From Paracholeplasma manati (GTDB lineage Bacteria > Bacillota_I > Bacilli_A > Acholeplasmatales > UBA5453), in assembly GCF_025742995.1 (NCBI RefSeq), contig NZ_JAOVQM010000003.1:124001-188000 (forward strand): a stretch of 64,000 bases of DNA, written 5' to 3'. This document shows positions 1 through 64,000 of the stretch, one piece after another. The position numbers were made by a program, and so were the translations under genes. A model generated the notes under the pieces. The model made no database searches. It saw nothing but the letters and a program-made list of their open reading frames with translations, and was not told the origin of the DNA. Position 1 is the stretch's first letter. Each line of letters starts with the position of its first letter.

Positions 1-1169
1 TGGCCACTTACTTTAATGGGATGACTGACCAAGAGTCTACCGATTTGGCCATCGCCATGATGCACAGCGGTGATACATTCAATTTAGACGATATTGATGG
101 CATCAAAGTCGATAAGCATTCTACCGGTGGTGTGGGTGATAAAGTCACTTTGGTTTTGGGACCATTGGTTGCTGCTTGTGGTGCGAAATTTGCGAAAATG
201 AGCGGACGTGGTTTAGGTCATACCGGTGGTACGTTGGATAAATTGGAATCCATTCCAGGTTACAATATTGTTTTGGATGAAGATGCCTTCAAAGCACAGG
301 TCAATAAGATTGGTATTTCAGTCATTGGACAATCTAAAAATATTACCCCAGCGGATAAGAAAATGTACGCGTTACGCGACGTCACAGGAACTGTCCCTAG
401 TATCCCATTAATCGCATCATCGATCATGTCTAAAAAGCTTGCTTCCGGTGCGGATGCAATTTGCCTAGACGTTAAAGTGGGTAATGGAGCATTCATGACC
501 GATTTAGAAGAAGCGAAAAAATTAGCGATTTTAATGGTTCAAATTGGTAAATTGGCAGGTAAGAGTGTCAAAGCCATTTTGACCAACATGGACGAACCAT
601 TGGGCTTTGCAGTTGGTAATACATTGGAAGTCATCGAAGCGATTGAAACATTAAAAGGACAAGGTCCTAAAGACTTAGAGTCTGTTGTTTTAGAAATCGG
701 TTCTTATTTATTAGAAGATGCGGGTATCGCATCCAAACAAGCAGCGATGGATTTATTAAAATCTAAACTTCACAATGGTGAAGCATTGAATAAATTGGTT
801 GAACTTGTCAAAGCACAAGGTGGCGATGCATCCTTCATTTTAAACCCTGAAAAATTCGTTAAAGCCAGCCAAATCTTGCCATTAGTTGCAAAAGAAGATG
901 GCTATATTGATTCGATGGTGACCATCGATATTGGCTTAGCAGCGGCCTTCTTAGGTGCTGGTCGTGAAACCGTGGATGGGATTATCGACCCTGCTGTAGG
1001 TATTGTATTTAAAAAGAAGATTGGTGATTATGTCCGTAAAGGTGATGTCATTTTAGAAGTGCATGCCAACCAAAAAGGTGTTCAAGAAGCGATGCAAACC
1101 TTAGAAAAATCCATCAAGATTGGACAACAAAAACATGAAGTTGTCTTGATTGAAGGCGTCATTTTATGA
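1..1169 (+). CDS. pdp: Pyrimidine-nucleoside phosphorylase, 5' truncated by the window edge
   Basis: Cleaves uridine/thymidine-type nucleosides with phosphate in cytosolic pyrimidine salvage. The reading frame is already open at base 3 and encodes ATYFNG directly before the first Met at base 21; that matches the middle of the helical domain of this family, so the Met at 21 is internal and the true start lies upstream. Visible signatures are KVDKHSTGGVGDK (phosphate-binding) and KMSGRGLGHTGGTLDKLES, followed by the C-terminal domain with a GHxxKKKIGDYV-like lipoyl/barrel-sandwich segment. Family length is about 430 residues, so roughly 45 are missing. It ends in an overlap with the next gene (ATGA-type coupling at 1166-1169). 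Thymidine phosphorylase (deoA) belongs to the same family; substrate breadth cannot be told from sequence. Confidence 0.93.
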   Translation, partial: ATYFNGMTDQESTDLAIAMMHSGDTFNLDDIDGIKVDKHSTGGVGDKVTLVLGPLVAACGAKFAKMSGRGLGHTGGTLDKLESIPGYNIVLDEDAFKAQVNKIGISVIGQSKNITPADKKMYALRDVTGTVPSIPLIASSIMSKKLASGADAICLDVKVGNGAFMTDLEEAKKLAILMVQIGKLAGKSVKAILTNMDEPLGFAVGNTLEVIEAIETLKGQGPKDLESVVLEIGSYLLEDAGIASKQAAMDLLKSKLHNGEALNKLVELVKAQGGDASFILNPEKFVKASQILPLVAKEDGYIDSMVTIDIGLAAAFLGAGRETVDGIIDPAVGIVFKKKIGDYVRKGDVILEVHANQKGVQEAMQTLEKSIKIGQQKHEVVLIEGVIL

Positions 1170-1927
1170 GTTACGCACTCATCACGGGTGGTGCGATCGG
1201 TTTAGGCAGAGCCTTTTCTGATTTATTGGCAGATCGAGGGTATGATATAATCATTACCTCACGTAGCTTAGACCATCTGGCAACCGCACAAAAAGAAATT
1301 CAAACCAAATATCGTGTCAAAGTACAAATATTTGTAGGCGATATTGCGAAATCAGAGTTTAGAGATAAACTCATCGAGTTTGTACAACCCTATGATATCG
1401 ATTTATTGATTAATAATGCTGGTTTCGGTCATAATGACCTATTCATCGATGCGCCTTTGGATAAAGAATTCAACATGATCGATGTAAATATCAAAGCTTT
1501 ACAACACTTAATGAAGTATTTTTATAGGTATTTCAAAGAAAAACAAGGCGGTAGAATCATCAATGTAAGTTCATTGGCTGGGTTTGTCCCAGGTGCTTAT
1601 GCAGCTACCTATTATGCGTCAAAAGCCTATGTGACTAGTCTCACTAGAGCAGCGGCTTATGAAGCGAAAGTGACCAAAAGCAATGTTCAAATTCAAGCGT
1701 TATGCCCAGGGCCATTAAAAACACAATTTTTTGAAACCGCTGGCACAAATATCAAGTTTTACAAACGTGACCCTAAACTCGCTGCTCGAGCAGTTTTGGA
1801 TGCGAAAAGGGTTATAGTTGTCCCAGGATTTAAAGAAAAAATTGCCCATGGTTTATTAAAAATCATGCCTGCAGGTTTATCGGTTAAGTTCGCAGGATTT
1901 GGCCAAAAAAGAAAGAAAATGCAATAA
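1166..1927 (+). CDS. SDR-family NAD(P)-dependent oxidoreductase
   Basis: Cytosolic short-chain dehydrogenase/reductase of 253 residues with a Rossmann fold. The N-terminus has the TGGAIGLGRA glycine motif (about residues 7-16), then NNAG near residue 86, the catalytic Ser in NVSSLAG and the YYASKAY Tyr-Lys pair near residues 152-156. CPGP after the active site is also typical. The start ATG overlaps the stop of the upstream nucleoside phosphorylase by 4 nt, implying co-transcription and translational coupling. The substrate is not predictable; many such proteins are annotated as ketoacyl- or sugar-alcohol reductases without proof. A clear terminator follows. Confidence 0.9.
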   Translation: MSYALITGGAIGLGRAFSDLLADRGYDIIITSRSLDHLATAQKEIQTKYRVKVQIFVGDIAKSEFRDKLIEFVQPYDIDLLINNAGFGHNDLFIDAPLDKEFNMIDVNIKALQHLMKYFYRYFKEKQGGRIINVSSLAGFVPGAYAATYYASKAYVTSLTRAAAYEAKVTKSNVQIQALCPGPLKTQFFETAGTNIKFYKRDPKLAARAVLDAKRVIVVPGFKEKIAHGLLKIMPAGLSVKFAGFGQKRKKMQ

Positions 1928-1950
1928 GCCTTTGGGTTTATTGTTTTTTT
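1922..1950 (+). terminator. Intrinsic terminator after the SDR gene
   Basis: Stem CAATAAGCC (1922-1930) pairs with GGTTTATTG (1935-1943) through nine pairs including one G-U. It has a TTTG loop and is followed by a run of seven T. The stem includes the SDR stop codon. Confidence 0.85.
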
Positions 1951-1966
1951 CTGAAATGGCTTTAGA

Positions 1967-1995
1967 TTGCAAAAAAATCAGAAAAAAGATACAAT
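1967..1995 (+). promoter_or_regulatory. Sigma-A-type promoter for the 2013 gene
   Basis: TTGCAA at 1967-1972 and TACAAT at 1990-1995 are separated by 17 bp, just after the terminator and 18 bp before the next start codon. Confidence 0.6.
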
Positions 1996-2012
1996 ATAAG
2001 TGAGGTTAAACT

Positions 2013-2654
2013 ATGAAAACAGAAGATAAAAAAGGACTAGCCCCAAAAGAAGCTGAAAAGTTGAGAGAAAAACAATTAGGTCAACAAATCAGTAAATTTA
2101 AGGAAGCCGACAAAGAAGTTTTGAAAATTGAATATGAAGAATACGATGAAGATGAAGACTACGCTGTCATCGATTTGGAGATCAATCAAGAGAGCGATAT
2201 TTATCAAAAGTTCACCATGTTAAGCCGACGTCGTATCAGTCAAGAAATCATGAATCACTTGGAAGAATATGCGAAATATGTCCCTTTATATAAACCTTTG
2301 TTGATTAACGTGACGAGACCAAACCAAACCATCGATGGTGACTTGTTAAAAACGATTGAACTAATGGTTGAGCGCAGTTTAACCAAACGGATCATTGATT
2401 TAACTGTTAATATTAAACAGATTAAAGTACTATCGACATTGATGGTTCTTTTTGGGCTAACTGCGATGCTTATTTCGATTTTATTGTCAGAACGATACCT
2501 CAATTTATTCATCATCAACGAGGTATTCTATATATCCAGTTGGGTTTTTGTATGGAAAGCAGTAGAAGGTTTTTTATTTGATTTACGTAAAACAACCGAA
2601 CAAAAATATAAACTACTTCAAATCTATTCGGCAGATTATGTTTCAAAGATTTAA
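2013..2654 (+). CDS. Hypothetical membrane protein with acidic cytosolic N-terminus
   Basis: I do not recognise a family. The 213-residue protein begins with a charged, Lys/Glu-rich stretch and an acidic patch (residues about 43-55), has no signal peptide, and carries two hydrophobic segments near residues 138-158 and 165-185 with a short connecting loop. The N-terminal two thirds and the short C-terminal tail are therefore probably cytosolic. The start ATG has a GAGGTT ribosome site 6-7 nt upstream and its own promoter. It is monocistronic, sitting between a terminator and the TPP riboswitch. No enzymatic motif is visible. Confidence 0.75.
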   Translation: MKTEDKKGLAPKEAEKLREKQLGQQISKFKEADKEVLKIEYEEYDEDEDYAVIDLEINQESDIYQKFTMLSRRRISQEIMNHLEEYAKYVPLYKPLLINVTRPNQTIDGDLLKTIELMVERSLTKRIIDLTVNIKQIKVLSTLMVLFGLTAMLISILLSERYLNLFIINEVFYISSWVFVWKAVEGFLFDLRKTTEQKYKLLQIYSADYVSKI

Positions 2655-2699
2655 GTCATTTTCATTGTGTTTTGGATAATTTATGATAAACTAATTGTG

Positions 2700-2780
2700 T
2701 ACTACGGGGAGCCGCAAGGCTGAGAGGAAGTATTTCGACCCGAATACCTGATCTGGATCATGCCAGCGGAGGAATAGTCA
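2700..2780 (+). ncRNA. TPP (THI-box) riboswitch
   Basis: The conserved THI-element blocks are in order: ACGGGGAGCC, then GGCTGAGAGGA, a variable stem with GACCC, then ACCTGATCTGGATCATGCC and AGCGGAGGAA. Together they form the pyrimidine and pyrophosphate sensor helices of the thiamine pyrophosphate aptamer. The aptamer lies directly upstream of an intrinsic terminator and a thiamine transporter gene, so ligand binding most likely favours termination and switches off thiT. Confidence 0.97.
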
Positions 2781-2791
2781 CATCACTAGAC

Positions 2792-2821
2792 ATTCTTTTG
2801 GCATCCCAAAGGAATTTTTTA
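2792..2821 (+). terminator. Riboswitch-controlled attenuator terminator
   Basis: ATTCTTTTGG (2792-2801) pairs over ten positions (one T-G) with CCAAAGGAAT (2806-2815), followed by a T tract. It lies between the TPP aptamer and the thiT ribosome site, as expected for a transcription-attenuation expression platform. Confidence 0.88.
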
Positions 2822-2842
2822 TTTTTATAAGGAGAAATGTCT

Positions 2843-3382
2843 ATGAATAAAGATTTAAGTAAATTAACAGAATCAGCGGTTTTAGTGGCGTTAGCGGTAG
2901 TCCTCGAATTGATTTCGAAAATGATTCCAATTTTACAAATGCCTTATGGTGGATCGGCTTCTTTAGCCATGTTCCCCATCTTCATTTTAAGCTATCGACA
3001 TGGTTTGAAATGGGGTGTTCTATCCGGTTTCGTCTTCGGCATTATGAACTTTTTTATTGATGGTTATGCGTTTTTCTGGGGTTCATTCGTGTTTGACTAT
3101 ACGTTCGCCTTCGCAGCGATAGGTTTGGCTGGTTTATTCAGTAAAAAAGCACTGGATCAAAAGATCAGTGCCGTCTTGTTAGGGATTGTTTTGGGTTCAT
3201 TTGTTCGTTTCATCATTCACACGTTGTCTGGGATTTTATTCTTCGCAGAATATGCTGGTGATCAAAATGTAATCCTATACTCAGTCACTTACAATGGTGG
3301 TTACATGCTGGCTTCGATGGCGCTTTGCTTATTGGTAGCTATCCCAACGTATAAGCGCTTGCTTATGAAAGACTTGGTATAA
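2843..3382 (+). CDS. thiT: Energy-coupling-factor thiamine transporter S component ThiT
   Basis: Membrane S-component that captures thiamine and docks on a shared ECF module (EcfA/A'/T, not encoded here). The 179-residue protein is almost wholly hydrophobic with about six helices. It contains the family pattern PYGGSASLAMFPIFIL and RHGLKWGVLSG, which match the ThiT ligand-binding loop and helix 3. Two in-frame ATGs exist: 2837 lies only 2 nt from AAGGAG (2829-2834), while 2843 is 8 nt away, so 2843 is preferred. Regulation by the upstream TPP riboswitch independently supports the substrate. The 3' end overlaps the convergent recU gene by 20 nt. Confidence 0.93.
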   Translation: MNKDLSKLTESAVLVALAVVLELISKMIPILQMPYGGSASLAMFPIFILSYRHGLKWGVLSGFVFGIMNFFIDGYAFFWGSFVFDYTFAFAAIGLAGLFSKKALDQKISAVLLGIVLGSFVRFIIHTLSGILFFAEYAGDQNVILYSVTYNGGYMLASMALCLLVAIPTYKRLLMKDLV

Positions 3383-3947
3383 TGATGTCATCGATGATTT
3401 TTAAGTAGTCGATGCGTGGATTAAAGCCAAATTTGATGGGATAAGCTAATGTTTTAAACGTCTCATAAGTGATTGATTTTCTACCGCCATTAATAGACGA
3501 TAGATAATGTTCATAAAGCACATCAAATGGTAAATAATAGTATTCATTATACACAGAAAAATAGACAATCATGAAACCTATGCCACCAGCATCAACGATG
3601 CGTTTTAGGTGGATGATTTGATGTTCTGGGATGTTTTTTAAAGGAATCGACGTTTTTGAACTCGTTTCTTTCGCATCAAAGTCAATATAATAACCTTTAT
3701 ATACCCCATTGAAGTCTGTTGTCGATGGGGTTTTATAATACGCTTCCGTGATTTTGGCCTTATTGCGTGCAGGATAGCTGACCGTTACGACTTGTACAGG
3801 GGTAGGTTTTTTATAAATCACAGCCCGTTGTTTATCTAGATAAAACTGATTCGTCGCTTCGATATCGCCTTCTAAGGTCATCCCTAAGTTGGCGCGATTG
3901 ATGAGTTTGGTTGTGGTTTTTTTCGGATTTGGATAGTTAATAGCCAT
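3363..3947 (-). CDS. recU: Holliday junction resolvase RecU
   Basis: Endonuclease that resolves four-way DNA junctions in recombination and repair. The 194-residue sequence has the RecU start (AINYPNPKK), the TTDFNGVYKGYYIDFDAKET block that carries the Asp and the Glu-Lys metal/catalytic residues, the HQIIHLKR and GGIGFMIVYF segments, and a C-terminal FGFNPRIDYL. Length is normal. A GTG three codons upstream (3956) is open, but it overlaps the AGGTGATC ribosome site; ATG at 3947 has proper spacing and is used here. It is convergent with thiT. In many Bacillota recU neighbours a penicillin-binding protein gene; here it does not. Confidence 0.93.
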   Translation of the reverse strand: MAINYPNPKKTTTKLINRANLGMTLEGDIEATNQFYLDKQRAVIYKKPTPVQVVTVSYPARNKAKITEAYYKTPSTTDFNGVYKGYYIDFDAKETSSKTSIPLKNIPEHQIIHLKRIVDAGGIGFMIVYFSVYNEYYYLPFDVLYEHYLSSINGGRKSITYETFKTLAYPIKFGFNPRIDYLKIIDDIIIPSLS

Positions 3948-4036
3948 AAAGATCACCTATTTGTATATTACCATAAATGGGGATTTTTTACTTTAAAACC
4001 GCAATCAGTCATAAATTTGTAAATGGTGTAATAAAC

Positions 4037-4066
4037 TTGCTGAAATTTTGGTCTCCATGTTATAAT
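4037..4066 (+). promoter_or_regulatory. Promoter of the RNase J operon
   Basis: TTGCTG (4037-4042), an 18-bp spacer and an extended -10 TGTTATAAT (TATAAT at 4061-4066). The start codon at 4109 leaves a leader of about 35 nt. Confidence 0.65.
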
Positions 4067-4108
4067 TAATTAAACTTTAACGTTTCTAGTATCGAAAGGA
4101 AGTATTCT

Positions 4109-5782
4109 ATGAGCTTAATTAAAATTTTCGCCTTAGGCGGTCTCGGTGAAAACGGGAAAAATATGTATTGTGTTGATGTGGATAATCAATTATTCATTTT
4201 AGATGCCGGGATTAAATACCCAACTTCTGAATTGTTTGGGGTCGATGAAATTGTACCAGATTATAAGGTATTAATCGACTTTTTACCAAAAATCAAAGGT
4301 TTTTTCATGACGCATGCCCATGAAGACCACATCGGTGCCTTATCACACATCTTAAAAGATATTAACGTGCCTGTGTACGCGACTAACTTCACCATGGAAT
4401 TGATCAAAGACAACCTCAAAGAAGAGGGTTATGACTTAGAAAAGTTGAAACTCCATGTCATCAACCAAAATTCGATCATTAAATTTGATCATGTTAAAAT
4501 CACATTTTTCACAACCACACACTCCATTCCTGAAAGTGTTGGGGTTGCTATCAATACGATTGATGGGTCAATCATTTACACATCCGATTATACCTTTGAC
4601 CAAAGTGCTGACCCACGCTATCAAACCGATTTCAAGAAAATCAACGAATTGGCTGAAAAGAAAGTGCTCTGTTTACTGACGGAATCCCTTGGGTCAGGAT
4701 TGGTTCTCAATGGATCCATTACCAAAGAGCTCGACCACGCCATCAATCAAGCGATTTCAAATGCGCCTGGACGTGTCATTGCGTCGCTGTTCTCATCCGA
4801 CTTATTGAAAATTCAACGTGTTATTGACATCGCATTAAAACATAAAAAACGCATCGCCATCATCGGACGCCGTGCCCAACGCATCGTCGATATCGCGATT
4901 GAAATGAACTATTTAAATATTCCAAAAGAGTCTTTAATCGCACTACGATATATCGATGATAAAAACAAAAACGATGATAAAGACATTGTTGCGTTAGTCA
5001 CCGGAAATCGTCATGAACCCTTCTTCATGTTACAACGCATGTGCAAAAAGGCAGACCGTTTAATTTACATCGATGAGAACGATTCTGTTTTGGTGGTCGC
5101 TTCTCCAATCCCAGGGACTGAAAAGATGGCAGCTAAAACCTTAGATATCTTGTATCGTACAGATGCGAAAGTGACTGTGATTGATAAAAAGATTCTAACC
5201 ACATCACACGCCACAGCCGATGAAATCAAGATGATGATGAATATGCTTAAACCACGCTACATTTTACCGGTCATCGGTGAATACCGTATGCAATACGCTG
5301 TGCAAAAATTAGCGATGGAAATGGGTTATCAAAAAGACGATGTATTCTTAATGGATAATGGCGACGCACTGGTCTTTAAAGACGGTGAACCGGATGTCCA
5401 AAGAGCGCGTTTCCGCAGCGGCGACATCCTCATTGATGGGTCCGCGATTGGGGATGTCAATGACATTGTCATCCACGACCGTGAACTGTTATCCGAAGAT
5501 GGCGTATTGCTGATCGTTGCGAACATCAATCCACGTTCCAAACGCATTTTGGGTGAGATTGAAATCGTCACCAAAGGCTTTGTTTACGTCAAAGAATCCG
5601 AACAACTTTTAAAAGAAGTCAAAGATTTATTCATCAAAGCCTGCGACAAACACCTTAAAGGCAAATACATCAATTGGAATGAACTCAAAACCAATGTTAG
5701 GGAAGACATCAATAAGTTTTTATACAAAGAAACCAAACGCAGTCCAATCACCATCCCTGTGATTATTGCGACGGAAATATAA
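4109..5782 (+). CDS. rnj: Ribonuclease J
   Basis: Zinc-dependent RNase of the metallo-beta-lactamase/beta-CASP superfamily with endonuclease and 5'-3' exonuclease activity; central to mRNA decay and rRNA maturation in Bacillota. The HAHEDH metal motif spans residues 69-74 (His69, His71, Asp73, His74). Further signatures are SIPESVGVAI, the YTSDYTFD metal-ligand region, a beta-CASP insert with GRRAQRI, then HATADEIKMM and a C-terminal domain. The 557-residue length matches RNase J1/J2. The ribosome site AAAGGAAG precedes ATG. Only one copy is in this window, so J1 versus J2 is not assigned. A membrane-protein gene follows after 1 nt. Confidence 0.95.
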   Translation: MSLIKIFALGGLGENGKNMYCVDVDNQLFILDAGIKYPTSELFGVDEIVPDYKVLIDFLPKIKGFFMTHAHEDHIGALSHILKDINVPVYATNFTMELIKDNLKEEGYDLEKLKLHVINQNSIIKFDHVKITFFTTTHSIPESVGVAINTIDGSIIYTSDYTFDQSADPRYQTDFKKINELAEKKVLCLLTESLGSGLVLNGSITKELDHAINQAISNAPGRVIASLFSSDLLKIQRVIDIALKHKKRIAIIGRRAQRIVDIAIEMNYLNIPKESLIALRYIDDKNKNDDKDIVALVTGNRHEPFFMLQRMCKKADRLIYIDENDSVLVVASPIPGTEKMAAKTLDILYRTDAKVTVIDKKILTTSHATADEIKMMMNMLKPRYILPVIGEYRMQYAVQKLAMEMGYQKDDVFLMDNGDALVFKDGEPDVQRARFRSGDILIDGSAIGDVNDIVIHDRELLSEDGVLLIVANINPRSKRILGEIEIVTKGFVYVKESEQLLKEVKDLFIKACDKHLKGKYINWNELKTNVREDINKFLYKETKRSPITIPVIIATEI

Positions 5783-5783
5783 T

Positions 5784-6515
5784 ATGTTTAATAAAATACT
5801 CTATGGGGTTGTGACCCTAATCTTAGTGGTTGTGATTTATATTTCTTCACTGCTAGGCATCATTTATGAACGTCAAGCCATTTTATTAGAACAACTGATC
5901 GATGAATCAATAGAAGAACGTGATTTTACCAAATACATCAAGTATTCATCCTTGTATTATAATGAATTGACACCGACGACCATCAATGACCACGACGACT
6001 ATTTAGTTACCTATTTCCAAACGGTTGAAACCAATCGTGAAGGTAAAACCATCAGTCAATTGATTGTCTTTGTCATGGCAAATAATGAAGTCACGATGAG
6101 CGATACTGAAAAAAATGAAGCGGATCAAACCCGCATGGAAGTCTGGTCTGGTACGAATAAAGTATATTCTACCAAAGACGATGACATTTATAAAGATTTC
6201 GCCATCAGCTGGGGTTTGAAAGAACAATCATTTTATTACTATAACTTCTTAATTGAAGACAACCAATTTGATGTGAAACTATTTGATTATACAGGGTTTG
6301 TCATTGAAATTGCATCCATCGATACACCAGTAGTGGACTTGAGTGATGAAGATGCCATCCGCGATGCTGGGTTCTTAACCTCTTACACTGTGGATGAAAT
6401 TGAAGTGATGTTAAAGATTGAAGACCATGTATGGAAAATCTATTTGTACATTGGTATTTTTATGGTGATTGATATCGCTTTCGCCTTCTTTATTTTCAGA
6501 AAAAAATCAGCGTAA
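5784..6515 (+). CDS. Hypothetical bitopic membrane protein downstream of RNase J
   Basis: Unrecognised 243-residue protein. Its first 25 residues form a hydrophobic anchor (LYGVVTLILVVVIYISSLL). A central, acidic, Tyr-rich region of about 180 residues is predicted to be outside the cell. A second hydrophobic segment near residues 214-236 (IYLYIGIFMVIDIAFAFFIF) precedes a short Arg/Lys-rich tail, so both ends are probably cytosolic. The frame is open upstream into the RNase J gene (a TTG at 5766), but ATG at 5784, one base after the RNase J stop, is the sensible start. Translation is likely coupled to rnj. A strong terminator ends the operon. Confidence 0.72.
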   Translation: MFNKILYGVVTLILVVVIYISSLLGIIYERQAILLEQLIDESIEERDFTKYIKYSSLYYNELTPTTINDHDDYLVTYFQTVETNREGKTISQLIVFVMANNEVTMSDTEKNEADQTRMEVWSGTNKVYSTKDDDIYKDFAISWGLKEQSFYYYNFLIEDNQFDVKLFDYTGFVIEIASIDTPVVDLSDEDAIRDAGFLTSYTVDEIEVMLKIEDHVWKIYLYIGIFMVIDIAFAFFIFRKKSA

Positions 6516-6523
6516 AAGATATG

Positions 6524-6549
6524 AAAACGACCTGTACGGGTCGTTTTTT
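6524..6549 (+). terminator. Terminator of the RNase J operon
   Basis: AAAACGACC (6524-6532) pairs with GGTCGTTTT (6539-6547) around a short loop, ending in six T. Confidence 0.88.
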
Positions 6550-6638
6550 ACTATGTAAACCCTTTGAATATAAAGATTCTAGTGTTTGGATATGCTGAAT
6601 TTAAACTTAGACACACTGAAATTAAATGCTTGAAACCC

Positions 6639-6666
6639 TTTACAATTTTTTTTTGTACGCTATAAT
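6639..6666 (+). promoter_or_regulatory. Promoter of glucan unit A
   Basis: TTTACA (6639-6644), a 16-bp spacer and a perfect TATAAT (6661-6666). The LacI-type operator at 6676-6689 begins 9 bp downstream of the -10 hexamer, so it overlaps the predicted transcription start. Confidence 0.72.
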
Positions 6667-6675
6667 GGAAAGTAA

Positions 6676-6689
6676 GGAAACCGATTTCC
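6676..6689 (+). promoter_or_regulatory. LacI-type operator, copy 1
   Basis: GGAAACCGATTTCC is a near-perfect palindrome (6 of 7 base pairs symmetric) around a central CG, the architecture of LacI/GalR-family operators. The 13-mer GAAACCGATTTCC recurs exactly at 11408 and 11483. It sits at the transcription start of the unit that encodes a LacI-family protein. Confidence 0.8.
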
Positions 6690-6708
6690 AAACAGCGCGA
6701 GGTGTCAC

Positions 6709-9219
6709 ATGGGAACGATTAATAAATACAATTTAAAGGGATTCAATGGGTACTATTTCCCGCTTTTCAATAAGACGGGATTCATGTCATATGTCACGCC
6801 AACACTCTCAGGCGATATCAAATTAGACTATCATCATTATGTCACTGAACCTTTCTCGGAAAAAGATTTGGTCAACAGTCTTTTTTCGCGTAATATCATT
6901 TTTAGTGTCGATGGCAAATCATACCATCTAAACGGCAATACTGCTTTACAACAAAATGATTCGATTGATTTGGAAGTAGGTCCACTTTATCAAATCGTCA
7001 CACGTAAAAATAAGGCACATCAAATCGAAATCACGTCATTTATTGTGAATGATGAACCGATTGAAGTCCATCAAGTGGTTTTCACCAATCTTAAAAAATC
7101 TGCCGTAGAACTGAAGGTTTTAACGGCATCACCGTTATATGGTAGAAGTGCAGATAATCTTCGAGACCACCGTCATGTAACATCTTTATTGAATCGTGTT
7201 TGGGTGAAAGACCATTTAATTCAACTCAATCCAACATTGTCATTTGATGAACGTGGTCATAAACCCAATGATGTTTTTTATGGTTTTCATGCGAAATCAG
7301 AGGATTTAAAGATTGAAGCGTATTATCCTTCATTAGATGAATTCATTGGTAACGGCAATTTACTATTCCCAAAACCACGTCAAGCATCCAATGTTGGTGA
7401 CTGTGTCGAAGGCTATGAAGCCATGGGTGGTATACAATTTGAGACCGTCAACGTTCTACCAAATGCATCAGTTACACTTTACATGGGTTTTTCTGCGAGT
7501 TATGAAGATGAACTGGCAAGCTTGAATCGATTCTTAAACAAAAAAGCATTTAACCAAGCTTTCGAAGCCTCTAAAACGTACTGGCTCGATGAAGTATCGA
7601 GACTCCAATTTACTTACGGCAGTGCTTCTAAAACCGCTTTACTCGATATGGTTGCTATCCAACCCATTCTCAGACGTTTCTTTGGCAATTCCTATATGCC
7701 ACACCATGACTATGGTAAAGGCGGTAAGGGATGGCGTGATCTATGGCAAGATTTATTGTCATTAATCATGTACAATGACCCAACCGTCAAAGAATCCTTA
7801 GTCAATAACTTCGCTGGTATTCGTATCGATGGTTCTAACGCAACCATCATTGGATCCAAAAAAGGTGAGTTTAAAGCCGATCGAAACAACATCGTGCGTG
7901 TTTGGAGCGACCACGGTGCGTGGCCACTCATCACCACACTCATGTATGTGCATGAAACCGGGGATTTGGACTTCTTGTGGATCAATACCCCTTATTTCGA
8001 CGATCAATTCACACATTACACCAAACAAACCAAACAAAACTTCCCTAAAGATTACGTCTTAAGGGTTAACAATCAACCTTATCAAGGCACCATTTACGAA
8101 CACTTACTTCTAGAAAACGTGGTCGCGGCACTGAATATTGGTGAACAAGGTTTTATCAAACTAGAGGATGCTGACTGGAACGATGGTCTCGATATGGCAA
8201 CCAAACGAGGGGAAACATTGGCGTTCACCCATTTCTACGCGAATAACCTCCGTATGTTGGCTGAAATTTTAGAAGTTTCCAATCAACCTCAAATTACCTT
8301 ATTCAAATCCTTGGCTGAACTCAGCTTGAATGTCCATAAACATGCGAATTTAGAAAGATTCTTTGATGATGTTCGTCAGTTCCATGGAGAAGTTGTATCT
8401 GCGGATACACAAGCATTGATTCGTGCCCTCAAAGCGAAAGCCAAAGCCATGATTAAACACTTAGAATCCTTTGGGGTTCATCCGAATGGGGCATTACAAT
8501 CCTATATTGATAATGATGGTTTATTCTTAGACCGTAAAGATACGTTGTCCTTAACTGGTCAAGCCATGGCATTATTGTCTGAAACTGTATCTAAAAAACG
8601 AGCAGCGCGTATCGCCATCGAAACGAAGAAAGCTTTATTTGACGCCAACATTGGTGGTTATAAACTCAATTCCAATTTCAATGAAGTCAAACTCAACATG
8701 GGTAGAGCCTATGGTTTTGCTTATGGCCATAAAGAAAACGGCGCTGTGTTCTCACACATGGCTGTGATGTATGCCTATGGGTTATACCAATATGATTTGG
8801 TAGCCTATGGTCATCAAGCCATCAACGCACTCATGAACCGCGCGATACACAAGGATGCGAATATGCTGGCAGGTATCCCTGAGTACTTCACACCTAAAGG
8901 GGAAGGTAAGTACAGTTATTTAACAGGTTCCGCTTCTTGGCTATTGAAATTGCTTAGGACGGAAGTCTTTGGTATTCAAATGCATTTAGGTACACTCACC
9001 CTCCATCCAAAACTCATGAAATCCGATTTCATCGATGGTAAAGCTTCGATTGAAACTTATTTGTTTGGACAAAAGAGACGTATTACCTATCATAACCCTA
9101 AAGGCTTGTCCTATGGTAAATACGAGATTAGAAGCATCCACATGAACCAACGTTTGGTACCAAACTACTTTGTTGAACTCGAAGGCGATTTGGAGGTGCT
9201 TTTAGATGAAAGGTATTGA
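6709..9219 (+). CDS. GH94-family beta-glucan disaccharide phosphorylase (laminaribiose phosphorylase candidate)
   Basis: Inverting phosphorylase that would split a beta-glucoside with phosphate to give alpha-glucose-1-phosphate. The 836 residues have the GH94 plan: an N-terminal beta-supersandwich (about 1-270), a helical linker, an (alpha/alpha)6 barrel (about 310-740) and a C-terminal beta layer. The barrel contains GKGGKGWRDLWQD and EDADWNDGLDM; Asp492 in DWND is the expected general acid by comparison with cellobiose phosphorylase. GHKENGAVFSH near residue 678 matches the phosphate-site region. There is no signal peptide, so it is cytosolic. Neighbouring GH16 genes point to beta-1,3-glucosides, and a GH94 laminaribiose phosphorylase is known from Acholeplasma laidlawii, but cellobiose or another linkage cannot be excluded from sequence. 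Confidence 0.85.
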   Translation: MGTINKYNLKGFNGYYFPLFNKTGFMSYVTPTLSGDIKLDYHHYVTEPFSEKDLVNSLFSRNIIFSVDGKSYHLNGNTALQQNDSIDLEVGPLYQIVTRKNKAHQIEITSFIVNDEPIEVHQVVFTNLKKSAVELKVLTASPLYGRSADNLRDHRHVTSLLNRVWVKDHLIQLNPTLSFDERGHKPNDVFYGFHAKSEDLKIEAYYPSLDEFIGNGNLLFPKPRQASNVGDCVEGYEAMGGIQFETVNVLPNASVTLYMGFSASYEDELASLNRFLNKKAFNQAFEASKTYWLDEVSRLQFTYGSASKTALLDMVAIQPILRRFFGNSYMPHHDYGKGGKGWRDLWQDLLSLIMYNDPTVKESLVNNFAGIRIDGSNATIIGSKKGEFKADRNNIVRVWSDHGAWPLITTLMYVHETGDLDFLWINTPYFDDQFTHYTKQTKQNFPKDYVLRVNNQPYQGTIYEHLLLENVVAALNIGEQGFIKLEDADWNDGLDMATKRGETLAFTHFYANNLRMLAEILEVSNQPQITLFKSLAELSLNVHKHANLERFFDDVRQFHGEVVSADTQALIRALKAKAKAMIKHLESFGVHPNGALQSYIDNDGLFLDRKDTLSLTGQAMALLSETVSKKRAARIAIETKKALFDANIGGYKLNSNFNEVKLNMGRAYGFAYGHKENGAVFSHMAVMYAYGLYQYDLVAYGHQAINALMNRAIHKDANMLAGIPEYFTPKGEGKYSYLTGSASWLLKLLRTEVFGIQMHLGTLTLHPKLMKSDFIDGKASIETYLFGQKRRITYHNPKGLSYGKYEIRSIHMNQRLVPNYFVELEGDLEVLLDERY

Positions 9220-9610
9220 AATCCATCAATTTAATGGCATTGGGTATCAAAAATTATTTCATTTTCAATCTTGGCGCATAGCGATACTCAATTATATCGA
9301 TGAATTGTTGCCGGAAAACATCCATCGTTTTCAAGCCCATAATTTAACCGATGAGGCTTTTGTGTTACTCGAAGGTGCTTGTACATTATTCATCTATGAA
9401 GATGATCAAATCGTGCCTATCCACATGGAAAAGCATCAAATTTATAACATTAAAAAAGGGGTATTTCATTCACATACCCTATCTAAAACATGCAAATTAT
9501 TGATCATTGAAGAAGAAAATACATCGGATGATAATTCACCGATGATGTACTTAACATTAGAACAACGCAATCAATTGGTTGCATTAGCGAGGTTAAATCA
9601 TGGCTTATAA
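9206..9610 (+). CDS. Small cupin-like protein in the glucan operon
   Basis: A 134-residue soluble protein with a single beta-barrel pattern resembling cupins: FQAHNLTDEAFVLLEGACTLF forms the first motif region and HQIYNIKKGVFHSHTL the second. Several His/Glu positions might bind a metal or sugar. Its function is unknown; small cupins in sugar loci are often epimerases, isomerases or ligand sensors. The ATG lies 14 nt inside the end of the GH94 gene with GGAGGTG 7 nt upstream, and its own end overlaps the start of the next gene by 11 nt, so all are translationally linked. The tight linkage argues for a role in beta-glucan metabolism. Confidence 0.72.
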   Translation: MKGIEIHQFNGIGYQKLFHFQSWRIAILNYIDELLPENIHRFQAHNLTDEAFVLLEGACTLFIYEDDQIVPIHMEKHQIYNIKKGVFHSHTLSKTCKLLIIEEENTSDDNSPMMYLTLEQRNQLVALARLNHGL

Positions 9611-10334
9611 ATTATTGTGGCAAGACGTTTTTAATCAAGATGGTAAACCCGATGAATCGATTTGGGTCTATGAAACGGGTGGTCACGGTTTTGGTAATGG
9701 GGAAGCTCAGTACTATACCGACCGTCTCGAAAATGCGTTTGTCAAAGATGGGATTTTGAATATTGTTGCATACAAAGAAGATTATCAAAAGAACCACTAT
9801 ACCTCTGCGAAACTGACGACTTATGGAAAAAAATCCATTTTATTTGGGCGTGTTGAGGTATCCGCTAAACTCCCTTTGGGTCATGGCACTTGGCCAGCCA
9901 TATGGTTATTATCTGACGCATTTAAAGCAGGTACATCTTGGCCACTTTGTGGTGAAATTGATTTGATGGAACACGTGGGACATCACCCTGGGTTCGTTCA
10001 TTTCTCATTACATTCTAAAAGTTATAACCATTTAAATCACCTTCAACCTACCCACATCGTTGAAGATATGAATCTCACCGAAGGGTTCCATGAGTATGCA
10101 TTTGAATGGGATGAAACAGAATTGCGTTTCTTCATTGATCAAAAACACCATGTCACCTTCCATAAAGGGGATGAACATCGATTGACAGATATTGGCGGTT
10201 GGCCATTCCATCAGCCATTCTACCTTATATTGAATTTAGCCTTGGGCGGTTGGTGGGGCGGTAAAATCGATGATTCGATATTTCCTGTCACCATGCAATT
10301 CAAATACGTCAAAGTATACGAAAGGATTGGATAG
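9600..10334 (+). CDS. Cytosolic GH16 beta-glucanase (laminarinase type)
   Basis: Retaining endo-beta-glucanase with a beta-jelly-roll fold. The GH16 catalytic signature GEIDLMEH is present: Glu119 (nucleophile), Asp121 and Glu124 (acid/base). The cleft residues GHGTWPAIWLL and the C-terminal NLALGGWWGG are also typical. At 244 residues it is a bare catalytic domain without signal peptide or lipobox, so it should act inside the cell on imported oligosaccharides. The extra Met between Asp and the second Glu is the laminarinase-type spacing, as opposed to the licheninase type. It overlaps the cupin gene by 11 nt and lies 2 nt before the LacI gene. It is paralogous to the GH16 genes at 29853 and 31669. 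Confidence 0.9.
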   Translation: MAYKLLWQDVFNQDGKPDESIWVYETGGHGFGNGEAQYYTDRLENAFVKDGILNIVAYKEDYQKNHYTSAKLTTYGKKSILFGRVEVSAKLPLGHGTWPAIWLLSDAFKAGTSWPLCGEIDLMEHVGHHPGFVHFSLHSKSYNHLNHLQPTHIVEDMNLTEGFHEYAFEWDETELRFFIDQKHHVTFHKGDEHRLTDIGGWPFHQPFYLILNLALGGWWGGKIDDSIFPVTMQFKYVKVYERIG

Positions 10335-10336
10335 TT

Positions 10337-11344
10337 TTGAAAAGAACCATTTATACGATTGCTTCAGAGCTTGGCTTATCCCCTGGTACCATTTCGAAAG
10401 TCATCAATCGTACCGGGAACGTCTCTGAGGAAACCCGTGAACGTGTCCTAGCCCACATCAAAGAAGTTGGGTATGTACCGGTTACGTCAGCACGCATGTT
10501 AAAATCCAAACGCAGCTATACCATTGGTGTCGTCTTTTCTGAAGATCTACACATTGGTCTAGAACACCCGTTCTTTTCCTCCATTCTTCAACATTTTAAA
10601 AACTATGTTGAGAATGAAGGCTATGAATTGTCTTTTATTGTGTCTAAATTAGGCAATAACCGTATGAGTTATTATGAATGGTGTATGAATAAAAAAGTCG
10701 ATGGGGTTTACATTGTGGTCGGTGACTATGGCGATGAAGGGCTATATGAACTCGCGAAGAAGCATATCCCATGCGTTTCCACCGATATCCTCATTCCGGG
10801 TATCCATTCCATCATTTCAGACAATATCATGGGTATTCAAGTGAGTTTAGATCATTTATATCATACCAATCGGTTAAAATCTGTTGGTCTAATTGCAGGA
10901 CCACAACAATCCAAAGCTTTTTTTGAACGTTATGAAGCGTTTAAAGCATATCACGCTGAACATCAGTTGCCGATTCGACCAGAACATGTCGTATTCGCAG
11001 AATCATTTGGGTTCACCTCGGGGTATCAGGCCGCATTAAAACTGATTGAAAACCCACTACCCGAAGGCTTATTGGTTGGTTCAGATGATATTGCTTTAGG
11101 TGTCCTTAAAGCATTCAAAGATAAAGGCATTCGAATTCCACAAGACATCCAAATCATCGGATACGATGATATCGCATTCGCAAAACACTTCACACCTGCC
11201 TTAACCACTGTAAAACAGGACCGTGAATTGATCGCCACCACAGCAGCGAAGAAGCTTTTACAACTGATCAATAATCCGAACATAAAAGTCGAAGAAGTGA
11301 TTCGAATACCAGTAGAACTGGTGCTTCGAGATACGACTCGATAA
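10337..11344 (+). CDS. LacI/GalR-family transcriptional regulator of the glucan locus
   Basis: A 335-residue sugar-responsive DNA-binding protein. The N-terminal helix-turn-helix reads IYTIASELGLSPGTISKVIN, followed by a hinge helix with SARMLKSKR and a periplasmic-binding-type effector domain (about 62-335) with TIGVVFSED, SVGLIAG and the IPQDIQIIGYDDI region. The start is a TTG at 10337, three bases after the GH16 stop, with AAAGGATTGG upstream; no suitable ATG exists nearby. It is the last gene of unit A, so it would be autoregulated through the operator at 6676. The same motif twice before unit B makes it the likely local repressor, induced by an oligosaccharide; the ligand is unknown. 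Confidence 0.88.
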   Translation: MKRTIYTIASELGLSPGTISKVINRTGNVSEETRERVLAHIKEVGYVPVTSARMLKSKRSYTIGVVFSEDLHIGLEHPFFSSILQHFKNYVENEGYELSFIVSKLGNNRMSYYEWCMNKKVDGVYIVVGDYGDEGLYELAKKHIPCVSTDILIPGIHSIISDNIMGIQVSLDHLYHTNRLKSVGLIAGPQQSKAFFERYEAFKAYHAEHQLPIRPEHVVFAESFGFTSGYQAALKLIENPLPEGLLVGSDDIALGVLKAFKDKGIRIPQDIQIIGYDDIAFAKHFTPALTTVKQDRELIATTAAKKLLQLINNPNIKVEEVIRIPVELVLRDTTR

Positions 11345-11361
11345 AACAGAAACAAAAATGC

Positions 11362-11393
11362 TTGTAAACGATTACACATTGTGATATTATAAT
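11362..11393 (+). promoter_or_regulatory. Promoter of glucan unit B
   Basis: TTGTAA (11362-11367) lies 17 bp before TATTAT (11385-11390) and 20 bp before the better hexamer TATAAT (11388-11393). The -35 overlaps the cre-like site, and operator copy 2 starts 13 bp beyond the -10. Confidence 0.55.
11363..11376 (+). promoter_or_regulatory. cre-like palindrome at the unit B promoter
   Basis: TGTAAACGATTACA fits the Bacillota catabolite-responsive element consensus (TGTNANCGNTNNCA). It overlaps the putative -35 region of unit B, so a CcpA-like protein could repress it. It also resembles a generic LacI-family site, so the binding protein is uncertain. Confidence 0.55.
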
Positions 11394-11406
11394 TATATGG
11401 AAAGTG

Positions 11407-11420
11407 AGAAACCGATTTCC
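11407..11420 (+). promoter_or_regulatory. LacI-type operator, copy 2
   Basis: AGAAACCGATTTCC, identical to copy 3 over 14 nt and to copy 1 over 13 nt. It lies just downstream of the unit B -10 element. Confidence 0.8.
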
Positions 11421-11481
11421 TAAAATATGTAAGCGTTTTTAATAAAGGTGGCACAGGGTGCACCCTTTAATTGTTAAATTA

Positions 11482-11495
11482 AGAAACCGATTTCC
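11482..11495 (+). promoter_or_regulatory. LacI-type operator, copy 3, abutting the ribosome site
   Basis: AGAAACCGATTTCC ends one base before the GGAGG ribosome site of the phosphorylase gene. It is 75 bp from copy 2 (about seven helical turns), a spacing that could allow a DNA loop or a roadblock. Confidence 0.78.
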
Positions 11496-11505
11496 GGAGG
11501 ACAAA

Positions 11506-14500
11506 ATGAAGTCGAATCAACACACCACTTTCATTCAAAAGAATTATCAAAAACAAAAACCATTCTCATCTTTTTTACCGGGGATTGCAGGTAAAAAGGG
11601 GATTCCATTATGGAGTTTTTATGTAAATAGAGGTCAAGTCATCACCAGTTTTGGTCGACGTGACAAGAATGGTGCAATCTTAGAGTTTTTCCCAGCCAAC
11701 GCGGCTTATATGTACACCAAAACGATTGGATTTAGAACATTCATTCGTGTCGACGGGATCATCTATGAATTTTTCAAAGAAGATGGTCTAAATCAAACGC
11801 TTTATGTTGAACGCGATTCGGTGTCTATTTCAGAAGTCAATGAAGCCATTCAGGTCAAAGTGACGGTTAAATACTTCACCTTACCAAATGAAAAGATTGG
11901 CGCACTCGTTCGAAAAGTAACCTTTGAAAACTTATCCTTATCCAAGAAACACATAGAAGTCTTGGATGGATTGACACAAATATTGCCTTCAGGGATTGAT
12001 TACGGCGGTTTCAAAGCCATTTCAAACCTATTACAATCTTGGATGGATGTCGATTTTAATCCAGGCTATGCATTTTATAAATTAAGAGCATCTACAGGTG
12101 ACTCGGCAGAAGTCAGTGAAGTCACCGATGGTAATTTCTACATATCTAAATTAGAAAACGAAACCGTGAAGATCATCGCGGATACAAAATTGGTATTTGA
12201 TACCGATACATCATTCTCTAAACCTTATGGCTTTATGTACCATGGGTATGACGCATTCAAAGATAAACCTCAAGTCGTTGTAAACCAAGTACCGTGTGCT
12301 TTCAGTTTATTTGCATGCGAGCTAGACAAAGTCGTGACATTGAATACCTTGGTTGGTTATACATCCGATAAAAATTTACTCGACGAATACGTCGAAAAAC
12401 TCAATACCAGTTATCTCATGTCAAAAGACAAAGAGAACAATGAGTTACACCGTGAATTAACCAGTGCCATTGATACCGAAACGGCAGAACCACTGTTTGA
12501 TGCGTATTTAAAACAATGTTACTTAGATAACTTGTTGCGTGGTGGTGAACCGTTCCCGATTGAAACCAAATCAGGGGTAGCCAGCTATCACTTATTCAGT
12601 CGCAAACATGGTGACTTAGAAAGAGATTATAATTTCTTCGTCATTGAACCTGAGTATTATTCTCAAGGCAATGGTAACTTTAGAGACGTTTTACAAAACA
12701 GACGCAGTGATACCTTATTCCATAGTTTCGTTAAGGACCACAACCTATGGCACTTCGCTTCATTGATCAGCGCTGATGGTTATAACCCATTATCGATTGA
12801 AGGTATTCAATTCGAATATCAAGGTAAAGTCGTTTATAAGGGACTGGATGGTTTCATTGAAAAACCATTTACCCCAGGTTCGATTTATAAAAAGTTAATC
12901 GACCTTGGTTATGATGATGAACAAGCTGAAAATACAATGAAGGTGATTTTAAAAGAATCTACCCCAAACATCAAAGCAAGTTTCGGTGAAGGTTATTGGA
13001 ATGACCACTTCACTTACATCTATGATTTGATTGAAGGATATCTCGATATTTATCCTGAAACAGAACAAGCGTTGTTGTTTGAAAAGAAAGTGTATCGTTT
13101 CTTTGATAACCATACCGATGTCTTACCGAGAAGTGAAAAGACCGTTTTAACCAAAGATGGTAAAGTTAGACAATATGGCGCACTTGCACATCATCATGGG
13201 CATTCAGACTGGTTACTCATTCAAAATAAACCGGTTGAAGTCACTTTAGCGTCTAAACTGCTCACCCTTGTATTGAATAAATATGGATTATTAGACCCCG
13301 CTGGTATTGGTTTATCGTATGACGCGAACAAACCTGGCTGGAACGACGCGATGAATGGTTTACCTGGTTTGTTCGGTTCAGGCGTTTCTGAGATGTTTGA
13401 ATTAAAGCGTTTAAACCAATATGTCTTGAATGCTTTCAAACAACATCCAGCGAACCACATCGAAGTATTGACACCTCTGGTTGATTTAATTCGTGCCTAT
13501 GAATCGCTCCAAGGCGAAGGCCACCAACTTTGGGATCAAAGAACCACCGCATTAGAAACCTATCGTGAAGCTTTAAAACAACCATTATCGTTAAGCTGGA
13601 TCGATACCAAAGCCGCTGTTCGTGTATTAGAAAGAATTCAAGCGGATTTGGAAGTTGCAGAAAGAAGAGCCCATGAGATTGACCCAGTATACCCAACCTA
13701 CCTCACTTATGAAGCGGTTAGATATGAGCCCATTTTAGACAATGGTCAACCTAAGATTGGTAATTACAAACTACCATTGGTTAAAGTACTCGAGTTTAAG
13801 ATGAACCCAATCCCGGCATTCTTAGAAGCACCTGCACGTTATTTAAAACAAACCAAAGATGTCGCACAAGCTAGAGCCTTATATCAAACGATTAAAGGTA
13901 CGGAATTGTATGATGCTAAGATGAAGTTCTATCAAACCAGTGTTTCACTCGATGCGTATTCCAATGAGATTGGACGTATCCGTGCATTCACCAAGGGTTG
14001 GTTAGAAAGAGAATCGAACTTCTTGCACATGACTTATAAGTATTTGCTCGGGTTGTTAAAAGCTGGTCTTTATGATGAGTTCTACAATGAAATGGATACC
14101 AATATGGTTTGCTTCATGGACCCAGAGGTCTATGGCCGCTCACCACTTGAAAACTCCAGTTTCATCGCCACCTCAACCAACCCAGATCCGAAAAAGCATG
14201 GTCAAGGGTTCGTATCTAGATTGTCTGGTTCAACCGCGGAAATGTTGTCGATGTATAAAGAGATGTTTATCGGTAAACACCCATTCACCGTTGTCGACAA
14301 TCAATTGGTTCTATCATTCAAGCCAGTCTTGAACAAACGATTCTTTAAAGAAGGCAAAGTATCCTTTAAATTCTTTAATACAAAAGTCACTTATATCAAC
14401 CCACTCGGATTGAATACGTATGACAAAGCAGCACGCATCACCGATATTGAAGTCATCGATGCATTCGGTTCACACTGGATCAAAGGTGATCAATTGACCC

Positions 14501-14574
14501 AATTGGCATCAAATGTTCGCTCCGGCGGCATTGATCAAATAAATGTATACATAAATAGGGAGGAAGCCAAATGA
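11506..14574 (+). CDS. Large beta-1,3-glucan phosphorylase candidate (GH149/GH161-like, GH94-related)
   Basis: A 1022-residue cytosolic protein distantly related to GH94. An N-terminal block with FLPGIAGKKGIPLW and YVNRGQVITSFG resembles large beta-1,3-glucan phosphorylases rather than cellobiose phosphorylase. The barrel contains KPGWNDAMNGLPGLFGSG, in which Asp614 is the probable general acid, and near the C-terminus DPEVYGRSPLENSSFI. I infer GH149 or GH161, both reported to phosphorolyse beta-1,3-oligoglucans, but cannot separate them by eye. The frame is open from 11458, yet ATG at 11506 with GGAGG 5 nt upstream is the start. It heads unit B and overlaps the next gene by 4 nt. Together with the GH94 enzyme it would cover long and short chains. 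Confidence 0.72.
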   Translation: MKSNQHTTFIQKNYQKQKPFSSFLPGIAGKKGIPLWSFYVNRGQVITSFGRRDKNGAILEFFPANAAYMYTKTIGFRTFIRVDGIIYEFFKEDGLNQTLYVERDSVSISEVNEAIQVKVTVKYFTLPNEKIGALVRKVTFENLSLSKKHIEVLDGLTQILPSGIDYGGFKAISNLLQSWMDVDFNPGYAFYKLRASTGDSAEVSEVTDGNFYISKLENETVKIIADTKLVFDTDTSFSKPYGFMYHGYDAFKDKPQVVVNQVPCAFSLFACELDKVVTLNTLVGYTSDKNLLDEYVEKLNTSYLMSKDKENNELHRELTSAIDTETAEPLFDAYLKQCYLDNLLRGGEPFPIETKSGVASYHLFSRKHGDLERDYNFFVIEPEYYSQGNGNFRDVLQNRRSDTLFHSFVKDHNLWHFASLISADGYNPLSIEGIQFEYQGKVVYKGLDGFIEKPFTPGSIYKKLIDLGYDDEQAENTMKVILKESTPNIKASFGEGYWNDHFTYIYDLIEGYLDIYPETEQALLFEKKVYRFFDNHTDVLPRSEKTVLTKDGKVRQYGALAHHHGHSDWLLIQNKPVEVTLASKLLTLVLNKYGLLDPAGIGLSYDANKPGWNDAMNGLPGLFGSGVSEMFELKRLNQYVLNAFKQHPANHIEVLTPLVDLIRAYESLQGEGHQLWDQRTTALETYREALKQPLSLSWIDTKAAVRVLERIQADLEVAERRAHEIDPVYPTYLTYEAVRYEPILDNGQPKIGNYKLPLVKVLEFKMNPIPAFLEAPARYLKQTKDVAQARALYQTIKGTELYDAKMKFYQTSVSLDAYSNEIGRIRAFTKGWLERESNFLHMTYKYLLGLLKAGLYDEFYNEMDTNMVCFMDPEVYGRSPLENSSFIATSTNPDPKKHGQGFVSRLSGSTAEMLSMYKEMFIGKHPFTVVDNQLVLSFKPVLNKRFFKEGKVSFKFFNTKVTYINPLGLNTYDKAARITDIEVIDAFGSHWIKGDQLTQLASNVRSGGIDQINVYINREEAK

Positions 14575-17081
14575 AAAAAACATTTATGTTGTTAGTATTA
14601 ACGGTTTTAAGTGTTGTAGCATTGGTCGCTTGTCAAGAAGAAGCCAAGTTGACTAAGATTACGTTCACAGGCGTAACCGACGTTACAGACATCGCTTACG
14701 GTACAGAATTCAACGTTCTTACCGGTGTTAAAGCGATTGGTGACGATAACAAAGATTATACAGACAAAATCACTGTACAATCGGTTGCGACCATTTCAGA
14801 ATCAGGCGTTTTAGATACCCAAGCCGTGGGTGTTGCAGCAGTTAAATATGTCGTAACTGTCGGCAATGTTACCGGTGAAAAATGGCGTTATCTAACCGTA
14901 TTAAACCCAACTGCAGTTGAAGGCGAAATGCTTATCAACGGAGACTTCTCCGGTGGTACAGGAGGATGGACTGACCCGAATGTCAACTACATCGCAGATG
15001 GCGCAGAAATGACCATTTCTGCTGAAGATGGTGCTTTAAAAGTAGAAGTTGTTGCAGGTGCCAACGTTTATACCCCTCGTTTCGGACAAATGAACGTGCC
15101 ATTTGAACTCAACAAAACTTACCAAGTATCCTTCAGAGCGAAATCATCTGTTGAAAAGACCATTAACCTACAAGTTGGTGAATTGTTAACCTCATCTCCT
15201 TGGTTTACAGATTTCAAACCTGGTCAAACTGAAAATAGATTAATTACCACTGAATGGGCAACTTATTCTTACAAGTTCACTCACAAGTTAGACAACAAAC
15301 GTGGTGGTATCTTATTTGAATTAGGTAAATTAGGTAACGATCAAATCAACGCAACTATGTGGTTTGATGACATTGAAATTACCGAATCTACACCAGATGC
15401 AGACACAGTAGCACCTACATTCTCAGGCTTAACCGCTGAAAGATCCGTACTTATTGGTGCATCATTCGACCCACTAGCTGGCGTTACCGCATTTGACGTT
15501 GTTGACGGTGATGTTACTGACAATATCGTTGTTGTCATTAAAGACGCTTCACAAGCTGTTGTTACTGCAGTAGATACTTCAGTTGAAGGCACATTCACAT
15601 TAGAATATGCGATTGAAGACGAAGCTGGCAATGAAGCAACCTTCACAGTTACCTTATCCGTATTAGGTATGTTATTCTCTGAAACAAACGTTCTTAAGAA
15701 TGGTGACTTCGCAGCACCAATCAATGAAACCACACCAGAATGGACCACATGGGGTCAAGACTGGGGTAATGTCGCTGTATTTACAGGTTCTATCGTAGAT
15801 GGCGCTTACCAAATGGACATTACAAATCCTGGTGATGCAGGTACTTGGTCTGTTCAATTCGTTCAAAAAGTTGATCTCGTTGAAGGTGTCACATACCGTG
15901 CGTCCTTTGATGTGAAATCTTCTGTAGCAAGAGACATTGACTTTGTGGTTACTCAAGACGTTACTTATTATGAACACTTCAAACAAGCTGGTATTCAATT
16001 AACCACTGAATTCCAAACATTCCAATATGTATTTACAGTCGATAAGACCACTGATAATACGAAGTTTGAATTTGATTTAGGTGCTACACCAAACGCTGCA
16101 CCTTCAATCATTACTTTTGATAACATTAAGTTACAAGAAGCAGTGTTAGATCCACTACTAGTCAATACAGAATTTGACGCCCTTGGATGGCAAGGTTTCT
16201 ACAACGATTGGGAAGGCTCAATGGCATCTCTATCTGTTGTTAATGGCGAATTCAAGTATTCATTGACTAAGTATACCAATGGTTCTGCAGGTTACTTACT
16301 ACAATTAATCTATGGTACTAAATTAGTCCTTGAACCAAACACAACTTATACATTCACATTCGATGCATATGCATCTAAAGATTTAACATTGAACCCATTC
16401 TTCACTCAAGGGGATGCTGCTGGTTGGAACAATATCGTTACTTCCGGTACAGTCGCAATCACAACCACTAAGGCTACTTATACTGTGACTGCAACTACAG
16501 GTGAAGGCGTTGCGTTACCATTCGAACTTAAGTTTGAATTCGGTACACAATTCGCACCGTTTGAATCTGGTGATGAATACATTATGTGGGATAACCTATC
16601 CTTCAAGAAGGCTGAAGGCCCTGAATTATTAATGAATGGTTCTGCACAAGAAGTCTTACAATGGACTTATGACAACTCCGGTGGTGCTACTGGTAACATG
16701 CAATTAGTTGATGGTAAAGCTGTTGTTACAGTTGAAACCTTAGGCGCAGCATATCAACCTCATATGTACCAAATGCTTTCTGGCTTAAAAGCTGGTAACT
16801 ACATGCTTAAAGTGGTTGTTAGTTCTTCAGTTGCTAGAGACCTTAGAGTAAACTTTGTAGTTCCTGCATGGGGTTATTCATCCATTATCCCTGGTGGATC
16901 ACATGATTTCGCAGTTGAAGTAGACACTGAAAAAGTCGTTTACGTGCCATTCACAGTCGCTAATGACATCACTGATCAAGTGAAGTTTGAATTTGACTTT
17001 GGTACACTTGGTGGCGAACTCATCAGCTTACCTGGTACATTCACCATTTCTGAAATTCTACTTTACCAAGTCATAGCATAG
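14571..17081 (+). CDS. Surface lipoprotein with four carbohydrate-binding modules and an Ig-like domain
   Basis: An 836-residue lipoprotein: signal peptide with lipobox LVAC (Cys21). After a short beta domain (about 25-110) come a CBM4/9-type module starting at LINGDF (about 119-270), an Ig-like domain of the DUF5011 type (about 275-365; FDVVDGDVTDNI and YAIEDEAGNEATF), and three more CBM-like modules beginning near residues 372, 528 and 685 (VLKNGDF, LLVNTEF, LLMNGSA). Each ends with a W/FD-N-I strand. No catalytic motif is visible. It probably holds beta-glucan at the cell surface for the GH16 lipoprotein and transporter. It is translationally coupled to the phosphorylase gene. Family assignment of each module is by pattern only. 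Confidence 0.8.
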   Translation: MKKTFMLLVLTVLSVVALVACQEEAKLTKITFTGVTDVTDIAYGTEFNVLTGVKAIGDDNKDYTDKITVQSVATISESGVLDTQAVGVAAVKYVVTVGNVTGEKWRYLTVLNPTAVEGEMLINGDFSGGTGGWTDPNVNYIADGAEMTISAEDGALKVEVVAGANVYTPRFGQMNVPFELNKTYQVSFRAKSSVEKTINLQVGELLTSSPWFTDFKPGQTENRLITTEWATYSYKFTHKLDNKRGGILFELGKLGNDQINATMWFDDIEITESTPDADTVAPTFSGLTAERSVLIGASFDPLAGVTAFDVVDGDVTDNIVVVIKDASQAVVTAVDTSVEGTFTLEYAIEDEAGNEATFTVTLSVLGMLFSETNVLKNGDFAAPINETTPEWTTWGQDWGNVAVFTGSIVDGAYQMDITNPGDAGTWSVQFVQKVDLVEGVTYRASFDVKSSVARDIDFVVTQDVTYYEHFKQAGIQLTTEFQTFQYVFTVDKTTDNTKFEFDLGATPNAAPSIITFDNIKLQEAVLDPLLVNTEFDALGWQGFYNDWEGSMASLSVVNGEFKYSLTKYTNGSAGYLLQLIYGTKLVLEPNTTYTFTFDAYASKDLTLNPFFTQGDAAGWNNIVTSGTVAITTTKATYTVTATTGEGVALPFELKFEFGTQFAPFESGDEYIMWDNLSFKKAEGPELLMNGSAQEVLQWTYDNSGGATGNMQLVDGKAVVTVETLGAAYQPHMYQMLSGLKAGNYMLKVVVSSSVARDLRVNFVVPAWGYSSIIPGGSHDFAVEVDTEKVVYVPFTVANDITDQVKFEFDFGTLGGELISLPGTFTISEILLYQVIA

Positions 17082-17090
17082 GAGATATCT

Positions 17091-18533
17091 ATGAAAAAAT
17101 TATTCGCACTACTCGTTATTTCATTATTTGCATTGACACTCGCCGCTTGTAATGGCGGCGGTGGCAATACTGTTAAATACATTGAACTAACTTACGCTGA
17201 CTGGGGTGATCCAGTGTTCAATCAACGTATGATTGACAAATTCATGGAAAAATACCCTAACATCACTGTTACATTAAGACAGGACATTACCGGTTCAGGT
17301 GCAACCTTTACTGGGAACCTCGTAACAGCAGCACAAGCTGGTCTATTACCTGACGTATTCGCAACCGATAACGTACCAACCGTCGTTAGAGCTGGTTTGA
17401 CCTTAGACGTTGCTGATTTATGGGACGCTGACTCAGATACCACCATGGTATATGAAGATGTCGCTAAAACTGCGGTTTATAACGGCCACAGATATGCGGT
17501 ACCTAGTTTCCAATTCTTAAAAGGTATTTTCATTAATTTGGATATTTTTGAAGAATCTGGTCTACAATCCGTTACTGGCAAGTATCGTTTAGACGCTGAT
17601 GGTTATCCTGTCAAAGACTGGACCCATTCAGAATTCGTTGAAATTGCAAAAGCAATTACCAACTATGATATTCAAAACGTTGAAAACTTAGTCATCGGTT
17701 TTGATACATGGTACGGTTCACCAGACTTCCAACAAGTATGGCCAATGATGAACTCCACCCGTTTCGGTTACGATACATGGGATGGCGAAAAGTTCAACTA
17801 TACCTCCACTGAATGGATTGATGCGATGCGTGCTAAAGTTGAAATCGACAACTACGAACTCAACTTAGGTGTGACTTCACGTTATCCAACTGCTGACTGG
17901 GAAAATACCCCTGCACTTCAAACCTATGTCATCCAATCCGGTTATGCCGCAATGGATATCGAAGGTTCATGGCAATTCTGGGTCATCCAAGAAGCACAAG
18001 ATCAAGGAATCAACATGGGCTTCTGGCCTTATCCATCGGGTTCCGAAGGATTATTCCCACCAACCATTCTTGACTACCAAGCCATTTCTAGCCAAACTGC
18101 TCACCCAGAAGAAGCTTATCTACTTGCTAAATGGATGACATTTGGACAAGACGGATGGAACGCTCGTTTAGATTTATATGAAGATGACAAAGCCGCTGCA
18201 GAAGCTGCTGGTCAAACCCCTAAATATCTAGACCGCTTCCCAGTAGCTGCTTATCCTGGCGTTTGGGAAAGAGTTGCTGACTTAGTCGACGGTATCCCTG
18301 GTATTGAATACACATTGGACAGAATTGAAAATGCACGTCCTGACCTTGACAAATGGTTAGCCGGTTATAAAGATTTCTGGGCATGGGTAAGCGATACTGA
18401 AAACAACCCTTGGAGCTGGACTGCATTACAAACTGCTGGTCCTAACTCAGTAGCTGCATTCGCAGAACAATGGAATTTAAAAGCAAATGAATTGGTACAA
18501 CAAGAAATTGCCAATTTAGGTAAAGACGAATAA
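17091..18533 (+). CDS. ABC-transporter solute-binding lipoprotein (sugar, family 1)
   Basis: A 480-residue lipoprotein with lipobox LAAC (Cys20) followed by a Gly-rich linker, then a family 1 sugar-binding fold: YADWGDPVFNQRMIDKFMEKYP at the start of the mature domain and GYAAMDIEGSWQF in the second lobe. It should capture oligosaccharide at the membrane for one of the two permease pairs downstream. Aromatic residues are plentiful, consistent with glucan binding. It follows the CBM lipoprotein after 9 nt with GGAG upstream, and precedes a strong hairpin lacking a T tract, which may raise its mRNA level above that of the permeases. Confidence 0.9.
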   Translation: MKKLFALLVISLFALTLAACNGGGGNTVKYIELTYADWGDPVFNQRMIDKFMEKYPNITVTLRQDITGSGATFTGNLVTAAQAGLLPDVFATDNVPTVVRAGLTLDVADLWDADSDTTMVYEDVAKTAVYNGHRYAVPSFQFLKGIFINLDIFEESGLQSVTGKYRLDADGYPVKDWTHSEFVEIAKAITNYDIQNVENLVIGFDTWYGSPDFQQVWPMMNSTRFGYDTWDGEKFNYTSTEWIDAMRAKVEIDNYELNLGVTSRYPTADWENTPALQTYVIQSGYAAMDIEGSWQFWVIQEAQDQGINMGFWPYPSGSEGLFPPTILDYQAISSQTAHPEEAYLLAKWMTFGQDGWNARLDLYEDDKAAAEAAGQTPKYLDRFPVAAYPGVWERVADLVDGIPGIEYTLDRIENARPDLDKWLAGYKDFWAWVSDTENNPWSWTALQTAGPNSVAAFAEQWNLKANELVQQEIANLGKDE

Positions 18534-18545
18534 CAAATCCATGAT

Positions 18546-18576
18546 TCAAGAGGGCAACCAACCACTGCCCTCTTGA
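18546..18576 (+). other. Intercistronic hairpin without T tract
   Basis: TCAAGAGGGCA (18546-18556) pairs perfectly over 11 bp with TGCCCTCTTGA (18566-18576) around a 9-nt loop. No T run follows, so it is more likely an mRNA 3'-end stabiliser or processing site that protects the binding-protein message than a full terminator. Confidence 0.75.
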
Positions 18577-18600
18577 TATCATATCTATTGGAGGAAATCT

Positions 18601-21600
18601 ATGATTAAACGCCTGAAAAAAATGAAATGGGTGCGCTTTTTAAGTGAATACTACCAAAAAGTCAAAGCGTTTTTTATTGCTTTTGGCTTCAAAAAGACAT
18701 TGTCGTCTTTAATAGCTTTGGTATTGGTCATTTATGTGGTTGCATCTTTTTTTAGAGTAGCATCAAACGATGTTTTTTTCGATGCGCGCGCACTCACACG
18801 TGCTTATGAGGACAGCGCGACACTCAGTTTGAGTGAACAAACGTATTCCACGGTTAAAAAAGGATATTTATCCCATAATTACACCGAGAGTACCCTCGAG
18901 AAAACGTTTGACCCAATAGATATGACAGGCGCGTTGGTATCGGCACTAGACCCGAGATACCAAGACGCCATCAATGATTATGCGGATTATCGAAACGGGG
19001 CCAATGATACCGTTTCTGCATATCGTAGTCTAAGCGACCAAGTCACCTTTAACGTCGGCGCAATTCCAAGCGGCTTGTATTATATCGCTGTGGACTATTA
19101 TGAATTATCGGAAAGTGTTCAAGCGACACAGGTTGGACTTAGAGTCAATCAAGTATATCCATTCTATGAAGCACGTACCCTCATTTTAGAAAGTGAATGG
19201 GTATTCGATAGTACTGAATTTGAATTAGACCGTTATCAGAATGAAATCCAACCCGGTTCAAGCAAACAACTGGCTTGGAAAACCATGATTTTGCGAGATC
19301 TTAAGGGCATGCATGCCGGATATTTTCAATTTTATTTACAAGCCAATGATGAAATCACTTTAGAACATGTATCTGGTGAATACCTCATTGGACAGGTTCA
19401 TTTCGTTCAAGTGGATGAAACCCCTTCTTATGAAGCGTATTTGAATCAATACCCTAACGCAACCGTGATGAATCAGTTGGTTCAAGTATCGGCTAAAGAT
19501 TTGGCATCCCGTAATGACGCATCGATTCGTCTAAGAGCAGAACGTGACCCATCATCATTACATTACGACACACAATTTTTGAAGATGAACACCATTTTTG
19601 GTGACTCATGGCAAAATGGTGGTCAAGCTGTCACTTATGAAATTGAAGTGGAAACTGCTGGTTTCTATCACATTTCATTCAAATACCGCCAATATATGAT
19701 TAAGGATATGCCTGTGTTCAGAAAGATTTATGTGAATGGTGAAGTCCCATTCGATCTACTTGAAAGCTATGCATTCCCATATACCACGTCATTCATGCAT
19801 CGTACATTGACCGATGAAAACAACGACGCATTGAAGATTTATTTGGAAGCAGGTACCAATACCATCACATTAGAAGCGGTATTGTATCCATATCGAAACA
19901 CCATTGAATCTATTAAATACATTATGTCAGAAATACAAGATTTGGCATTACGTATTAAGAAATATACCTCTGGTGGCACTGACCGCTATCGTGACTGGGA
20001 TATCGAAACTTATTTTCCAAACGCGGAAGGCGATTTACGCTTCTGGGCATTGGAATTAGATCAAATCTATGAAGATTTATTGGTCTTAACCGATACCAAA
20101 GCCCCGTCTGAAATACTTAACTTAAAGGTAGCAGCTACGCGTTTGCGCAGCATCGCTGGTAATGTTAATAAACTGCCTGGTCGTATGGTTCAATTCTCCG
20201 ATGGTGACTCCTCCGTTAACCAAATGCTTGGAGATTTGATGCAACGACTCATGCGTGCTAACCTTGAATTAGAAAGAACCATGGTTCATGGTGATAAAGC
20301 CTTGCCTAAACCGTATGCAAACGTCTTTGTGAGCTCATGGGAAGGCTTAAAACGTTTGGTATTATCCTTCGTGAATAACCCATATTCCACCCAAAGAAGA
20401 GGTGACAATGAATTGGTTGTTTGGGTCAATCACCCACGCCAATACATTGAAATCATGCAAATGATGATTGACCAATCGTATGATGGCGATATGAAAGTGA
20501 CCCTTTCACAAATGCCAGACCAAAATAAACTCATTCTCGCCAATGTGGCTGGTACTTCACCGGACGTGGCGATTGGGGTTGACCACTGGATTCCATACGA
20601 ATTTGCCATTCGTGACGCATCCCTGGATTTACGACAATTCGAAGGTTATGCCGATTTGGTCACCAATTTTACCAAAGGTGCGATGATCCCTTATGTATTT
20701 GAAGATGGCGTTTTTGGTATCCCTGAAACCCAAAACTTCTGGGTAACTTACTATCGTACCGACATTTTAAACTCGATTGGCGTCACTGAAATCCCACAAA
20801 CTTGGGATGAAATCATTGAAATATTACCTTTATTACAAAGTTACGGAATGAATTACTTCGTTCCACTTGCCCAATACGAAGGGTTAAAACCGTTTGTTGC
20901 AACCCTACCATTCATCTATCAATTTGGTGGTGACCTATACGCACCGAATGGTATGTCTACCGCGATCAATAGCGATCAAACCCTCCAAGGGATCCAATTG
21001 ATGAGTAATTTATACACCTTGTATAATTTACCTCAACGTGTAGCGTCGTTCTATAATCAATTTAGATATGGTACCTTGCCAATTGGTATTTCCGATTTAT
21101 CCAGCTATATTTTACTATCCACCGCCGCATCTGAACTCGATGGTTTATGGTCCATGGACTTACACCCAGGGGTTTATAATGAACTCACAGATGAAATCGT
21201 TCGATACTCTGCCGTCGGTGCGCAAGCGTCGATGATTCTATCTTCCACAAAGAACAAAGAAGAATCATGGGATTTCCTGAGCTGGTGGATGTCTACTGAA
21301 GTTCAAAGTGACTTCGCATTCAATTTACAAACCACTTATGGACGTCAATATTTCTGGAATTCTGCCAACGTGAATGCATTTATGAATTCATCGATGCCAG
21401 AACAATTCAAGAATGTCGTTCTTGAACAATGGACTTATGGTATTGAAGCATCTCGTATCCCGGGTGCTTACATGGTTGAACGTGAGCTCTCCAATGCTTG
21501 GAGTAAGGTCGTTTACAATGGTACCAATGTTCGATTAGCGCTAGATGACGCAGTGAGAATCTCTAACCGTGAAATCCTCTATAAGATGGCTGAATTTGGT

Positions 21601-21690
21601 TATGTTGAAAATGGAGTCATCATTAAGAATTACACAGTGCCTTCGATTTATAACATCGATTTGTGGCTAACGGAGGTAAACAATGCTTAA
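18601..21690 (+). CDS. Membrane-anchored fusion of beta-sandwich domains with a solute-binding domain
   Basis: A 1029-residue protein. A basic N-terminus is followed by one membrane helix (about 33-53) instead of a lipobox. Outside, two beta-rich regions follow: about 140-275, and about 340-445, where [12 protein letters not shown] and [11 protein letters not shown] then [11 protein letters not shown] look like a CBM6/35-type jelly roll. A helical spacer (about 470-590) precedes a family 1 solute-binding domain from about residue 602 ([40 protein letters not shown]). I infer a tethered receptor that presents glucan to the permease gene that starts inside its 3' end (8-nt overlap). Family N-terminal domains are unnamed to me; the C-terminal assignment is firm. 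Confidence 0.8.
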
Positions 21691-22567
21691 ACGTATGAAT
21701 CATCCAGCATGGTTTATTCTCCCGTACTGGATCCTATTCTCACTATTTATCATCATCCCAGTATTGATTGCGATGGGGTTATCGTTCACCTACTTTAACT
21801 CCATTCAAGCACCACGATACATTGGGGTTACCAACTACATTGAATTGATTACGATGGACAACATCTTCATGCAAAACGTATTGCCAAATACCGTTAAGTT
21901 TGCATTGATTGTCGGTCCGATTGGTTATTTACTATCGTTCTTATTGGCATGGATGTTGGCTCAAATTCCACAAAAACCGCGAACGGTTTTGGCCATCATT
22001 TTATATTCCCCATCCTTAACCATGGGGGTTGCGATGGCATCCATGTGGCGTATCATTTTCTCAGGAGACGCGAATGGGTATTTGAATAGCTGGCTCTTAA
22101 ACTGGGGCGTTATTCTCGAACCAATTCAGTTCCTTCAATCCCCACAATACTTGATGAACATCATGATCATAGTCTCTTTATGGAGTAGTATGGGCGTTGG
22201 CTTCTTAGCGATGTTGGCCGGGGTGTTAAACATCGACCAAACCTTGTATGAAGCTGCTTATATTGACGGGATTAAAAACAGAACGCAAGAAATTTTTTAC
22301 ATCACCATTCCACAAATGCGACCACAAATGCTATTCGGTGCCGTTATGGCTGTGGTGGGAACCTTCCAAGCCGGGGGCATTGGGGTCGCCTTATCTGGGT
22401 CGAACCCAACGCCACAATACGCTGGTCAATTGATCGTAAACCACATTGAGGACTTCGGGTTCATTCGATACGCGATGGGTTATGCATCGGCCATCAGCGT
22501 GGTCTTGCTGGCATTGGTCTATATGTTGTCTAAAGTGACACAAAAAATTCTAGGAGAGAGGGATTAA
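21683..22567 (+). CDS. Sugar ABC transporter permease (MalF type), pair 1
   Basis: A 294-residue inner-membrane subunit with six helices. The cytosolic EAA loop for the ATPase is [22 protein letters not shown] (about residues 188-209). The N-terminal [17 protein letters not shown] helix is typical of the CUT1 family. It overlaps the anchored binding-protein gene by 8 nt with GGAGG upstream and precedes its MalG-type partner by 1 nt. No ATPase gene is in the locus, so a shared MsmK/UgpC-like ATPase elsewhere is expected. Confidence 0.92.
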
Positions 22568-22568
22568 T

Positions 22569-23444
22569 ATGGCTAGTTTCCAAGGCACAAAAATCAATCC
22601 GACGAGCTTCCATCGCAGTCAACTCACCTTTTATGCGTTTTTGATTCCACTATCGATTTTGATGTTATTACCGATTTTATTCATCATCAATCACGCATTC
22701 AAACCCATTTCTGAATTATTTGCGTATCCACCAGCATTTTTCGTTAAGAACCCTACAGTAAACAACTTTACGGAATTGGCACGCATATCGAGTGCATCAG
22801 GGATTCCATTTTCAAGATACTTAATCAACAGCTTATTGATCACTTCGATTGGTGTATTCTTCGCGATTACCATCACTGCACTCAGTGCATATGGTTTATC
22901 TAAATTGCATTTTAGAGGGAAGAAGGTATTGTTTGAAATCAATACGCTCGCACTCATGTTCGTCCCAATCGCAGTCCAAATTCCTAGGTATTTAGTCATT
23001 GCGAGAATGGGCATCATTGACACCTATTTGGCACACATTTTGCCAGTCGTCGTCATGCCAGTAGCGATGTTCTTAATCAAACAATTCATCGACCAAACAC
23101 CGAATGAACTGATCGAATCGGCGAAAATCGATGGCGCATCGGAAATGCAGATTTTCTATCACATCATCGTACCAATCGTTTCACCTGCGATTGCGACAGT
23201 AGGTATCTTGGCGTTCCAAGCCATTTGGAACGATACATCGACATCGACCATCTTCATCACAGACGAGTCGAAACGTACACTTGCCTTTTATATGATGAGT
23301 TTAACCAGTTCCGTCGGGAACAACATCGCAGGTCAGGGGATGGCTGCTGCAGCGAGCTTAATCATGTTCGTACCAAACTTGTTATTGTTCGTATTCTTAC
23401 AGAGTAAAGTCATGAATACCATGGCGCATTCGGGTATCAAATAA
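22569..23444 (+). CDS. Carbohydrate ABC transporter permease (MalG type), pair 1
   Basis: A 291-residue membrane subunit, partner of the preceding permease. Six predicted helices and the EAA loop ESAKIDGASEMQIFYHIIVP (about residues 181-200) identify the CUT1 MalG class. Its stop shares one base with the start of the NHL/YIP1 gene. Substrate is inferred from context as beta-glucan oligosaccharide. Confidence 0.92.
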   Translation: MASFQGTKINPTSFHRSQLTFYAFLIPLSILMLLPILFIINHAFKPISELFAYPPAFFVKNPTVNNFTELARISSASGIPFSRYLINSLLITSIGVFFAITITALSAYGLSKLHFRGKKVLFEINTLALMFVPIAVQIPRYLVIARMGIIDTYLAHILPVVVMPVAMFLIKQFIDQTPNELIESAKIDGASEMQIFYHIIVPIVSPAIATVGILAFQAIWNDTSTSTIFITDESKRTLAFYMMSLTSSVGNNIAGQGMAAAASLIMFVPNLLLFVFLQSKVMNTMAHSGIK

Positions 23445-25480
23445 TGAAAAAGGTCCTGATTGCTGCCCTATTCCTACTCGTTTGTCTCCTCCCAGTCAAC
23501 GTCAAAGCGAACAATGGTATTCCTTATTACACCTTCACGTACTCTTCGACTCAACGTCGAATCGTACCAACTCAAGATGCGTATTTACCACTATCCATTA
23601 CCAATGAAATTGGGGGTTATACCCTCGATTCTCCGGAAGATCTCACGATTGATAAAGACAACAACGTGTACATCGCGGATACGAAAAATGGACGTGTCAT
23701 CAAATACAATTTACAAACCAATGCTGCAACCCTCATTGGCGATGGTTTCTTAACCAGTCCAATGGGTGTCCATGTTGGCTTAGACGGTGCTGTCTATGTG
23801 GTCGATTTTTCTCACAAGAAAGCCTATAAATATGTTTATGACAATGCCAATAATTCGTATGATTTAACCGTCACGTATGAACGTCCTGTCAATTCACCTT
23901 ATTTCGCTCCAACCGATACGTTTGAACCGACAAAAATCATTACCGATTCGGGTAATAACGTCTATATCCTATTGGCTGGTTCCATCAATGGTTTAGCAGA
24001 ATATAAGAACGATGGGGAATTCTTTGGATTCTTTGGGGCCAACCGTATTCCGAATACTTGGGATAACATCATCAAATCGTTATTGTTCGATGAACAACAA
24101 CGTCGTGATTGGTTCAAGATGATTCCTAAAGCACTCAATAACGTCGCCGTTGACCAAGATGGTTTGATTTTGACCATCACCAATGGGCAAGACGGTTATT
24201 TGAAATTAAACATCGCTAACTTGGTGTTTAGCCAATCCAATTGGGGTTTTGATAACCTCATGGACTTGTATGTGGGTCCAAATAATACAATCTTCACCAT
24301 CAACGCCGAAGGTTATATTACCGAATATACCCAAGAAGGACAGACCTTATTCATTTTTGCAGGTCCGGATAAGTCTTCCAATACCAAAGGGTTGTTCAAC
24401 TCACCAACATCGATTGCAGTAGATGCCAGAAACAACATTTACGCCCTCGATAAATCCACATCCTCGTTACAAATTTTCGTGCCAACCGCTTTCGCGGATT
24501 TGGTACATACCGCCATCACTTTATATCAAGCAGGTCGTTATAGTGAATCCGAAGAACCTTGGAAACAAGTCCTTAAGATGAATAGCTTATTCGACTTAGC
24601 AAATAAAGGCATCGGCGATGCGCATTTCGCGAAAGCAGAATATGAACAAGCGATGCACTATTACGCGATTTCAAGACACTTAGAAGGTTATTCTAATGCG
24701 TATTGGGAAGTGCGTAATACCGCGTTACTAGCGGCTGCATCGTGGTTGGTTTATGTCATTTTCGCTTTAATTATTCTATCGATTGTTAACCGTTTCTTGC
24801 CATTCATGAAATACATCAAAGCGCCATTTAAAAAAGCACATGTGTTTATGAAGCGTTTCAAATTATACAATGAATTATTGTTTGGATTCCATGTCATTCG
24901 AAATCCGAATGATGGGTATTATGGCATCAAACGTGAAGGCAAAACATCGAATTTATCCGCAACCATTTACTTACTCACATTCTTCTTGATGTACATTGTG
25001 TTTATCTATACCACATCGTTCTTATTCAATGACCGTGTGGTTGCAGAAATCAATGTCTTACAACAAGTCATCACCGTGTTCGTACCATTCTTCTTGTGGG
25101 TCATCGCGAACTACTTGGTATGTAGTATTCGAGATGGTGAAGGTAAATTAAGCGATGTATATCAAGCCAGTGCTTATGCCTTATTACCGATGATCATTGC
25201 TTTACCAATCTTAGCGTTCATTTCCCATGGATTAACCTTAAATGAAGCATTCATTTTTGACTTCCTATTCAACGTATCGATTGGCATCACGGTGATTTAT
25301 CTCATTGTCATGGTCAAAGAAATTCATTTCTATGAGATGAGAAAGACCTTAGGCAATATTTTCATCACCATTTTCACAGCACTCATGATATTATTGATGG
25401 TTTCCATCGTTTACATCCTATTGAGTGAAATTTTACAAGTATTCCTAGACATTTACAGGGAGGTGACCTCACGTGCTTAA
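23444..25480 (+). CDS. NHL beta-propeller, TPR and YIP1-like membrane protein
   Basis: A 678-residue protein with a signal peptide (residues 1-22). Outside it carries NHL-type repeats: SPEDLTIDKDNNVYIADTKN, SPMGVHVGLDGAVYVVDFSH, a degenerate copy and SPTSIAVDARNNIYALDKST, spread over about 50-345. A TPR-like helical pair follows (about 352-412: ALTLYQAGRYSE-like and DAHFAKAEYEQAMHYY), then one helix near 430-450. A C-terminal domain with about five helices (510-670) looks like YIP1 (PF04893-type). The combination is known to me from large sugar-transport loci of Paenibacillus and clostridia, usually beside DUF5696. Its role is unknown: a scaffold, or a glucan-binding part of the importer, is conceivable. 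It sits between the permease pairs. Confidence 0.72.
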   Translation: MKKVLIAALFLLVCLLPVNVKANNGIPYYTFTYSSTQRRIVPTQDAYLPLSITNEIGGYTLDSPEDLTIDKDNNVYIADTKNGRVIKYNLQTNAATLIGDGFLTSPMGVHVGLDGAVYVVDFSHKKAYKYVYDNANNSYDLTVTYERPVNSPYFAPTDTFEPTKIITDSGNNVYILLAGSINGLAEYKNDGEFFGFFGANRIPNTWDNIIKSLLFDEQQRRDWFKMIPKALNNVAVDQDGLILTITNGQDGYLKLNIANLVFSQSNWGFDNLMDLYVGPNNTIFTINAEGYITEYTQEGQTLFIFAGPDKSSNTKGLFNSPTSIAVDARNNIYALDKSTSSLQIFVPTAFADLVHTAITLYQAGRYSESEEPWKQVLKMNSLFDLANKGIGDAHFAKAEYEQAMHYYAISRHLEGYSNAYWEVRNTALLAAASWLVYVIFALIILSIVNRFLPFMKYIKAPFKKAHVFMKRFKLYNELLFGFHVIRNPNDGYYGIKREGKTSNLSATIYLLTFFLMYIVFIYTTSFLFNDRVVAEINVLQQVITVFVPFFLWVIANYLVCSIRDGEGKLSDVYQASAYALLPMIIALPILAFISHGLTLNEAFIFDFLFNVSIGITVIYLIVMVKEIHFYEMRKTLGNIFITIFTALMILLMVSIVYILLSEILQVFLDIYREVTSRA

Positions 25481-27890
25481 AGTATTTAAATACCTCATCG
25501 TCGTGGTGATATTCAGTGCCTTAACCATCACTGTGGTCAACGCTAGTACCCAGAATAGTGCCTATGAAATTGTCCTTTCGGATAACTTCGGATATATTGA
25601 AGATTTGGTTTTACAAAGTTCTCGATATACCCAACAAGAACAAGTATCCCCTGAAGCTTTACAGTTGTATCGTGACGATTATACCCTCTCATTTACTGAA
25701 GATGAATTGGCATTTTTAGGGTATGAAGAAATCTTAAACGATGCACAACTCAGGGTTTACTTTGAACAAAAATCATTCTCTGTTGTCATTCAAAACAAAG
25801 AAACGGGTTATTTTTGGTCATCTCGTGCGGAATTCCAACACATTGAAGGTACCAATGAAACCCCACTCTTTAGAAACATGATGAACTCAGGCTTATGGAT
25901 TGAATCGGTTCGTATGCTCACCAATGGTGGCGCACCGATCAATATCAACGAAAAGTCATTGGAAACCGAGTCCTTATACCGTATCGCTGGGGTTGCATAT
26001 CCAAATGATGAAAACTTAATCGCGAACTACCCAGAATGTGCGCTTGGTTACGCCACATCCAATGTATGTTCACAAGTCATCATTCCCGAACGTTACAATG
26101 AAAGTCGTGTCCGTGTTGACCGCGTTTCAACCAGCGCTGATGCGATTGTTACCAAAGTCAATATCTTTGAATATGGTTTCTCATTCAACGTCGAATTGCG
26201 TCTTGAAAATGGCGTATTCAAAGCCAAAGTGTACTCTGACACCATTGTTGAAAATGATCCTAAGTTCAAACTTACAGGGATTTATGTATTTCCATATTTA
26301 GGCTCAACCAGAAAAGATACCACCCCAGGATATTTTGTCATTCCGGATGGCGTAGGTGCTTTGGTTCGAATCAATCAAATGCATGGGGATACTTTCCAAA
26401 GCCGTTATTTTGGTTCAGAATATGGTTATGATTCTTACACGACCAGCCAATTGACCATGCCAATCTTCGGGATTGTCCATGAAGTGGGTGGCAATGGTTT
26501 CTACGCTGAAATCGTCGAAGGGGCGCAACAAGGCATCCTTTACGCCGATTTATATGGCGCAAACAGTCGTTACAACTACATGCGTACCAAATACAGTGTG
26601 CGCGAATTATACCGCCGCATCATCAATGCAGAAGGTGGTGGCTCACTGACTTTACTTGACCAATTGACACAATACGATTACGCAACCGATTACCATTTCT
26701 TAGGAGGTTCGGATGCGTCATATGTTGGGATTGCTGCTAACTATCGTGAGAAATTGCGCGATGCAGGCATCCTTAAAGATTTGGTTGAACCAAGTGCCAA
26801 CATTCCAATTCACTTAAATTACCTCATGGCAGATACGGAAAATGCTTTTATCGGTGTTCGACGTATCCGTATGACCCGAATCAACGATGTATTAGACATG
26901 TATGAAACCTTAAAAGAAGCAGGCGTTACCAATCAAATGGTGACTTTACATGGTTGGAGTAATGATGGCAATGGTGTGGGTCTAGCAAGAACCAAACTCA
27001 ACGAATCCAGACGTCAATTTGAAAAACTCTCCGATACACTCGCTGAGGATGGCAATCCAGTTTATCTCAATAATGATTATGTGGTTGCATCAGATTCTAG
27101 ACGTGTCAATTACATCAATGATATCGCTAGAAATGTATCCAGACTTAAAATGACTTATAGCAATCTTTCCTTCTCAGGGGTAGAATCCAACATTCAAGTG
27201 TTATACCCTAAAGCCACAGCTGCGAAGCTCAAAGGCGATGAAAAGTTCTATAACAATTTGGGTTATGGTTTAGAAACTGGATCTGTGGGTAATATGTTGT
27301 TTAGCTATTATGATAATAGAGTCTACGAACGTGGTGACGCGATGGCTTATTATCAAGATGCGCTTGAAGGCTACGATAACCTATTATTGTCTACACCCAA
27401 CAGTTACCTATGGCAATATATGGATGGTTATCTAGACATGGCTGTCACCAATGGGCAATTTAATTTCTATACCGATTTAGCACCGATTTTACCGATCGTG
27501 TTGTCGGGTAGTGTACCTGTATTTACCCCTTATTTAAACTTTAATGCGCTTGGCAATGAACGTCTGTTGATGATGATCGACTTCAACATCAACCCACGTT
27601 ATGTCTTGACAGAAGAAAATACATATAAAATGCGTTACACCCGTTCTTCAAATCTATACACCACCGCTATTTCAGATTATGAAGCGGAAATCATCGATAC
27701 GTATCAATATATCAATGATGCGTTAAAACATGTCATTGGTGCGATGATCGTTGAACGTGAAGTGGTTGCGTTAGGTGTGGTTAGAGTTACTTATGATAAC
27801 GGTGTATCGATATATGTCAACTATAGCGATGAAATCTACATGAATAATGATGTCATCCTATTTGGTAAATCGTATGAGGTGGTCCTATGA
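25473..27890 (+). CDS. DUF5696-like secreted or membrane-tethered protein
   Basis: An 805-residue protein with an N-terminal signal peptide or anchor (residues 5-24, ending VNA). The start is GTG with a strong GGAGGTGA site 7 nt upstream, 8 nt inside the previous gene. The N-terminal third is beta-rich (FSVVIQNKETGYFWSSR); GYFVIPDGVGALVRIN near residue 290 and a barrel-like region from about 440 (IPIHLNYLMADTE, MVTLHGWSNDGNG, VYLNNDYVV, NNLGYG) suggest a TIM-barrel-type glycosidase fold. I could not identify a certain acid pair. I associate it with DUF5696 from family context, not from a search. It might be an uncharacterised glycoside hydrolase or glucan-binding receptor. Confidence 0.65.
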   Translation: MLKVFKYLIVVVIFSALTITVVNASTQNSAYEIVLSDNFGYIEDLVLQSSRYTQQEQVSPEALQLYRDDYTLSFTEDELAFLGYEEILNDAQLRVYFEQKSFSVVIQNKETGYFWSSRAEFQHIEGTNETPLFRNMMNSGLWIESVRMLTNGGAPININEKSLETESLYRIAGVAYPNDENLIANYPECALGYATSNVCSQVIIPERYNESRVRVDRVSTSADAIVTKVNIFEYGFSFNVELRLENGVFKAKVYSDTIVENDPKFKLTGIYVFPYLGSTRKDTTPGYFVIPDGVGALVRINQMHGDTFQSRYFGSEYGYDSYTTSQLTMPIFGIVHEVGGNGFYAEIVEGAQQGILYADLYGANSRYNYMRTKYSVRELYRRIINAEGGGSLTLLDQLTQYDYATDYHFLGGSDASYVGIAANYREKLRDAGILKDLVEPSANIPIHLNYLMADTENAFIGVRRIRMTRINDVLDMYETLKEAGVTNQMVTLHGWSNDGNGVGLARTKLNESRRQFEKLSDTLAEDGNPVYLNNDYVVASDSRRVNYINDIARNVSRLKMTYSNLSFSGVESNIQVLYPKATAAKLKGDEKFYNNLGYGLETGSVGNMLFSYYDNRVYERGDAMAYYQDALEGYDNLLLSTPNSYLWQYMDGYLDMAVTNGQFNFYTDLAPILPIVLSGSVPVFTPYLNFNALGNERLLMMIDFNINPRYVLTEENTYKMRYTRSSNLYTTAISDYEAEIIDTYQYINDALKHVIGAMIVEREVVALGVVRVTYDNGVSIYVNYSDEIYMNNDVILFGKSYEVVL

Positions 27891-28864
27891 AAAAACAAAC
27901 CATAGCCCCTGAAAGCAACGTTATTAAGGCACCAAAAGTGAAAAAAGCGAGTCGTTTGACCCGCAAACAAAGAGAATACCTTCATGGTTTCCTCTTCATC
28001 GGATTATGGCTATTTGGCTATTTGGTGTTCACATTCTATCCAATGATCAAATCGTTTTATCTCACATTTACAAAATCCTTTTACAACATCAATCGTGGGA
28101 TTTATCAAGTGGAATTCAACGTGGGTCAAGGTAACTTATTTGGTTTCTCAAACTACATTAACGTGGTAAGAAGCCAAACATTATTGCCATTATTCTCCGA
28201 TTACTTGGCGAAGATGGCGATTGCAGTACCGCTCATTATTGTATTCTCGATTTTAATTGCCATGCTCATCAACTTACCGATCAAAGGCAAGGGATTATGG
28301 CGTACCATATTCTTTTTACCAGTCATTATTTCATCCGGACCAGTCATTTCCGAATTATCCAGACAAGAAGCGACTAGCTTACCATCCATCAGTGAATCGG
28401 CAGCTTTACAATTCTTATTCGATAACTTAGGTGAATGGATTGCTCGACCAATTGAAGCCCTATTCGCATCCCTATTACTCATTTTATGGTATGCCGGGGT
28501 ACCGATTCTCATCTTCTTGGCCGGTTTGCAAAAGATTGACTCCTCGGTCTATGAAGCCGCGTCGATTGACGGTGCTTCGCCATGGGATCGTTTTTGGAAA
28601 ATTACGTTACCTTCCATCAAACCATTGATTTCAGTCGCCATCATATATGTGGTCGTATCGATGTCCTTGTTTGTTGAAACCGGTGGTATTCTCGAATTAA
28701 CCAGAACGCACATGTTGGCTGGTGCACCAGACAATCAAATCTGGCTAGGTTATGGTTATGCCGCTACCATCGCTTGGATTTACTTCATTTTGATGGTCTT
28801 AGTCATGTTGATTTTCATCGGTCTACTATCGATTAGACGAAAAGAGGTGAAACGATGGGGTTAA
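27887..28864 (+). CDS. Sugar ABC transporter permease (LplB/MalF type), pair 2
   Basis: A 325-residue permease with a basic 30-residue cytosolic N-terminus, six helices and the EAA loop YEAASIDGASPWDRFWKITLP (about residues 221-241). It overlaps the DUF5696-like gene by 4 nt and the next permease by 10 nt. Having two complete permease pairs in a single operon with two binding proteins suggests either two importers or one larger assembly. Confidence 0.92.
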   Translation: MKKQTIAPESNVIKAPKVKKASRLTRKQREYLHGFLFIGLWLFGYLVFTFYPMIKSFYLTFTKSFYNINRGIYQVEFNVGQGNLFGFSNYINVVRSQTLLPLFSDYLAKMAIAVPLIIVFSILIAMLINLPIKGKGLWRTIFFLPVIISSGPVISELSRQEATSLPSISESAALQFLFDNLGEWIARPIEALFASLLLILWYAGVPILIFLAGLQKIDSSVYEAASIDGASPWDRFWKITLPSIKPLISVAIIYVVVSMSLFVETGGILELTRTHMLAGAPDNQIWLGYGYAATIAWIYFILMVLVMLIFIGLLSIRRKEVKRWG

Positions 28865-29841
28865 TAGATAAACTAAAAAACCGCTTAGGTGATCAACACC
28901 AACGCAAAGTTCGTATCAAAAAACTATTGCTTGGGATGAACTTAACCGACGGTTTGGTATTTAAAATCGCTATTTATACCTTACTCATCAGCTTCGCCTA
29001 TGTTTACTTGTACCCATTGTTATTTATGATGGTCAACTCACTTAAAACCGTAGATGACCTCATTGACCCAGGTGTCAAATGGATCCCAACCACGATTGAG
29101 ATTGAAAACTACAACCGTGCGTTTAAGGTTTTAGCCTTACCACAATCGATTTTTGGAACTTTAGGTTATGTCTTAAAGGTATCCATCGCATCGACAGTAA
29201 CATCTGCATTGGTTGGTTATGGGTTTGCGAAATTCGAATTCCCATTTAAAAAGATTTTATTCGTTTTGATGTTGGTTACCTTTATATTGCCACCACAAGT
29301 GACGATGGTGACCAATATTGAAATCTTCAATACCTTGGGTAAATTGCCGCCATTCACATGGATTGGTGGATTCATGAGTTCACAAAACTCAATGTTGTTC
29401 CCAGCCATCTTTGGACAAGGGTTGAATCAATCGATTTTCATATTGATTTTCTATCAATTCTTTAAAACCATTCCACAAGTCTTGATGGAATCTGCAGAAA
29501 TTGATGGGGCTGGTCAATTTAAAATCTTTACAAGAATCGCTTTACCATCCGCTGTACCTTCGATTGTGATCGTATTCTTGTTCGCAACCGTTTGGTATTG
29601 GAATGAAACATTCATGACCGCTCTTTATGTGGGCGGCAACGTGACGATGCCACTGCGTTTAGTACAATTTGTATCGTCGTATGAAACATTATATCCACCT
29701 GGAACCCTCGGTTCAGAACTCAATGAAGCCATTCGCTTGGCTGGTAATATGGTTTCCATACTACCATTGTTGGTGCTCTACTTTGTTGCACAAAGACAAT
29801 TCACTGAAAGTATTGACCGTACTGGTATCACAGGCGAATAA
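28855..29841 (+). CDS. Carbohydrate ABC transporter permease (MalG type), pair 2
   Basis: A 328-residue membrane subunit, partner of the 27887 gene. The EAA loop reads MESAEIDGAGQFKIFTRIALP (about residues 211-231). The periplasmic loop ahead of it is longer than in the pair 1 permease. GAGGTGA precedes the ATG, within the upstream gene. The GH16 lipoprotein gene follows after 11 nt. Confidence 0.92.
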   Translation: MGLIDKLKNRLGDQHQRKVRIKKLLLGMNLTDGLVFKIAIYTLLISFAYVYLYPLLFMMVNSLKTVDDLIDPGVKWIPTTIEIENYNRAFKVLALPQSIFGTLGYVLKVSIASTVTSALVGYGFAKFEFPFKKILFVLMLVTFILPPQVTMVTNIEIFNTLGKLPPFTWIGGFMSSQNSMLFPAIFGQGLNQSIFILIFYQFFKTIPQVLMESAEIDGAGQFKIFTRIALPSAVPSIVIVFLFATVWYWNETFMTALYVGGNVTMPLRLVQFVSSYETLYPPGTLGSELNEAIRLAGNMVSILPLLVLYFVAQRQFTESIDRTGITGE

Positions 29842-29852
29842 GGAGGCATTAG

Positions 29853-30965
29853 ATGAAAAAAATCAATTTACTGGTCATATTTGTATTGGCCTTGGTCTTG
29901 GTCGCTTGTACCAAAGAACCTAAACTACCACCCCTTGAAAGTGCAGAAGATTGTAACGAACAATCCCTTGAAGGTGGTTGGGTCTGCGTTTGGGCAGATG
30001 AATTTGAAGGTACCGAAGTCGATTTAACCAAATGGACTTATGAAGTCAATGGGTATGGTGGCGGTAATGGTGAGTTACAATATTACACTGCCGATAATAC
30101 CGTGGTTGAAGATTCCATTTTGAGCATCATCGCGAAAAAAGAAGACTATCTAGGCAAACAATACACCTCAAGTCGTATTGTATCTAAGTACAAAGGTGAC
30201 TGGACTTATGGTCGATTCATCATTCGTGCTAAAAACCCAGTGGGTGGCGGTACTTGGCCAGCAATTTGGATGATGCCAACCATGAATGTGTATGGTGGCT
30301 GGCCAAAGAGTGGTGAAATTGACATCATGGAATATGTTGGTAACAACCCATCCAAAGTGTCGGGTACAGTACATACCGAAATCCGTAATGGTGGTAATAC
30401 ACCGGTTCGTGAATATACCTTACCAACCGCGAATTCTGAGTTCCATAACTATGAAGTTCAGTGGGAACCTGGTAACATACGTTGGTATGTGGACGGCGTC
30501 AAATTCAATGAAGTCATTTATACCCCACAATTCACACAACAATATAAGTACAACCAAGTATTCCCATTCGATCAAAACTTCTTCATGATCTTAAACCTCG
30601 CCATTGGTGGGGCTTTGGGTGGTAATGTGGATGATTCCATCTTCCCAACCGCATTTGAAGTGGATTATGTCAGAGTCTATCAAAGAGACTATGGACAAGT
30701 CGATAAAGAAGCGCCAAGTAAGGTTACCGAAATCAGCTTACAACAACTCGCCAATACGATTTATTGGAAGCGTGCAGAAGATGATTATGGTGTTGAAAAA
30801 TACAACATTTACATCGATGGTGAATTTAGAGGCGTCTCAAGGGTCAACCAATTTACATTTGGTGGCTTAACCAAGGGTCAATCCTACAGCATTCGTATTG
30901 AAGCTGTCGACTTTAGAGGTCGTGTTTCAAAAATGAGTGAAACCTTCAGTTTCACGTATCAATAA
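29853..30965 (+). CDS. GH16 laminarinase lipoprotein with C-terminal FN3-like domain
   Basis: Surface endo-beta-1,3-glucanase candidate, 370 residues. Signal peptide with lipobox LVAC (Cys19); GH16 domain at about 45-280 with the catalytic stretch GEIDIMEYVG (Glu155, Asp157, Glu160) and GGGTWPAIWMM. A C-terminal beta domain (about 285-370: YWKRAEDDYGVEKYNIYIDG, FGGLTKGQSYSIRIEAVD) looks like fibronectin type III. It would cut polymer outside the cell and feed the transporters. A bidirectional terminator follows, so this is the last gene of unit B. Specificity for laminarin rather than lichenan is inferred from the extra residue in the motif. Confidence 0.9.
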   Translation: MKKINLLVIFVLALVLVACTKEPKLPPLESAEDCNEQSLEGGWVCVWADEFEGTEVDLTKWTYEVNGYGGGNGELQYYTADNTVVEDSILSIIAKKEDYLGKQYTSSRIVSKYKGDWTYGRFIIRAKNPVGGGTWPAIWMMPTMNVYGGWPKSGEIDIMEYVGNNPSKVSGTVHTEIRNGGNTPVREYTLPTANSEFHNYEVQWEPGNIRWYVDGVKFNEVIYTPQFTQQYKYNQVFPFDQNFFMILNLAIGGALGGNVDDSIFPTAFEVDYVRVYQRDYGQVDKEAPSKVTEISLQQLANTIYWKRAEDDYGVEKYNIYIDGEFRGVSRVNQFTFGGLTKGQSYSIRIEAVDFRGRVSKMSETFSFTYQ

Positions 30966-30974
30966 CCAAAAAAT

Positions 30975-31012
30975 AAACCGTTAAGTCATTTGAAGGCTTA
31001 ACGGTTTTGTTT
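30975..31012 (+). terminator. Terminator ending unit B (also usable by the convergent gene)
   Basis: AAACCGTTAAG (30975-30985) pairs over 11 bp with CTTAACGGTTT (30997-31007), followed by TTGTTTT. An A-rich 5' flank gives a T-rich tail on the minus strand for the cyclophilin gene. Confidence 0.88.
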
Positions 31013-31536
31013 TATACGTATTGTGGTTTTGGATATGATTGTCCTTTTAAATCGATGGTCACCGATTCAATCACGATATCGGTATGTGGTTTATCGCTAT
31101 AATCCCGTGGGCTTCGTACAATCGCGTCTACGACTTCAATGCCTTTGGTGACCACACCAAATGCGGCATAAGCACCATCTAAGTGCGGTGATGGTTTATG
31201 CATGATGAAGAATTGTGACGTGGCAGAATTGGGATTACTGGTACGTGCCATTGAAATGACACCGCGATCATGTAGTAAAGGGTTATTGAATCCATTTTGT
31301 TTAAAATCCCCTCGAATGGGTTTGAGTTCAGGTCCCCAGCCCCCCTGAATCATAAAATTAGGGATGATTCGATGAAACTTTAAGCCTGTATAATACCCTT
31401 TTTGGACCAAATCAATAAAATTATACACGGTGTTTGGCGCGACTTCAGGAAATAATTCTATTTCGATGGTGCCAAACCCTTGAACCACCATCACGACTTG
31501 TGGATTGGTTGGTTTAAAATAGTGTTCGTATGACAT
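31012..31536 (-). CDS. ppiB: Peptidyl-prolyl cis-trans isomerase, cyclophilin type
   Basis: Cytosolic foldase of 174 residues. Signatures are FHRIIPNFMIQGG (catalytic Arg and Gln), SMARTSNPNSATSQFFI and LDGAYAAFGVV (binding pocket). The frame extends five codons upstream, but that ATG is part of the GGAGG ribosome site; the ATG at 31536 with an 8-nt spacing is chosen. It is convergent with the GH16 lipoprotein gene and functionally unrelated to the glucan locus. Confidence 0.93.
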   Translation of the reverse strand: MSYEHYFKPTNPQVVMVVQGFGTIEIELFPEVAPNTVYNFIDLVQKGYYTGLKFHRIIPNFMIQGGWGPELKPIRGDFKQNGFNNPLLHDRGVISMARTSNPNSATSQFFIMHKPSPHLDGAYAAFGVVTKGIEVVDAIVRSPRDYSDKPHTDIVIESVTIDLKGQSYPKPQYV

Positions 31537-31668
31537 GATAAATACCTCCATTTGGACTCATTATACTAAATCTCACTTCATTTGTCATCTCTCATATATG
31601 AATAGCATTTTTGACTTAATTATTATATAATTAGAGTGTTGATTTTATTTTGTATAAAGGGGAATACA

Positions 31669-32391
31669 ATGGCTAAATTTAAACTTGCATTTGAAGAAAA
31701 CTTTGATTATACGGGGAAACCAAACCCAGACATTTGGACGTATCAAGTCGGGCCAAAATGGGCAAATAATGAAAAACAATGCTATGTCGATTTTGATGAC
31801 AATTGTTATGTCAAAGATGGGGCATTGCACATCATCGCTACCAAAACGAATGACCTTGGTTGTCCATACTACTCCTCTCGTTTAATGACAAAGGATAAAA
31901 AACACTTTCAATATGGACGTTTTGTCGTCAGAGCTAAAATGCCTCAAGGTCGTGGTTCATGGCCTGCCGTTTGGTTTTTAGGGACCACCAAAGAGCACCG
32001 CTGGCCAGCGATGGGAGAAATTGACTTATTGGAATATGCAGGCAATCGCCCAAATCAAGTCACTTGTGCGATTCACACCGAAACCTATAACCACAAGATT
32101 GATACCCATAAAGGTTCAACCTACCCGATGACCGACTTGGCTGGGGAATTCCATGATTATATCTTGGAATGGACACCTGAGCATTTATCGTTTCAGGTCG
32201 ATTATCATGAGATATTAAAAGTTGAAAAACAACCAGGCGATACATTTAAAGAATGGCCATTTGACCAACCATATTACATGATTGTCAATCTCGCTGTGGG
32301 CGGTTGGTACGCAGGAGACATTCAGGATGCGGACTTACCATTCCATTTTGAAGTCGCATTTATCAGACATTTTGAGCTTATAGAAGCATAA
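31669..32391 (+). CDS. Second cytosolic GH16 beta-glucanase
   Basis: A 240-residue single-domain GH16 enzyme without signal peptide. Catalytic motif GEIDLLEYAG gives Glu117, Asp119 and Glu122; GRGSWPAVWFL and NLAVGGWYAG are further family features. An open frame begins upstream at a GTG (31636), but AAAGGGG 7 nt before the ATG at 31669 marks the real start. It is separated from unit B by the cyclophilin gene and has its own leader, and I see no copy of the operator motif before it, so it may be regulated differently. It is a paralog of the GH16 genes at 9600 and 29853. Confidence 0.9.
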   Translation: MAKFKLAFEENFDYTGKPNPDIWTYQVGPKWANNEKQCYVDFDDNCYVKDGALHIIATKTNDLGCPYYSSRLMTKDKKHFQYGRFVVRAKMPQGRGSWPAVWFLGTTKEHRWPAMGEIDLLEYAGNRPNQVTCAIHTETYNHKIDTHKGSTYPMTDLAGEFHDYILEWTPEHLSFQVDYHEILKVEKQPGDTFKEWPFDQPYYMIVNLAVGGWYAGDIQDADLPFHFEVAFIRHFELIEA

Positions 32392-32420
32392 AAGCCGTTA
32401 TCCACGGCTTTTCTTTTTTT
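32390..32420 (+). terminator. Bidirectional terminator between GH16 and rarA
   Basis: AAAAGCCGT (32390-32398) pairs with ACGGCTTTT (32404-32412), followed by CTTTTTTT on the plus strand. The stem contains both stop-codon regions of the convergent genes. Confidence 0.8.
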
Positions 32421-33630
32421 GGATCCATTCTAAGCGTTCTTTAAGTGCTTTTTCATAGGTAGAATCTTCTTTAGGTTCAAAATAATGTTTGTTTAAAAGG
32501 TTTTCAGGCAGATAAGTTTGGTCAACCATGGCATAGGGGTAATTGTGGGGGTATTTGTATAATGAAGCATCCCCTTTGATTTCTCGGTTGATGATGTGTT
32601 TTGGAATCGGGCCAGAAACGCCATTTTGAAAATCCTCTAACGCCTGATCGAGTGCAACTAAGGCTGTGTTAGATTTAGGGGATAATGCACAATCAATCAC
32701 CGCGACAGACAGTGGAATTCTTGCCTCTGGTAAACCCAGTTTGATCGCAGCGTCACATGCAGCCATGACTTTCGGACCGATTTGAGGGTTGGCTAAACCA
32801 ATGTCTTCATACGCAATGACCATCAAACGTCTGGTTAATGACACCAAATCTTGCATGACAATCAATCTCGCTAGGTAGTGTAGACTCGCATCGACATCCG
32901 AACCACGAATAGACTTTTGGAAAGCACTTAAAACCTCGTAGTAATTATCTGCATTCCCATCCAGTTGCAACACCGGTTTGCCAATCGCGAGTTTCGCGAT
33001 TTTGGGTGTGATGATTTCATATTGGGTGAGCAGTAAGGTCGCCTCAAGCATGTTGAGCGCGGTGCGAATTTCCCCACCAGCACTTTGGGCGATGTAAGCT
33101 AATGTATCTTTAGTCAATGTTAAATCGGTATCCACTTCATCGGATAATAACGCGTTTTCAAGCACCTTAATGATATCGGATTCAGTAATGTCATTGAGCT
33201 GATAAATATGACATCTCGAGCGAATCGCAGGGTTCACAGTGATGTAAGGGTTATTGGTGGTTAAACCGATGATGGTTACCTTACCTTCTTCAACGTAAGG
33301 TAATAAGTAATCCTGAATATCGGTTTTCATGCGGTGAATTTCGTCGATGATCAATAAAACATCGTTGTAGGCTGTCATATCGATGATTTCTTTTAAACGT
33401 TGTTTCGAATCGGTGGCTGCTGAGAAGGCAAAGGATTCTAAATTCGCACGTTTGGCTACCAAACCAGCGATGGTGGTTTTGCCTGTGCCAGGGTTACCAT
33501 ATAAGATGAATGAAATCAATTTGTGTTGTTCAATCATATGGGTGATGATGCCATCTGGACCAATCAAATGGTCTTGACCAACCACGTCTTCAAATCGGGT
33601 AGGTCTCAAACGATGTGCTAAAGGTTTCAT
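32398..33630 (-). CDS. rarA: Replication-associated recombination protein RarA (MgsA) AAA+ ATPase
   Basis: AAA+ clamp-loader-like ATPase acting at stalled replication forks. The 410 residues show LAHRLRPTRFEDVVGQDHLIG at the N-terminus, Walker A GNPGTGKT (about 45-52), Walker B LLIIDEIHR, sensor GLTTNNP, an Arg finger in NPAIRSRC, and the C-terminal tetramerisation domain with EDIGLANPQ and HNYPYAMVDQ-like segments. AAGGAG precedes the ATG. Length is normal. The gene is alone on its strand, convergent with GH16 and divergent from the NadC-like gene. Confidence 0.94.
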   Translation of the reverse strand: MKPLAHRLRPTRFEDVVGQDHLIGPDGIITHMIEQHKLISFILYGNPGTGKTTIAGLVAKRANLESFAFSAATDSKQRLKEIIDMTAYNDVLLIIDEIHRMKTDIQDYLLPYVEEGKVTIIGLTTNNPYITVNPAIRSRCHIYQLNDITESDIIKVLENALLSDEVDTDLTLTKDTLAYIAQSAGGEIRTALNMLEATLLLTQYEIITPKIAKLAIGKPVLQLDGNADNYYEVLSAFQKSIRGSDVDASLHYLARLIVMQDLVSLTRRLMVIAYEDIGLANPQIGPKVMAACDAAIKLGLPEARIPLSVAVIDCALSPKSNTALVALDQALEDFQNGVSGPIPKHIINREIKGDASLYKYPHNYPYAMVDQTYLPENLLNKHYFEPKEDSTYEKALKERLEWIQKKKSRG

Positions 33631-33672
33631 CGAATCAACTCCTTAATCATTTATGATTATAGCACATAATGC

Positions 33673-33702
33673 TTGCATCAAGGTGACAAACAAGGCTAAA
33701 AT
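33673..33702 (+). promoter_or_regulatory. Promoter of the NadC-like gene
   Basis: TTGCAT (33673-33678), 18-bp spacer, TAAAAT (33697-33702), in the intergenic space shared with divergent rarA. Confidence 0.5.
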
Positions 33703-33729
33703 AGAAGCATCAAGAAAGGGTGTGTCGCT

Positions 33730-34506
33730 ATGTTAAGGTATTTCGAAACCATCATTGAATCTTTAAGAGGGAAACAAAACCCAATGGTGGATAATACGCA
33801 GGGCGTTTTTTATTTATTTAGCAAAGAAGAAGGCATCGTTTCTGGTTTGGATGAAATTCAAACATTATTGAATTTATACGATATTGAGATTGCTTTTAGA
33901 AAACATAAAAACAATGGCCAAAGTGTTAAACGTGGTGAAATATTATGTTCGATGCAGGGCGAAAAAGCATCGATTTATATGATTTTACCGACTTTGACCT
34001 ATGTGGTTGGTAAAATGATGGGAATCGCAAGTCTGGTTAGACTATACCAATCCAAATTACAACATGCAGGAATCATTGATTTAAATGAATTTTCAACGAT
34101 TGAAACAGCCATTTCTGCAAAAGCCATGAAAGATGGTGGCGCACAAAACTTGGACTTATTTAAATTAGATGAAACCATGATTGAATTGTATGGCAACAGG
34201 GTGTTGGCCATTGAAAAAGCAAAAACCATTCAAGAAAAACCAGTCATGGTTGAAATTACAGATATCCAACAATTTTATGAAATCGATTCAACTTCAGTGG
34301 ATTATATTTGTCTCAAGTATTTTAACGATGAAGCCATCAGACGAATCATCTTGGACAATCGAGGCAAAAAACGACTTATCATCGGAGGACTGATTTTACC
34401 ACAGCGATTAGATGTGATAGGTTCTTATCAATTTGACTTCTTGTACACCAGTCTGTTTAGCAATGCATCGCGAATCTATGATATCGGTGTTAAAGTTGGC
34501 GTTTAG
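33730..34506 (+). CDS. NadC-like (quinolinate phosphoribosyltransferase fold) protein, probably catalytically altered
   Basis: A 258-residue protein whose pattern follows type II phosphoribosyltransferases of the NadC/ModD/nicotinate class: KEEGIVSGLDEIQTLL, the KNNGQSVKRGEILCSMQG biotin-like loop region, KMMGIASLV, and a late VMVEITDIQQF ... YICLKYFNDEAIRRII ... RLIIGGLILPQRL ... DFLYTSLFSNASRIYDIGVKV barrel. However the expected TRKT and HR...KDNH active-site motifs are absent, and the ER of the N-terminal helix is replaced. It may have lost NAD-synthesis activity or use another substrate. It sits before apt and rel. Related annotations include nicotinate phosphoribosyltransferase; certainty of the fold is moderate. 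Confidence 0.6.
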   Translation: MLRYFETIIESLRGKQNPMVDNTQGVFYLFSKEEGIVSGLDEIQTLLNLYDIEIAFRKHKNNGQSVKRGEILCSMQGEKASIYMILPTLTYVVGKMMGIASLVRLYQSKLQHAGIIDLNEFSTIETAISAKAMKDGGAQNLDLFKLDETMIELYGNRVLAIEKAKTIQEKPVMVEITDIQQFYEIDSTSVDYICLKYFNDEAIRRIILDNRGKKRLIIGGLILPQRLDVIGSYQFDFLYTSLFSNASRIYDIGVKVGV

Positions 34507-34561
34507 TCTAGTAAAAACGCGGTATTTATAGTAAAATAACTATGTTACACGGAGGAATTGT

Positions 34562-35074
34562 ATGAACTTAAAAGATTATATTGCATCCATTGAAAATTTT
34601 CCAAAAGAAGGCATTTTGTTTAGAGATATTACACCGCTCATGCTGAATGGCGAAGCGTATAAATATGCTTGTGACCAAATGGTGGCGTTTGCTAAAGAAG
34701 TCGGCGCTACAGTCATCGTTGGTCCTGAAGCAAGGGGATTCATTTTTGGTTGTCCTGTCGCTTATGCATTAAACCTAGGGTTTGCACCAGTGAGAAAACC
34801 AGGCAAATTACCAAGAGAAACTGTCACTGTTAAATACGATTTAGAATATGGATCGAATGAGTTATCATTACATGCAGATGCTGTTAAAAAAGGTGACCGT
34901 GTGCTCATTGTAGACGATTTACTCGCAACCGGTGGAACCGTGGATGCGACAGTACAACTGGTAGAAAAGTTGGGCGGACAAGTCGTTGGCGCTGCTTTCT
35001 TCATTGAACTTGAAGCGCTCAAGGGTAGGGAACGCTTGGCTAAATATCCGATTTTTGCTTCATTGAAATACTAA
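34562..35074 (+). CDS. apt: Adenine phosphoribosyltransferase
   Basis: Cytosolic purine salvage enzyme forming AMP from adenine and PRPP; 170 residues, normal length. Signatures: [14 protein letters not shown] at the N-terminus, [21 protein letters not shown], and the PRPP-binding loop [13 protein letters not shown] (about residues 115-127). CGGAGG sits 6 nt before the ATG. It directly precedes rel, the common order apt-rel-dtd in Bacillota. Confidence 0.96.
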
Positions 35075-35083
35075 GGTGATAGA

Positions 35084-37267
35084 TTGGAAACGTTGATGAC
35101 TTTTGAAAAGTTAATCGACAATGTCAAGACATATATCCGACGTGAAAGTGACTTGGCTAGACTTGAGGCGGCATATCAAATGTCGTCTTTTAAGCATGCT
35201 ACTCAAACCAGAAAAAGTGGCGCGCCATACATCACACACCCACTCGCAGTCGCGTACATATTAAGCGAACTCTCGGCAGGTCCAAATACCCTGATTGCGG
35301 CTTTATTACACGACACCCTTGAAGACACACCGACCTCCTATGATGAAATCAAAGCACAATTTGGAGAAGAAGTGGCTCAACTGGTGGATGGAGTTACCAA
35401 AATTGGTAAGATTTCGTTTAACCAAGAAGTATCACAAGCCGATAATCATCAAAAAATGTTGCTCGCGATGGGAAAAGATATTCGTGTGGTCTTGATTAAA
35501 ATTGCCGATCGATTGCACAACATGCGTACGATTCATTACCAATCTTCAGAAAAACAATTGAAAATTGCCAATGAAACGTTAGATATTTATGCGCCACTTG
35601 CCCATCGACTTGGTCTATTTAAAATTAAAGCTGAACTTGAAGATATCTCGTTACGCATTGTCAATGGGCCTTTTTATCATCGCATTAAACACTTGATTGA
35701 AAACCAAGAACAAATCAAAAATGTGTCGATTGAACACATGATGAGCAAGATTAAAGAACATTTGAGTGAGCATCATGTAGAACACTATCAGATTTCTGGT
35801 CGTACAAAAAATATCTATTCCATCTATAAAAAGATGACCAAGCAAAATAAAGATTTTGAAGACATCTACGATATTTTAGCGATTCGTGTCATCGTCGATC
35901 GAATTGAGGATTGTTATCAAGTCTTAGGTGTGATTCACGCGCACTTTATACCAATTCCAAAGCGATTTAAAGATTATATTGCCGTACCTAAACCAAACAT
36001 GTATCAGTCTCTGCATACAACGATTTTATCCGATGATGGCTCGATTTTTGAAGTTCAAATTCGTACTTATGAAATGGATAAAGTTGCAGAATACGGGATT
36101 GCAGCCCATTGGGCGTATAAAGAAAGTAAAGAGTATTCCAAAGAAAAAGAACAATTTGAAATTGCACAAAAACTCAAATGGTATGCAGATTTACTCAAGA
36201 TGAGTGAAGATGCTGACGATAAAAATGAGGGTGCAAACGAATTCGTTCAAACCGTTAAAAACGACATTTTAGAGGCCAATGTTTATGTATTCACCCCTAA
36301 AGGTCAAGTCGTTGAATTAACCAAAGGCTGTACTCCGATTGATTTTGCCTACCGTATCCACTCCGATGTCGGTAACAAAATGGTTGGTGCATCCGTCAAC
36401 AATCGTATTGTCCCACTCGATTATGAACTTCAAACGGGTGACATCGTTGCGATTAGAACCTCTAAAAACGTCACTGGTCCATCTGAAGACTGGCTTAAAA
36501 TGGCCAAATCTTCTCATGCTAGACATAAGATTAAAGGCTTTTTGAACAAACAAAACAAGGACAATCTACTTGAAATGGGTAAGGACATGATTGAACGTGA
36601 ACTAACACCATTGAAACTAGAAATGTCGCAAATAACCGATGAATTTGTTGTGAAACATTTCTCGAAGAATATGACTGAAACGGTCGAAGACCTCTTTGTT
36701 GAAGTCGGTAAAGGCATCATCAGTCCTAAAACCGTGGCGGCTAAACTTTCTGGCAAAGAACTCGACAAAGAAACGATGTTACAACGCCAACTTGAAAAAG
36801 CCAAACGCATATTAACGACGAACCACGAATCTGGATTGATCGTGGAAGGTCTATCCACACCACAAATCAAGATTGCCAACTGTTGTTTACCAGTCCCTGG
36901 TGATTCCATTGTAGGTTATGTCACCAAAGGCAGTGGGATTGCTGTCCATCATGAAAACTGTCCAAACGTTAAAAACTTAACGGAGATGCGTTTTGTCGAT
37001 GTCTATTGGGCAACCAATATCACGAGAAAGTACCCAACCAGAATTCAAATCATTGGTCAGAATCGTGACAATATCCTTTCAGAAATCATCGCGACCATCA
37101 ATGCGACCTCATTAACCATTGCAGAAGTCAATGCCATAAGCAATGCGCGTTTAGAAAGCATTACAACCCTAAAGATATTGACAAGCAGTAAATCGGAAAT
37201 TGAGAATGTCATGGTGAACTTAATGAAGATCAACAATATTTATCACATCGAAAGAAGATTTAAATAA
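35084..37267 (+). CDS. rel: Bifunctional (p)ppGpp synthetase/hydrolase Rel
   Basis: Stringent-response enzyme of 727 residues. Domains: HD hydrolase (about 30-190, LLHDTLEDT and KIADRLHNMRT), synthetase (about 240-370, SIYKKM, YDILAIRVIV, YIAVPKPNMYQSLHTT), TGS (about 400-460, VYVFTPKGQVVEL and DFAYRIHSDVGNKMVGA), a conserved-Cys/helical region (NCCLPVPGD, HHENCPN) and a C-terminal ACT domain. The start is taken as TTG at 35084, five bases after AAGGTG; an ATG at 35096 is the alternative. Its final A is shared with the first base of dtd. Confidence 0.95.
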   Translation: METLMTFEKLIDNVKTYIRRESDLARLEAAYQMSSFKHATQTRKSGAPYITHPLAVAYILSELSAGPNTLIAALLHDTLEDTPTSYDEIKAQFGEEVAQLVDGVTKIGKISFNQEVSQADNHQKMLLAMGKDIRVVLIKIADRLHNMRTIHYQSSEKQLKIANETLDIYAPLAHRLGLFKIKAELEDISLRIVNGPFYHRIKHLIENQEQIKNVSIEHMMSKIKEHLSEHHVEHYQISGRTKNIYSIYKKMTKQNKDFEDIYDILAIRVIVDRIEDCYQVLGVIHAHFIPIPKRFKDYIAVPKPNMYQSLHTTILSDDGSIFEVQIRTYEMDKVAEYGIAAHWAYKESKEYSKEKEQFEIAQKLKWYADLLKMSEDADDKNEGANEFVQTVKNDILEANVYVFTPKGQVVELTKGCTPIDFAYRIHSDVGNKMVGASVNNRIVPLDYELQTGDIVAIRTSKNVTGPSEDWLKMAKSSHARHKIKGFLNKQNKDNLLEMGKDMIERELTPLKLEMSQITDEFVVKHFSKNMTETVEDLFVEVGKGIISPKTVAAKLSGKELDKETMLQRQLEKAKRILTTNHESGLIVEGLSTPQIKIANCCLPVPGDSIVGYVTKGSGIAVHHENCPNVKNLTEMRFVDVYWATNITRKYPTRIQIIGQNRDNILSEIIATINATSLTIAEVNAISNARLESITTLKILTSSKSEIENVMVNLMKINNIYHIERRFK

Positions 37268-37707
37268 TGAGAGCGGTCATTCAACGGGTCACCAGTGCTG
37301 AAGTCACAGTCGGTGACTACCATCAGTCGATCGGGTTAGGCTATCTCATTCTATTGGGCATTCATGTCGATGATGAGCCTTCAGACTATGATTATATGCT
37401 AAAGAAAATTTTATCGCTTCGCATATTTGAGGATGCAGAAGGTAAGATGAACCTCAGTTTATCACAGGTCAATGGCAGTATTTTATTGATTTCTCAATTC
37501 ACGCTTTTAGGCTCTGTTAAGGGTAATAATCGCCCTTCATTTACACAGAGTGCTAAACCCGATAAAGCATTGGATTATTATTTGAGACTATTCGATGATT
37601 TGTCCAAAACGGTACCCATCGTGAAAAAGGGTCTATTTGGAGAAGATATGAAAGTATCCCTCACCAATCAAGGCCCCGTGACCATCATCATCGATACGAA
37701 GGAGTGA
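37267..37707 (+). CDS. dtd: D-aminoacyl-tRNA deacylase
   Basis: Trans-editing enzyme that removes D-amino acids from tRNA; 146 residues. MRAVIQRVTSAEVTV at the N-terminus, ILLISQFTLLGSVKGNNRPSF in the centre (Ser-Gln-Phe-Thr motif) and the C-terminal NQGPVTIIIDT are diagnostic. It begins at the last base of the rel stop and is co-transcribed with apt-rel. Confidence 0.95.
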   Translation: MRAVIQRVTSAEVTVGDYHQSIGLGYLILLGIHVDDEPSDYDYMLKKILSLRIFEDAEGKMNLSLSQVNGSILLISQFTLLGSVKGNNRPSFTQSAKPDKALDYYLRLFDDLSKTVPIVKKGLFGEDMKVSLTNQGPVTIIIDTKE

Positions 37708-37711
37708 TTCC

Positions 37712-38794
37712 ATGAAAAGCAAATTGAATTGGCGCTATGTGAATATCCTCATGTTACTGTTGATTATTTACATGCTTTATGTGCTATCACCATTGTGGGG
37801 TAGTTTATTCGAAAAGGCGATTTTAGCACTATTGCCCATCATCATTGCGTTCGCCATCGCATTCGTCTTTAATCCGATTGTGACGACGCTAGAAAAACGG
37901 TTTAAAATCCCGAGGGTCGTTGCTATATTGTTTTTATATGCATCCATCATCGGTATGGTCTTATTGATTGTATTCGTATTTGTGAAACCTTACATTGAAG
38001 ATTTAAGCAACATCACCGTTGGTTTAGGGAATCTATTGATCCAAATAGGCGATTTGCTCAATATTGATACCAGTTCAGTCCAAGTATCATTATCTGCGAT
38101 GGTCACCGATATTTATAACAGTATTTTCTCGTTCTTCACTGCGACAGGTGAAGGCGCAGACTTGGTTATTGGTACGATATTTGGTGGTGCAGTCATTGTC
38201 ATTGTTGGGATCATATTCCTCATTAACTTCGAACACATTAAAAATCGTTCAAAAGAATATTTGCTTTCAAGAGAATCACAAAAAATGTATTTATATGTTT
38301 CCCAGCTTTATCATGATTTAACGAATTATTTGGTTGCGGAAATCATCATCGCTGGCATTCAATTCATTGAATATGCGGGTTTGTTCCTCTTGATCAGCAT
38401 CTTTATCCCTGAATACTTGAATCTCGCATTGTTGTTAGGCGTATCGGTCGCAGTATTTTCATTAATTCCGTATTTTGGTGGATATCTATCCTCATTCTTC
38501 ATGATTTTGATTGCGTTATCGCTACCAAAACCATTGATTGCAGCCGTACCAATTGGGTTATTCATCCTCATTTTCCCAAATTTAGATGCTTACCTCATTA
38601 ATCCACATATCTATAAGAAACAATTGAAATTAAACCCACTATTATCGGTTTCAGCCATCCTGCTCATGCAAGCATTCTTTGGATTGGTTGGTGTGGTTAT
38701 TTCAATCCCTGTCATCTTATTTATTACCATCACGTATAACTTTTATAAAGAACCGATTCACGCCAGACTTAAACGTTTTAAAGAATCGTTATAA
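37712..38794 (+). CDS. AI-2E family (PerM/YtvI-like) membrane transporter
   Basis: A 360-residue polytopic protein with about eight membrane helices: two near the N-terminus, a soluble region of about residues 95-150, then the cluster from 152 to 340. The pattern matches the AI-2 exporter-like family (for example YtvI/TqsA): IAFAFVFNPIVTTLEKRFKIPR near residues 50-70, FSLIPYFGGYLSSF and PHIYKKQLKLNPLLSVSAILL later. Substrate is unknown; the family includes putative Na+/H+ antiporters and quorum-signal exporters. It lies 4 nt after dtd with GGAGTGA upstream. Confidence 0.85.
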   Translation: MKSKLNWRYVNILMLLLIIYMLYVLSPLWGSLFEKAILALLPIIIAFAIAFVFNPIVTTLEKRFKIPRVVAILFLYASIIGMVLLIVFVFVKPYIEDLSNITVGLGNLLIQIGDLLNIDTSSVQVSLSAMVTDIYNSIFSFFTATGEGADLVIGTIFGGAVIVIVGIIFLINFEHIKNRSKEYLLSRESQKMYLYVSQLYHDLTNYLVAEIIIAGIQFIEYAGLFLLISIFIPEYLNLALLLGVSVAVFSLIPYFGGYLSSFFMILIALSLPKPLIAAVPIGLFILIFPNLDAYLINPHIYKKQLKLNPLLSVSAILLMQAFFGLVGVVISIPVILFITITYNFYKEPIHARLKRFKESL

Positions 38795-38796
38795 GA

Positions 38797-38825
38797 TTGA
38801 CTTTAAAAGCAGAATATTGTATCAT
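38797..38825 (+). promoter_or_regulatory. Promoter of the T-box/hisS/aspS operon
   Basis: TTGACT (38797-38802) and TATCAT (38820-38825) with a 17-bp spacer, upstream of the T-box leader. Confidence 0.62.
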
Positions 38826-38831
38826 TTAACT

Positions 38832-39030
38832 GTAATTTAATCGTCTGTTGATTGAAAAGAATGACAAGGCAAGGTCTAAGAGCGAGGATGAACGGTGGAA
38901 GCATCCAGAATAACCTGTCAGGGACACTTCAGGAAGACATAACTAGTTGAGGGCTATGGGATAACCATAGAACTAAGGTGGTACCGCGCATGTTTAGCGT
39001 CCTTAGAAATAAGGGCGCTTTTTATTTTTT
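38832..39030 (+). ncRNA. T-box leader (tRNA-sensing) of the hisS-aspS operon
   Basis: The core T-box AAGGTGGTACCGCG is at 38975-38988. Upstream are stem III (CTATGG 38954-38959 with CCATAG 38965-38970) and the stem I distal region GCGAGG...GGTGGAAGC (38882-38902). A terminator stem GCGTCCTTA (38997-39005) / TAAGGGCGC (39010-39018) with a T tract follows. A candidate specifier is GACAC at 38923-38927, which contains an Asp codon GAC and an overlapping His codon CAC; another GAC lies at 38936. Uncharged tRNA would relieve termination. I could not fold stem I with confidence. Confidence 0.93.
38997..39027 (+). terminator. T-box attenuator terminator
   Basis: Nine-pair stem with GAAA loop (38997-39018) followed by TTTTTATTTTTTTT; the competing antiterminator would use the T-box sequence at 38975-38988. 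Confidence 0.88.
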
Positions 39031-39044
39031 TTGTGGGTGAATCG

Positions 39045-39605
39045 ATGATAACGAACCGAAAAATGCCGACAATTGAATTGGATAGAGTCATCCTTAGAAC
39101 CTTGTTGAAGAAAGATGCCAACGATTTCTTTGAGGTTGGAAAAGACCCGATCACAACGGAGTTTTTAACCTGGGGGCCATTCAAAACCATCAAAGAAGCG
39201 AAAACCATGATTAAATTCACTTATTTTAGACGCATGGCCCGTCAAGAACCGATTGGGTATGCCATTTTAGACAAAGAGACCCATCAAATGATTGGTACGA
39301 TTGAATTTCACACATTCAATCGAAAGAATAACACGTGTGAAATTGGGTATGTGTTAAAACGTGCCTATTGGAACCAAGGCATCATGACAGCCTGTGTTGA
39401 TGCGATGACCAAAGTTGCTTTCGAGCACTTAGATATCGATTGTGTCATCATCAAACACATCAAAGAGAATATGGCCAGCCAACGCGTCATATTAAAAGCA
39501 GGTTATCAATTCATTGAAATCAATAAACAAAGCTTTTTTCATCCGAAAACGCACCGTTTTCACGATGTTTATGTATACGAAAAATGGAGGAAACAATCAT
39601 TATGA
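39045..39605 (+). CDS. GNAT-family N-acetyltransferase (RimJ/RimL-like)
   Basis: A 186-residue acetyl-CoA-dependent transferase: TIELDRVILRTLLKKDANDFFEVG at the start, ITTEFLTWGPFKTIKEA, then NTCEIGYVLKRAYWNQGIMT, where the acetyl-CoA loop lies, and NMASQRVILKAGYQF near the C-terminus. This is the RimJ/RimL pattern, acting on ribosomal proteins, peptides or small amines; target unknown. The first possible start is GTG at 39033, but ATG at 39045 has the only visible GGTGA site. It lies between the T-box and hisS, overlapping the hisS start by 4 nt, so its expression should respond to the same tRNA. Confidence 0.85.
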   Translation: MITNRKMPTIELDRVILRTLLKKDANDFFEVGKDPITTEFLTWGPFKTIKEAKTMIKFTYFRRMARQEPIGYAILDKETHQMIGTIEFHTFNRKNNTCEIGYVLKRAYWNQGIMTACVDAMTKVAFEHLDIDCVIIKHIKENMASQRVILKAGYQFIEINKQSFFHPKTHRFHDVYVYEKWRKQSL

Positions 39606-40867
39606 TTAGCAAAGCAAAAGGGACCTATGATGTCCTACCAACCGAATCCTATAAATGGCACACATTAGAAGAAAAAGCACGCCAAATCTGTGTTTTATTC
39701 GGTTACAAAGAAGTGAGAACACCGATTTTTGAATACCGTGAAGTATTTCATCGACAAAATGAACAATCCGACATGGTCACCAAAGAAACCTATAACTTCA
39801 TGGACAAAGGTGACCGCGGATTGACCCTGAGACCTGAAGGTACAGCCGGTGTCATTCGCAGTTTTGTAGAAAACAAGTTATATGTTGAAAACCCACTCAA
39901 TAAGCTCTATTATATCGGTCCTAACTTCCGCTATGAACGTCCTCAAAAAGGTCGTTTTAGACAATTCTCACAATTTGGGGTGGAAGCGATTGGTTCTAAT
40001 GACCCTGCACTAGATGCAGAAGTCATCGGATTAGCCTACGCATTCATCCAAAAATTGGGGTTAAAAGGGGTCAGAGTTCGTATCAATACGTTGGGTGATA
40101 ACGAATCTCGTGCTGACTTCAAAGACGCTTTAAAGAAGCACTTTGAACCTCATGTCGATACCCTATGTGATGACTGTAAATTACGCATTGAGAAGAATCC
40201 ATTGCGTATATTGGACTGCAAAGTCGATCAACAACACCCAGCGGTACTCAAAGCACCAACCACACAAGACTACTTAAACGACAGTTCAAAAGACTATTTC
40301 CAACAAGTATTGGCTTATTTAGACGCTGCTAATATCGATTATGAAATCGCTCCAAAATTGGTAAGAGGTTTGGACTACTATACCCATACCGTATTTGAAA
40401 TCGAAGCCGATATCGAAGGTTTTGGTGCTCAAAATGTCCTTGGTGGTGGTGGACGTTATCAATCATTGGTTAAAGAACTCGGTGGACCAGATCTACCTGG
40501 TATCGGATTCGCTTTTGGCATGGAACGCTTAATCATCGCGATGGAATCAGAAAACATCGCATTTAATGAGGATAAAGTGAATGATATCTTCTTGATTGCA
40601 ACAGACACAACAGCGCGTATTCAAGCCATCAAACTCTTATTTGAAGCAAGACAACAAGGGTTGGTTGCCGATATGGATTTCGTATCGACCTCATTCAAAG
40701 CCCAACTCAAATCCGGTTTAAAATCCAATGCGAAGTATTTGGGTATCATCGGTGAATCTGAGTTACAAAATAAAACCGTATCACTAAAAAATACCACAAC
40801 ACAACAACAGGAAGAAATACCAGTCAAGATTGCGATCCGTTCCGTCAAAAGCTGGTTAGGTAAATAA
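39602..40867 (+). CDS. hisS: Histidyl-tRNA synthetase
   Basis: Class II synthetase of 421 residues. Visible motifs: AKGTYDVLP at the start, LRPEGTAGVIRS and FRYERPQKGRFRQFSQFG (motif 2), LVRGLDYYTHTVFE (histidine A motif), GGGGRYQSL, and GIGFAFGMERLI (motif 3), then the C-terminal anticodon-binding domain. GGAGG 10 nt upstream of ATG 39602 marks the start; an open frame extends 18 nt further up without support. Overlaps the GNAT gene and precedes aspS by 1 nt. Confidence 0.96.
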   Translation: MISKAKGTYDVLPTESYKWHTLEEKARQICVLFGYKEVRTPIFEYREVFHRQNEQSDMVTKETYNFMDKGDRGLTLRPEGTAGVIRSFVENKLYVENPLNKLYYIGPNFRYERPQKGRFRQFSQFGVEAIGSNDPALDAEVIGLAYAFIQKLGLKGVRVRINTLGDNESRADFKDALKKHFEPHVDTLCDDCKLRIEKNPLRILDCKVDQQHPAVLKAPTTQDYLNDSSKDYFQQVLAYLDAANIDYEIAPKLVRGLDYYTHTVFEIEADIEGFGAQNVLGGGGRYQSLVKELGGPDLPGIGFAFGMERLIIAMESENIAFNEDKVNDIFLIATDTTARIQAIKLLFEARQQGLVADMDFVSTSFKAQLKSGLKSNAKYLGIIGESELQNKTVSLKNTTTQQQEEIPVKIAIRSVKSWLGK

Positions 40868-40868
40868 T

Positions 40869-42593
40869 ATGGCTTATACACATCATAACAATGAATTAAA
40901 TTTAGCCCACCTCGGACAAACCGTACGTCTTAAAGGTTGGGTCGCAAGAAAACGCAACTTAGGCGGTTTGATTTTTATTGACCTTCGTGACCGTTTCGGT
41001 ATCACACAGCTCTTGGTTCAACCAGGTCACCCATCGTATGAACTCGCAAGTACACTGAAGAGTGAATATGTGATCGCAATCACCGGTGTTGTCATTGAAC
41101 GTGAATCGAAAAACCCGAATATGGCAACAGGTGACATCGAAGTCAACATCGAAGAACTAGTGGTTTTAAACACCGCTGAAACACCACCTATTGGTATTTC
41201 AAATGAAGATACCGCTTTAGAAGATACCCGTCTAAAATACCGTTATTTGGACTTAAGACGTCCTGTCATGCAAAACTTCATGATTAAACGCGCTCAGATC
41301 ACCCAAGCGGTACGAGAAGCCCTTTTATTAGAAGGATTCAATGAGTTTGAAACCCCAATTTTAGGTAAATCAACCCCAGAAGGTGCGAGAGACTTCTTGG
41401 TGCCATCCCGTTTGTACGCAGGCGAATTTTACGCATTACCACAATCCCCACAAATCTATAAGCAATTATATATGGTCGCTGGATTCGAAAAATATTTCCA
41501 AATCGCTCGTTGTTTCAGGGATGAAGATTTACGTGCAGACCGTCAATTGGAATTCACCCAAGTGGACATTGAAACCTCATTCTTAACTGAATTAGAAATC
41601 CAATCGATGATTGAACGCGTATTGGCTCATACGTTTAAGAAAGTACTCAATGTAGAGATTAAACTACCGATTGAACGCATGCCTTTTGACCGCGCGATGT
41701 CTCTATATGGTTCAGATAAACCGGATTTACGCTTTGGGTTATTATTGAAAGACTTAAATCCACTATTCGATCATTATGCCATCCCATTTTTAGCAAACAA
41801 GTCCATTCGTGGCTTTGTGGTGCCAAATGGTGCGCATTTATCGCGTAAAGAACTCGATGCTTTTACAACAACCGTGAAGAAGAACCACGGGGATGCTTTA
41901 GCATTCTTAAAAGTATCAAACCATGAATTATCTGGTTCCCTGTTAAAAAATATTACGGACCCTAAGCAATTCATCGAATCGGCTGGTTTGGTTGAAAATG
42001 ACTTATTATTGGTCATTGCCGGTAAGGACTTCGAATCGGCATCCAAAGCCGCTGGTGCGCTTAGAAAAGAACTTGGTGACTACTTGAAGTTAGCGAGTGA
42101 TGATGATTATCGTTTCGTATGGATCGTTGATTGGCCTTTATTTGATGTCAATGAAGATGGTTCGCTCACTGCAGCCCATCACCCATTCACTTCCCCTAAA
42201 GAAGCCGATAAACCATTACTATTTTCCAACCCACAAGCTTGTCGTGCACAAGCCTATGACATTGTTTTAAACGGTTATGAATTGGGTGGTGGGTCGGTTC
42301 GTATCCATGAATCACATATCCAACAACAAATGTTTGAAGCCATCGGCCTATCTAAAGAAATCATTGAAGAACGTTTTGGATTCTTGGTCGGAGCCCTCAA
42401 GTATGGTACCCCACCTCATGGCGGACTCGCATTGGGTCTGGACCGTTTGGTAATGTTGATGACCAACACCAAAAACATCAAAGACGTCATCGCATTCCCT
42501 AAGACACAAAGTGCGAGAGACTTGATGATGCAAGCCCCATCGAGTGTCGCAGATGCACAACTAGAAGAACTCAATTTAATCATCAAAAAATAA
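40869..42593 (+). CDS. aspS: Aspartyl-tRNA synthetase
   Basis: Class II synthetase of 574 residues, bacterial type. An N-terminal OB-fold anticodon domain (GWVARKRNLGGLIFIDLRDR) is followed by the catalytic core with PQSPQIYKQLYMVAG, RCFRDEDLRADRQLEFTQVD (motif 2), an inserted GAD domain (about 290-410) and GLALGLDRLVMLM (motif 3). Length agrees with bacterial AspRS. Co-transcribed with hisS under the T-box and followed by a terminator. Confidence 0.97.
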   Translation: MAYTHHNNELNLAHLGQTVRLKGWVARKRNLGGLIFIDLRDRFGITQLLVQPGHPSYELASTLKSEYVIAITGVVIERESKNPNMATGDIEVNIEELVVLNTAETPPIGISNEDTALEDTRLKYRYLDLRRPVMQNFMIKRAQITQAVREALLLEGFNEFETPILGKSTPEGARDFLVPSRLYAGEFYALPQSPQIYKQLYMVAGFEKYFQIARCFRDEDLRADRQLEFTQVDIETSFLTELEIQSMIERVLAHTFKKVLNVEIKLPIERMPFDRAMSLYGSDKPDLRFGLLLKDLNPLFDHYAIPFLANKSIRGFVVPNGAHLSRKELDAFTTTVKKNHGDALAFLKVSNHELSGSLLKNITDPKQFIESAGLVENDLLLVIAGKDFESASKAAGALRKELGDYLKLASDDDYRFVWIVDWPLFDVNEDGSLTAAHHPFTSPKEADKPLLFSNPQACRAQAYDIVLNGYELGGGSVRIHESHIQQQMFEAIGLSKEIIEERFGFLVGALKYGTPPHGGLALGLDRLVMLMTNTKNIKDVIAFPKTQSARDLMMQAPSSVADAQLEELNLIIKK

Positions 42594-42620
42594 AGACGAG
42601 CAATCGTCTTTATCTTTTTC
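42590..42620 (+). terminator. Terminator after aspS
   Basis: ATAAAGACGA (42590-42599) pairs with TCGTCTTTAT (42604-42613) across a GCAA loop, followed by CTTTTTC. Confidence 0.8.
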
Positions 42621-42633
42621 AAAATGGCTTCAT

Positions 42634-44004
42634 TTAGCCGTTATTTTGTTGTGTTTGTTGTCTTACCATATGTTCATAGCGGAATTCAAGTCTGGCTTGA
42701 ACATTGATTTGTGCCATTTGAAGTCTGAATTGGTTGAGGACTTGATTGTATTGTAAAAGGGTTGCTTGAAGTTGGAGATTCAATTCACCTAAGAATAAAT
42801 CTTCAAACGCTGCTAAATCGACTTGATGTTCTAAGAATAATTGGCGATAGGTTTCGCGAATGGCTCGATAATCATCCATGAAGTTTTCTAAAAGCAGGAT
42901 TTCAAGTTCACCATTTTGATAGAAGAACAAGTACTCGTGTGGTATATTTTCTGCATCCACATACGCTTTAACCATTTGATCTAGTTCAGCTTTGGTAGAC
43001 ATGAAGTTCATGAAGATGGTTTGAGCTTGGGTTCTAAGGTTCGCGCGTTCTTGGCGATTACCATTGAATTCTTCGTACAATGCTTTTAGTTCTACTTTAT
43101 AACCAATCAATAATTCATTTTTGGCTTGGATAGCTGCATCCGCATCAATTTTCGCTTGAATAGAAGTTTCATAGGCGTCAGCACTAGGAATTTCAATCGC
43201 TTCGATGGCATCGACATATGCTCCATATAGCGCGACTAAAGCTTGAGCATCCAAATCTGAATCCACCAATAATGCATCAAATCCAGATGGGTTTGTGATC
43301 AACATTAGATTGGCTTGGGTTTCAATATAGGATACACGTAAGAAGTGGAAAGCGGCTTTCGCATTCGCTCTAAGTTGTAGATATGCAAGTCTAACGTGGT
43401 CGGTTGCGAAATCGTTCAATGCTTCACGATTTTCATTGATGATGTTTAATAATTCACGAACACTCATATTGACAGCTACTTCATAAGTTAAATCGACATC
43501 TAAAGCCATCGCCGCTTTGATGATGCGATATTTACCGACTGAGATACCAAGTGCTTCCGCTTGATCGATGTCTTCTTGGGTGATGCCTGCATTACCATCC
43601 ACCACATTGACAGTCATATTTTTGGACTCCAAGTGGGCTTGAATGCGGCTACGAATATTGGCTTGGATGCGGCTCATACGATTAGCATTATCGGTTTCAG
43701 TCGTGACGACAACCGCGTTTTCCATACCCGCTTTTAAATAGCCATATTGTCTGGCCAATTCCGTGATATCGACGACGACATCAGCCGCCACTTTACCTGT
43801 AAAATCGGTATCTAATAATAACGTTTGTGCATCGTCATTGAGCGGTGTTACGCGTTCAACACGACCTCTGGCATTGGTTGTGATTTCAACGCTTGGGTTG
43901 ATATCGACCGTAATTCTCGCATTCGCTGCGTTCACCGATTCGGTGCAGGCAGCGAGGATCGTAATCATTAATAAGGCTACAGTAATGACAAATAGTTTTC
44001 TCAT
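42634..44004 (-). CDS. Lipoprotein with an RsgI-type extracytoplasmic domain
   Basis: A 456-residue lipoprotein: lipobox LAAC (Cys20) then directly ARITVDINPSVEITTNARGRV, the hallmark of the outer domain of RsgI-like anti-sigma factors. The Asn36-Pro37 bond corresponds to the site where RsgI proteins are known to self-cleave. A DITELARQYGYL helix and a stretch like RSRIQAHLESKNMTV follow. The C-terminal 250 residues are helical and Gln/Glu/Ala-rich, probably coiled coil. It has no membrane helix or cytosolic domain, so it cannot bind a sigma factor; it may compete with or modulate the adjacent RsgI-like protein. It starts 4 nt after that gene and is its partial paralog. Confidence 0.7.
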   Translation of the reverse strand: MRKLFVITVALLMITILAACTESVNAANARITVDINPSVEITTNARGRVERVTPLNDDAQTLLLDTDFTGKVAADVVVDITELARQYGYLKAGMENAVVVTTETDNANRMSRIQANIRSRIQAHLESKNMTVNVVDGNAGITQEDIDQAEALGISVGKYRIIKAAMALDVDLTYEVAVNMSVRELLNIINENREALNDFATDHVRLAYLQLRANAKAAFHFLRVSYIETQANLMLITNPSGFDALLVDSDLDAQALVALYGAYVDAIEAIEIPSADAYETSIQAKIDADAAIQAKNELLIGYKVELKALYEEFNGNRQERANLRTQAQTIFMNFMSTKAELDQMVKAYVDAENIPHEYLFFYQNGELEILLLENFMDDYRAIRETYRQLFLEHQVDLAAFEDLFLGELNLQLQATLLQYNQVLNQFRLQMAQINVQARLEFRYEHMVRQQTQQNNG

Positions 44005-44008
44005 GATG

Positions 44009-45328
44009 TTATTGCTCCTTTTGTTGGTAATTTTGTAAAATTGTTTGAATATATGGGGATGATTTTAGGGATTCAGTGACTTGATTCGAATTGTAATAAA
44101 CCATGAATTCTTGGTAAGCTTCATCCAAAATACGACGATAAGCATTCCCTGATCCAGCAGAAGGCTGGTTAAGTATGGTGTCTAATCGTTTCGCACTAGC
44201 CAAGAACAATTGATCATACAATGAAGCATCTAAGTACAATTCAACTGAAGTTAGGACTTGCATGGCATGGGCTGGCGCTTGCCATTCACTCAATTGATTT
44301 AAATTGGCATGTGTATCGACCAAATGGGTATATAATCCACGAACACTTAGCTCGAATAACGTGTCTACTTGTTGTTTTAAATAGGCTTCATAAGCATCTA
44401 TTTTGGATTCAAGCACCAATAATTTTTGATATTTCACGCTTGGCAACAATGGAATGGTCGCGTTTGGAAAGTATTCTGTTGAGAATGTTGCATAGGCTTG
44501 ATTGAACTGTACAAGGTTTGAATCATACAATTCTTTTAAGTTATCAATGGCTGCTCTTAGGTTCTCTATATACGTATCCACTTCGAGTAACAAAGATGCT
44601 TTTTGATCATCGAGATTTCGTTTTAATGCTTCGAGTTGCGTTTTAAGTGCATCGATTTCTGTTGCCACAAAGCCGCGTCTGATTTCATTCAATCTTGGAA
44701 TATCATAGGATAGAAGTGTATCTAAGCTATAGGATGGATCGATGGCGATGATGGCTTTAATCAAAGCGAGTTTTCGAGGTGTGATATTGAGCGATTTGGC
44801 TTCTGAAATCAAGGCTTCAGTCACTTGGATCATTTGAATTCTGGATTGAAAACGCGCTTGAATACGCTCATTTAATTTGTTTTCAATCGTTGATTTTTCA
44901 TTATATGCGTTGACATTTACCACAGAAGCATCTGTGACATAACCCAACACAGTGGCTTGTGTAATGACTGCTTCAATGGCGTCATTCACGGATAAGCTGG
45001 TCAAAACCATGTTTTCAATGACCACTTCACCATCCAAATTGAGGGCACGATAGGACGTGACTTCATCTTTCTCATCCACGGTAAACTCGATAGATGGGTT
45101 GATGTCAACCGTCACAATCGATGGGGTCGTAGGGTTTTGTCTAAATAAGGTGATACCAACCAAAACCAATAATAGAAGTCCAACTGTCATGGCAAGTTTT
45201 GGATGCCAGTGGATAACGCTCGATTTATGCTTTTCTTGTCTAGGGATTTGGGATAAAATACGTGCTTTATCCAGTTCAATGGTCTTTCCTTCGGCTTTTA
45301 ATTGTTCAATTAAAGATTTATTTGTCAT
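44009..45328 (-). CDS. RsgI-like membrane anti-sigma factor candidate
   Basis: A 439-residue bitopic protein. About 45 cytosolic residues (with ELDKARILSQIP) precede one membrane helix (about 47-63), then the outer domain starts TVDINPSIEFTVDEKDEV, with the cleavable-type Asn77-Pro78 bond, an AVITQATVLGYVTD helix and a long coiled-coil-rich C-terminal region. By analogy with RsgI, the cytosolic part would hold the sigma factor encoded just upstream until cleavage and intramembrane proteolysis. I cannot match the short cytosolic region to the RsgI N-terminal domain with certainty. It overlaps the sigma gene by 11 nt, with GGAGGTACC before the ATG. No carbohydrate-binding domain is evident at its C-terminus, unlike cellulosome RsgI proteins. 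Confidence 0.7.
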   Translation of the reverse strand: MTNKSLIEQLKAEGKTIELDKARILSQIPRQEKHKSSVIHWHPKLAMTVGLLLLVLVGITLFRQNPTTPSIVTVDINPSIEFTVDEKDEVTSYRALNLDGEVVIENMVLTSLSVNDAIEAVITQATVLGYVTDASVVNVNAYNEKSTIENKLNERIQARFQSRIQMIQVTEALISEAKSLNITPRKLALIKAIIAIDPSYSLDTLLSYDIPRLNEIRRGFVATEIDALKTQLEALKRNLDDQKASLLLEVDTYIENLRAAIDNLKELYDSNLVQFNQAYATFSTEYFPNATIPLLPSVKYQKLLVLESKIDAYEAYLKQQVDTLFELSVRGLYTHLVDTHANLNQLSEWQAPAHAMQVLTSVELYLDASLYDQLFLASAKRLDTILNQPSAGSGNAYRRILDEAYQEFMVYYNSNQVTESLKSSPYIQTILQNYQQKEQ

Positions 45329-45845
45329 GATTGGTACCTCCTTCCAGCTGGTGTTTCAATTTTTCAAGTGCCACATTGAGTTTAAATGTCACACCTGAGG
45401 TGGATAAATTCAGTGTTTTCGCAACTGTTTGTCTCGTTTTTCCTTCAACAACACAATGCATCACAATATAGAATTCATCTTCATCCAATACTTGGGCCGC
45501 TAAATCCATGAGCGGCGTTTCTGTGTCTTCTTGGGTGGGTTGATTGAGTGTTTCCACATCCACGAGTGTTTCTCTCGATTGTTTGTGGTAATGATTGATG
45601 GCTTCATTTTTAGCAATGCGCATGATCCATGATTTGGGTTGGTCATCCTGATAAGATGCACGGTTTTGATAGATTTTCATGTAGACGTCTTGCATGATTT
45701 CTTCAGCAACCGCTGTCCGTTTCACGATTTGGTAGATTTGATAGAACACCATACGGTTGGTTATATCATAAATCACATCCATCGCGTTACTCTGACCATT
45801 TTTTAACTGTTTCATGGCTTGTTTCAATTTAATTTGATCAAACAT
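45318..45845 (-). CDS. ECF-type RNA polymerase sigma factor
   Basis: A 175-residue sigma-70-family protein with region 2 (about 10-85: EEIMQDVYMKIYQNR and SWIMRIAKNEAINHYHK, the -10 recognition helix) and region 4 (about 115-165: EDEFYIVMHCVVEGKTRQTVAKTLNLSTSGVTFKLN, a helix-turn-helix for -35 recognition). Regions 1 and 3 are missing, which defines the ECF group. An open frame reaches 45941, but ATG at 45845 with GGAGTGG 5-7 nt upstream is the start. Pairing with an RsgI-like protein is unusual since RsgI normally partners SigI. Confidence 0.88.
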   Translation of the reverse strand: MFDQIKLKQAMKQLKNGQSNAMDVIYDITNRMVFYQIYQIVKRTAVAEEIMQDVYMKIYQNRASYQDDQPKSWIMRIAKNEAINHYHKQSRETLVDVETLNQPTQEDTETPLMDLAAQVLDEDEFYIVMHCVVEGKTRQTVAKTLNLSTSGVTFKLNVALEKLKHQLEGGTNHDK

Positions 45846-45929
45846 ATGACCACTCCCAACATCCCTGACACCTATATAACAAATAACTTGTATGGTTTCG
45901 CCAGTAAAAAGTAAAAAATCTTTAATTCC

Positions 45930-45958
45930 ATTATACGCCAACTGATGATAAGACTAAA
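45930..45958 (-). promoter_or_regulatory. Possible promoter of the sigma/anti-sigma operon
   Basis: Read on the minus strand: TTTAGT (45953-45958), 17-bp spacer, TATAAT (45930-45935). This is a housekeeping-type promoter; an additional ECF-type autoregulatory promoter could not be recognised. Confidence 0.4.
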
Positions 45959-46085
45959 TTTGATTTGGACCATTCTACAAAAAAAATCCCATAATTATGG
46001 ATACATCATCAAATAATGGGTTGTTTACTAGTCAAAATGACCAATTTAAGGTATGATATTTATAAAGCAATTTGGAGGTAATCAC

Positions 46086-46592
46086 ATGAAAAGAATCATT
46101 TTAGCTGGTGGCTGTTTTTGGGGCGTTCAAGCCTATTTTAGAGATGTCAAAGGGGTTAAACATACCGAAGTTGGATATGCCAATGGAAACAAAGAGAACC
46201 CAACCTACAAAGAAGTATGTAACGGGGTTGCGACACACGCCGAAGTAACATTGGTTGAATACGATGAAACCGTGGTTCAATTACCAACCCTATTGGAACA
46301 CTTTTTTAGAATCATCAATCCTTATACCCTCAATCGTCAGGGACATGATGTTGGAGTTCAGTACCGCTCAGGGGTGTACTTTGAATCCGAAGAAGACGCT
46401 CAGGTTGCCCGTCAATTTATCGCTTCAAGACAAGCATTATCGGAACGCAAGTTTGCGGTTGTGGTTGAACCATTAAAAAACTATTATATCGCTGAAGAGT
46501 ATCATCAAGATTATTTGATTAAGAATCCAAACGGGTATTGTCACGTGAATCTTGGTTTATTAAAAGAGGATGAGAAAAATGAAAAGAACTGA
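46086..46592 (+). CDS. msrA: Peptide methionine sulfoxide reductase MsrA
   Basis: Repairs Met-S-sulfoxide in proteins; 168 residues. Catalytic motif GGCFWG near the N-terminus (Cys10), then VGYANGNKENPTYKEVCNG and the HFFRIINPYTLNRQGHDVGVQYRSG block, plus AEEYHQDYLIKNPNGYC at the C-terminus. GGAGG precedes the ATG at 46086; the open frame upstream from 46053 is spurious. The downstream dCMP deaminase gene overlaps by 14 nt. Confidence 0.95.
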   Translation: MKRIILAGGCFWGVQAYFRDVKGVKHTEVGYANGNKENPTYKEVCNGVATHAEVTLVEYDETVVQLPTLLEHFFRIINPYTLNRQGHDVGVQYRSGVYFESEEDAQVARQFIASRQALSERKFAVVVEPLKNYYIAEEYHQDYLIKNPNGYCHVNLGLLKEDEKNEKN

Positions 46593-47049
46593 TTACATTT
46601 CTTGGGATCAGTATTTCATGGGGGTTGCTTCTTTGTCAGCGCTTCGCTCAAAGGACCCAAGCACACAAGTTGGTGCATGCATCATCAATCCCGATAAACG
46701 CATCATCGGTATTGGCTATAATGGCTTACCACAGGTCTTATCGGACGATGAATTCCCTTGGACCAAAGAGGGCGACCTACAAGACACCAAATACCCGTAT
46801 GTCGTTCATGCGGAAGCAAATGCCATTCTAAATGCCACACAATCCCTCAAAAATGGGGTTTGTTATGTCACTCTATTCCCCTGTCACGAATGTGCCAAAC
46901 TGTTAATTCAAAGTGGAATTAAAGAATTGGTTTATCAAGAAAATAAATATGAAGATACACCATCGAATCGAGCATCGATGCGGATGTTTACAGCTGCAGG
47001 TGTTAAAATTCGACAATTTCATTTGGGTCATCTCGAGATTAAAAAATGA
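46579..47049 (+). CDS. dCMP deaminase (ComEB-like)
   Basis: Zinc-dependent deoxycytidylate deaminase, 156 residues, supplying dUMP for thymidylate synthesis. Metal ligands are in VHAEANAIL (His and the proton-shuttling Glu) and PCHECAKLL (two Cys). RSKDPSTQVGACIIN and GIGYNGLP are also characteristic. A first ATG at 46570 lies on top of the AGAGGA ribosome site; ATG 46579 is used. It overlaps msrA and, by 4 nt, the protease gene. Confidence 0.92.
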   Translation: MKRTDYISWDQYFMGVASLSALRSKDPSTQVGACIINPDKRIIGIGYNGLPQVLSDDEFPWTKEGDLQDTKYPYVVHAEANAILNATQSLKNGVCYVTLFPCHECAKLLIQSGIKELVYQENKYEDTPSNRASMRMFTAAGVKIRQFHLGHLEIKK

Positions 47050-48041
47050 AATGGATGATTAAACACAAATGGATTAGCCTAGTCATATTGCTTGTCTATG
47101 CCAGCTTAGCCATTTTATTCACGTATCGAATGGATGATTATACCTTAACCCTCAAGGGTGACTTGACGCCAGTTAAAACCACATTGTTAGATTCGGAAGA
47201 TGACCATTTCTATACCATTTACGTGGTCAGTATGGATCGTCCAACCTTATTTCAATATTGGATTGGCACACTCACCGATTCAATCGATGTTTCCAGGTTA
47301 CCTGAAGCATATCGTGGTATGAGTGCGATGACACAATACAAAATGGGTCAAATCGCAGAAGAAATCAGCTACCAATACGCAACCATCCAGGCTTATACCA
47401 AAGCCAACTTGGTTGATCCGTCCATTCAAATCGAATATGATCTGCTTGGATACATGGTCAGTTATGTTGAATTGGAACAAACAGGCATCGAATTGGGGGA
47501 TCTTTTGGTAGAAGTTGAAGGGCAAAATTATGCAAATTTACCTCAAAACGCCTTTTTTGGATACTTTTCGAATCAAAACACAGTCGAAGTGGTTGTCATT
47601 CGAGAAGGTAATCCGATTGAGCTCACATTAAATAAATTAACCTCTATTGACCGTTATGGGATTCGTTTAGAACCATATTATGATATCGAAACCACACCGA
47701 ATCTCGAAACAACCTATGGCAATGATTTTATTGGTGGTCCATCGGGTGGTATGATACAAACCCTCGATATATATATGAAACTACTCAATATTGATTTGAA
47801 GGATTTGAAGATTGCCGGCACAGGTACCATTGAGATGGATGGTACCATCGGTGAAATTGGTGGCATTGAACAAAAAATATGGACAGCTAATGATCATGAT
47901 ATCGATATTTTCTTGTGTGCAGCGGCCAATTACGACGCAGCACTGGCCATTTATGAAACATTAGATCATCCTGGTTTTACACTGATCAAGGTAGGTGACA
48001 TCGATGAAGCGATTCAAAGCATTATGGATAGACTATCTTGA
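47046..48041 (+). CDS. PDZ/Lon-type (S16) membrane protease, YlbL/SepM-like
   Basis: A 331-residue membrane-anchored protease facing outward. One N-terminal helix (about 9-27), a PDZ-like domain (about 125-200, TGIELGDLLVEVEGQNY), and a C-terminal Lon proteolytic domain with the catalytic dyad Ser233 (GGPSGGMIQT) and Lys277 (GTIGEIGGIEQK). The matching Bacillota family includes YlbL and the competence-peptide protease SepM; the substrate here is unknown. It overlaps the dCMP deaminase gene by 4 nt and the next membrane protein by 38 nt. Confidence 0.88.
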   Translation: MKWMIKHKWISLVILLVYASLAILFTYRMDDYTLTLKGDLTPVKTTLLDSEDDHFYTIYVVSMDRPTLFQYWIGTLTDSIDVSRLPEAYRGMSAMTQYKMGQIAEEISYQYATIQAYTKANLVDPSIQIEYDLLGYMVSYVELEQTGIELGDLLVEVEGQNYANLPQNAFFGYFSNQNTVEVVVIREGNPIELTLNKLTSIDRYGIRLEPYYDIETTPNLETTYGNDFIGGPSGGMIQTLDIYMKLLNIDLKDLKIAGTGTIEMDGTIGEIGGIEQKIWTANDHDIDIFLCAAANYDAALAIYETLDHPGFTLIKVGDIDEAIQSIMDRLS

Positions 48042-48399
48042 TGCCAGAAAGAACTATCGGAACATTAAAAAGCAATGGACATGGAAACAGTCACTAATTT
48101 ACACCCTAAACACTGTAGGTATGGCCTTATGGATCATGATTATTCCAGCGCTTTTGGTCATCAATTTGTTGATGTTCGTGACTTACATGAAGGTTTGGAT
48201 TGTCTATGGTGCACTCATAGGTTATGGGTTCATCCACCTTGTTTATTTATTTGAAACGAATGTAATAAAAGACTATTCAAATGACCTTGAATTTGTTAAA
48301 ATAAGAAGGCTATTCAAACTGTATACTTTTTTATTGGGTACCTTATGGTTTGGATTGGTTTATACCTTATATATGATTTTTGGAGGTTATATCGTATGA
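48004..48399 (+). CDS. Small hypothetical membrane protein
   Basis: A 131-residue protein, family not recognised. A basic N-terminus (about 1-35) is followed by two hydrophobic segments that pair into a hairpin (about 38-57 and 63-83), a charged loop and a last helix near 108-128. ATG at 48004 with AGGTAGGTGA upstream is used instead of the in-frame GTG at 47995. It begins 38 nt inside the protease gene and its stop overlaps the lspA start, so it is translated as part of the operon. Confidence 0.65.
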   Translation: MKRFKALWIDYLDARKNYRNIKKQWTWKQSLIYTLNTVGMALWIMIIPALLVINLLMFVTYMKVWIVYGALIGYGFIHLVYLFETNVIKDYSNDLEFVKIRRLFKLYTFLLGTLWFGLVYTLYMIFGGYIV

Positions 48400-48851
48400 T
48401 TACAGGCATCATCATCATTGTCGCCATCATTATTTTAGACCAAATAACCAAATACCTGACGGTTACCCAAATTGGCGACCGTACAATCGTTATCATCGAT
48501 GGGTTTTTCAACTTGATTGAAAGACACAATTATGGTGCTGGTTGGAGTATGTTTGAAGGCAACTGGCTATTTTTAGTAGCAGTAACCATCGTATCACTCG
48601 TCTTCTTTGGTTATTTGTTCAAATCGGTCAGTTTTAAAGAAAAATGGGTGTATAGCACAGCCATTTCACTCATGATTGGTGGTACGCTCGGTAACTTTAT
48701 TGACCGCTTAAGACTGGGTTATGTAATTGATTTCTTGCAGTTTATTTTTGGTAGTTATGAATTTCCAACCTTTAATATCGCCGATTCAGCGCTAACGGTT
48801 GGTGTGATATTATTCGCAATCGATGTATTCTTTTTGGAGCAAAAACGATGA
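48396..48851 (+). CDS. lspA: Lipoprotein signal peptidase II
   Basis: Aspartic membrane protease that removes signal peptides of the lipoproteins found throughout this window. The 151-residue protein has four helices, IILDQITKY at the start, NYGAGWSMF, and NIADSALTVGV with the catalytic Asp; the second Asp is in NFIDRLRLGYVIDFL. GGAGGT precedes the ATG at 48396; the frame open from 48345 is not supported. It overlaps its neighbours by 4 nt on both sides. Confidence 0.95.
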   Translation: MITGIIIIVAIIILDQITKYLTVTQIGDRTIVIIDGFFNLIERHNYGAGWSMFEGNWLFLVAVTIVSLVFFGYLFKSVSFKEKWVYSTAISLMIGGTLGNFIDRLRLGYVIDFLQFIFGSYEFPTFNIADSALTVGVILFAIDVFFLEQKR

Positions 48852-49759
48852 ATAAATGGGTATTTAATGTAGAAGAATCACACGTCGGGTTACGTGCAGA
48901 TGTGTTTGTCGCACAACTATTAACCGAAACCACGCGCAGTCAAATTAAAAAATTATTTGATGCGAAACAAGTCCATATCGAAGGCGAACCCATCAAGGCT
49001 AGTTACGCAGTTCGATTTGATGATGAACTGACAGTCTACTCAAACGATGAGGCAGTTAAGATTGATCCAGTCAACTTGAACTTAGAAATCGTCTATGAAG
49101 ATGATGACGTCGCTGTTGTATACAAGCCACAAGGGATGGTTGTCCACCCGGCTGTGAGTTATAAAGAAGTTACTTTAGTTCATGGTTTAAAGTATCAAAT
49201 CCAAACTTTATCAGACATCAACGGCACACTCAGACCCGGTATCGTTCACCGCATTGACAAAGATACTTCAGGCTTGTTGTTGGTTGCGAAAACCAATTTT
49301 GCGCATGAATCGTTGGTAACACAACTTCAAGATAAAACGGTTAGACGTGTTTATGAAGCCATTTGTTTGAATCCGATTGTTGAAGATTCAGGCACCATTT
49401 CCACTCCTGTGGGCAGGGATGAAATCAATCGCTTAAAAATGGCTGTAACCAATGATGGTAAATTAGCGGTAACCCATTTTAAGGTGCTCAAACGTTATAA
49501 AAAACACAATTATATTGAATGTGTCCTTGAAACGGGCAGAACCCATCAAATTCGTGTACATATGCAATACATTGGACACCCTGTATTAGGTGATCCGCTT
49601 TATGGTAATAAACCTGTATACGGCACGACTGGACAATTTTTGCATGCGAAAACATTGGGATTTATCCATCCAAGAACTGGAAAATACCTAGAATTCTCAC
49701 ATGAATCGCCTGAGATTTTTAGACAAACATTGGAAAAACTAGAAAACAACGAACTATAA
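48848..49759 (+). CDS. RluA/RluD-family pseudouridine synthase
   Basis: RNA-modifying enzyme of 303 residues: N-terminal S4 RNA-binding domain (about 10-70, RADVFVAQLL and KQVHIEGEPI), then the catalytic domain with VVYKPQGMVVHP and HRIDKDTSGLLLVAK (catalytic Asp), GRTHQIRVHMQYIGHPVLGDPLYG. This is the RluD/YlyB type, the usual neighbour of lspA in Bacillota; RluD target assignment is not certain. It is followed by a terminator. Confidence 0.93.
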   Translation: MNKWVFNVEESHVGLRADVFVAQLLTETTRSQIKKLFDAKQVHIEGEPIKASYAVRFDDELTVYSNDEAVKIDPVNLNLEIVYEDDDVAVVYKPQGMVVHPAVSYKEVTLVHGLKYQIQTLSDINGTLRPGIVHRIDKDTSGLLLVAKTNFAHESLVTQLQDKTVRRVYEAICLNPIVEDSGTISTPVGRDEINRLKMAVTNDGKLAVTHFKVLKRYKKHNYIECVLETGRTHQIRVHMQYIGHPVLGDPLYGNKPVYGTTGQFLHAKTLGFIHPRTGKYLEFSHESPEIFRQTLEKLENNEL

Positions 49760-49762
49760 AAC

Positions 49763-49790
49763 AAAACCTCCACAAGTGTGGAGGTTAATT
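49763..49790. terminator. Bidirectional terminator between the RluD-type gene and rnhC
   Basis: AACCTCCAC (49765-49773) pairs with GTGGAGGTT (49778-49786). On the minus strand the stem is followed by TTTTGTTTT, so it serves rnhC best; the plus-strand T content is weaker. Confidence 0.75.
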
Positions 49791-50657
49791 TATTTTGATG
49801 GGTCCTTCAATGTGATTCTTGGTTAAATTCTTAAAATTCAATTTGGTAATCGGTGGTAATGCTTGATAACCTCTGGATTTATAGATCTCAACCAGTTGCT
49901 TGTCCACCTCACTGCCTGCACCTTTGAGTAAATTGAGGCCGATGAATTTAGAAAATTGTTGCATTTTCGCGAGGAAAGCATAACGAGCGATGATGGAAGC
50001 AGCAGCAACACTAATATGCACGCTTTCTGCTTTTGTATAGAAATTGATATCGCGATAAATGAGTTTTTCGGTTTTAAGATAATTAAAGTATATCGGTGGT
50101 TCACAAAATTGATCCAAAATCACTGGCACTTTTTCCGTTAATTTTTCGGATGTCTTGATGATGGCGTGGTTGTGTAAATACGCTTTAATCTTGTTCATAT
50201 TATAACCCTTACGTACCATTTCATTGTATTTTTCAGGGTTAAGAATCAAAATAGAGTGGATTAAACGGTTGGCTAAAATCGGTCCAATCTTGGAAATCAT
50301 GGTATCTGTCATCGCTTTAGAATCTTTCACACCTAGCGATTCTAGGAACGCAATATCCGTTTTAGAGACATAGGCACTGCAGACAACGATGGGTCCAAAT
50401 AAATCTCCAGTCCCCACTTCATCAGAACCAATTGCCGCGTAGGTTTCAATCCCTAAAATGCTTTTAATGTGGCTGAGTTCTTGTTCAAAATCGCCTTGTA
50501 GCACCACTTTACCGGTTTTATATGCGTGGATGGTTAGTCCATTTTTAACGGCCGAGAAAGCAACATACTGATTCGAGTGATCACGTTCGAACGATTTATA
50601 TGCTTGAATCAGTATATTTAATTGTTCGGGTGAAATACTCAAACTGTAATTTGCCAT
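49785..50657 (-). CDS. rnhC: Ribonuclease HIII
   Basis: Removes RNA from RNA-DNA hybrids; 290 residues. An N-terminal TBP-like substrate-binding domain (about 1-75) is followed by the RNase H fold with IGSDEVGTGDLFGPIVVCSA (Asp-Glu catalytic start), LGVKDSKAMTD, and AESVHISVAAASIIARYAFL. The TBP-like extension and the DEVG variant distinguish HIII from HII. It is divergent from mutS2, as in other Bacillota. Confidence 0.94.
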   Translation of the reverse strand: MANYSLSISPEQLNILIQAYKSFERDHSNQYVAFSAVKNGLTIHAYKTGKVVLQGDFEQELSHIKSILGIETYAAIGSDEVGTGDLFGPIVVCSAYVSKTDIAFLESLGVKDSKAMTDTMISKIGPILANRLIHSILILNPEKYNEMVRKGYNMNKIKAYLHNHAIIKTSEKLTEKVPVILDQFCEPPIYFNYLKTEKLIYRDINFYTKAESVHISVAAASIIARYAFLAKMQQFSKFIGLNLLKGAGSEVDKQLVEIYKSRGYQALPPITKLNFKNLTKNHIEGPIKIN

Positions 50658-50720
50658 ATATTTTCTCCTAACTGTATATGATTATACCATAAAATTTGAT
50701 AAAATGTAAGAGGTGATACT

Positions 50721-53036
50721 ATGAGTTACGCTTTCAAAGCACTCGAGTTTGATGTCGTATTGACGCGCATTTCGAAATATGCCATGTGTCAAACGACGGT
50801 ACAAAACATCATAAACTTGGTTCCATTGGATGACCTTGAAACTGTGAAGGTAGAGATTCAAAAGACCAAACAAACCTTAGACCTCATCGCTCGCATGGGT
50901 TCTTTTCCATTCATTGAAGATTACGATATCGATGATCTATTCAACGCCATTACCATTGGACAAACATTATCGATAAAGGACATTCTCTCCGTTCGTTTAT
51001 TCATGGTGATGACACGTGACATTTTAAATCAGTTCAAAGAAATGACTCGAAATAAGATGAATTTTGATTCCATCAAATACATTCATGAGCGCTTGTTTCC
51101 AACCGATCATTTGATTTCATTGATTGATTCTAAAATTGACCCTGATGGGATTGTCCTAGATAGTGCCTCCGAGGCTTTGATGACAATCCGTAAACAGCAG
51201 AGAAGATTAGAACAACAACGTCGTGAAATTCTCAATAGCCTTTTACAAAAAAGAGCTTCACAACTCAATGAACAAATGATTGTGATGCGTAATAATCGCT
51301 ATTGTTTACCAGTTAAAGCCGATTATAAGCACACCTTTAAAGGAATCATCCATGATGAATCCTCATCCGGGACCACTGCATTCATCGAACCGATTGAAAC
51401 CATTGAAAAAACCGTTGAACTCGAACGATTGATGTTTGCTGAACAACAAGAAATCATCAAAATACTCGAAGAGATTTCTGGTGAACTTAAAATCGATGTT
51501 GATGCGCTCAAAGGCAATCTAGATGCCTTACTGGTGTTGGATTTACTCCAGAGTAAGGCCAAATACGCCCTTGAAATTGACGCCTATGCTGTCTCTATGA
51601 ATGATCAAGGGTTGATTCGTTTAATCGATGCGAGACACCCATTAATTGACCCTAAAATGGTCGTACCTATTTCTTTGGAACTCAATGAAATTAAACGAAC
51701 CATCCTCATATCTGGGCCGAATACTGGTGGTAAAACGGTGGCTTTAAAAACCACAGGCTTATTATCATTGATGGCCCAATCCGGCTTATTGGTACCGATG
51801 AAAAGCGAAGGCGAACTTTCGATTTTTAAAGGGGTATATGCCGACATTGGTGATGAACAATCCATTTTACAATCCTTATCCACATTCTCATCCCACATGA
51901 AGAAAATCAAACACATCGTCGATATCGCGAGTGATGATATTCTGGTATTGATGGATGAACTGGGCAGTGGGACAGACCCACAAGAAGGTAGCGCATTGGC
52001 GATGGGTATTTTGGACTATTTAGAACCATTTAATCTTAGGATGATTGTGACAACCCATTATTCTGAGTTGAAGGTCTACGCTTACACACACCCACACATT
52101 GCGAACGCTAGTGTCGCATTCGACATCGATACATTAAAGCCTTTATACCGTATCAATTATGGTATTAGTGGATCATCAAATGCCCTTTACATTGCGAAAA
52201 AACTCGGTTTGAGCGAACAGGTGATACGATTAGCTCAAGGGTATTCTAGTCTCAAAGAAAATGATTTAACCAAATCCATCAAAGCTTTTGAAGATGAATC
52301 ATTGATTGTCAAACAAAAAGAGGCTGAGCTTTCGAAAGAACTCCTCCATATCGAAATGCTCCGCAAGGAATATGAACAAAAAATCGATACCTTAGAAGCC
52401 GAAAAAGATGCGATCATTGCTAAAACCAAAGCACAAGCCGATAAAAAGATGAAAGCTAACTTGGAAAAAGCACAAGAATTGATCGATATCTTATCCATGA
52501 AAGATTTGAAAGACCATGAAGTTGCTCAAATCAAATACGAGTTCAAACAGTTGGATTTTGATGATGTTCCGAAAGAAATAGCCCGTGACTTAAAGGTTGG
52601 TGACCATGTGTTCATCAAATCTTATGATCAAAATGGTGTCATCACACAAAAGATTAAAAATCAATTCAAAGTCAAATTTGGGATGTTTGAATTGTTATTT
52701 GATGCAAAAGACCTAAAACCAACAGACGAACCCATCATTAGACCCAGAACAGTCAAATCAAAACCGATTGAAACCAAGACAGTGGTTAGTGATGTGAAAA
52801 TGGAACTGGATTTGAGGGGTTATCGTTTTGAAGATGTGAAAGAAGAACTTGAAAAATTCCTTGATACCGCTGTTTTAAATCATATGCGTTCCGTGCGAAT
52901 TATTCATGGTTTCGGTACTGGAGCGGTTCGTAAAGCCGTTTATGATGTCATAAAATCCTCACCTTATGTTGGGTCATATCGCTACGGTGGTGAGGGTGAA
53001 GGTCTCAATGGTGTAACCATCATATCGTTAAAGTAG
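50721..53036 (+). CDS. mutS2: Endonuclease MutS2
   Basis: A 771-residue ABC-type ATPase with nuclease activity, linked to recombination suppression and ribosome rescue. Core and clamp helices come first, then Walker A GPNTGGKTVALKT (about residue 333), signature QSLSTFSSHMKK, Walker B ILVLMDELGSGTDPQEGSAL, a coiled-coil region (about 515-600) and a C-terminal Smr domain with LDLRGYRFEDVKEELEKFLD and RIIHGFGTGAVR. No mismatch-recognition domain is present, which separates it from MutS1. GAGGTGATACT precedes the ATG. Confidence 0.96.
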   Translation: MSYAFKALEFDVVLTRISKYAMCQTTVQNIINLVPLDDLETVKVEIQKTKQTLDLIARMGSFPFIEDYDIDDLFNAITIGQTLSIKDILSVRLFMVMTRDILNQFKEMTRNKMNFDSIKYIHERLFPTDHLISLIDSKIDPDGIVLDSASEALMTIRKQQRRLEQQRREILNSLLQKRASQLNEQMIVMRNNRYCLPVKADYKHTFKGIIHDESSSGTTAFIEPIETIEKTVELERLMFAEQQEIIKILEEISGELKIDVDALKGNLDALLVLDLLQSKAKYALEIDAYAVSMNDQGLIRLIDARHPLIDPKMVVPISLELNEIKRTILISGPNTGGKTVALKTTGLLSLMAQSGLLVPMKSEGELSIFKGVYADIGDEQSILQSLSTFSSHMKKIKHIVDIASDDILVLMDELGSGTDPQEGSALAMGILDYLEPFNLRMIVTTHYSELKVYAYTHPHIANASVAFDIDTLKPLYRINYGISGSSNALYIAKKLGLSEQVIRLAQGYSSLKENDLTKSIKAFEDESLIVKQKEAELSKELLHIEMLRKEYEQKIDTLEAEKDAIIAKTKAQADKKMKANLEKAQELIDILSMKDLKDHEVAQIKYEFKQLDFDDVPKEIARDLKVGDHVFIKSYDQNGVITQKIKNQFKVKFGMFELLFDAKDLKPTDEPIIRPRTVKSKPIETKTVVSDVKMELDLRGYRFEDVKEELEKFLDTAVLNHMRSVRIIHGFGTGAVRKAVYDVIKSSPYVGSYRYGGEGEGLNGVTIISLK

Positions 53037-53048
53037 GTTGCTTTTGAC

Positions 53049-53077
53049 TTGAATTAAACGGTTACATAATTTATAAT
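53049..53077 (+). promoter_or_regulatory. Promoter of trxA
   Basis: TTGAAT (53049-53054), 17-bp spacer, TATAAT (53072-53077); leader of about 28 nt. Confidence 0.65.
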
Positions 53078-53111
53078 AATCTTAAGTAATGATGAAATTG
53101 GAGGGTATTTT

Positions 53112-53429
53112 ATGCTTATCACGTATGACGGTAGTGAATTCGAACAAGTCGTTGGCAGACAAGGTCTTGTTTTAGTCGATTTTTTTGCAACATGGTGTGG
53201 ACCATGCAAGATGTTGATGCCTCAATTGGAAGCTTTATCTGAAGAACAACCACAAATTCCTTTTGTTAAAGTGGATATTGATCAATATAGACCTCTTGCG
53301 AAAGAAACTTACGGCATTACTTCGGTTCCAACATTAATCTTATTTAAAGATGGCGTTGAAGTATCTAGACAAAGCGGATTTGCACCAAAAGACGCTGTTT
53401 GGAAATGGATTCAAGCAAACAATAAATAA
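53112..53429 (+). CDS. trxA: Thioredoxin
   Basis: A 105-residue cytosolic redox protein. The active site is WCGPCK within VDFFATWCGPCKMLMPQLE; the cis-proline loop is ITSVPTLILFKDG. Standard length. GGAGG precedes ATG; own promoter and terminator make it monocistronic. It may reduce MsrA and ribonucleotide reductase, as elsewhere. Confidence 0.96.
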   Translation: MLITYDGSEFEQVVGRQGLVLVDFFATWCGPCKMLMPQLEALSEEQPQIPFVKVDIDQYRPLAKETYGITSVPTLILFKDGVEVSRQSGFAPKDAVWKWIQANNK

Positions 53430-53432
53430 AAA

Positions 53433-53451
53433 AACACGACAATGTCGTGTT
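53433..53451 (+). other. Hairpin directly after trxA
   Basis: AACACGACA (53433-53441) and TGTCGTGTT (53443-53451) form a strong stem that starts 3 nt after the trxA stop codon. No T run follows, so termination is probably completed by the next stem. Confidence 0.55.
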
Positions 53452-53452
53452 C

Positions 53453-53487
53453 AAAGGGGTATTCGTCAAGTTGACGAACCCTTTTTT
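53453..53487 (+). terminator. Terminator downstream of trxA
   Basis: AAAGGG followed by TTCGTC (53462-53467) pairs with GACGAA (53473-53478) and CCCTTT, then a T run ending at 53487. The stem covers the 3' end of the convergent GNAT gene. Confidence 0.65.
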
Positions 53488-53921
53488 CTTAGTTCCATCG
53501 CGTAATGGTCGATACCATCCACCAAATAAATGTCTGAAATCACTTCAAATCCGAAACTTTCATAAAATTTTCTAAGATAACTTTGTCCTTCAATTCGAAT
53601 GATGGTTTCAGATTGAAATAAATGCGCTATAGCCGCTTTAATCAATGCTTTTGAATAACCTTTATTGCGGACATTTGGATAGGAAACCACTCGACCTAAA
53701 GAAGATGCGTCATCGAATTTAACCCCATAGGGCATGGTTCTCACATAAGAAACGATGGTGTCTTGTTCTTTGATGAAAAAATGGGTTGCTTGATAATCTA
53801 AATCATCTAAATCTTGATAAATAGCGGTTTGTTCAACCACAAAAACATCGCTTCTCAATTTGAGTAGTTGGTAGAGCTCAGTTGTGGTAAGTTTGGAAAA
53901 CTTTTTTTGATGAATTTGCAT
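53466..53921 (-). CDS. GNAT N-acetyltransferase, ElaA-like
   Basis: A 151-residue acyltransferase. ELYQLLKLRSDVFVVEQTAIYQDLDDLD is the characteristic N-terminal block of the ElaA group, followed by SSLGRVVSYPNVRNKGYSKALIKAA, where the acetyl-CoA-binding RxxGxS-type loop lies, and FGFEVISDIYLVDGIDHYAM. Substrate unknown. It is convergent with trxA and divergent from truB. Confidence 0.88.
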   Translation of the reverse strand: MQIHQKKFSKLTTTELYQLLKLRSDVFVVEQTAIYQDLDDLDYQATHFFIKEQDTIVSYVRTMPYGVKFDDASSLGRVVSYPNVRNKGYSKALIKAAIAHLFQSETIIRIEGQSYLRKFYESFGFEVISDIYLVDGIDHYAMELRKKGSST

Positions 53922-54008
53922 AAAAACACCTCGTTTTTATTATACAGGAAAATGACTTTTTTGGGCATATTTTCGACCTTTTATTGTATAATGTAAGAAG
54001 GTGATAAT

Positions 54009-54869
54009 ATGGAAGGTATCTTCTTAATCGATAAACCTGCTGGAATGACTTCTTTTGATGTCATCCGCAAGTTAAGAAATCAACTCAATACAAAAGAAGT
54101 CGGCCATGCCGGCACTTTAGACCCTATGGCAACCGGATTATTGGTTGTCTTGGTCGGTAAAGCAACCAAACTATCCGATTTATTGCTTTCAGAAACCAAA
54201 ACCTATCAAGGGACCATTACTTTTGGGTTTTCTACGGATTCTTATGATCGAACTGGAAAAGTGGTCGATACATTGGATACATTTGATTTAAATGAAACAC
54301 AAATTGATGAAACCATCAAATCTTTTTTAAGTCGTGATTCACAGTTACCACCCATTTATTCAGCGATTAAAATACAAGGCAAAAAACTGTATGAATACGC
54401 TAGAAAAGAACAAGCCGTGGAAATTGATGAAAGACCTATGGTAATTCATGAGTTTGAACGAACTTCAGCCTATATGAATCAAAGTTTTAATTTTGAAATT
54501 AGAGTATCTAAAGGCACCTATATCCGTTCGATCGCCCATGATTTTGGTGTATCTCTGGCTATCCCAAGTCATTTAAGTGCTTTAAGACGCACCCATTCAG
54601 GCCGATATTCATTATCAACGGCTTATCGTTTGGGTGAGATTGATGAATATACCATGCCAAATTTTAGTGTTGAAGATTACGCAAAAACACTGGATAAACT
54701 CGTTGTGGATGACTATTTGATTCCACTCATCCGAAATGGTGTCAGACTCGATGAACGTCAAACGACCATGGATGGCCCATTCACGGCGTATTCGAAAGAC
54801 AATAAGCCGATCGCTATCTTTAAAAAAGATGGGAAAAATTATAAACCACTGATTCAGTTAGGAGAATAG
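54009..54869 (+). CDS. truB: tRNA pseudouridine(55) synthase TruB
   Basis: A 286-residue enzyme. GIFLIDKPAGMTSFDVI and the catalytic-Asp motif GHAGTLDPMATGLLVV are at the N-terminus, TYQGTITFGFSTDSYDRTG and SKGTYIRSIAHDFG in the core, and a short PUA-like C-terminal region. AAGGTGATA precedes ATG and an extended -10 TGTATAAT (TATAAT at 53987-53992) lies upstream. It is paired with ribF, the conserved truB-ribF order. Confidence 0.96.
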   Translation: MEGIFLIDKPAGMTSFDVIRKLRNQLNTKEVGHAGTLDPMATGLLVVLVGKATKLSDLLLSETKTYQGTITFGFSTDSYDRTGKVVDTLDTFDLNETQIDETIKSFLSRDSQLPPIYSAIKIQGKKLYEYARKEQAVEIDERPMVIHEFERTSAYMNQSFNFEIRVSKGTYIRSIAHDFGVSLAIPSHLSALRRTHSGRYSLSTAYRLGEIDEYTMPNFSVEDYAKTLDKLVVDDYLIPLIRNGVRLDERQTTMDGPFTAYSKDNKPIAIFKKDGKNYKPLIQLGE

Positions 54870-54871
54870 CC

Positions 54872-55765
54872 ATGGATTTACAAATCAATGATTTCCATGC
54901 TTTTAAAAATGACCAACCATTAACACTGACCATCGGCAATTTCGATGGATTACACCTCGGTCATCAAGCATTGATCAAAAAAACTTTATACCCAGATACC
55001 GAAAGTGCTGTGATGACATTCTTTCCACACCCAATGAAAGTCTTAAGGGGAATGAAAGACCATGTGATTTTAATGAGCCAAGAGAAAAAAATCAAACTCA
55101 TTGAATCGATGGGGGTTGATCACTTATTCATCGCTAATTTCGATATGCAAATGGCATCCACATCGAAAGAATCATTCATTGAACGGCTAAAATCCTTGAA
55201 CGTTAAGCGATTGGTGCTTGGCATCGATTTTCGCTTTGGTTCACATGCTTCTGGTCATGTGGAAGACTTAAAGCAACATTTTGAAGTCATCATCGTTGAA
55301 AATGTGACACATCAAGATACCCGCATCTCAACCACATACATCAAAGATTTACTTTACTCTGGTGAATTGTCTAGGGCTGAACTCTTGCTTGGCCGTCCTT
55401 ATAGCATCGAAGGTGTTGTCATTCATGGCGACAAAGTCGGTCGAACCCTGGGTATGCCTACCGCTAATCTAGACTTAGAAACCTATGTGTTGCCACCAAA
55501 TGGGGTATACTATGTGGATGTACTTTATCAGGGACACATGTATCCAGGCGCACTTAATATTGGCTACAACCCAACCATCAATTACAGTGTTAAGAAAAGG
55601 GTAGAAGTTTACATATTGGATTTTAATGAAATGATTTATGGCAAAAAATTGGAGATTTTTTTCCGATTATATTTAAGACCTGAAAAGCAATTCAAGTCCA
55701 AAGAAGCCTTGATTGAACAACTCCAAAAAGATATCGAAGATGTCAAACGTCTTTCATCCAAATGA
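54872..55765 (+). CDS. ribF: Bifunctional riboflavin kinase/FAD synthetase
   Basis: Converts riboflavin to FMN and FAD; 297 residues. The N-terminal adenylyltransferase has TIGNFDGLHLGHQALI and DFRFGSHASGHVEDL; the C-terminal kinase has GDKVGRTLGMPTANLD and NIGYNPTIN. It starts 2 nt after truB with AGGAG upstream. The flavin it makes is relevant to the flavin-binding lipoprotein at 59599. Confidence 0.96.
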   Translation: MDLQINDFHAFKNDQPLTLTIGNFDGLHLGHQALIKKTLYPDTESAVMTFFPHPMKVLRGMKDHVILMSQEKKIKLIESMGVDHLFIANFDMQMASTSKESFIERLKSLNVKRLVLGIDFRFGSHASGHVEDLKQHFEVIIVENVTHQDTRISTTYIKDLLYSGELSRAELLLGRPYSIEGVVIHGDKVGRTLGMPTANLDLETYVLPPNGVYYVDVLYQGHMYPGALNIGYNPTINYSVKKRVEVYILDFNEMIYGKKLEIFFRLYLRPEKQFKSKEALIEQLQKDIEDVKRLSSK

Positions 55766-55794
55766 TTGATAACTTTCTTCGCGTATGTTAAAAT
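55766..55794 (+). promoter_or_regulatory. Promoter of darA
   Basis: TTGATA (55766-55771), 17-bp spacer, TAAAAT (55789-55794). Confidence 0.55.
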
Positions 55795-55815
55795 AGACAT
55801 AAGGTGGTGTATATC

Positions 55816-56139
55816 ATGAAACTCGTATTAGCGATTATCTCAAATGATGATTCAAATAAAGTTTCCAAAGGTTTAGTTAAAGAAAACTATTTTGTAACAA
55901 AACTCGCAACTACCGGTGGTTTCCTATTAACAGGAAATACAACCTTTTTGATTGGTACCAATGATGAAAAAGTACCAAGAATTCTAGAAATCATCGAAGA
56001 ACACTCTAAAACACGTGCAAAACTCGTGCCAAATTCGATCATCAGTGAATTTGGTATGTTCTCTAGCCTACCAGTAGAAGTTAAGGTTGGCGGTGCGACA
56101 GTGTTCGTATTAAACGTTGAACAATTTATTAAGATTTAA
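55816..56139 (+). CDS. darA: Cyclic-di-AMP receptor DarA (PII-like PstA)
   Basis: A 107-residue PII-like trimeric signalling protein. MKLVLAIISNDDSNKVSKGLVK, TKLATTGGFLLTGNTTFLIGT and VGGATVFVLNVEQF match the c-di-AMP-binding PstA/DarA family, including the Thr-Gly-Gly-Phe binding loop. AAGGTGG lies 9 nt before ATG 55816; an in-frame GTG start at 55804 is inside this site. Its downstream partner is not known in the family. Confidence 0.93.
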   Translation: MKLVLAIISNDDSNKVSKGLVKENYFVTKLATTGGFLLTGNTTFLIGTNDEKVPRILEIIEEHSKTRAKLVPNSIISEFGMFSSLPVEVKVGGATVFVLNVEQFIKI

Positions 56140-56142
56140 GTC

Positions 56143-56170
56143 TTGCAATTTGTTCAATTTGTGTTAAAAT
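56143..56170 (+). promoter_or_regulatory. Promoter of rpsO
   Basis: TTGCAA (56143-56148), 16-bp spacer, TAAAAT (56165-56170) with an extended TGT element. Confidence 0.6.
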
Positions 56171-56176
56171 GGTTAT

Positions 56177-56236
56177 GGCGTAATCAAGGATTATGGGTGC
56201 CTCCTAATCTTTAGATTCACGAGAAAGGATATAAAC
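56177..56236 (+). promoter_or_regulatory. Structured rpsO leader, possible S15 autoregulatory site
   Basis: The 5' leader contains two small stems: TAATC/GATTA (56181-56193) and AATCT/AGATT (56206-56217), with GGGTGCCTCC between them. S15 represses its own mRNA in several bacteria by binding structured leaders, so autoregulation is plausible here but not demonstrated by a recognisable consensus. Confidence 0.3.
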
Positions 56237-56506
56237 ATGGCAATTTCAAAAGAAAGAAAGCAAGCACTTATCAAAGAATTCCAAATCAATGATAAGGACA
56301 CAGGATCTGCAGCTGTTCAAATCGCAGTCCTAACAGAAGAAATCAACCAATTGAACGCACACTTAGCTGTTCATACACACGATTTCCATTCTAAACGCGG
56401 CTTATTCCAAAAGATTGGCTTACGTAAGAGATTCTTAGCTTACCTAAAGAAGTCTAATTTGGAAGCTTACACTGCTTTGATTGAAAAACTCAATCTACGT
56501 GGCTAA
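56237..56506 (+). CDS. rpsO: 30S ribosomal protein S15
   Basis: An 89-residue primary 16S rRNA-binding protein. TGSAAVQIAVLTEEINQLNAHL, HDFHSKRGLFQKIGLRKRFLAYL are the conserved family blocks. Monocistronic with its own terminator, followed by pnp, the widely conserved rpsO-pnp order. Confidence 0.97.
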   Translation: MAISKERKQALIKEFQINDKDTGSAAVQIAVLTEEINQLNAHLAVHTHDFHSKRGLFQKIGLRKRFLAYLKKSNLEAYTALIEKLNLRG

Positions 56507-56532
56507 AAGATTGCGAAAGCAATCTTTTTTTT
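56506..56532 (+). terminator. Terminator after rpsO
   Basis: AAAGATTGC (56506-56514), GAAA loop, GCAATCTTT (56519-56527), then T tract. Confidence 0.9.
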
Positions 56533-56622
56533 ACTAGTAAAAGGGCTTTATTTGGTGTATAATGATTAAGGCATACATATATAAAATAGAAGAAAATATA
56601 AAATGAAGGAGATTTTTATATT

Positions 56623-58755
56623 ATGAGTGAAAAACGCATTTATGAAACGGTCATTGGCGGCCGTACGCTAAGAGTTGAAATCGGCGAATTAGCGAAACAA
56701 GCCAATGCAGCAGCCATGCTTTATTATGGAGATTCAGCCGTATTATCAGTTGCAGTCGCAAAAGACTCAGCATCCACCCAAGATTTCTTCCCGTTAACCG
56801 TATTGTACCAAGAAAAACTATACGCAGCAGGCAAAATTCCTGGCGGTTTCTTAAGACGTGAAGGTAGACCTTCCGAACATGAAACCTTAACCTCTCGTTT
56901 AATTGACAGACCAATCCGTCCATTATTCCCAGATGGTTACAGAAATGAAGTACAAATCATCAATACCGTCATGTCATCTGACCATGACGCAACCCCTGAA
57001 ATGACCGCTTTAATCGGTTCATCTCTCACCTTGATGCTTTCAAACATTCCATTTAAAATGGGTGTCGCTGGTGTCATCGTTGGTAGAGTCAATGGTAAAC
57101 TCATCATTAACCCTACCGTCGCTGAGATGGAACAAAGCGATATCGACTTAACCGTTGCTGGTACCAAAGAAGCCATCAACATGGTTGAAGCTGGTGCTAA
57201 ACAAGTCACTGAAGAAGACATGTTAGCTGCTTTGATGTTCGGTCACGCAGAAATCAAGAAAATCGTCGAATTCCAAGAACAAATCCAAAAAGAATTGGGT
57301 CAAGAAAAAGCCGCTTTCGATATGTTCGTTGTGGATCAAGCAATTGAAAAAGCCGTTAAAGCATTCGCTGAAGAACGTTTAATTAAAGCCGTATCCGTCA
57401 AAGGAAAACACGAAAGACAACATGCCATTGACTTAATCGTGGAAGAAACCGTTGAGAAATTCGGACAAAAAGCATTCTTTAAAGAAGTTGAAGGCGTTAA
57501 AGTATTTGATGCTGAAGCGAAAGATACTTATATGAAATCCGTTAAAATGACGTTAGAAAACATCGAAATCGATGAAGTTAGACGTCTCATTACCGAAGAT
57601 AAAGTCAGACCAGACGGCCGTAAGGTGAACGAAATTCGTCCATTATCCAGCCGTGTTGACTTATTGCCACGTGTTCACGGTTCTGCATTATTTACCCGTG
57701 GTCAAACACAAGCATTATCGATTACAACCTTAGGTTCCTTAGGCGAAAACCAAATCATTGATGGTCTTTCCCCCGAAGATTCCAAACGTTTTATGTTACA
57801 TTATAACTTCCCACAATTCTCCGTAGGTGAAACTGGCCGTTATGGTTCTCCAGGTCGTCGTGAAATTGGTCACGGTGCATTGGGTGAAAGAGCCATTCTC
57901 CAAGTATTACCAAATGAAGAAGAATTCCCATATACCATTCGTGTGGTTTCAGAAATTCTTGAATCCAACGGTTCTACCTCACAAGCATCCATTTGTGCAG
58001 GTACCATGAGCTTAATGGCTGCAGGTGTGCCTCTAAAAGCCCCAGTTGCAGGGATTGCTATGGGCTTGATCAAAAAAGGTGACGCTTATACCATTTTATC
58101 CGATATTCAAGGGTTGGAAGACCATTTCGGCGATATGGACTTTAAAGTGGCTGGTACTAAAGACGGTATTACAGCACTTCAAATGGACATCAAGATTGAT
58201 GGTTTAACCGAAGATATTTTAAGAGAAGCACTTGCTCAAGCAAAAGAAGGCCGCTTAGAAATCTTAAACCACATGTTATCGACCATTCCTGCGGTTAGAG
58301 AAGACTTATCTCCATACGCACCTAAAGTCGTTATGATGAAGATCAACCCTGATAAGATTCGTGATGTGATTGGTGCCGGTGGTAAGATCATCAGCCAAAT
58401 CATTGAAGATTGCAACCAAGTGAAGATTGACATCGAACAAGATGGTCGCGTATTCTTGATGCATTCTGATATGGTATGGATTAAGAAAGCCAAAGCGATG
58501 ATTGAAAACCTAACACGACAAGCTGAAATCGGCAAAGTGTATGAAGGTACAGTCGTCAGAATTGAAAAATTCGGTTGCTTCGTCGAATTATGGAAAGGTA
58601 CTGAAGGTTTAGTCCACATCTCCAAATTGGCGAAAGAACGCGTAGAAAAAGTAGAATCCATTGTGTCTGTTGGTGATGTCATCCTCGTTAAATGCATCGG
58701 CATCGATGACAAAGGCCGTATTGACCTATCTAGAAAAGACGCTTTAGAACAATAA
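56623..58755 (+). CDS. pnp: Polynucleotide phosphorylase
   Basis: 3'-5' phosphorolytic exoribonuclease of the degradosome; 710 residues. Two RNase PH domains (about 5-215 and 315-545) flank a helical region; [27 protein letters not shown] in the first and [24 protein letters not shown] in the second are typical. A KH domain ([20 protein letters not shown]) and an S1 domain ([20 protein letters not shown]) close the protein. An extended -10 TGTATAAT (56556-56563) may drive it. AAGGAG is 11 nt before the ATG. Confidence 0.97.
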
Positions 58756-58762
58756 TTTAAAG

Positions 58763-58784
58763 AAGATGCTTCGGCATCTTTTTT
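58763..58784 (+). terminator. Terminator between pnp and the Smr gene
   Basis: AAGATGC (58763-58769), TTCG tetraloop, GCATCTT (58774-58780), then TTTT. Some read-through into the Smr gene, 14 nt away, is likely because no separate promoter is evident. Confidence 0.8.
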
Positions 58785-58797
58785 GTTAGGAGAACTT

Positions 58798-59133
58798 ATG
58801 ATCAAAGTCGATATTAAAACCAGTATGCCTACCGTTGAGGTTGCGAAAACATTATTACTGAATGGCATCAAAATGCATCGATCTGAAAAAGTGATTAAAA
58901 TCATTCATGGGTACGGTTCATCTGGGGTTGGTGGTAAAATCAAACACATGGTCCATGAAGTATTAGAATCCTTAAAAGAGACCAATCAAATACGCGATTT
59001 TATCCCTGGTGAAGCCTTGGTTTCGTTCATGGGCTACGCCGATACCATTCAAAAATATAAACCTTTGATCATGAGTGATTCAGATTATCGAAGAGGCAAT
59101 GATGGCATCACCTATGTATTTATAAAGCCTTGA
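58798..59133 (+). CDS. Stand-alone Smr-domain protein
   Basis: A 111-residue protein consisting of little more than an Smr domain: IKVDIKTSMPTVEVAKTLLLNGI and VIKIIHGYGSSGVGGKIKHMVHEVL, with the HGxGxG-like loop, ending in NDGITYVFI. Smr domains nick branched DNA or cleave RNA; the role of single-domain forms is unknown. The LDxRG-type first motif is degenerate here (VDIKTS). AGGAG precedes ATG 58798. MutS2 in this window carries another Smr domain. Confidence 0.82.
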   Translation: MIKVDIKTSMPTVEVAKTLLLNGIKMHRSEKVIKIIHGYGSSGVGGKIKHMVHEVLESLKETNQIRDFIPGEALVSFMGYADTIQKYKPLIMSDSDYRRGNDGITYVFIKP

Positions 59134-59158
59134 CATTTGATTGGATTTACTATAGAAT
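59130..59158 (+). promoter_or_regulatory. Promoter of rnpB
   Basis: Consensus TTGACA (59130-59135), 17-bp spacer, TAGAAT (59153-59158). The -35 overlaps the stop codon of the Smr gene. Confidence 0.7.
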
Positions 59159-59162
59159 ATAC

Positions 59163-59506
59163 CTCGTCAATTGAAGGTAATCGAGCCGATTCGTCGGTTA
59201 GGAAAGTCCATGCTAGCACAGTCTGAGATGATTGTAGTGATTGTGCCTAAGGAAACAATAACTTAGGATACACGCAAGTGTAATGGCGGTTAAATTTGCT
59301 AAAGGAAACCATGCAAATACTGTAATGTGCCACAGAAACGAGTCCATTGGAAACGATGGAATGAAACGCGGTAAACCCCACAAGCTAGTAACCCAAATTT
59401 TGGTAGGGGCACTCGAAGCGCATAAATGAATGTAGCTTTGGGCTTATCATAGAGATAAATGATTACACTCGAAAGAGAACAGAACATGGCTTATGCAAGT
59501 TGACAA
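59163..59506 (+). ncRNA. rnpB: RNase P RNA, type B
   Basis: Catalytic RNA that trims tRNA 5' ends. Conserved blocks are in order: GTTAGGAAAGTCCATGC (near 59197-59213, P4 5' side), AAACGCGGTAAACCCC (59364-59379), and AGAGAACAGAACATGGCTTA (P4 3' side, about 59474-59493). The termini GTCAATTG (59166-59173) and CAAGTTGAC (59496-59504) form P1. The general layout is that of the Bacillota type B RNA; exact ends are estimates. Confidence 0.95.
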
Positions 59507-59511
59507 CAATA

Positions 59512-59540
59512 AAAAACAGCTCCTCGGCTGTTTTTTTTTT
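59512..59540 (+). terminator. Terminator of rnpB
   Basis: AAAAACAGC pairs with GCTGTTTTT around TCCTCG, followed by a T tract to 59540. Confidence 0.9.
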
Positions 59541-59551
59541 ATTTTAAACGT

Positions 59552-59583
59552 AAAAAAAAGATGCAACCCATTGGGATTGCATC
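59552..59583 (-). terminator. Terminator of the FMN-binding lipoprotein gene
   Basis: On the minus strand GATGCAATCC pairs with GGTTGCATC, then TTTTTTTT. Confidence 0.8.
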
Positions 59584-59598
59584 AATTTGTTTGTTGGA

Positions 59599-60525
59599 TT
59601 ATTTACCAGCGTATTCGAAAATATCGTCTAATAAGTGGAAGTAACCAGAAGTCTTGATGGTAACACCAGCAAGAGAGTCAACCATTGTACCATTGATAGC
59701 ACCAGAACGATCAGCTAGAGGATCAACAGAACCATCCCAACCGTTTGCTGCAACATAGTCTAAGATTAATTGGATTTGTTCGTTCCATTCAAGTGTAGTC
59801 TTTTCAGTAGTAGAAGCTGTCCAAGCACCGTTAGCATAAGTATTCTTAGCACCAGTACCCTTCATGCCATAAGCTGCACCTAATTCTTGTTTAGTTTGAT
59901 CTTTCCAAACGAATGTACCAGCAGTTGCATCTTTAGTAGCTTGTCTAACATCGATTAATAAGTTAGAAACTTTGCCTTTTGCGTCTACGTTCATGGTTGC
60001 GAAGTAGAAGTCAGTACCAGAGCAGTAAATAGAAGTGAATAAACCAGCTTTTGCATTTTCAACTGCAGCTTTTGCAACTTCAGTGTAAGCATTCTTGATG
60101 GTAACACCAGCCATACCGTCAACTGCGAAAGCTTCGCCGATTGGGGTAGAATCTAATGAATCAACACCATTTTCTAATAAGTATGCTTCGATTAAAGCAG
60201 CTTGTTCGTACCATTCTAATTGGCCTTCAACTTTAGCCATACCATAGTCATCACCAAGTTCTTTTTTAGTCTTAGCGTTCCATGCCCATGAATAAGCTTG
60301 TGTTTCTGTGTTTTGAGTTCTTGTACCTTGACGAACATCAATGTTGTAACCTACGATTTTACCTTTTTCAACGGTAACAGTTACGAATGTTACTTGTGGT
60401 TTGTTGGAGCTAACTTCTAGGCTGTAAGCTAAGAATTCGCCGTCAACTTTGAATTCTTTTTCTTGGCAAGCAGACAAGCCAAAAGCGGCTACTACGACAA
60501 GTAGTAATACCAAAATCTTTTTCAT
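59599..60525 (-). CDS. Two-domain FMN-binding lipoprotein, probable covalent flavin carrier
   Basis: A 308-residue lipoprotein (lipobox LSAC, Cys20). Two tandem homologous domains follow: the first ends DGMAGVTIK (Asp136...Thr142), the second DSLAGVTIK (Asp283...Thr289). These fit the D-x-x-[SA]-G-[AV]-T pattern in which ApbE attaches FMN to Thr. Each domain also has a VDVRQ-like strand (NIDVRQGTR, LIDVRQATK) and TKKELG/TKQELG helix with YGM. The arrangement resembles PplA of Listeria, an extracellular electron-transfer flavoprotein. It has its own promoter and terminator. No ApbE or NADH dehydrogenase gene is in this window, so the electron route is unknown. Confidence 0.85.
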   Translation of the reverse strand: MKKILVLLLVVVAAFGLSACQEKEFKVDGEFLAYSLEVSSNKPQVTFVTVTVEKGKIVGYNIDVRQGTRTQNTETQAYSWAWNAKTKKELGDDYGMAKVEGQLEWYEQAALIEAYLLENGVDSLDSTPIGEAFAVDGMAGVTIKNAYTEVAKAAVENAKAGLFTSIYCSGTDFYFATMNVDAKGKVSNLLIDVRQATKDATAGTFVWKDQTKQELGAAYGMKGTGAKNTYANGAWTASTTEKTTLEWNEQIQLILDYVAANGWDGSVDPLADRSGAINGTMVDSLAGVTIKTSGYFHLLDDIFEYAGK

Positions 60526-60563
60526 TATTAAATTCCTCCTATGAATTGATTTATTACGATATC

Positions 60564-60592
60564 ATTATATCTTGTTGTCAACTAAAATGCAA
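60564..60592 (-). promoter_or_regulatory. Promoter of the FMN-binding lipoprotein gene
   Basis: On the minus strand TTGCAT (60587-60592), 17-bp spacer, TATAAT (60564-60569). Confidence 0.65.
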
Positions 60593-60659
60593 TCCCAAAT
60601 AAAGATGACTTCTTTGAAAACGTTTTATTTCTATTTAAGCATGGCTAGATTGAAATATC

Positions 60660-60688
60660 TTGCTTATAAAGCGGTAAAATGATAAAAT
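60660..60688 (+). promoter_or_regulatory. Promoter of lepA
   Basis: TTGCTT (60660-60665), 17-bp spacer, TAAAAT (60683-60688). Confidence 0.55.
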
Positions 60689-60707
60689 TTTAACGTTAGA
60701 AAGTGAT

Positions 60708-62540
60708 GTGCAACCTTTGAATAAACATGATATATTAGAAAGACAAAAACGAATCCGAAATTTTTCGATTATCGCGCATATTGACCATGGTAAATCGACC
60801 TTAGCCGATAGAATATTGGAACAAACACAAACGTTGACTCAACGTGAAATGAAAGAACAAATTCTAGATGGTATGGATCTTGAAAGAGAACGTGGCATTA
60901 CCATCAAATTAACTGCCGTAGAAATCAAATACCGCGCTTTGGATGGTGAACTATACACGTTCCATTTAATCGATACCCCGGGGCATGTCGACTTTACGTA
61001 TGAAGTCTCCCGCTCACTCGCCGCCTGTGAAGGCGCGATTTTAGTCGTGGATGCAGCTCAAGGCATCCAGGCACAAACCTTAGCCAATGTGCATTTGGCC
61101 TTACAAAACAACCTTGAAATTTTACCTGTCATCAATAAGATTGACTTACCAAGTGCTGACCCTGAAAAAGTCAGAAATGAAATTGAGGATGTCATCGGTA
61201 TTCCCGCTGATCATGCTGTACTTGCATCTGCAAAATCTGGTATTGGTATCCGCGACATCATGGAACAAGTGGTCGCGCATGTTCCAGCCCCACAAGGATC
61301 CATCGATGAACCACTTCAAGCATTGATATTTGACTCCATCTTTGATGCGTATCGTGGTGTCATTCCATATATTCGTATTAAAAATGGTATCGTCAAAAAG
61401 GGCGATATCATCGAAATGATGAGTAATGGTGCTACCTATGAAGTCATCGAAGTCGGTGTACACGCCCCAAGGGAAGAAAAACGTGATTTCCTCGCGGCAG
61501 GTGACGTTGGTTACTTAACTGCAGCCATCAAAACCATCTCACACGTACGCGTGGGTGACACGATTACATTAAAGAACAACCGTGCTAAACAGGCACTTCC
61601 AGGGTACCGTAAACTCAACCCTGTGGTATTCTGCGGATTGTATCCGATTGATTCATCAAAATTCAATGAATTGAAAGACGCTTTAGATAAATTAGCGCTT
61701 AATGACGCATCTTTGGCTTTTGAACCTGAAACGTCACAAGCTTTAGGCTTTGGTTTTAGAACTGGTTTCTTAGGTTTACTTCATATGGAAGTTGTTCAAG
61801 AACGTTTAGACCGTGAATTTGGGATTGAATTGATCGCTACAGCACCTTCGGTTATATATCATGTCAACTTAACCAATGGTGACCAATTAGTCATTGATAA
61901 CCCTTCTAAATTACCTACCCCACAAGAAATTGAATCGATTGAAGAACCTTACGTTACTGCAACCATCATGTGCCCTTCGGATTATGTCGGTGCAGTCATG
62001 GACTTAGCACAACGAAAACGTGGTTTATTCGTCGATATGAATTATTTGGACAAAACACGTGTTGTCATCCATTACGAACTGCCATTATCCGAAATTGTGT
62101 ATGATTTCTTTGATAAACTCAAATCTTCAACCAGAGGCTATGCTTCATTTGATTATGAAATTGGTGAATACAAAGAATCCAGACTTCAAAAGATGGATAT
62201 TCTATTAAATGGTGAAATCGTCGATGCTTTATCCTTAATTGTTCATCGTGATTTTGCATATCAACGCGGAAAAGTAATCACGGAAAAACTTAAAGAACTC
62301 ATCCCACGACAAATGTTTGAAATTCCAGTTCAAGCAGCTGTTGGTAATAAAATCATTGCTAGAGAAACCATCAAAGCCATGCGTAAAGACGTATTAGCTA
62401 AATGTTATGGTGGCGACATCTCACGTAAACGTAAATTATTAGAGAAACAAAAAGAAGGTAAGAAGAAGATGAAAGCGGTCGGTTCGGTAGACGTCCCCCA
62501 AGAAGCTTTCCTCGCCATCTTATCGAACTCAGAAGAATAA
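60708..62540 (+). CDS. lepA: Elongation factor 4 (LepA)
   Basis: Translational GTPase that can back-translocate the ribosome; 610 residues. G-domain: [14 protein letters not shown] (G1), [15 protein letters not shown] (G3), NKIDLP (G4). Domain II, then LepA-specific FCGLYPID and [16 protein letters not shown], and the unique C-terminal domain with [24 protein letters not shown]. The start is a GTG at 60708 with only a weak AAAGTGAT site; the first in-frame alternative is TTG three codons on. A terminator follows. Confidence 0.96.
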
Positions 62541-62565
62541 CATCCTTAAATGGATGTTTTTTTTA
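62540..62565 (+). terminator. Terminator of lepA
   Basis: AACATCC (62540-62546) pairs with GGATGTT (62553-62559), then a T tract. Confidence 0.85.
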
Positions 62566-62880
62566 TTTTATGTCATTTCTTAATTATAGATATATACGTA
62601 AATCTACGTATCTATTTTGGAATGAACACAGATATTTTAACTTTAAAAGATATTAAAAAATCATTTTTTCATGTGGCTACATCTATTTCAAATACCTTTA
62701 TAATATCTAAATTACGCGATAAATAGCCTAATAATAGATTTTTCAATATATACAAATTTCTACGCAATGTAAAAAACTATTAATAGACAATTTTAATCTA
62801 TATATAAGAATTTAAGATTCATGTTATAATCATTCCAGATGAAAGCGTTTTTCTATTATAATGAAAGTGAAGGTGGCTTT
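62566..62880. promoter_or_regulatory. AT-rich intergenic region with inverted repeat before the AraC gene
   Basis: No gene is seen. A perfect inverted repeat ATACGTA (62594-62600) and TACGTAT (62605-62611) lies here, and a similar half-site, TTTCTACGCAATG, appears near 62757-62769. An extended -10 TGTTATAAT (TATAAT at 62825-62830) is the probable promoter. The repeats may be binding sites for the AraC protein. Confidence 0.45.
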
Positions 62881-63711
62881 ATGAACTCGATGGACAGCCT
62901 ACTCGTGGCTAATTTTACTGAATTGTCTTTATTTGAATGTGGCAGGGAAAAATGTCAACCCGATAAACGCATTTTGATGGATATCAAACCATATCATATT
63001 TTTCATTATGTCCTTTATGGATCAGGTGTATTTATCTTAAATGCCAAAAAGTATTTTTTAAAAAAGGGCGATTTGTTTTATGTTCCACCTGGTTGTACTG
63101 CACAATATTACCCTGATCCGAACGACCCTTGGATCTATGTTTGGATCGGTTTTAATGGATCAAGATCGGATGATTATCTCAACCGCATCGGTTTATCCAT
63201 TGACCAACCGATTTACCATGATAGTAAATCGCTCGAATTAAAGGCACTATTCAATGATTTAGCAGATAAATACAACCATTCAAAGTATTTAACCATTGAA
63301 TCCTTGTCTGTATTCATCAGCATTTTATATCGTATGCTCATCAGTAATCGTAAAAAAGATATCTTACTGAGTTCAAAAGAAACACATATCCGTATGGCAA
63401 AACAATTTATGGAGAACAATTTTCAGTTTAAAATTAAAATCACCGATATCGCCAGTGCATTATCGTTGAGTCCAAATTATCTAGCCAATATTTTCAAAGA
63501 ACAACTGGGGATTACTCCAAAAGAATATTTAACCAATCATCGGATGCAAAAAGCAAGTCAGTATTTAATCAACTCACAAATGTCGGTTAAAGAAATCGCA
63601 TCCAAGGTCGGTTATGATAACGCATTACACTTTTCTGCAGAATTTAAAAGAATTAAAAAGGTTTCACCAACCTTATATCAAAAGAATAATCAATTATCGG
63701 AGGAATCATGA
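62881..63711 (+). CDS. AraC-family transcriptional regulator
   Basis: A 276-residue regulator. An N-terminal cupin-like sensing domain (about 15-150, HIFHYVLYGSGVFIL and FYVPPGCTAQYYPDPNDPWIYVWIGF) is followed by the C-terminal double helix-turn-helix (about 175-272): ITDIASALSLSPNYLANIFKEQ and VKEIASKVGYDNALHFSAEFKR. The start ATG has AAGGTGG 6 nt upstream; an earlier in-frame ATG at 62839 lacks a site. The stop overlaps the start of a GH53-like lipoprotein gene, so the regulator most likely controls galactan use. Confidence 0.92.
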   Translation: MNSMDSLLVANFTELSLFECGREKCQPDKRILMDIKPYHIFHYVLYGSGVFILNAKKYFLKKGDLFYVPPGCTAQYYPDPNDPWIYVWIGFNGSRSDDYLNRIGLSIDQPIYHDSKSLELKALFNDLADKYNHSKYLTIESLSVFISILYRMLISNRKKDILLSSKETHIRMAKQFMENNFQFKIKITDIASALSLSPNYLANIFKEQLGITPKEYLTNHRMQKASQYLINSQMSVKEIASKVGYDNALHFSAEFKRIKKVSPTLYQKNNQLSEES

Positions 63712-64000
63712 AAAAACAGTTATTATTAATTCTATCGTTGGGATTTGTCATCCTAGCGACTGCATGTCAATCCAAAGTGTATGTGGATTATATCGATAAA
63801 CCCATCAGTTTCACCCCAACCATCGGCGATAAACGAAACAATGAATCCATCGCAGACTTAAAAGTGATTTACAACGATGAGACTGCCGATCAAATCCAGG
63901 TGCTACCCGTCGAATTATCGGATGATTTTATCATTGGTGTTGACATGTCATCCATCATCGATGTTTTGGATAAAGGCGGTGTATTCTACAACGCCAATGG
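63708..64000 (+). CDS. GH53-like endo-beta-1,4-galactanase lipoprotein, cut by the window edge
   Basis: Only the first 97 codons are present. A lipoprotein signal peptide (ILATAC, Cys20) is followed by a linker and then DDFIIGVDMSSIIDVLDKGG and VFYNANG, which match the start of GH53 arabinogalactan endo-galactanase catalytic domains (typically FxxGxDxSS...GxxFYNxxG). The catalytic Glu residues lie beyond the window. CGGAGG precedes the ATG, which overlaps the AraC stop by 4 nt. The family call rests on about 25 residues. Confidence 0.68.
   Translation, partial: MKKQLLLILSLGFVILATACQSKVYVDYIDKPISFTPTIGDKRNNESIADLKVIYNDETADQIQVLPVELSDDFIIGVDMSSIIDVLDKGGVFYNAN

Follow-up and report, generated by a model that had tools for sequence, protein, structure and literature searches.

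The window, by which we mean the whole stretch of 64,000 nucleotides analysed here, comes from an Acholeplasmataceae-like genome, whose host we take to be a wall-less bacterium. Three genes on its minus strand form a unit in the order sigma factor, anti-sigma factor and, last, lipoprotein (Table 1). The anti-sigma gene lies directly downstream of the sigma gene, its start overlapping the latter by 11 nt, and its orthologues are likewise found in tandem behind a sigma gene.

Table 1. Genes, protein parts and DNA features of the three-gene unit (window coordinates)
Feature	Position	Strand	Evidence
ECF sigma factor, 175 aa, regions 2 and 4	45318..45845	-	Pfam Sigma70_r2, TIGR02937
Anti-sigma factor, 439 aa, one transmembrane helix, RsgI_M ectodomain	44009..45328	-	PF23750 E=7e-23
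Cytoplasmic N-terminus, residues 1-42, presumed sigma-binding part, not RsgI_N	45203..45328	-	Alignment of N-termini across the class; no PF12791 match
Transmembrane helix, residues 44-62	45143..45199	-	Hydropathy; model helix 43-61
RsgI_M/SEAL domain of anti-sigma factor, residues 71-191	44756..45118	-	Pfam; model vs B. subtilis RsgI 8t9n_B TMt 0.76
Asn77-Pro78 codons, predicted self-cleavage site	45095..45100	-	PDB chains 8u9o_B, 8her_B, 8hep_B begin at the aligned Pro
Helical C-terminal extension, residues 214-439	44012..44689	-	AlphaFold2 model, only helices; no Pfam family
Lipoprotein, 456 aa, RsgI_M/SEAL domain and helical C-terminus	42634..44004	-	Signal peptide, lipobox LAAC20; PF23750 E=5e-28
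RsgI_M/SEAL domain of lipoprotein, residues 29-163	43516..43920	-	Pfam; model vs 8t9n_A E=1e-7, C. thermocellum RsgI1, 2, 6, 9
Asn36-Pro37 codons, predicted self-cleavage site	43894..43899	-	PDB chains 8her_B, 8hep_B, 8hdj_B, 8heq_B, 8u9o_B begin at the aligned Pro
Conserved bipartite promoter motif ACTGGCGAAAC-N12-TTGTTATATAGG upstream of sigma gene	45871..45905	-	Fixed spacing in five of five family genomes examined
Hairpin, possible terminator, between convergent lipoprotein and aspS genes	42590..42613	.	Consensus scan, hit number not above chance

The sigma factor matches Sigma70_r2 of Pfam (E=6e-12) and, over its whole length, the sigma70-ECF model of NCBIfam (TIGR02937, 53 bits, above the cut-off). 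Its region 4 is weak (E=0.01), and that of its paralogue in another unit of this genome, described below, scores above the cut-off. The relatives of the protein in the PDB are the ECF factors SigW, SigH and SigK, which together with the TIGR02937 score sets it outside the SigI group. A longer reading frame opening with a TTG at 45941 is an artefact of the listing; relatives begin at an ATG that corresponds to 45845.

The RsgI_M family (PF23750, cut-off 25.3 bits) has only two members in the whole genome, the anti-sigma factor at 82 bits and the lipoprotein at 99 bits. The two domains also align with each other (BLASTP E=4e-12), and neither this alignment nor the family matches are the product of chance. 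Beyond the shared domain, no homology could be detected between the outer helical parts of the two proteins (hhalign probability 5.7%). RsgI_N (PF12791) has no match anywhere in the genome; the same search does match Bacillus subtilis. A second positive control is L055, from another genome of the class, where a SigI-linked protein carries both RsgI_N and RsgI_M. It is residues 1-42 of the anti-sigma factor that presumably bind the sigma factor.

Models of both proteins put the Asn-Pro motif between two strands, which in the anti-sigma factor are residues 70-75 and 79-84. The PDB chains given in Table 1 for the two Asn-Pro sites are cleaved RsgI chains, so that their first residue marks the cut. 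The best ten Foldseek matches of each model are RsgI structures, the only convincing ones being RsgI of B. subtilis and Clostridium thermocellum, for models of medium to low confidence (mean pLDDT 60 for the anti-sigma factor and 52 for the lipoprotein) whose alignments held only three close homologues per protein (the window and loci L013 and L014), a number that lowers their quality. Asn-Pro is kept in 135 of 135 related domains that cover the motif, lipoproteins included, and these two residues are the sole fully invariant columns of the domain in this set from related genomes. Both proteins are therefore candidates for self-cleavage at this bond, and such cleavage is probable.

Much of this agrees with a sequence-only reading of the window. 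It had placed the three genes on the minus strand at these positions and had recognised an ECF sigma factor with an RsgI-like partner, as the Sigma70_r2, TIGR02937 and PF23750 matches bear out. The DINPS motif that it saw in both downstream proteins indeed places the bonds at Asn77-Pro78 and Asn36-Pro37, and its description of the lipoprotein as the cleavable domain lacking any anti-sigma part holds, since that protein has no cytoplasmic part.

The two proteins also agree in where the domain sits. In the lipoproteins of such units, the median separation of the scissile Asn from the lipidated Cys is 17 residues (quartiles 16-18); in the anti-sigma factors, its separation from the end of the predicted transmembrane helix has the same median, 17 residues (quartiles 15-19). 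The lipid apparently stands in for the transmembrane helix, and the cleavable fold is predicted to be kept at equal height over the membrane. Cleavage of the lipoprotein cannot itself release a sigma factor, because there is no membrane helix for a site-2 protease to cut; its target would therefore be the anti-sigma factor or a ligand, or else it would act outside. The first of these, which is also where RseB and MucB act by different means, is favoured because of the recurrence of the pairing, described next.

The search for RsgI_M covered three sets of genomes (order, 160; class, 296; phylum, 295), and 100 loci were read. Among these 100 loci, which were partly picked for tandem copies and whose proportions are thus no estimates for the class, RsgI_M occurs with an ECF sigma factor in 64 and with SigI in four. 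By all appearances, the RsgI-type cleavable domain works with ECF sigma factors across this large class. At 25 loci in seven families, sigma factor and RsgI_M anti-sigma factor are accompanied by an adjoining RsgI_M partner, mostly with a recognisable lipobox. Another 12, all in the sister family f2, combine a sigma factor, an anti-sigma factor with a different ectodomain and an RsgI_M lipoprotein. The adjoining lipoprotein is missing beside the ECF sigma factor and RsgI_M anti-sigma factor at 27 loci, so either it is not always needed or it is located elsewhere. The remaining 32 hold orphan RsgI_M proteins away from sigma genes. In all members of the window's family that bear the unit, and in six further families, the lipoprotein stays with it.

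This survey of similar three-gene units, which the sequence-only reading had proposed, puts its idea of a new variant of SigI/RsgI signalling in perspective. The system can be called a variant of RsgI signalling, with an RsgI-like partner and an ECF factor in the place of SigI; it is no isolated oddity, the ECF pairing being common in the sampled loci, and SigI is no part of it.

A tree of 128 domains places the window's two copies in separate groups, one of anti-sigma factors and one of lipoproteins (support 92 and 94, not starred). Since each of these groups also holds proteins from units of families f9, f12 and f19, the three-gene unit must be old. Units in which the lipoprotein comes first (f16/f12) make up a separate group with full support; the lipoproteins of f2 cluster with orphan RsgI_M proteins. 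The label ‘lipoprotein of a unit’ changes 11 times on the tree, at least five of the changes being forced by well-supported (starred) branches, and the pairing has therefore arisen, or been rebuilt, several times.

Some loci show further arrangements of the domain. Proteins of 782 and 890 aa carry three RsgI_M domains in a row with no sigma gene nearby (L032, 3516-5864; L051, 3086-5758). A second RsgI_M protein next to the anti-sigma factor is present even at SigI-type loci in family f22 (L172, L186, L189). In one genome (G100; L028, 2770-3760) the gene for an RsgI_M lipoprotein is spread over two reading frames, possibly a pseudogene or a sequencing error.

The f2 units lead to a second form of the design. 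Their anti-sigma factors keep the N-terminus and the membrane helix, and have an ectodomain of about 270 residues that is other than RsgI_M and belongs to no Pfam family, so that within the unit RsgI_M occurs on the lipoprotein alone. With a profile of this ectodomain (A3), a second three-gene unit comes to light in the genome of the window; it lies beside dnaK and dnaJ, some 52 kb before the window (L145, C3:66500-75500, 3158-5997). It consists of a lipoprotein, an ECF sigma factor and an anti-sigma factor, with the non-Pfam ectodomain on both the lipoprotein and the anti-sigma factor, and its gene content recurs in genomes of f1, f2 and f3. The matching ectodomain on anti-sigma factor and lipoprotein is thus a design repeated with a domain of another family. 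Elsewhere in the same genome (L201, 1453-3056), an ECF sigma gene is followed by a gene for a membrane protein and one for a 160-aa lipoprotein, neither in a Pfam family; this is possibly a third unit of the kind.

A predicted promoter of bipartite form precedes the sigma gene. The consensus ACTGNNNAAAY-N12-TTGTTATATAGG is found before it in each unit examined of the window's family, and with a spacer tolerance of +/-1 the motif occurs in 12 of 63 sigma upstream regions, all from f1, f12 and f19, against 0.0 expected from shuffles. The search turned up no strict motif ahead of the sister-family units or the lipoprotein-first ones. The window's sigma factor may regulate its own operon through this strongly conserved motif.

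The reading that we prefer, with a probability of roughly 0.7, is of an autoregulated ECF sigma/anti-sigma system working by RsgI-type autocleavage and intramembrane proteolysis, in which the lipoprotein is an integral homotypic partner. We infer sigma binding, proteolysis and the role of the lipoprotein to be as follows. The short N-terminus of the anti-sigma factor would keep the ECF sigma factor at the membrane. The ectodomain would cut itself at Asn77-Pro78 and remain assembled, strand 1 being left on the membrane stub, until a signal at the outer helical part detaches it. An RseP-type protease could then cut the membrane helix, and the freed sigma factor would transcribe its own operon. 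The lipoprotein would present the same cleavable domain at equal height, probably pairing with the anti-sigma ectodomain, and may in this way set or reset the threshold as a co-sensor.

These steps follow a known route. In C. thermocellum, autocleavage of RsgI leads to separation of strand 1, cleavage by RseP and degradation by ClpXP (PMC12203970). The genome encodes a site-2 protease (the RseP equivalog TIGR00054, which scores 251 bits; cut-off 148), and components predicted to serve the first two proteolytic steps of the C. thermocellum pathway are thus present. The membrane helix of the window's anti-sigma factor lacks the XAA motif that ClpXP uses in that species, and the final step may thus be different. 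Closing of the self-cleavage site in B. subtilis RsgI reportedly does not block signalling fully (PMC12203970).

The sequence-only reading had offered the lipoprotein as a decoy or a co-sensor. The self-cutting of RsgI domains makes a decoy for a site-1 protease unlikely, since none would be needed. The co-sensor fits better, given that in f2 the lipoprotein is the sole RsgI_M protein and that the second unit repeats the design. A competitive decoy could still take the ligand or the force meant for the anti-sigma factor and so damp the signal, with negative feedback resulting from the shared operon. Domain, operon, promoter and anchor distance are all common to both proteins, which speaks for it; however, a shared ligand is not obvious for outer helical parts lacking detectable homology, and the sister-family anti-sigma factor, having no RsgI_M domain, leaves the lipoprotein nothing alike to compete with. 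We consider such a decoy unlikely.

Alternatively, the lipoprotein could be an output of the system, a surface protein that sheds its autocleaved outer part and has no signalling role. Its gene is the last of the operon, its product has no membrane helix and so is no substrate for a site-2 protease, orphan RsgI_M proteins exist at the 32 loci away from sigma genes, and a further predicted target in a relative (G003, see below) is also a lipoprotein. Yet the repeated, independent pairing of matching ectodomains is hard to square with mere output, and this explanation too seems rather improbable.

A more specific role, which we regard as distinctly doubtful, is that of a resetting cap. Once the ectodomain of the anti-sigma factor is gone, a nearby lipoprotein could supply a substitute in its self-cleaved outer half, which nothing but strand 1 of that lipoprotein retains, at equal height above the membrane. 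By strand exchange this half might move onto the bare strand-1 stub of the anti-sigma factor and block the site-2 protease. Were this true, two copies of one cleavable fold would constitute a force sensor with a built-in reset.

It is unlikely that the Asn-Pro motif is simply structural, with both proteins left uncleaved and an ordinary site-1 protease doing the signalling. RsgI8 of C. thermocellum does lack self-cleavage, and ClpXP nevertheless takes its N-terminal fragment as a substrate, as it does those of the other RsgI proteins (PMC12203970). The motif, however, is absent from RsgI8 and present in the proteins discussed here, where its conservation is stricter than that of every other column. 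That the lipoprotein is a chance neighbour, as the existence of orphan copies elsewhere might suggest, is refuted by the survey, given its retention in all unit-bearing family members and six further families and its separate form in the sister family.

The preferred reading, of autocleavage and a homotypic lipoprotein partner, can be set against known systems. RsgI self-cleavage is a leading candidate for a force-driven bacterial sigma switch and has, to our knowledge, been studied only with SigI. The window's unit resembles SigI/RsgI of B. subtilis and C. thermocellum in its one-pass anti-sigma factor with an RsgI_M (SEAL) ectodomain, in an Asn-Pro where the solved RsgI chains are cut and in the presence of RseP. 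It differs in having an ECF factor rather than SigI, in lacking RsgI_N and in adding a lipoprotein with the same domain. The C. thermocellum proteins bear carbohydrate-binding modules, whereas the outer part here is helical and of no known family. The host family also differs in its lack of penicillin-binding transpeptidases, none being found in any of its 13 genomes searched, and this excludes peptidoglycan as the general signal.

RpoE-RseA-RseB and AlgU-MucA-MucB likewise join an ECF sigma factor to a membrane anti-sigma factor and to an accessory protein that is extracytoplasmic and encoded in the operon. As far as we know, RseB and MucB share no domain with their anti-sigma factors, and they guard a site for a separate protease, whereas the window's partner and anti-sigma factor share a self-cleaving domain. 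Both accessory proteins bind the anti-sigma ectodomain (PMC7400510). The sigE-cseA-cseB-cseC cluster of Streptomyces coelicolor also has a lipoprotein gene beside an ECF sigma gene; we know of no RsgI_M domain in CseA, and sigE differs in that a two-component system controls it and no anti-sigma factor takes part. The lipoprotein, encoded beside the ECF sigma gene, dampens the response (PMC6767563).

SEAL-domain proteins, which have the same cleavable domain as the window's two proteins, were reportedly treated as a class by Brogan et al. in 2023. In the literature searched, the SEAL-domain and ECF-reclassification papers excepted, we found no description of an ECF sigma factor paired with an RsgI-type domain, nor of a lipoprotein copy of such a domain. 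The recurrent pairing in related bacteria points to a possibly undescribed way of sensing extracellular conditions. A lipoprotein with a matching ectodomain, recurrent and repeated in the second unit, suggests a design rule for sigma switches, one that a set of three genes in a laboratory strain could put to the test.

What the sigma factor may control besides its own operon can be approached through the promoter motif. The site upstream of the sigma gene is the only strong one in the window's genome, and we claim no further targets there because a looser search gave matches at chance level (28, against 41 in the reversed control). The complete relative G003 has two more copies of the motif, with one and two mismatches, and none in the reversed control. 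One precedes the gene for a lipoprotein related to the f2 anti-sigma ectodomain (46 bits; hhalign 92.7%, with the protein's own locus, L084, left out of the f2 family alignment), scores that call for caution given the acidic repeats of this protein. The other precedes genes for a PucR-type regulator, YcxB and a MalK/UgpC-type sugar ABC ATPase (L152, 2314-4593). In another genome (G027; L158, 1180-4722), homologues of this regulator (37%) and of the ATPase (72% identical) are encoded directly behind an ECF unit of the second type. A link between the ECF system and sugar uptake may be taken as a lead.
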